Below, piece after piece: positions 1-21,682 of a DNA stretch of 21,682 bases. The notes beneath the pieces are model-generated. The model was given only the letters and a program-made list of their open reading frames with translations, did no database searches and was not told the origin of the DNA. A program made the position numbers and the translations under genes. This stretch comes from a virus, in the IMG/VR virus record IMGVR_UViG_3300023174_000706, positions 1 through 21,682 of that record. One strand, written 5' to 3'. The stretch's first letter is position 1. Every line of letters begins with the position of its first letter.

Positions 1-485
1 CCCATATGGATGTTAATAGCAAACTCGTCAAAGCATCCCAATAGATCACCAATCAGAGAGTGCATCTCAAGCGAAGCAATAGACTTTCTGACAATATCAA
101 TGTTGGGGCTTGCCAAACAGGTGTATGGGCCCGGATGACATGATAAACGAATGCCTGCCTCACGAGCAATAGAGCCTGCTTCAACCAACTCAGACACAAT
201 ATCCTGATGGTGCTCTCGTGACAGGTCATCCAAAGAGTAACCCAAATCAGGATGATCCATAAATGGAAAAATTTCACTGCTGACACGGAACATTTTAATT
301 CCGTTATCACGGTTCCACTCCATGATCTTAACTAGATCTTTACTATTTTGAAGTGCTAGTTCACCCACACGATCCAAACTAAAGTTGGACATCCGCAAGG
401 TTCTACTTGTGGTAATCTGATCTTTCTTTTTCAAGCCTTGGTTCATCGTTAGATTTACACAGGCGTATCCGATATTGCGTATCAT
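1..485 (-). CDS. uvdE: UV-damage endonuclease, UvdE family (3'-truncated by window edge)
   Basis: Translating the minus strand from ATG at 485 gives 161 residues and then the window ends; there is no stop, so roughly the C-terminal half is missing. Family marks are visible: GYACVNLTM at 6-14 (Tyr7 and Asn11 match the conserved N-terminal Tyr/Asn), RVSSEIFPFMDH at 67-78 with His78, RLSCHPGPY at 113-121 with metal-binding His117, and INIHM at 157-161 with His160. UvdE enzymes are TIM-barrel, metal-dependent endonucleases that nick DNA 5' to UV photoproducts. In a phage the likely job is repair of UV-damaged viral DNA. The residue after HPG is Pro120, where bacterial enzymes such as the Thermus one carry a lesion-probing Gln; the following Tyr121 is kept. 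A GGAG ribosome site lies 7 bases before the ATG. The C-terminal metal ligands cannot be judged. Confidence 0.88.
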   Translation of the reverse strand, partial: MIRNIGYACVNLTMNQGLKKKDQITTSRTLRMSNFSLDRVGELALQNSKDLVKIMEWNRDNGIKMFRVSSEIFPFMDHPDLGYSLDDLSREHHQDIVSELVEAGSIAREAGIRLSCHPGPYTCLASPNIDIVRKSIASLEMHSLIGDLLGCFDEFAINIHM

Positions 486-494
486 GTTGTCTCC

Positions 495-503
495 ACTATA
501 ACA
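495..503 (-). promoter_or_regulatory. possible extended -10 promoter for uvdE
   Basis: Read on the minus strand, TGTTATAGT is a TGn-extended -10 box (five of six matches to TATAAT). Only a poor -35 (TTGCTT) lies 17 bases upstream, inside the terminator hairpin. The box ends 9 bases before the uvdE ATG, so transcription would start almost at the start codon and would lose part of the GGAG ribosome site. That argues either for read-through from upstream or for a leaderless message. Short AT-rich matches like this are common, so the call is weak. Confidence 0.3.
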
Positions 504-527
504 CAAAAGCCTTGCCGAAGCAAGGCT
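500..527 (-). terminator. intrinsic terminator with UUCG tetraloop
   Basis: On the minus strand an 8-bp perfect stem (AGCCTTGC / GCAAGGCT, 508-515 and 520-527) closes a TTCG loop with C-G closing pair, the very stable cUUCGg tetraloop. It is followed by TTTTGTGT. It lies 26 bases past the stop of the acidic-protein gene and would end the two-gene minus-strand transcript before uvdE. The stem is also symmetric on the plus strand, but there it lacks a good T-tract. Confidence 0.8.
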
Positions 528-553
528 AATGTGGTAAGAATCACACCCGTGAT

Positions 554-799
554 TTAGTCGTCGTTCCTATCAGGAACTGAACCGTCGTCTTCGGAATCCC
601 AATAAAAATTGGGGTCTTCATCTTCAGCAATCTCATCCTGAAAATCTTCAGGATTTGGAATATCATCATCTGTTGAGGGTTTTTCGGTCTCATCCTCATC
701 AGAAGGATCAATATCTCCATAATAAACTTCAAAGTCGTGATGTTCATCATCATCGTAGTTGTCAGGATCAGGATGACCCGCACTTGAATTTCTACCCAT
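554..799 (-). CDS. very acidic 81-residue protein, function unknown
   Basis: The start is set at ATG 799 because AGGAGG sits 6 bases upstream; longer readings would run into the upstream gene. By hand count the protein has 23 Asp and 10 Glu against two Arg and one Lys, a net charge near -30 in 81 residues. Aromatic residues are interspersed (Phe23, Tyr26, Tyr27, Phe53 and the Phe-Tyr-Trp run at 65-67). There is no signal peptide, membrane segment or recognisable motif. Small proteins of this composition from phages are often double-stranded-DNA mimics that block host DNA-binding enzymes, but composition alone is the basis here. It is the second gene of a two-gene minus-strand unit, 10 bases after the 73-residue gene and just before a terminator. 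The strong ribosome site supports it being real. Confidence 0.75.
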   Translation of the reverse strand: MGRNSSAGHPDPDNYDDDEHHDFEVYYGDIDPSDEDETEKPSTDDDIPNPEDFQDEIAEDEDPNFYWDSEDDGSVPDRNDD

Positions 800-809
800 A
801 TAATCCTCC

Positions 810-1031
810 TTACTTAATCTTGCGTTGACTGCCCATAGTGGGTTCAAGATCATTATTCTTGATCCACCTATGAATATATGGATGCGTATCCTCAATGTTC
901 TCGGGATCGTGGATAGATACGAGGTACTGTGGCCCATTACGCGGATCACGCTCAACACGAACAACCATACCTACACGCTCCCACGAACTAATCCAAACCT
1001 TAGTACCAGGTGTCAAAACTGTCTCGGTCAT
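810..1031 (-). CDS. 73-residue protein, unknown; SH3/KOW-like strand pattern
   Basis: The protein is soluble, with alternating hydrophobic strands in the first half (PGTKVWI, GMVVRVER, PQYLVSI). This pattern is seen in small SH3-like or KOW-like beta barrels. The C-terminal part carries Trp56 and a basic end (QRKIK). No family was recognised, so the fold remark is inference from strand pattern only. The ribosome site is weak (GAG about 10 bases before the ATG), unlike its downstream neighbour. It is the first gene after a good sigma70-type promoter at 1096-1123, which implies early host-polymerase expression, with a leader of about 58 bases. Confidence 0.7.
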   Translation of the reverse strand: MTETVLTPGTKVWISSWERVGMVVRVERDPRNGPQYLVSIHDPENIEDTHPYIHRWIKNNDLEPTMGSQRKIK

Positions 1032-1047
1032 TTTAAAAACTCAAATC

Positions 1048-1089
1048 TTAAAATAGTAGGCAGCAACGCGCCGCCAAGTAATGCTTCAT
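1048..1089 (-). promoter_or_regulatory. transcript leader with hairpin and possible 13-codon leader ORF
   Basis: Between the leftward promoter and the 73-residue gene the RNA can fold GGCGGC (1075-1070) against GCUGCC (1064-1059) around a 5-base loop, with one G-U pair. The same stretch reads as a 13-codon ORF from ATG 1089 to TAA (MKHYLAARCCLLF), whose ATG would lie almost at the predicted transcription start. Both may be chance. They are recorded because a hairpin plus a tiny ORF is the layout of a regulated leader. Confidence 0.25.
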
Positions 1090-1095
1090 GCCAAC

Positions 1096-1123
1096 AATAT
1101 ACTACACCAAAAAGTTTTGTCAA
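1096..1123 (-). promoter_or_regulatory. leftward sigma70-type promoter
   Basis: On the minus strand TTGACA (1123-1118, perfect -35) is followed after 16 bases by TATATT (1101-1096, five of six). It points at the two small minus-strand genes. This is a host-RNA-polymerase type promoter and thus a likely early promoter. Its -35 is the left half of a palindrome shared with the rightward promoter. Confidence 0.78.
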
Positions 1124-1126
1124 GGG

Positions 1127-1154
1127 TTGACAGAGAAAAAATCCATGTTACTAT
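1127..1154 (+). promoter_or_regulatory. rightward sigma70-type promoter
   Basis: A perfect TTGACA (1127-1132) is followed after 16 bases by TACTAT (1149-1154, four of six). TATCGT at 1152-1157 with 19-base spacing is a poorer alternative. The -10 box ends 9 bases before the ATG at 1164, so the predicted start lies about 1-4 bases upstream of the start codon and the message would be leaderless or nearly so. The -10 is weaker than that of the leftward promoter. Confidence 0.6.
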
Positions 1155-1163
1155 CGTATAGCC

Positions 1164-2294
1164 ATGAGCAACAAAATTGAGCAACAGTATTGGGGCGACG
1201 AGCCACCTTGGGATCACCTGCCAAAAGACCCTACCGATCTTCGTGTAGCCACACAGTATTGTAGAGCCATTCAATGGTATCACAATATGGCTGACGAAAA
1301 CGATTATAAAAAGTGGGTGGTAGAGTGGATGGGTAAAAATAAATATTCCGCCGCCAATATTGCATTTGTAAAAAAGTTGTCGGATGTAAGCATCTATCCT
1401 GATGAGGTGGATGGTTTGCGCTTAGGTATGAGTATTGGGCCAATCGCTCGCATGCTCACCTTGGGTGCGCCTCTTATAGACAAGCAGATCAGCGATTTGA
1501 AAAAGTGCATCACATATCTGATCTCTAAAGGCAAGCAGGTTCGTCAAGAAGCCGTTGCCTCTGGTAGACCGAGTGTGCGCGATCATGTGCGCGAGCAGGT
1601 GCGCGAACTTATTGAAGAACTTGAACTGCTTGTAGACAAGATTCTTACAGGCGAGAAAATTGATTGGAAACCTGAAGACTTTATTGATGTTCACAAGGTT
1701 AAGCCTATGCAATCCGCCATCATTGCGGATTGGTTTGAACGACAGATGGGCGATATCAATCTTATCATTAGTGGTAAGGCAGACGAACAGTTGAAGGAAG
1801 GATATTCATTGTTTAAGAAGCCTATTCTTAGACGGTATCAGGAATGGCTTACAAGCGTCGTGGCTGCATTCCGTGGTGTAAAGAAGGCTACGCCTACCGT
1901 TCGCCGTGCGAAGCGTAGAAAGTCTCCTATTGACCGTGTAAAGAAGATGAAGTGGCGTAAGGAAGATACTGAACTTGGTATTGTTTCCATTCACCCATCA
2001 CGGATTATTGGTGCATCAAAGGTGATTTTGTTTAATACAAAGTCTCGTGATGTAACTATTCTTGAAGCAGAAACAGTTGATGGTCTTGATGTAGACGGAA
2101 CTACAATCAAGGGAGTTGATCAGAAAACTTGCAAGACTAAGAAGGTTCGTAAGCCTAAAGAGTTCCTGTCGTCTGTGAAGGGTGATGTTGGTATTCGTGC
2201 GTTTAAGAATGCCTTTGATGCTCTAAAAACGGATGAAAAGGAAGCAACAGGACGAACAAATGATGAAACTATTATTTTGATTGTGTACAAATAA
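1164..2294 (+). CDS. 376-residue early protein, conserved in T4-like phages, function unknown
   Basis: No enzyme motif was recognised. The first ~75 residues are rich in Trp and Tyr (YWGDEPPWDHLP near the N-terminus). Residues ~95-170 look helical and include a VRDH-VREQ-VREL repeat. A very basic stretch (RRAKRRKS, then VKKMKWRK) lies near 240-262. A compact C-terminal domain of ~110 residues runs from IVSIHPSRIIGAS to the end. The strings LFNTKSR and TTIKG and the closing GRTNDETI recall the C-terminus of a conserved unknown protein of T4-like phages of aquatic bacteria; that is from memory. The basic patch could bind nucleic acid, as inference only. No ribosome site precedes ATG 1164, and the promoter lies directly upstream, so leaderless translation is likely. 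A late-promoter octamer after the stop separates it from the late genes. Confidence 0.85.
   Translation: MSNKIEQQYWGDEPPWDHLPKDPTDLRVATQYCRAIQWYHNMADENDYKKWVVEWMGKNKYSAANIAFVKKLSDVSIYPDEVDGLRLGMSIGPIARMLTLGAPLIDKQISDLKKCITYLISKGKQVRQEAVASGRPSVRDHVREQVRELIEELELLVDKILTGEKIDWKPEDFIDVHKVKPMQSAIIADWFERQMGDINLIISGKADEQLKEGYSLFKKPILRRYQEWLTSVVAAFRGVKKATPTVRRAKRRKSPIDRVKKMKWRKEDTELGIVSIHPSRIIGASKVILFNTKSRDVTILEAETVDGLDVDGTTIKGVDQKTCKTKKVRKPKEFLSSVKGDVGIRAFKNAFDALKTDEKEATGRTNDETIILIVYK
1575..1610 (+). repeat. three tandem 12-base units inside the 376-residue gene
   Basis: GTGCGCGATCAT, GTGCGCGAGCAG and GTGCGCGAACTT follow one another in frame and encode VRDH, VREQ and VREL. They form one face of a probable charged helix. 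GTGCGCGA is constant. The repeat is short and probably only a local slippage product. Confidence 0.6.
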
Positions 2295-2300
2295 AAGCAT

Positions 2301-2308
2301 GCTAAATA
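2301..2308 (+). promoter_or_regulatory. T4-like late promoter octamer (GCTAAATA)
   Basis: GCTAAATA matches TAAATA of the T4 late box TATAAATA and lies in the 42-base gap 28 bases before the ATG at 2337. It overlaps an 8-base palindrome AGCATGCT (2296-2303). It is the leftmost of the late boxes seen and marks the switch from early to late transcription. Confidence 0.6.
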
Positions 2309-2336
2309 CTATTGTTGAAATGAACAGGAGCATACA

Positions 2337-2768
2337 ATGAGACTGAACATCAGTGAAATTTTGGATTTGGTAAATCAAGCAGAAACTGAAGATCAAAAAA
2401 TCAATTTGCTGCGTAAGAACTATTCGCCTGCAATGGAAGATGTTTTGCAATGGGCGTACAATCCAAATATTGTGTTGTTTACAGACAAGATTCCTCCGTA
2501 TACGCCAGATATGTCGCCGGAAGGGTTGTCTATGACTTCCATATATTCCGAGCACAAACGGTTTTACATGTTCCTTAAAGAGTCTCGTATTGATTTGAGT
2601 AGAAAAGGTATTCTTCTAATTCAAATGCTTGAGGCTCTTGGAAACAAAGAAGCAAAAGTCTTGGAAGGTATTATTAAAAGAAATATTCCAAGTGTACCAA
2701 AAGAACTCGCAGAGAAGTCTTATCCAGGACTGTTCTCTCGTCCTATTCGTATTCCTATGGAGGCATAA
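2337..2768 (+). CDS. DUF6433-like phage protein, function unknown
   Basis: The 143-residue protein opens with a short helical stretch (ISEILDLVNQAETEDQK), then LLRKNYSPAMEDVLQWAYNP at 25-44, a Pro/Tyr-rich segment (PPYTPD) and a second helical half (GILLIQMLEALGNKEAKVLEGI) ending in PKELAEKSYPGLF. This order matches, from memory, a family of T4-like phage proteins called DUF6433. Its role is not established; the order of helices and the conserved 'IxxLL...LE..pkEA..L..i' feel suggests a small helical virion or assembly factor. AGGAG lies 7 bases before ATG 2337 and a late box lies upstream. It is followed four bases later by the 58-residue gene. Confidence 0.8.
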   Translation: MRLNISEILDLVNQAETEDQKINLLRKNYSPAMEDVLQWAYNPNIVLFTDKIPPYTPDMSPEGLSMTSIYSEHKRFYMFLKESRIDLSRKGILLIQMLEALGNKEAKVLEGIIKRNIPSVPKELAEKSYPGLFSRPIRIPMEA

Positions 2769-2772
2769 TAAA

Positions 2773-2949
2773 ATGGGTAGAAATAATGATTATAATGATT
2801 GGGAAGATCGTACTTCTCGCAGAAATCGCAAATCAGAAAACAAGAAAAATCGTAAGCGTGTAAATTCCAATGAGTTGATGGAAAGATTTGGACGCAATGA
2901 GGGCGATGATGATTTATACGAGAATGGCGAAAAATTTAGAAGTCGCTAA
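2773..2949 (+). CDS. 58-residue charged protein, function unknown
   Basis: The start is ATG 2773, with GGAGG 9 bases upstream overlapping the end of the previous gene; the longer reading from 2629 is inside that gene and has no ribosome site. The protein is bipartite: a basic middle (RRNRKSENKKNRKR at 15-28) and an acidic patch (EGDDDLYE at 43-50). It is likely disordered. No family was recognised. Its first 12 bases are identical to those of the acidic gene at 799 (both begin MGRN). It is co-transcribed with the DUF6433-like gene and probably cotranslated with it. Confidence 0.72.
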   Translation: MGRNNDYNDWEDRTSRRNRKSENKKNRKRVNSNELMERFGRNEGDDDLYENGEKFRSR

Positions 2950-2957
2950 AAAACTAT

Positions 2958-2965
2958 ACTAAATA
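2958..2965 (+). promoter_or_regulatory. T4-like late promoter octamer (ACTAAATA)
   Basis: ACTAAATA lies in the 47-base gap before the glycosyltransferase, 31 bases before its chosen ATG at 2997. It shares TAAATA with the other late boxes in the window. Confidence 0.6.
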
Positions 2966-2996
2966 AAATCGCTCACTAATAAAAATGGAGATTAAA

Positions 2997-4136
2997 ATGT
3001 CAAGTGCGAAAAAAATCACGCTTTGTATGATTGTAAAGAATGAGTCTCATGTTATTGAACGCTGCCTGGCTTCTGTTCTACCAGTTATTGACTATTGGGT
3101 AATTGTGGACACTGGCTCTACAGACGGCACACAAGAAAAGATCAAGAAGTTTTTTGATAATGTTGGTATTCCTGGCGAACTACACGAACGCCCTTGGGTT
3201 GATTTCGGCAAAAACCGAAGTGAAGCCCTTGAATTGGCTAAAACAACAGACAACGATTATTGCTTGATGATTGATTCGGATGAAGTTCTAGTATTTGATC
3301 CTGGTTTTGATCCTGACAAGTTCAAGGAATCCCTAACCGCAGATCTTTATAATGTTTTTGCTTTCTACGGCAATACTCGTTATCACCGTCCACAGTTGAC
3401 AAGCAACAAGAAGCGATTCTACTATCGTGGTATTCTGCATGAATATGTGGATTGCCATGATCCTATTGAGAGTCGTGACTTTGCTCGTGGTTTCACTAAC
3501 ACTCCAATTCAAGACGGAAATCGCTCTAAGAATCCAAAGAAGTATCAGGACGATGCTGTGCGATTTGAGGAAGCGTTGAAGGGTGATGTGGATCCCAAGG
3601 ATTTTAATCGTTACCATTTCTATCTTGCTCAGTCGTATCGTGATTCTGAACAATGGGAAAAGTCCCTTGACGCATATCTAAAGCGTGCTTCTTTGGGTGG
3701 TTGGGCAGAAGAAGTGTTCTATAGTTTATTCCAGGCTGGTAGAATACGAGAAATTCTAAAGCAAGGATTGGATGATATCATTGCTTGTTATTTCCAAGCC
3801 TTCCAATCTGCTCCTTGGAGAGCGGAAAGTCTGTGGGCTGCTGCTAGACTTTGCCGATTGGCAGGTCGTTTTGACCAAGCGTATCGTTTCTCCAAGCAGG
3901 CTGTAAAGATTAAGTATCCTGAAGGAGCCCTATTTGTTGGAGAACCCATCTATCAATGGATGATTTTGGATGAATTCTGTATTGCGGCTTATTGGACGGA
4001 AAATTACCGTGAGGCTCGTATGGCAGCCATGCAATTACTTAAGGATAACCGATTCCCACCCGATCAAAAGGAAAGAATTGAGGCAAATTTGAAGTTTGCA
4101 ACAGAAGCCATTATGAATGAGACCGTAACAGTCTAA
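2997..4136 (+). CDS. family-2 glycosyltransferase with C-terminal helical (TPR-like) repeats
   Basis: ATG 2997 is preferred over ATG 2985: GGAG at 2987-2990 sits 6 bases before 2997, while nothing precedes 2985. The 379-residue protein starts with the GT-A nucleotide-sugar fold. LCMIVKNESHVIERCLAS at 9-26 and WVIVDTGSTDGT at 34-45 are typical of GT2, with Asp38 contacting the nucleotide. YCLMIDSDEVL at 88-98 holds the DxD metal site (Asp93, Asp95). RYHFYLAQSYRDSEQWEKSL near 200 begins a helical repeat tail that continues with WRAESLWAAARLCRLAGRFD. The enzyme should transfer a sugar from an activated donor to an unknown acceptor; the repeats probably hold the acceptor protein. It lies in a late transcript just before the fibre gene, so a virion protein or host surface glycan is a plausible target. 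A terminator follows 28 bases after the stop. Confidence 0.88.
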   Translation: MSSAKKITLCMIVKNESHVIERCLASVLPVIDYWVIVDTGSTDGTQEKIKKFFDNVGIPGELHERPWVDFGKNRSEALELAKTTDNDYCLMIDSDEVLVFDPGFDPDKFKESLTADLYNVFAFYGNTRYHRPQLTSNKKRFYYRGILHEYVDCHDPIESRDFARGFTNTPIQDGNRSKNPKKYQDDAVRFEEALKGDVDPKDFNRYHFYLAQSYRDSEQWEKSLDAYLKRASLGGWAEEVFYSLFQAGRIREILKQGLDDIIACYFQAFQSAPWRAESLWAAARLCRLAGRFDQAYRFSKQAVKIKYPEGALFVGEPIYQWMILDEFCIAAYWTENYREARMAAMQLLKDNRFPPDQKERIEANLKFATEAIMNETVTV

Positions 4137-4163
4137 TTTACATTTTTGATTTTTGTAGTGAGT

Positions 4164-4193
4164 AAGGTTGGGCTTTATCGCCCAACCTTTTCT
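4164..4193 (+). terminator. strong intrinsic terminator after the glycosyltransferase
   Basis: A 10-bp perfect stem (AAGGTTGGGC at 4164-4173 with GCCCAACCTT at 4180-4189) and a 6-base loop are followed by TTTTCT. It insulates the upstream late unit from the fibre gene, whose own late box begins at the next base. Confidence 0.9.
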
Positions 4194-4201
4194 CATAAAT
4201 A
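4194..4201 (+). promoter_or_regulatory. T4-like late promoter octamer (CATAAATA)
   Basis: CATAAATA starts directly after the terminator and ends 26 bases before the fibre ATG at 4228. Together they make a compact stop-and-restart junction. Confidence 0.68.
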
Positions 4202-4227
4202 GAACAGAACCCTATTCTGGAGGCGGC

Positions 4228-7200
4228 ATGGCTTTTTCTGCATTCACAACAACACCTTCTATTTTAACGCAAACTGTTGGTGGTCCTGTAATTGATAAAA
4301 ATTACAATGTTACGGTTGGACATACCTTTGCTTTAGGAGAAGCAGTTTATATTAATTCAAGTGGTTCGGTAATCAAAGCAAAAGCGGATTCATTAACAAC
4401 TTCCTACACAGTAGGAATTGTAAAAGGACTTGACACCTCAACAGTAACCATTGGATATCAAGGAGAATTTACGGTTGCCTCTTCGGTAACTGGTTACTTT
4501 CCTCTAGCAACAGGCAATGTTTACTATTTGTCTCCAACAATTGCTGGTGGTATAACCGCAACTTCTCCCACAAGTTCTTCTTTGGTTGTGCAGCCATTGT
4601 TTGTTGCTTCAGGTTCTTATACAGGAATTGTAATAAACTCAATACCCCGACAGAATTACGGATTTACTTCTTTGTATACTCCTGTCGGAACAATGGTTCC
4701 TTTCGGCGGAAAAGCAAATAATATTCCAGGAAACTGGGTGCTGTGTGCAGGTGATGCTCTACCAAAGGGAACAACAAGCACAGACTCATATTACGATCTA
4801 TACTCGGCAATCGGTGAGAAATATGGAGTTCATGGTGTTGCTCAATCAAACAGCACAGGATTGACTGCATACATTACCTTTGATAGTGCAGTTGAAGATG
4901 CCCCAACATATGGATCTGGTCTGCCTGGCAGCACAAAGAATTTTTCTCTTTTAAACAATAGCGTTTACAAAATTACTTGGGGAACCAAGCAAGCGGTTGC
5001 TAGAGTTGCTTCTGCCACAGGATCAACTTCAAATGTTACCTTTACCTTCTTGGCGGGCATTACTGGAGCAACTTCTTCGTTCTCTGGTTTAGTACAAGCC
5101 ACAGAAATTACACTAAACTCTTTGATAGCCGGTGAGGTTGCTGGATACACATCCGACAACTTCTTCCTACCTGATTTTAGAGGTAGAATGGCAATTGGTG
5201 CGGGTAGAGGTATTAATCTTACAAACAGAAGTTTGGGTGCTTTTGGTGGTGAAGAAACTCATACGCTAACCAACTCAGAATTGCCGTCTCATCGTCACAC
5301 AATTCCTCTAAGAAATTCAAGCGGTATTTCTGGTTCTGCTCAGTATGTTTTGGGTGGAGCAACAGGATCGGTTAATGCGGTTTTATCAACAGATTTACAA
5401 ACCAATAGTGCTGTAAGTGATCTGACTGGTGGTGGTCAGGCTCACGAAAATATGTCGCCATTTTTAACTGCAAATTGGATTATTCGCTACAAATCTAATG
5501 TGGGACAACCTGGAATTGAAATAGGCCCTAAGGGAGATCAAGGAATTCAAGGCCCTGTTGGATCAACAGGAGCCACAGGTGTTGGTGCAACCGGTGCAAC
5601 TGGATACGCATCAGGCACGATTACCTACCGTTATACCCCGCTAACCACTCCTCCAAACGGTTACTGGAATGAAACTAGTGGATATCTTAGAGTAAGCGCA
5701 CAGGAAGATAGCAACACAAATATTGCTTCATACATCCAAACCTGGGATGATTCTAACGCTGGAAACAAAGGTATTGTGTTTATTCGTGATGCTTATAATT
5801 CTCCATCATTCTTTAGGATTTACAACATTACAGGAGTATCCACCACAGGAAGTGTTGGCGGGGTGGATTACTATCAGTTTCCTGTATCCTCTTTAGTTTA
5901 TTCAGGTACTGGTACGAGCGGTCAAGCATATAACTTCTTGTTTGTTCCTTATGCAAGCAACGGTATAACTGGAGACACAGGATTACAAGGAAATACGGGT
6001 GCTCAGGGAAATACAGGCGCACAAGGAACTACAGGAATTGACGGAACCTGCGGTTGCCCAACATTTATAGCACCTCAAAGTCCAACCTTTTACATTGATC
6101 CATCATCAACAAATACCACCGCATCAATTTCTTATGCACCATTTAATTTCTCTGCGGTCTCTAGCGAACCAACTTCGTTTGATTATTTTAAGTCTTCATT
6201 GCTAGCATCTTCTGATTACTCGTTTGACGGGTTCTCGGAAATGATAGCACCGCAACCTATAGATACCGTAAATCTTGTAAAGTATAACTTTGATTATTCT
6301 GCAACAGGAACTACTCCATGTGATGGAAACTGCTTGGGAATGACTGGTTATTATAACCTTTCGGATTCGGTTAGACTGGTAAACTCCTCAAGCCCACCTT
6401 CAAAAATAAACATTGTTCTTTCTGCAAACAGCACTTATACCGTAGATAAGCCGTTTGTAATCAAAGATGCAAACATTTCCATGTATGCTCAACCTGGTGC
6501 ATACTACAACAAAACTCCAACAGGTTTGTCTGCTGGATACGCTGATGGAACTACAGGAAGCACTGGACGAGGATATCTAAACATTGATATCTACGGAGAT
6601 ACAAACAATGTTGTGGTTGGCAACTATATTGGCATAAAACCTGAATATTTTGGGTTAACCTCAGCGGCTTCCGCAACAGGATATCAAACACTTTGCGGAA
6701 TCTATCGTGTAAACGATGTGGATTATACGAATGACATTATTCGTGTGGAAGCCCGTATTTTGAGCGGAAGTGGTGTAACCGGAGCGAGAATGTTTACAGG
6801 CTCATTATCATATCCAAGCATCTCACAATTTGATGTGTACACCACATCTGTAGAATTCCAAAATTGTAATGGATTTATGGTTGAGCCTACAGGAGTTCTA
6901 TCTTTAGGAACACCAAATTCTGCTGGTGTTTCGGGATCTCCTTTCATTATAATCCACACAGGTTCTTTAACCGCTGGCGAATACGCCAAGGGTGTTTATG
7001 TTAGTGGAGGAAAAGCATTCTTAGGTAATAGTGTGGGGCTAATGTCTTGGCCAACATATGGAGCCGCTTTATACGCAGCAAATGGTGGATTGATAAATGG
7101 CGTAGGAGTTATAGGTTCCAACAATGGTACATTCAGTTATGCCGAAGCAGGATCTTCAATAATGCTATCGTATCCAATAGTGTCTCGTAACGATACTGCA

Positions 7201-7665
7201 ATCATTCTTGATAGTGGTGCGAAAATGACTATAAATGGATTCAATGTTGATGGTAATAACAGAAGATTCTTATCAGTAAATAACGGAACAACTTCACTAC
7301 TCTTGAATTCTGGTTCTTTGATCGTGAAAGACACTAAACCACAAATAATCATGGATGCAGCACAAACAGGACTTTTAGCATCGCGTGCATCATTTATAAT
7401 TCAAGGAGCAAGCGGTTCTGATGGTGCTATCATTGGTGCTACAGGAACAGTTGGTGTTAGAGGAATAAGTTTAAACTATGCTTCTAGTGGTACAGTAGAG
7501 TTGGGTAGTGCAACCGTTCGCTCATCGGTTACAGGAGGCTCCTTATTAACACTAACCAAAAAGACAGGAACCATAACCTCGGTTTACGCTGCGCCAGCGG
7601 GTGTTGGTGCAAACTTGGGAGATAAGTATCCAGGCACACAACCACCAACAAACGAGGCTAATTAA
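4228..7665 (+). CDS. large tail fibre / adhesin with collar domain and collagen-like repeats
   Basis: ATG 4228 (GGAGG 4 bases upstream) is chosen; a longer in-frame reading from TTG 4168 would start inside the terminator and upstream of the promoter. The 1145-residue protein has several parts. Residues 1-140 form a beta-rich head. A phage tail-collar domain opens with PVGTMVPFGGKANNIPGNWVLC (near 155) and closes with FLPDFRGRMAIGAGRG (near 312) and HENMSPF. Between those halves an unusually long insert of about 100 residues (203-309) is present. Gly-X-Y triplets follow at 433-459 and 579-608, flanking a small beta domain. The last ~500 residues are Gly/Ser/Thr-rich with short repeated strands (SGSLIVKD, SGAKMTIN), as in beta-helix fibres. 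Collagen-like blocks trimerise phage fibres, so a host-binding trimeric fibre is likely. The exact attachment point on the virion is not visible. Confidence 0.85.
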   Translation: MAFSAFTTTPSILTQTVGGPVIDKNYNVTVGHTFALGEAVYINSSGSVIKAKADSLTTSYTVGIVKGLDTSTVTIGYQGEFTVASSVTGYFPLATGNVYYLSPTIAGGITATSPTSSSLVVQPLFVASGSYTGIVINSIPRQNYGFTSLYTPVGTMVPFGGKANNIPGNWVLCAGDALPKGTTSTDSYYDLYSAIGEKYGVHGVAQSNSTGLTAYITFDSAVEDAPTYGSGLPGSTKNFSLLNNSVYKITWGTKQAVARVASATGSTSNVTFTFLAGITGATSSFSGLVQATEITLNSLIAGEVAGYTSDNFFLPDFRGRMAIGAGRGINLTNRSLGAFGGEETHTLTNSELPSHRHTIPLRNSSGISGSAQYVLGGATGSVNAVLSTDLQTNSAVSDLTGGGQAHENMSPFLTANWIIRYKSNVGQPGIEIGPKGDQGIQGPVGSTGATGVGATGATGYASGTITYRYTPLTTPPNGYWNETSGYLRVSAQEDSNTNIASYIQTWDDSNAGNKGIVFIRDAYNSPSFFRIYNITGVSTTGSVGGVDYYQFPVSSLVYSGTGTSGQAYNFLFVPYASNGITGDTGLQGNTGAQGNTGAQGTTGIDGTCGCPTFIAPQSPTFYIDPSSTNTTASISYAPFNFSAVSSEPTSFDYFKSSLLASSDYSFDGFSEMIAPQPIDTVNLVKYNFDYSATGTTPCDGNCLGMTGYYNLSDSVRLVNSSSPPSKINIVLSANSTYTVDKPFVIKDANISMYAQPGAYYNKTPTGLSAGYADGTTGSTGRGYLNIDIYGDTNNVVVGNYIGIKPEYFGLTSAASATGYQTLCGIYRVNDVDYTNDIIRVEARILSGSGVTGARMFTGSLSYPSISQFDVYTTSVEFQNCNGFMVEPTGVLSLGTPNSAGVSGSPFIIIHTGSLTAGEYAKGVYVSGGKAFLGNSVGLMSWPTYGAALYAANGGLINGVGVIGSNNGTFSYAEAGSSIMLSYPIVSRNDTAIILDSGAKMTINGFNVDGNNRRFLSVNNGTTSLLLNSGSLIVKDTKPQIIMDAAQTGLLASRASFIIQGASGSDGAIIGATGTVGVRGISLNYASSGTVELGSATVRSSVTGGSLLTLTKKTGTITSVYAAPAGVGANLGDKYPGTQPPTNEAN
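5524..5604 (+). repeat. first collagen-like block of the fibre
   Basis: The encoded triplets are GPK-GDQ-GIQ-GPV-GST-GAT, then an imperfect Gly/Ala/Thr tail. Such Gly-X-Y runs form triple helices in phage fibres. It directly follows the collar domain and probably acts as a stiff linker. Confidence 0.75.
5962..6051 (+). repeat. second collagen-like block with an 18-base tandem repeat
   Basis: Ten Gly-X-Y triplets are encoded (GIT-GDT-GLQ-GNT-GAQ-GNT-GAQ-GTT-GID-GTC). Inside it, 5989-6006 and 6007-6024 are 18-base near copies, and 6025-6042 is a more diverged third copy. Thr is frequent in the third position and there is a Cys-Gly-Cys just after, which might cross-link the trimer. Repeat number may vary between relatives by slippage. 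Confidence 0.75.
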
Positions 7666-7667
7666 AC

Positions 7668-8168
7668 ATGATATTTGAAAGAAATGAAGCCGGACAATTC
7701 TTAATAAATGGAACTGTGATTCCACGAGATGTATTTTTGTCTATGGAGCCAAATTATACTGAACCAGAAGGAACCATATTTGTTCATTACGAACAAGGAA
7801 TTGGCAGGCGAATCCGAACAAATGTGAAGGAATATAAAATTGGTGGTTCTTGGGATGATGGTGATCGTTATATTAAAAGAATTTCTCAGTTCTCACAAGC
7901 ATCAACATCTCTTTCAATTGAAGCCCAAAAGCAAGAAGCAGAGATTATACAATCAAAACTAGATTCTATACCAAATTATGATAGACGGCGTTTTGATTAT
8001 CCGCCTTTAGAGGATTTGATTGTTGCACTTTGGGAAAATTTGATTGAAAAGAAAACAAAGAAAGCCTCTGGTGTTGAAGCAATCCAAAAGTTAAGAAAGG
8101 CTGTAAAGGATAAATATCCTACAGAAAACAACAATGCCATCAGTCAGGACGAGACAGAAATTAGTTGA
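7668..8168 (+). CDS. 166-residue fibre-associated protein, possibly an assembly factor
   Basis: The gene starts two bases after the fibre stop, with GAGG 10 bases before the ATG, and ends 35 bases inside gp13. The N-terminal half is beta-rich (a GTIFVHYEQGIGRRIR stretch near 36-51). The C-terminal half has RRRFDYPPLEDLIVALWENL (105-124) and ends in LRKAVKDKYP. The 'YP..D...ALW ... VK.KYP' pattern recurs, from memory, in small proteins encoded next to fibres of many phages, some of which help fibre folding or attachment. The role is inferred from that pattern and from position. Full identification is not possible from sequence alone. Confidence 0.75.
   Translation: MIFERNEAGQFLINGTVIPRDVFLSMEPNYTEPEGTIFVHYEQGIGRRIRTNVKEYKIGGSWDDGDRYIKRISQFSQASTSLSIEAQKQEAEIIQSKLDSIPNYDRRRFDYPPLEDLIVALWENLIEKKTKKASGVEAIQKLRKAVKDKYPTENNNAISQDETEIS
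8109..8116 (+). promoter_or_regulatory. possible late promoter octamer (GATAAATA) before gp13
   Basis: GATAAATA fits the late-box pattern and lies 17 bases before the gp13 ATG, inside the end of the 166-residue gene. gp13 has no clear ribosome site, so an extra short transcript could matter. It is coding sequence (Asp-Lys-Tyr) and may be chance. Confidence 0.35.
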
Positions 8169-8949
8169 TTACTGCTTGCGGGCTTTAGGCTCGCCTGTAA
8201 TTGAAGTGAATGTAGACGACGATCAAGTTCAGGATCGCGTTGATGATGCTATTCGCTTCTTTTCCGAGTATCATTTTGATGGTGTAGAACAGGTATATCT
8301 AAAATATCAAATTCAACCTCAAGATATTGCTAATCGCTATATTTCAATTAAAGCAGACAATCCTGGTTTTCAAACAGCCGATAAAACTTTTGCAAATTCT
8401 GAGGATGTAACCGCTGCTGATATTCTTCTAGAAGATCTTATCACAAGCGTAACCAAAATATGGCACATTACAGCACAGTCTGTAGGTATGTTTGATGTTC
8501 GGTATCAGTACGCTTTAAATGATTTGTATACCTTTGGAACTATTGACTTAGTTCAGTACGATCTAACACAACAGTACCTATCTCTTTTGCGTCAGTATCT
8601 GTCGCCAGAGAAAATGGTGAACTTTAGCCGTGTCACCAACAAACTGTATGTAAATATGGATTGGAAGTTTGTAAATCCTGGTCAATACCTTATCATTGAA
8701 GCGTATCGTATTCTTGATCCACGAATTTATACGGAAGTATACGAGGATCGCATGTTGAAAAAGTATCTTACTGCTCTTATTAAAAAGCAATGGGGTATTA
8801 ATTTAAGTAAGTATAGTGGTATTAAACTTCCTGGTGACATCACTTTTAATGGTGATAAAATTGTGTCGGAAGCAAAAACTGAAGTGGATGAGATTGAAAA
8901 AGAAATAGTAGCGAAGTACGAGTTGCCAACCGACTTTATGATGGGATAA
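8134..8949 (+). CDS. gp13: neck protein gp13 (T4-like head completion)
   Basis: The 271-residue protein opens with the conserved gp13 N-terminus: TRQKLVDYCLRALGSPVIEV at 6-25, then a DDAIRFFSEYHFDG stretch at 37-50. The second half carries VKF-type strands and a helical end. T4 gp13 is 309 residues, so this one is a little short. gp13 joins the portal after DNA packaging and, with gp14, seals the head and makes the tail docking surface. It overlaps the upstream gene by 35 bases and has no clear ribosome site, so coupling to upstream translation is likely. The next gene begins three bases after its stop. The order 13-14-15-16-17 confirms the identity. Confidence 0.88.
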   Translation: MPSVRTRQKLVDYCLRALGSPVIEVNVDDDQVQDRVDDAIRFFSEYHFDGVEQVYLKYQIQPQDIANRYISIKADNPGFQTADKTFANSEDVTAADILLEDLITSVTKIWHITAQSVGMFDVRYQYALNDLYTFGTIDLVQYDLTQQYLSLLRQYLSPEKMVNFSRVTNKLYVNMDWKFVNPGQYLIIEAYRILDPRIYTEVYEDRMLKKYLTALIKKQWGINLSKYSGIKLPGDITFNGDKIVSEAKTEVDEIEKEIVAKYELPTDFMMG

Positions 8950-8952
8950 CCT

Positions 8953-9837
8953 GTGGCATTAAATCCCTACTTCAATAAATTCAAGAATTTACCTGAACAG
9001 AATCTGATAGAAGCCTTAACCGTTGAGGCAATCAAGATTCACGGTATGGAAATATACTATCTACCTAGAACGATGGTGCGTTATGATGACTTCTTTGGTG
9101 AAGCACCTTATTCGCGGTTTGCATCCTTCAAAATGATTGAAATGTATATGGATACTACAACCGCCTTTGAAGGCGGAGATACTTTCACTAAGTTTGGCTT
9201 TGAAATTAGGGACAGTGTTAAATTTACAGTTTCTCGTAAAAGATTCGTAAGAGAAACAGGCATGCAGCGACCTATGGAAGGAGATTTATTATATTTGCCA
9301 CTAAATAAGGGATTATTTGAGATAAAATTTGTTGAACATGAAAATCCTTTTTATAGTTTAGGCAAATTACTGTCTTTCCAATTGACATGTGAACTGTTCC
9401 AATACAGTGAGGAGAAGATGAATACCGGAATTCCTGAAATTGATGTGGTGGAGGAAGAAACCGGTTACAGTATTACCCTCTCTTTAGGAGCAACAGGTGG
9501 AACAGGAACTTTTGCAAAAGGCGATACAGTTTACCAATACGCAAATGGCTCCATTACGGGAGCGATGGAAAATGCGGATGCTACAGCGACCGTTCTTTCC
9601 TATGACATCAGCAGTCCGAACAGTATTGTTCTTACTAATTTGTATGGTAAGTGGCTCACGGGCAGTTCGCAAGCAGTAACTTATTATATCACCAAATCAA
9701 ATAACTCTGCTTACAGAGTGGTTTATGGATTGGATGATAAGTTTGGAATGTATATTGACGATAGCAATCAGCAAATACAAACTGAAGCAAGCACTTATCT
9801 TGATTTCAGTGAAAAACATCCTTTCGGAGATCCGTGA
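8953..9837 (+). CDS. gp14: neck protein gp14 (T4-like)
   Basis: A GTG start at 8953, three bases after the gp13 stop, gives MALNPYFNKFKNLPEQNLIE, the normal gp14 N-terminus. ALTVEAIKIHGMEIYYLPRT (21-40) and a DTFTKFGFEIRDSVKFTVSR stretch (76-95) are typical. The 294 residues exceed the 256 of T4 because of a Gly/Thr-rich insertion at about 170-240, between the cue LTCELFQYSEE and the conserved end. gp14 binds gp13 and the tail-completion complex to form the head-tail neck. The non-ATG start and poor ribosome site suggest coupling to gp13. Confidence 0.87.
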   Translation: MALNPYFNKFKNLPEQNLIEALTVEAIKIHGMEIYYLPRTMVRYDDFFGEAPYSRFASFKMIEMYMDTTTAFEGGDTFTKFGFEIRDSVKFTVSRKRFVRETGMQRPMEGDLLYLPLNKGLFEIKFVEHENPFYSLGKLLSFQLTCELFQYSEEKMNTGIPEIDVVEEETGYSITLSLGATGGTGTFAKGDTVYQYANGSITGAMENADATATVLSYDISSPNSIVLTNLYGKWLTGSSQAVTYYITKSNNSAYRVVYGLDDKFGMYIDDSNQQIQTEASTYLDFSEKHPFGDP

Positions 9838-9840
9838 TAA

Positions 9841-10614
9841 ATGCTTGAATACTTCTATCATAAGACTATAAGAAAGGTTGTTGTAGCGTTCGGAACTCTA
9901 TTCAACGACATCTATATCGCAAGATATGATGATAACGGAAATGAAGTTGAACGAGTAAAAGTTCCTATCTCATATGGCCCACAACAAAAATTTATTAGCC
10001 GCTTGCATCGTATAGGAACCGATTTTGATGCTGCAAAAGTCAAGGTTGAGAATTATATTCCAAGAATGTCATTTGAAATTCAAAACATAACATACGATTC
10101 AACTCGTAAACTTAGTACGATGAATCAAACTCTGTTATACAAGAGTGCAAACTCCTCACAATCACGATATGAAAGAGTTCCATACAATATTGACATTTCT
10201 CTTGGTATTATGACAAAAAATACTGAAGATGCTCTTCAAATCATGGAGCAAATTCTTCCATACTTTCAGCCGGAATATACCGTTACTTTGATTATGAATG
10301 ATATGGATCCAAAAGTAAATGTGCCGTTTGTATTTAAATCCTGCACATTAGGAGAAACCGATGATGGATCTTTTGGTAACTATGATTTACGAAAACTAAC
10401 TTATGTTGCTATGGTCTTCACGGCAAAATTGTACCTCTATGGTCCTTTCCACGATCAAAAAATCATTACTGGCACAACTACAAATTTCTTTGCGAATATA
10501 GATGGTGGGCCTACTGCATTCACTACAAACATCTCTGTTACTGGTGGTGCTACCGCTGGTTCATTCCGAGCAGGAAATACTGGTCAAACTGATATCAGAA
10601 TAATACAATACTAA
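9841..10614 (+). CDS. gp15: tail terminator / sheath stabiliser gp15
   Basis: The 257-residue protein (T4: 272) starts with FYHKTIRKVVVAFGTLFNDI at 5-24, then VKVPISYGPQQKFISRL near 40-56, as in T4 gp15. IPRMSFEIQNITYDSTRKL (residues 74-92) and the strand run VPYNIDISLGIMTKNTEDAL are also conserved. gp15 forms a hexameric ring that caps the sheath and tube and accepts the neck. GGAG is 11 bases before the ATG, and the gene starts 3 bases after gp14. The C-terminal ~50 residues are Gly/Thr-rich and less conserved. Confidence 0.88.
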   Translation: MLEYFYHKTIRKVVVAFGTLFNDIYIARYDDNGNEVERVKVPISYGPQQKFISRLHRIGTDFDAAKVKVENYIPRMSFEIQNITYDSTRKLSTMNQTLLYKSANSSQSRYERVPYNIDISLGIMTKNTEDALQIMEQILPYFQPEYTVTLIMNDMDPKVNVPFVFKSCTLGETDDGSFGNYDLRKLTYVAMVFTAKLYLYGPFHDQKIITGTTTNFFANIDGGPTAFTTNISVTGGATAGSFRAGNTGQTDIRIIQY

Positions 10615-10629
10615 TGAAAGAAGGTTGCT

Positions 10630-11127
10630 ATGAATAATAATGAACCTAGTAGAGTTGATAAAAATCTATTAGAAGCCTTGAATATGCCGTCTATACCTGC
10701 TCAGAAAATAGTATCTACAGATTCTGTTGTAGTTAAAGTTAGTTCTTCTCTAACAGGAAATACAGATGCTGACCGAGATTATCGGGAAGTTCGTGATAAT
10801 ATTAAGCGCATTATTTTGCAATCTGAAGATGCCATTCAAGGTGTTCTTGAGGTAGCCTCTGAAACTCAGAGTTCTCGTGCTTACGAGGTGGCTGCACAAT
10901 TAATTCAAGCAACACTAGAAGCAAATAATAAATTGATGCATCTACACAAGCAATTAAAAGACATCAAGAAAGAAGATGCACTCAAGGCTGGTGGAAGTGT
11001 AACCACAACAAACAACAATATCTTTGTGGGAAATACTGCTGAACTATCGCGGTTCCTTCGTGCCCGTAAAGATCTAGAAACAGCAACCAAAGAATTACCA
11101 CCAGGAGATATTATAGATGCCTCCTAA
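10630..11127 (+). CDS. gp16: terminase small subunit gp16
   Basis: The 165 residues match the T4 gp16 length (164). A central coiled-coil region runs from DADRDYREVRDNIKRIILQ (46-64) through EVAAQLIQATLEANNKLMHL. The N- and C-termini are polar. gp16 forms a ring that recognises viral DNA and modulates the gp17 motor. Its last 11 bases overlap the start of gp17, so the two subunits are translationally coupled. AAGG lies upstream of the ATG. Confidence 0.85.
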   Translation: MNNNEPSRVDKNLLEALNMPSIPAQKIVSTDSVVVKVSSSLTGNTDADRDYREVRDNIKRIILQSEDAIQGVLEVASETQSSRAYEVAAQLIQATLEANNKLMHLHKQLKDIKKEDALKAGGSVTTTNNNIFVGNTAELSRFLRARKDLETATKELPPGDIIDAS

Positions 11128-12793
11128 AACAGGTATTGCGTATCTCGGCAACGCTCTGCTTAAAGGGCCTGGAGTTAAGATTGAGTATACTCCCGAGCAG
11201 ATGGAAGAGTATGTTAAATGCTCCGAAGACTTGAGTTATTTTCTTACTCACTACTTTTACATTCGTTCGCTAGACAAAGGCCCAATCTTATTTGATCTTT
11301 ACGATTTTCAGAAACGCTTTGTAAAAGAAGTTCGTGAAAATCGTTTTACCATTTGTAAGTTTCCTCGTCAGACAGGAAAGACTTCGTGTGTAACAGGCGA
11401 TATTCTACACATGACTCAGTTTACTCCCGACTATAAGGTAGCCGTTCTAGCCAACAAGCAGAAAACTGCAACAGAAATTTTAGATCGTATCAAACTAGCG
11501 TATGAACGATTACCCATGTGGATGAAGCAGGGTGTGGTGGAATGGAATAAAACTTCCATCAAGTTTGAAAACGGTTCCAAGATTATTGCTTCATCAACAT
11601 CTGCAACCGCTGTTCGTGGTGACTCGTTCAACTACATTATGTTGGACGAATTTGCATTCGTTCCTAATAATATTGCTGATGAATTCTTTGCATCCGTATA
11701 TCCAACCATTTCATCAGGTAAGACTTCTAAGATTGTAATTGTATCTACCCCCAAGGGTATGAACATGTATTACAAAATTTGGAAGGATGCGTTAGCAGGT
11801 AGAAATCCTTACAAGGCTATTGAAGTTAAATGGTGGGAAGTTCCAGGCAGAGATGAAGCATGGAAAGAAACCACAAAAAAGGCTTTAGGTTCCGAGCGTT
11901 TATGGTTAGCCGAGTATGAATGTGAATTCTTAGGATCAGAAGATACCCTGATTCGCCCCACAAAACTTTCCGCTCTTGCGTATGATGATCCTAAAATTGC
12001 AACTACAGAAGGATTGATGATTTATAAAGAACCTGAGAAGGATCACATCTACACCATAACTGTTGATACCTCACGAGCAATAGGATTAGACTATCACGCT
12101 TTTATTGTTTTAGATGTTACAAAAATGCCTTATCAACTTGTAGCCCGATTCCGAAACAATACCATGCCCGTAATGTTGCTTCCCAACATGATTGTTACGG
12201 TTGCTCAAAGATACAATGATGCACACCTGTTGGTTGAAATGAACGATACTGGGCAACAGGTATCAGATATCATTCACGAAGAACTTGAATATGACAATAT
12301 TATTACCACAACCATAAAAGGTAAGAAGGGTCAAAGAGCCTCAGGATTTGGTGTTGGCAGGGTTCAATACGGTGTCAAGATGTCCAATCAAATTAAAAAA
12401 ACTGGTTGTCTGGTTTTGAAAGAAATGGTGGAGGGCGATAAGATTGTTCTAACAGACTTTGATGTGATATCCGAGTTGTCTACCTTTGTGAGCGAGAAAG
12501 CCTCCTACGGAGCCTCTGAGGGCTATAATGACGATCTGGTATCGTGCCTAGTATTGTTTGGATGGCTGTCTACTCAATCGTACTTCCGAGATTTAGTAAA
12601 TACCGATATTCGGCGAAAACTGATGGAAGAAAAAATTAGAAAAATGGAAGATGATTTGCTTCCATTTGGGTTTTCTACTTCAGAATTAGAAGAAGATGAG
12701 GATATTAAAGAACTTTCAAAAGAGAACAATTTTACCGAAAACGATCAAAACCGATGGCGGTGGGGATTAGGTAATGACCGACAAATGTTTTAA
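11117..12793 (+). CDS. gp17: terminase large subunit gp17 (packaging ATPase-nuclease)
   Basis: The 558-residue protein (T4: 610) holds the complete motor. The ATPase half has a deviant Walker A, FPRQTGKTS at 82-90 with Lys88, Walker B YIMLDEF at 173-179 with Asp177 and Glu178, and the coupling motif VSTPKG at 209-214. The nuclease half has ITVDTSRAIGLDYH at 314-327 with Asp317, LVEMNDTG at 372-379 with Glu374, and GYNDDLV at 469-475 with Asp472/473, so the acidic triad (D401, E458, D542 in T4) is intact. The enzyme cuts the concatemer and drives DNA into the prohead. It overlaps gp16 by 11 bases. No terminator is seen after it, only the late box of gp18. Confidence 0.95.
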   Translation: MPPKTGIAYLGNALLKGPGVKIEYTPEQMEEYVKCSEDLSYFLTHYFYIRSLDKGPILFDLYDFQKRFVKEVRENRFTICKFPRQTGKTSCVTGDILHMTQFTPDYKVAVLANKQKTATEILDRIKLAYERLPMWMKQGVVEWNKTSIKFENGSKIIASSTSATAVRGDSFNYIMLDEFAFVPNNIADEFFASVYPTISSGKTSKIVIVSTPKGMNMYYKIWKDALAGRNPYKAIEVKWWEVPGRDEAWKETTKKALGSERLWLAEYECEFLGSEDTLIRPTKLSALAYDDPKIATTEGLMIYKEPEKDHIYTITVDTSRAIGLDYHAFIVLDVTKMPYQLVARFRNNTMPVMLLPNMIVTVAQRYNDAHLLVEMNDTGQQVSDIIHEELEYDNIITTTIKGKKGQRASGFGVGRVQYGVKMSNQIKKTGCLVLKEMVEGDKIVLTDFDVISELSTFVSEKASYGASEGYNDDLVSCLVLFGWLSTQSYFRDLVNTDIRRKLMEEKIRKMEDDLLPFGFSTSELEEDEDIKELSKENNFTENDQNRWRWGLGNDRQMF

Positions 12794-12823
12794 TTTTTGA
12801 ATATTTGGCTAAGAAAGAAAAAT

Positions 12824-12831
12824 CCTAAATA
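12824..12831 (+). promoter_or_regulatory. T4-like late promoter octamer (CCTAAATA)
   Basis: CCTAAATA sits in the 85-base gap between gp17 and gp18, 47 bases before the gp18 ATG. It allows the abundant sheath and tube proteins to be transcribed independently of the terminase. Confidence 0.6.
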
Positions 12832-12878
12832 TCCCATAGACTTGAATCACATTAGATATATCCACAAGGAGACAGTAG

Positions 12879-14603
12879 ATGGCATTCCAACTTAGTCCCA
12901 GCGTAACTGTAACAGAAAGAGACCTAACAACAATCGTTCCAACCGTGGCAACCACAAATGCTGGCGTTGCCGGGTTGTTTGAATGGGGTCCTGTAAATAA
13001 AAGAGTAACCGTAAGTAGCGTTCAAGATTTGGTGTCTCGTTTTGGTTTACCTAGAGACAGCAACTTTGAATACTGGTTTACTGCGGCTAACTATCTTGGC
13101 TATGGAAATAACCTACAGGTTGTTCGTGGTGGCGATAGTGCATCATTTAAAAATGCCGGCCCAACAATGGCTGGACAAGGTGGTGGCGCAGCCGTTTATA
13201 TTGATGAAGATTCGGCTTCAACCACAAGTCCAACCCCAAGTGTGTTTAACGCAAGATATCCTGGAAGTTTTGGAAATAATCTAACTGTTTCCTTCTGCGG
13301 TTCAGCAACCTCTGCTGGCGCAACCTTTTCGGGTTGGCAATACGCAAACAATTGCAGCAGTGGACAGCCTTCAACCACCTCTTATGGTGATAGACTGTCT
13401 GTTGGTAATGACGCTTTCCACCTTGTTGTTGTAGACAGAACAGGTCTAATTAGCGGTGCTACAGGAAATGTCATTGAAGTGTTTGAAAATCTTTCAATCA
13501 TTCCTGGTGCTGTGTCATCAGACGGAACTAGTATTTACTACAAGAATAGAATCAACAATTCTTCAAAATACATTATAGCCGTAGGAAGTGCGGGACTTGT
13601 AGGATTAACCGCAGGATTTACTGCTGGTGCGGCAAGTACTGTGAATTATACTGCATCCAGTACAGCATATAGCACTGGCGGTGTATTCACCGCAGATTTG
13701 GCTGGTGGTACAGGAGAATGGAATAAGGGTCAATTGTTTAGTAGTACCACAGGCGGTTACGCACAATTTGCTGATGCTGACATTGCTGATGTTTCCCTAC
13801 TGATGGCAGGCCCTGCAACAGGAGCAGATGCACAAACAGTAACAGATTTGGCTAAGGCTCGCAAAGACTGCGTGGCATTTGTTTCGGTAAGAAACAACGA
13901 TCCAACAGTAGCAGCAGACACCAAGGTTGCAAACTGTAAGACTCTTCGTGACCTAGTTGGAAACAACAACTACGCTTTCATTGATAGTGGTTATAAGTAT
14001 CAATACGACGCTTACAACGATGTGTATCGTTATGTTCCGCTGAACGGTGATATTGCAGGTCTATGTGCAAGAACAGATGCAGCACAAGATCCTTGGTACT
14101 CACCCGCAGGATTCAACCGTGGGCAAATTCGTGGTGCAGTAAAATTGGCGTTCAATCCAAGCCAAACTCAAAGAGACACCATTTATCAATACGGTATCAA
14201 TCCTGTTGTAACCTTCCCTGGTCAAGGAACCCTATTGTACGGTGACAGAACCGCTCAAACCAAGGCATCTGCGTTTGATCGTATCAATGTTCGCCGTCTC
14301 TTTATCGTTCTAGAGAAGGCAATTGCAACCGCTGCTCAGTATAGCCTCTTTGAGTTCAATGATGCGTTCACCCGAGCACAGTTTAAATCGCTAGTAGAGC
14401 CTTTCCTCCGTGATGTTCAGGGTCGTCGTGGCATCACCGATTTCAAGGTGGTATGCAACGAATCTAACAATACGGCTGCTGTAATTGACTCTAATCGTTT
14501 CGTGGCAGACATTTACATCAAGCCAAATCGCAGCGTAAACTACATCCAACTCAACTTCATTGCAACACGCACAGGCGTTTCGTTTGATGAGGTTGGAGCC
14601 TGA
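12879..14603 (+). CDS. gp18: contractile tail sheath gp18
   Basis: The 574-residue protein begins with LSPSVTVTERDLTTIVPTVA at 5-24 and GVAGLFEWGPVNKRV, the usual sheath N-terminus. It ends with the conserved core: RINVRRLFIVLEKAIATAAQ near 468-487, then RFVADIYIKPNRSVNYIQL, a strand that links neighbouring sheath subunits. T4 gp18 is 659 residues. The middle part (roughly 90-310) is Gly/Ser/Thr/Ala-rich and looks like the variable surface domains. The sheath contracts to drive the tube through the host envelope. AAGGAG is 8 bases before the ATG. It is followed by the tube gene after 33 bases, without a terminator. Confidence 0.93.
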   Translation: MAFQLSPSVTVTERDLTTIVPTVATTNAGVAGLFEWGPVNKRVTVSSVQDLVSRFGLPRDSNFEYWFTAANYLGYGNNLQVVRGGDSASFKNAGPTMAGQGGGAAVYIDEDSASTTSPTPSVFNARYPGSFGNNLTVSFCGSATSAGATFSGWQYANNCSSGQPSTTSYGDRLSVGNDAFHLVVVDRTGLISGATGNVIEVFENLSIIPGAVSSDGTSIYYKNRINNSSKYIIAVGSAGLVGLTAGFTAGAASTVNYTASSTAYSTGGVFTADLAGGTGEWNKGQLFSSTTGGYAQFADADIADVSLLMAGPATGADAQTVTDLAKARKDCVAFVSVRNNDPTVAADTKVANCKTLRDLVGNNNYAFIDSGYKYQYDAYNDVYRYVPLNGDIAGLCARTDAAQDPWYSPAGFNRGQIRGAVKLAFNPSQTQRDTIYQYGINPVVTFPGQGTLLYGDRTAQTKASAFDRINVRRLFIVLEKAIATAAQYSLFEFNDAFTRAQFKSLVEPFLRDVQGRRGITDFKVVCNESNNTAAVIDSNRFVADIYIKPNRSVNYIQLNFIATRTGVSFDEVGA

Positions 14604-14636
14604 TATAACCGAGATAGATACTAAAGGAGAAAGTAA

Positions 14637-15269
14637 ATGGCATATAGTCAATTCAGTATAGACGCTTTCAGAGCAAACCTTGTTAATGGTGGTGCTCGCA
14701 ACAACCTATATCTCGTTACAGGTGTGTTTCCTGGCGCGGGAACAAAATCAATAAATGCAGCAGCAGGAGTTGCTGGTGCAATATTTGGTGGTGCAGTATC
14801 TGGTGCAATTACAAATGTTGCGGCAGCGGTTGGATTGGGTAGTCCATCTGCTCAAGTTTCATTCCTTGCTTCAGCAACCAAGATTCCTGAATCAACTTTG
14901 GGTCAAGTTGAAGCATCCTACATGGGTAGAAAGATCAAGTATGCAGGAGATCGTGAGTTTCCAGATTGGACACTTTCTTGCTATAACGATGGTAATTACG
15001 GTCTTCGTAAATCATTTGAAACCTGGTCAAACTTGATTAATTCTTACGAAGGTAATGTTGGCCCAAATAACTTGAATGCTTACCTTACAGACTGGACTGT
15101 GCAACCACTTACCCGCGAAGGTAATGTAATTGCAACTTACAAGTTTGTTGGTTGCTGGCCCAAGAATTTGGGAGCAATTGAGTTGGCATTTGAATCTAAG
15201 ACTGATCTATCAAAGTTTGATGTAACCATGTCTTATCAATACCACAGTCTTGAAGGAATCACTACCTGA
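14637..15269 (+). CDS. gp19: tail tube protein gp19
   Basis: The 210-residue protein starts AYSQFSIDAFRANLVNGGAR and continues with RNNLYLVTGVFPGAG, the gp19 opening. PESTLGQVEASYMGRKIKYA (83-102) is the conserved core strand set, and DWTLSCYNDGNYGLRK follows. The end, MSYQYHSLEG, is also typical. An Ala/Gly-rich insert (about 40-72) makes it longer than the T4 protein (163). It stacks as hexamers to form the DNA-conducting tube inside the sheath. AAAGGAG is 7 bases upstream. Together with gp18 it forms a two-gene late unit. Confidence 0.92.
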   Translation: MAYSQFSIDAFRANLVNGGARNNLYLVTGVFPGAGTKSINAAAGVAGAIFGGAVSGAITNVAAAVGLGSPSAQVSFLASATKIPESTLGQVEASYMGRKIKYAGDREFPDWTLSCYNDGNYGLRKSFETWSNLINSYEGNVGPNNLNAYLTDWTVQPLTREGNVIATYKFVGCWPKNLGAIELAFESKTDLSKFDVTMSYQYHSLEGITT

Positions 15270-15294
15270 CATTTAAAACAAGGAGTTTTACAAT

Positions 15295-16800
15295 ATGGAT
15301 CTCTTCGGCTTAAAAATAGAGCGGTCGAAGAAGCAACAAAGCGACTTCAAAGCACTAAAATCGTTCGTAGTCCCAACCACGGACGATGGTGCTATTCCAG
15401 TAGAAGCAGGTGGCTTTTACGGTCAATATGTTGATCTTGACGGAACTGTTAGAAATGATTACGAACTTGTTGCTAAGTACCGCGAAATGTCAATGGATCC
15501 TATCTGCGAAACCGCAGTAGATGATATTGTCAATGAAGCAATTGTATGTGAAGGAAAGCGTTCTCCTGTTAAGATTTTCTTTACCAGTGATTTAAAAGTT
15601 GGTGAGCCTATCAAAGAAAAGATTCAAGAAGAGTTCAAAAACATTCTTAGAATCATGCAGTTTGAAACCAAGGGTTACGAAGTGTTTCGTCGTTGGTATG
15701 TGGACGGCAAAATATACTTTCACATCATTAGCGACGAAAAGAAGGTTGAGAAGGGAATTCTTGAACTTCGTTTCGTTGATCCACTAAACATTCAAAAGAT
15801 TCGTGAGTTTGAAAAAGAAACTCGCAAAGACGGCACAAAAATCATTACTGGTTATCGTGACTTCTATATCTACAACAAAGATAATCCTCGTGCTGGTGGC
15901 AATGCCGCAGGCATCAAGATTAACGATGATGCCATTGCATTCTGCTCGTCAGGTCTGTTTGATAGTCGCTATCGCAGAACTGTCGGTTTTATGCATAAGG
16001 CTATCAAACCACTCAACCAACTTCGCATGATGGAAGATGCTGTAGTCATCTACCGTATCTCTCGTGCTCCTGAGCGTCGTATATTTTACATAGATGTTGG
16101 TTCGCTTCCCAAGACTAAAGCCGAGCAGTATGTTAAGGACATCATGGGCAAGTATCGTAACAAACTTGTGTACGATGCTAACACTGGTGAAATCCGAGAC
16201 GACAAGAAGTTTATGAGCATGTTGGAAGACTACTGGCTGCCTCGTCGTGAAGGCTCCAAGGGAACTGAAATTAGCACTTTGAGTGGTGCTCAAAATCTTG
16301 GTGAACTCACCGATGTGGTGTATTTCCAAAAGAAACTGTACAAGGCTCTAAATGTACCTGCATCTCGTCTAGAGCAAGACAAGGGATTCCAACTAGGCAG
16401 AGCCGCTGAAATTAGCCGTGATGAGTTAAAATTTAACAAATTCATCATTCGTTTGCGTAACAAGTTTAGTGAACTTTTCTACGATTTGCTACGCAAGCAA
16501 CTCCTAATGAAGTCGGTAATTAAGGCTGACGATTGGGCGGGTATTAAAGAATGCCTATTTTTTGATTTCTTAAAGGACAGTCATTTCGTAGAACTTAAAA
16601 ATCAAGAGTTACGAAAGGGTATGTACGAGGAATTGAATCAAGTTGAAAAATACATAGGTAAGTACTATTCACACTATTGGATTCGCACACAAGTTCTTGG
16701 TATGAGCGAAGCACAAATCAAGGAAATGGAAGATCAAATTCGTGATGAGCGTAACAAGGGTCTATACGCTCCTGACAATACTGCATACGGTTTACAATAA
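15295..16800 (+). CDS. gp20: portal vertex protein gp20
   Basis: The 501-residue protein (T4: 524) shows portal marks: EMSMDPICETAVDDIVNEAI (residues 64-83), FRRWYVDGKIYFHII, LRFVDPLNIQKIREF, RAPERRIFYIDVGSLPKTKA near 255-274 and NVPASRLEQDKGF near 356. The dodecameric portal sits at one vertex, nucleates prohead assembly and is the channel for packaging by gp17. AGGAG is 9 bases before the ATG. It is followed by three unrecognised genes in the place of T4 genes 67 and 68. Confidence 0.94.
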   Translation: MDLFGLKIERSKKQQSDFKALKSFVVPTTDDGAIPVEAGGFYGQYVDLDGTVRNDYELVAKYREMSMDPICETAVDDIVNEAIVCEGKRSPVKIFFTSDLKVGEPIKEKIQEEFKNILRIMQFETKGYEVFRRWYVDGKIYFHIISDEKKVEKGILELRFVDPLNIQKIREFEKETRKDGTKIITGYRDFYIYNKDNPRAGGNAAGIKINDDAIAFCSSGLFDSRYRRTVGFMHKAIKPLNQLRMMEDAVVIYRISRAPERRIFYIDVGSLPKTKAEQYVKDIMGKYRNKLVYDANTGEIRDDKKFMSMLEDYWLPRREGSKGTEISTLSGAQNLGELTDVVYFQKKLYKALNVPASRLEQDKGFQLGRAAEISRDELKFNKFIIRLRNKFSELFYDLLRKQLLMKSVIKADDWAGIKECLFFDFLKDSHFVELKNQELRKGMYEELNQVEKYIGKYYSHYWIRTQVLGMSEAQIKEMEDQIRDERNKGLYAPDNTAYGLQ

Positions 16801-16812
16801 CGGAGATAATAA

Positions 16813-17775
16813 ATGGAAAATTTACAAAAAGCAATCAACAGCACTCAGGAAAAAGATGCTATTGATTTTAAACAAGCAATTCAAACAGAACTTGCTTCTA
16901 GACTACATGCCGCAATCGTGTCTCGTAAAGACGGTATTGCTAAAACTGTAAGTGTATCAGCAGAAGAAACAAACATTGAACCCTCAGAAGAAGTATCAGA
17001 AGCAAACATGGTTGCTCCATCTGCTCCTGTTGCTGGTGGTAAAGTAGGAATTCCTGGTTCAGAAAGATCAAATTCTGGTGCTGGAGAAGTTATTGATCCG
17101 TTAGTAGATGAACTAAAATCTGAAATTGAAAGTGTTTTTGCTGTTAAGGATGGAGAAAAACAAGTAACTGCAAAAGATGACGATATTTCGTTAGATCCTA
17201 ACTTTGAGAAGGAATTTTACATTAAAGAGATGGAATATAACGGACACAAAGTAGTTTTAAAGCAAGTGGGTTTAGGTTTATCAAAGCCTGTGCGTGTATA
17301 TGTTGATGATAAGCGTTGGGAATTCTTTCCAGGGCCAGAGTCTGCATTAAAGGCATCAAAGTCTTATATTGATGATATGGTTAATAGTAAAAACGAAAGT
17401 CTTGTTAGTAAAGACAACGAAATTACTGAAAGGGTTGAATTGGATGGTAGAGGTCGGCTATATCGTTCAACAGAATCTCGTTTAGAGCAGGCTCGTAAAC
17501 TACGAGAATTAAAGTCACAGCCCACAAACAAAACTACTTTTTCAGAAGAAGAACAAGATACTTTACCATTAACAAACAAACAAATCATGAATTCAGTAAA
17601 CATGAAGAATGGAAAGTTTGTTATGGGTGAAGAAGAGATGACTGATAAGCAAAAAGAATATCGTAAGTTCTTTGTTTCTGCCATGAAGAAGCATGGCGCA
17701 TCTTCTCCAACAGAAATGAGTGATGCAAAAAAGAAACAATTCTTTAACTATGTGAAAACAAACTGGAAGGGTTAA
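16813..17775 (+). CDS. 320-residue unknown in the prohead-core position
   Basis: The N-terminal ~40 residues (LQKAINSTQEKDAIDFKQAI at 4-23) form a charged helix that recalls the short scaffold-core module of T4-like phages ('kd...d.f..a....l...l'). Residues ~45-110 are low-complexity and probably disordered. A compact segment near 140-195 has YNGHKVVLKQVGLGLSKPV and KRWEFFPGPES (Glu176). The C-terminal ~55 residues (KEYRKFFVSAMKKHG ... KKKQFFNYVKTNWKG) recall a module found, from memory, at the ends of several phage proteins. Position between portal and protease suggests an internal head or core protein that gp21 may digest. CGGAG is 7 bases before the ATG. It shares one base with the next gene. 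Confidence 0.78.
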   Translation: MENLQKAINSTQEKDAIDFKQAIQTELASRLHAAIVSRKDGIAKTVSVSAEETNIEPSEEVSEANMVAPSAPVAGGKVGIPGSERSNSGAGEVIDPLVDELKSEIESVFAVKDGEKQVTAKDDDISLDPNFEKEFYIKEMEYNGHKVVLKQVGLGLSKPVRVYVDDKRWEFFPGPESALKASKSYIDDMVNSKNESLVSKDNEITERVELDGRGRLYRSTESRLEQARKLRELKSQPTNKTTFSEEEQDTLPLTNKQIMNSVNMKNGKFVMGEEEMTDKQKEYRKFFVSAMKKHGASSPTEMSDAKKKQFFNYVKTNWKG

Positions 17776-18038
17776 TGAACAAATCACCTAAAATCAATCA
17801 AGACGATTTAACACGCAAAATAATAAAAAGCGTGTCTGAATGTGTTTCCACAAATAAAGGAAAAACTCTTGAATTGATGGACGGTTCTATTGTTAGATTG
17901 ACTCCACTTCAAGCCAAGCGATTTATAGAAGTTCACGACGAGTTGAGTGAATCTAGTCAGGCTTCTTTCAGAATGATGTTGATAGAAACAAAAAAATCAT
18001 TTGAAGGTGTAGCCGCCTTTTGTAAGGAGAGAAACTAA
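17775..18038 (+). CDS. 87-residue unknown, possible prohead-core protein
   Basis: The ATG overlaps the previous stop as TAATG, and GGAAG lies upstream, so translation is coupled. The protein is mainly helical with NQDDLTRKIIKSVSECVSTN (residues 8-27), a short hydrophobic strand IVRLTPLQAKRFIEVHDEL, and a final helix. T4 gp67 is 80 residues and sits at this place in the operon, but its acidic composition is not seen here, so homology is unproven. Its last base is shared with the next ATG. Confidence 0.75.
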   Translation: MNKSPKINQDDLTRKIIKSVSECVSTNKGKTLELMDGSIVRLTPLQAKRFIEVHDELSESSQASFRMMLIETKKSFEGVAAFCKERN

Positions 18039-18460
18039 TGACCTCTAGAGTAGACTATTTGCTAAAAAGTAGAAATCGTTGTGTAATTGCATATACCTCA
18101 GATGGTGCTGGCGGTGATGCAAGTTTTGTTGTTGGCCCATCCGCATTCAATTCAACTGCAACAAATCCATCCAATGAATATCCTATAGCAACCACTGGAT
18201 TAACTTTCACATCCGCTGCTTTAAGTCGTGTTGTTGCTTCGTGCAATGGAACAGGTGGATATCTTGAATTTACTTTTTCTGGATCAACCCCATACCTTGG
18301 ATTTGTGATTCCTTATCAATCATATCACGATAAAAATTTTGAAAGATTTACAATACCAAATCTAGCGGCAGGATCAACAGGCATGGCTCAAATCAAAAAT
18401 ACTCTTGTAGGCGGAGCAACCGCTAGCGTGATAATGGAATTTGTGACTCGTCATGTCTAA
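18038..18460 (+). CDS. 140-residue beta-rich unknown in the head gene cluster
   Basis: TAATG overlap with the previous gene and AAGGAG 8 bases upstream support the start. After a basic N-terminal stretch (SRVDYLLKSRNR) the protein is rich in Gly, Ser, Thr and Ala with regular strand-like segments (YLEFTFSG, LGFVIPY, ASVIMEFVTRHV), as in small beta-sandwich virion proteins. No family was recognised. It could be a decoration, head-surface or core component. Position between gp20 and gp21 and coupling to its neighbours are the only functional clues. Confidence 0.75.
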   Translation: MTSRVDYLLKSRNRCVIAYTSDGAGGDASFVVGPSAFNSTATNPSNEYPIATTGLTFTSAALSRVVASCNGTGGYLEFTFSGSTPYLGFVIPYQSYHDKNFERFTIPNLAAGSTGMAQIKNTLVGGATASVIMEFVTRHV

Positions 18461-18483
18461 TATCAAATAAAGGGAGAAATCAA

Positions 18484-19131
18484 ATGAAATTATTCTGCGA
18501 CATTAACGAGGAAATTCAAGTTCTAACCGAAGAGAATGAACCAGGCAAAAAGAATTACTTTATTGAAGGTATCTTCTTGATGTGCGATCAAAAGAATCGC
18601 AACGGTCGTGTTTATACTTTTGAAATGATGAACAAGAAGGTTAACGAATACAACAATTCTTTTGTTAAGCAAAAGCGTGCTTTTGGTGAATTGGGACACC
18701 CTGAGGGCCCCACAATCAACCTAGAGCGCGTTTCTCACATGATTACAGACCTGTACTCCGACAAGAAGAATTTCATTGGTCGGGCTAAAATCATGGACAC
18801 TCCATACGGTAAAATTGTAAAAAACCTCATTGATGAGGGAGCCAAATTGGGTGTGTCTAGCCGTGGAATCGGCTCTTTAGAAGAGAAAAACGGGGTTAAT
18901 TATGTAAAAGACGACTATCAACTAGCCACCGCCGCTGATATTGTAGCCGATCCTTCGGCTCCTGAAGCCTTTGTTCGAGGCATCATGGAAGGCAAGGAAT
19001 GGATATACGAAAGCGGCAGATTAGTAGAACGGGATGTTGAGGAAATCAAGAGAAGTATTAAAAAAGCATCATCTAGAAAACTAGAAGAAGCCAAAATACA
19101 AGCCTTTCAAAAGTTTTTACGAAATCTTTAA
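18484..19131 (+). CDS. gp21: prohead core protease gp21
   Basis: The 215-residue protein (T4: 212) carries the herpesvirus-like protease fold marks: DQKNRNGRVYTFEMMNKK near 35-52, KRAFGELGHPEGPTINLERV near 64-83 with catalytic His72, KLGVSSRGIG at 121-130 with the nucleophile Ser125 or Ser126, and AADIVADPSAPEAF at 150-163. After prohead assembly it cuts gp22, gp23 and itself, mainly after Glu in (I/L)xE sites. GGGAG is 7 bases before the ATG. A late box follows directly, so gp22 has its own transcript. Confidence 0.93.
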   Translation: MKLFCDINEEIQVLTEENEPGKKNYFIEGIFLMCDQKNRNGRVYTFEMMNKKVNEYNNSFVKQKRAFGELGHPEGPTINLERVSHMITDLYSDKKNFIGRAKIMDTPYGKIVKNLIDEGAKLGVSSRGIGSLEEKNGVNYVKDDYQLATAADIVADPSAPEAFVRGIMEGKEWIYESGRLVERDVEEIKRSIKKASSRKLEEAKIQAFQKFLRNL

Positions 19132-19135
19132 GAAC

Positions 19136-19143
19136 ACTAAATA
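19136..19143 (+). promoter_or_regulatory. T4-like late promoter octamer (ACTAAATA)
   Basis: ACTAAATA begins 4 bases after the gp21 stop and ends 38 bases before the gp22 ATG. It is identical to the box before the glycosyltransferase. Confidence 0.62.
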
Positions 19144-19181
19144 CAGTTTGACACCTTCATAAATTCACAAGGAGCGAGTTC

Positions 19182-20279
19182 ATGGACTCATTTAAGAACG
19201 AAGAAGTAGAAGAAATCCTCGAAGAAGAGGAAACCACAGAAGCAACCGCTTCAGACGAAGTAGTTGTTACTGACGATGAAACGATTGAAGAAGATGCAGC
19301 AGCCACACAAAAGGCAACTGTTGCTTCCAAGCAGCCTGCTGGTGAAAAGACCAAATTGAAGTCCGCTCCAACAGGAAACGGTTCTTCAAAGTATGCTGGT
19401 CTATACATGGACGGTACAGGTAAGGGAGTAATGGTTCCTGAGCCAGTTGCTACCGATTCATCGGCTTCTGCTGACAAGCAAATGAAGTTGGTGGACGCCA
19501 AGCGTTCTGGTAAGACTGAAGGAGTTCAAGTTCACATGGACGCTATGTTCAATGGTGAAGAACTCTCGGAAGACTTCAAGACCAAGGCTTCTACAATCTT
19601 TGAAACCGCTCTCAACGAGCGCGTTGAAGCCATTGAGAGTGAAATCAAGGCTGAATACGAGAACCGTCTTATTGAGCAAACTGAAACGCTCAAGACTGAA
19701 CTAACTCAGCAACTTGATTCGTACCTCTCATATGTTGTTGAAGAGTGGATGGAAGAAAACAAACTCGCTGTTGAGAAGGGTCTACGCACTGAAATCGCTG
19801 AAGAATTTATTGAAGGTCTTCGCGGTCTCTTCTTGCAGCACAACATTGAAGTACCACAAGGCAAGACTGATCTGCTAGACGAAATGGCAGAGAAGGTTGA
19901 AGCCTTAACCTCCTCCTTGAACGAAGAGATCAACAAGAGTCTAGAACTCAAGAACAAGGTTTCTGATCTAGAAAGACAGCAACTTGTTTCAAGCATGAGT
20001 GAAGGACTTGTTGACACCGACAAGGAGCGTTTCTTGAAATTGGCGGAAGGCGTTGGCTTTGAAAACAACAACGAATTCCGTTCAAAGTTGGAAGTCATCC
20101 GTGAGTCATACTTCGGAGATTCGGGCAAGTCCTTCTTGTCTGAGGAAGTCGAAGACGATATGACGGTTGCCGAAAATGCTCCTGCGAATGAACAAGAAAA
20201 CTTGTCAGAGTCGATGGAAGCATATTCGCACATGTTGTCTCGCCTAAGCCGTAACAAGCCTCAAAGCAAGAAGAACTAA
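19182..20279 (+). CDS. gp22: prohead scaffold (core) protein gp22
   Basis: The 365-residue protein is longer than T4 gp22 (269) because of a long acidic, Thr/Ala-rich N-terminal part (residues 1-110). The conserved core starts at MDAMFNGEELSEDFKTKAST (residues ~113-132) and continues as a long coiled coil. A second helical zone runs through TDLLDEMAEKVEALTSSLNE, followed by LVDTDKERFLKLAEGVGF. It builds the internal core that sets head shape and is digested by gp21 on maturation. AAGGAG is 7 bases before the ATG. Base composition is richer in G and C than in the tail genes, as in gp23. Confidence 0.88.
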   Translation: MDSFKNEEVEEILEEEETTEATASDEVVVTDDETIEEDAAATQKATVASKQPAGEKTKLKSAPTGNGSSKYAGLYMDGTGKGVMVPEPVATDSSASADKQMKLVDAKRSGKTEGVQVHMDAMFNGEELSEDFKTKASTIFETALNERVEAIESEIKAEYENRLIEQTETLKTELTQQLDSYLSYVVEEWMEENKLAVEKGLRTEIAEEFIEGLRGLFLQHNIEVPQGKTDLLDEMAEKVEALTSSLNEEINKSLELKNKVSDLERQQLVSSMSEGLVDTDKERFLKLAEGVGFENNNEFRSKLEVIRESYFGDSGKSFLSEEVEDDMTVAENAPANEQENLSESMEAYSHMLSRLSRNKPQSKKN

Positions 20280-20291
20280 AGTTTATCTTTT

Positions 20292-20299
20292 TATAAATA
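20292..20299 (+). promoter_or_regulatory. T4 late promoter octamer, exact (TATAAATA)
   Basis: TATAAATA is the exact T4 late consensus. It lies in the gap before gp23, 38 bases before the ATG, as expected for the most strongly expressed late gene. Confidence 0.82.
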
Positions 20300-20337
20300 T
20301 CACTAACCTTTAAAAACCACCACAGGAGTTAAAACCA

Positions 20338-21682
20338 ATGGAACTCACTATTTCAGAAGCACTACAGAGCAAGTGGAAGCCTGTGCTTGAGCACTCGGAA
20401 CTTCCCGAAATCTCTGATCCTTATCGCAAGGCAGTAACCACGATTCTTCTAGAGAATCAGCAACAGTATCTCCGTGAAGACGGCCCAGCAAGCATCTCAG
20501 CCAATCTTGACGGTTCAGGCACAAGCAATGTCGCTCGTTGGGATCCAATCTTGATCTCACTTGTTCGTCGCGCTATGCCAAATCTAATCGCATACGATGT
20601 ATGCGGCGTTCAGCCAATGAGTGGCCCAACCGGTCTTATCTTTGCTCTACGCAGTCGTTACAACAACCAGTTCGGTGACGAAGCACTCTTCCAAGAAGCC
20701 AACACTAAGTTTGGTGGTGGTGCAGCAACTGGCTTGACAGGTAAGGGTATGGGCACAACCTCAGGGCAAGGAAACTTCGGCGGTGTAACCGCTGTTGATA
20801 CTGATCCATTTGCTCTTTCAGGCTCTCTCAGCACAACTGCAACTGGTGCAGCATTCGGTCTAGGTGATGGTTCAGCAGATCCATTCATCGGAACCGCAAT
20901 GTCAACCAATGTTGGTGAATCACTTGGTTATCCAAACGGTTCACAAGCCTCAGGTTCACAGTTTGCACAAATGGCATTCTCAATCGAGAAGACCACTGTG
21001 ACTGCTCAGACTCGTGCGTTGAAGGCAGAGTACACAATGGAATTGGCACAAGACTTGAAGGCAATTCACGGTCTTGACGCTGAAACCGAACTCGCCAACA
21101 TTTTGTCAAGTGAAATTCTTGCCGAAATCAACCGTGAAGTCGTTCGTCGCATCTATGTGTCAGCCAAGTTGGGTGCTCGCAGCGGTCTAACTCAGACCAC
21201 TGGCGTGTTTGACTTGAATGTTGACTCAAACGGTCGTTGGTCAGTTGAGAAGTTCAAGGGCTTGCTCTTCCAAATTGAGCGCGAAGCCAATGCAATCGCC
21301 AAGGAAACCCGTCGTGGTAAGGGTAACTTCGTCCTCTGCTCGGCAGATGTGGCAAGTGCTCTAAGCATGGCAGGCGTTCTTGACTACGCTCCTGCTCTCT
21401 CAACCAACCTCAATGTGGATGACACAGGCAACACCTTCGCTGGTGTTCTCAACGGTCGTCTTCGTGTGTACATTGATCCTTACGCTTCACAGACAGCATC
21501 CTCAGAGTTCTTCTGCGTAGGCTATAAGGGCTCAAGCCCATACGATGCTGGTCTCTTCTACTGCCCATATGTACCTCTTCAGATGGTTCGTGCAGTTGGC
21601 GAGAACTCGTTCCAGCCAAAGATTGGTTTCAAGACTCGTTACGGTATCATCCATAACCCATTCGTCTTGAACTCAAGCGGCA
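20338..21682 (+). CDS. gp23: major capsid protein gp23 (3'-truncated by window edge)
   Basis: The frame is open from ATG 20338 to the edge: 448 complete codons and no stop. T4 gp23 is 521 residues, and comparison suggests about 30-40 residues are missing. Conserved runs are LISLVRRAMPNLIAYDVCGV at 75-94 and QPMSGPTGLIFALRSRY, an insertion-like Gly/Ala-rich stretch, TTVTAQTRALKAEYTMELAQ, and RYGIIHNPFVLNSSG at the edge. gp23 forms the hexameric shell lattice and needs T4-type chaperone help and gp21 cleavage of its N-terminal peptide. The (I/L)xE site LRE at 45-47 is a candidate cleavage point. AGGAG is 9 bases before the ATG and an exact late box precedes it. Codons are biased to C-ending forms, as expected for a very abundant protein. 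Confidence 0.95.
   Translation, partial: MELTISEALQSKWKPVLEHSELPEISDPYRKAVTTILLENQQQYLREDGPASISANLDGSGTSNVARWDPILISLVRRAMPNLIAYDVCGVQPMSGPTGLIFALRSRYNNQFGDEALFQEANTKFGGGAATGLTGKGMGTTSGQGNFGGVTAVDTDPFALSGSLSTTATGAAFGLGDGSADPFIGTAMSTNVGESLGYPNGSQASGSQFAQMAFSIEKTTVTAQTRALKAEYTMELAQDLKAIHGLDAETELANILSSEILAEINREVVRRIYVSAKLGARSGLTQTTGVFDLNVDSNGRWSVEKFKGLLFQIEREANAIAKETRRGKGNFVLCSADVASALSMAGVLDYAPALSTNLNVDDTGNTFAGVLNGRLRVYIDPYASQTASSEFFCVGYKGSSPYDAGLFYCPYVPLQMVRAVGENSFQPKIGFKTRYGIIHNPFVLNSSG

Follow-up and report, generated by a model that had tools for sequence, protein, structure and literature searches.

Closely spaced, probable divergent promoters with a palindromic pair of -35 boxes in an uncultured T4-like phage

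We consider it fairly probable that the perfect inverted repeat TGTCAA-GGG-TTGACA, found between divergent genes of a T4-like phage, belongs to two near-consensus housekeeping promoters that are placed back to back, that cannot be occupied at the same time, and whose two directions of transcription compete. The repeat lies in the 21,682-base virus record G000, which was analysed over its whole length and is called the window below. A preliminary description of this DNA had proposed back-to-back promoters here, and the sequence, the orientation of the genes and conservation in relatives all support this. The layout is of an already known kind. The site is a clean, well-conserved divergent pair that should compete, in an uncultured T4-like phage, and is otherwise ordinary; it stands ahead of DNA repair genes and, in a relative, also ahead of replication and late transcription genes.

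On direct reading, the repeat (1118–1132) consists of TGTCAA at 1118–1123, GGG at 1124–1126 and TTGACA at 1127–1132, and the earlier assignment of -35 and -10 boxes with 16-base spacers on both sides is exact. The leftward promoter, on the minus strand, has TTGACA at 1118–1123 and TATATT at 1096–1101, and the rightward promoter, on the plus strand, has TTGACA at 1127–1132 and TACTAT at 1149–1154, preceded by an extended -10 TGn at 1146–1148 that the promoter scan flagged. The two sets thus lie on opposite strands with the -35 boxes inside and the -10 boxes outside. Only 3 bp separate the -35 boxes, 9 bp from centre to centre. The distance between the -10 boxes is 47 bp, and that between the predicted starts about 72 bp. 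The leftward promoter matches the consensus at 11 of 12 positions and the rightward one at 10 of 12 plus the TG, its -10 box TACTAT being only a moderate match.

A scan of bases 1–3000 returned ten promoter-like sites, with the leftward promoter in first place and the rightward one in second, the latter tied at 10/12 with an alternative leftward reading that uses the same -35 box. Shuffled sequence gives a mean of 7.6 such sites, so their number is ordinary and the scores alone stand out. The exact dyad is found a single time in the window and never in 100 dinucleotide shuffles, and three of the five window matches to TTGACA-N15-19-TANNNT (1.9 expected) are at this site.

Two A-rich tracts accompany the boxes and are candidate UP-like elements. 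The AAAAAGTTTT tract (1109–1118) lies mostly within the spacer of the leftward promoter, at about -52 to -43 relative to the rightward one, and the A6 tract (1136–1141) lies within the spacer of the rightward promoter, at about -47 to -52 relative to the leftward one. In E. coli, contacts of the alpha-CTD are made at about -43 to -52.

In both the window and a 70.9-kb relative (G001, the record of locus L013), the genes point away from the site. The leftward cluster, on the minus strand, begins with a gene for a protein of 73 aa (810–1031) and one for a very acidic protein of 81 aa (554–799; 33 D+E, 3 K+R), neither of which has a PHROGs or Pfam match, and continues with a UvdE-type UV endonuclease (3–485; phrog_8420, PF03851) that is cut by the end of the window. 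The ATG of the acidic protein is preceded by GGAGG; this protein and a small one encoded at 2773–2949 on the plus strand, itself without a PHROGs or Pfam match, both start with MGRN. In G001 the leftward cluster continues with genes for an FmdB-like protein, an exonuclease and a 74-aa protein without assigned function, and then for a late-promoter regulator, a helicase loader and a single-strand DNA binding protein, which are like T4 gp33, gp59 and gp32, respectively. Of the flanking genes that were scanned with PHROGs and Pfam, none was recognised as coding for a regulator or a helix-turn-helix protein, the 73-aa and 81-aa proteins being without a family.

The first rightward gene (1164–2294, plus strand; phrog_11903) encodes 376 aa and has no assigned function. 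The right part of the window is a T4-like structural block with head-tail adaptor, head closure, sheath stabiliser, terminase subunits, sheath, tube, portal, protease, scaffold and major head protein, in the T4 order. Among the best 12 of 2,497 records, the portal is nearest to those of cyanophages, with up to 54% identity. Of 23 records with distant homologues of the 376-aa gene, four from cultured phages were inspected (phiM12, Cr30, vB_OspM_OC and BUCT-ZZ01; L688–L691), and in these the gene lies inside same-strand gene runs in the stretches inspected. Thus, the arrangement is not general, and compared with these four the divergent junction is seen only in the group of the window itself.

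Within that group the site is strongly conserved. Through the 376-aa gene we found 12 related loci in IMG/VR, and the same 12 by profile search; together with the window they form about five sequence groups as judged by eye. TGTCAA, TTGACA, AATATA (the leftward -10), the TG and TANTAT are kept at fixed distances from the ATG in all 12 relatives, both -35 boxes and the leftward -10 box being identical throughout and the rightward -10 varying at its third base alone. Conservation of the dyad was a check named beforehand, and it came out in favour of the promoter pair, with both -35 boxes retained in every relative. The 12 aligned rows (the window and 11 relatives, L009 being left out because its sequence is cut short) run without a gap from one -10 box to the other and on to the ATG. 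The A6 tract is identical in the 12 relatives, and the AAAAAGTTTT tract varies only at 1114 (L006, L007) and 1116 (L011).

Among five group representatives, mean pairwise identity is 97% for the four hexamers as against 83% for the other bases in the 70 bp ahead of the ATG; in the first 900 bases of the 376-aa gene it is 85, 92 and 62% at first, second and third codon positions, respectively, so the promoter elements are conserved beyond their surroundings. The dyad symmetry ends at the edges of the hexamers, the adjoining bases being asymmetric across the relatives as a set, with one additional symmetric pair in L006 and L007. Since these flanking bases are variable and mostly asymmetric, -35 boxes are favoured over an operator. 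A search with the 73-aa protein gave ten loci. Nine sit on contigs that the 376-aa protein had already yielded; in the tenth (L023) too short a stretch of DNA precedes the gene, and this locus was left out at the site. Megablast of bases 1–8000 against the phage collection found no matching record.

The usual distance from the -10 box to the start is seven bases, from which starts are expected at about 1089 (leftward) and 1161 (rightward). The rightward one would lie three bases before the ATG of the 376-aa gene. No Shine-Dalgarno match precedes this gene (+0.6 kcal/mol), in keeping with a start directly behind the promoter, and its mRNA is probably leaderless or nearly so. Of 20 other gene starts that were checked in the window, 15 reach a Shine-Dalgarno score of at least -5.9 kcal/mol in strength; the remaining five are at 10630 (-4.7), 783 (-3.7), 1031 (-2.2), 8134 (+0.2) and 2985 (+1.9), and the 376-aa gene is not the sole one without a match. 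In this check, position 783 is not a true start, 2774 was set one base off, and 4168 and 8953 were left out.

The leftward leader RNA holds a possible hairpin (GGCGGC-loop-GCTGCC, 1059–1075, minus strand) that the scan found to be terminator-like, so the left transcript might often stop early. All its pairs are kept in seven distinct rows and two of the six vary, by G-C/G-U exchange only. With no double changes, and with shuffles yielding equal values, the pairing is not structural evidence beyond conservation of the sequence. Rfam gave one chance-level match on 900–1300 (E 0.48, 10 bits against a gathering score of 40). The predicted leftward start coincides with the first base of an ATG from which a 13-codon ORF (MKHYLAARCCLLF, 1048–1089, minus strand) runs over the hairpin. 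As this ATG is ATC in L006, L007, L008 and L013, a leaderless leader peptide may exist but would not be a conserved feature.

Taken together, these elements suggest a mechanism in which both promoters would be served by the housekeeping (sigma-70 type) RNA polymerase of the host from -35 boxes 3 bp apart. The leftward promoter would supply the cluster of small genes and UvdE and, in G001, also the FmdB-like, exonuclease, gp33-, gp59- and gp32-like genes, while the rightward one would supply the 376-aa gene, whose mRNA would have hardly any leader; activity and timing of the two are predictions from their elements. The upstream contact zone of each promoter coincides with the -35 box and spacer of the other, so probably one polymerase at a time is accommodated. 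The preliminary view that two polymerases could hardly be bound together thus follows from geometry, that is, from the 9 bp between centres and the overlapping upstream regions, and as a prediction it stands. A single polymerase per DNA molecule would then hold the site, and the directions would compete with no dedicated regulator switching between them. The further suggestion of a switch between left and right early genes is unproven, no regulator having been recognised among the flanking genes scanned.

Spacing of such pairs was surveyed in other phage contigs. Dyads with a gap of 3 had -10s of at least 4/6 on both sides in 14 of 81 cases (80 of 119 loci being listed), compared with 361 of 16,200 positions drawn at random from those contigs. 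Full back-to-back pairs with gaps of 0–30 between the -35 boxes were then taken from IMG/VR, among the matches listed. In two such samples, defined by a left -10 of TATAAT (n=98) or TATACT (n=96), the gaps peak at 3–6, 13–18 and 23–28 bp, and the best period within 9.5–11.5 has P=0.003 and P=0.0025, respectively, again among the matches listed; the TATAAT sample consists of the same 98 pairs by gap whether drawn from the loci of its own scan or from all phage loci of the survey. A prediction fixed beforehand (R above about 0.2, phase 4–6) held in a third sample, TACAAT, with n=92, R=0.265 and phase 4.7 among the matches listed. Those TACAAT pairs that are unlike the earlier ones gave n=74, R=0.229, phase 5.2 and P=0.02, with 52 of the 74 in in-phase gaps, a set that comprises 16 of the 31 gap values.

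Pooling the phage pairs among the matches listed gave n=262, R=0.264 and phase 4.9, with none of 100,000 uniform simulations as high and 188 of the 262 in the 16 in-phase gap values; periods of 10.5–12 fit about equally well. When one pair was kept per cluster of similar spacers, n was 190 and R 0.263–0.268, with 0 of 100,000 simulations as high, among the same matches. A phase of 4.9 puts the -35 centres about 11 bp apart, or one helical turn. The window gap of 3 is at the near edge of the first peak, and as the window spacers are 16 bp as against the usual 17, its -10s are still closer. By a crude ORF rule, 63 of the 262 listed pairs lie between divergent ORFs, as against 15 of 786 random sites, and 93 of the 262 lie inside an ORF of at least 50 aa.

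Bacterial genomes showed no such rhythm among the matches listed (n=118 after removal of similar pairs, R=0.114, 22,653 of 100,000 simulations as high); this sample was mostly from Clostridia MAGs (80 of 118 loci being listed), with 64 of its 118 pairs in the 16 in-phase gap values, and gaps of up to 6 bp made up 8 of its 118 pairs as against 46 of the 262 phage pairs. Among the listed control pairs, exact -35 pairs without a -10 had the phase of the full pairs (n=26, phase 4.9, P=0.008), which we read as real promoters with poor -10s. Exact pairs with one -10 had another phase (n=63, phase 8.2, P=0.001), and a second listed set of one-sided pairs was again out of phase (n=55, phase 7.7, P=0.005); for these we have no explanation, and they count against a spacing rule, as does the bacterial sample. 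In -35 pairs with one mismatch, a control that excluded those with only a weak -10 (4/6), pairs without -10s showed R=0.05 (n=3,613, P=0.0045) with a visible three-base coding rhythm, pairs with one good -10 gave n=337, R=0.18 and phase 6.4, and pairs with both were too few (n=10).

Phage back-to-back pairs thus seem to be spaced by whole turns of the helix, which may be a novel observation: the titles and beginnings of abstracts listed in our search of the more recent, openly accessible literature do not mention helical spacing of back-to-back -35 boxes. We propose only tentatively, and with more doubt than conviction, that phages keep paired -35 boxes on one face of the helix by setting them one, two or three turns from each other, the window pair being in the tightest, one-turn class. 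If this is true, the two promoters would be built to interact, a polymerase at one using the A-tract spacer of the other as its upstream contact or, alternatively, two polymerases competing for a shared upstream face, and close divergent phage promoters would be a coupling device, more than a matter of packing. A spacing that holds would be a simple, testable rule for coupled divergent transcription and the more interesting part of this work than the site itself; the rule is directly testable because the spacing between the two -35 boxes alone needs to be varied.

Further promoter-like arrangements were seen in passing. Genome G339 has 26 matches to the back-to-back pattern (11 forward and 15 reverse, where one site can count twice), some of the listed units being 333–383 bases apart, and any match at all is found in 24 of 397 other genomes. 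Phage contig L532 has matches at four places within about 4 kb, among those listed. In G001, a lone promoter (C1, 2633–2660; L025) has a spacer resembling that of the rightward promoter (GAAAAA..CATGTTA). Behind it lies a strong inverted repeat rich in G+C, which may belong to a small RNA or a terminated leader.

The same two promoters might instead stand close together for reasons of genome economy, both being early and quickly cleared, with no meaningful competition or regulation. We regard this as unlikely, though it is to be taken seriously. Compact intergenic space is usual in phages, and the lack of a recognised regulator among the scanned flanking genes fits economy too. In E. coli, bidirectional promoters with a shared -10 showed no measurable interference at basal strength (PMC12825309), which counts against competition and fits economy. 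In the same source, competition appeared only at high activity, for example after improvement of a -35 box; both -35 boxes of our site are perfect, which suggests high activity and speaks against mere economy, as do the fixed gap and spacers in the relatives and the non-random gaps of such pairs in other phage contigs.

The dyad was also considered as primarily an operator, at which a phage or host repressor binding TGTCAA/TTGACA would shut both promoters. Its perfect 12-bp symmetry over both -35 boxes would place such an operator where it controls both directions together. Nevertheless, each half of the dyad is a consensus -35 box, the symmetry does not extend past the hexamers in the window and most relatives, every other copy in the window or the 70.9-kb relative carries two or more mismatches, and no helix-turn-helix regulator was recognised in the flanking genes, although the 73-aa and 81-aa proteins are without a family. 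The repressor site suggested in the preliminary description is therefore disfavoured, and we think it very unlikely. A single genuine promoter, beside a half that matches by accident or as a remnant, is scarcely credible. Chance does often produce single promoter-like sites, with 7.6 expected in 3 kb, but all 12 relatives retain the -35 and -10 boxes of both promoters even though third codon positions diverge.

T4 late promoters carry TATAAATA at the -10 position and no -35 box, and T4 middle promoters have a MotA box at -30; the late motif is absent at the promoter pair. A single copy is present elsewhere in the window (20292–20299), just ahead of the major head protein gene, and G001 has four (39980, 49426 and 67511 on the plus strand, 46724 on the minus strand), each at most about 60 bases before an ORF start. 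The early region of lambda-type phages, with PR and PRM, likewise has divergent phage promoters close together. Unlike there, no operators, repressor gene or lysogeny genes were recognised in the window, whose genes are T4-like, and of the features expected of a repressor switch, symmetry beyond the hexamers was not found in the window and most relatives, nor were repeated operators with fewer than two mismatches in the window or the 70.9-kb record.

A class of divergent back-to-back bacterial promoters was reportedly named in the older literature, for example by Beck and Warren in 1988. Our site is like these in having two complete promoters between divergent genes, with the -35 inside and the -10 outside, and unlike them in that its -35 boxes, with only 3 bp between them, make up a perfect palindrome, whereby the upstream regions of its promoters overlap fully. 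The divergent ilvY/ilvC promoters of E. coli are termed back-to-back in PMC4469952. Overlapping divergent promoters are also found in Pc/Pr of pLS20, where one polymerase is considered to exclude the other (PMC4207663); there, Pr is weak and needs the regulator RcoLS20, with DNA looping involved, whereas no such regulator was recognised at our site. The bidirectional promoters of Warman, Grainger and colleagues (PMC12825309) share one -10, with starts mostly 18 and also 10 or 23 bp apart, whereas our site has no shared -10 but central -35 boxes and predicted starts about 72 bp apart. It is like them in being a short symmetric DNA at which polymerase would bind in two orientations, with competition when the promoters are strong.
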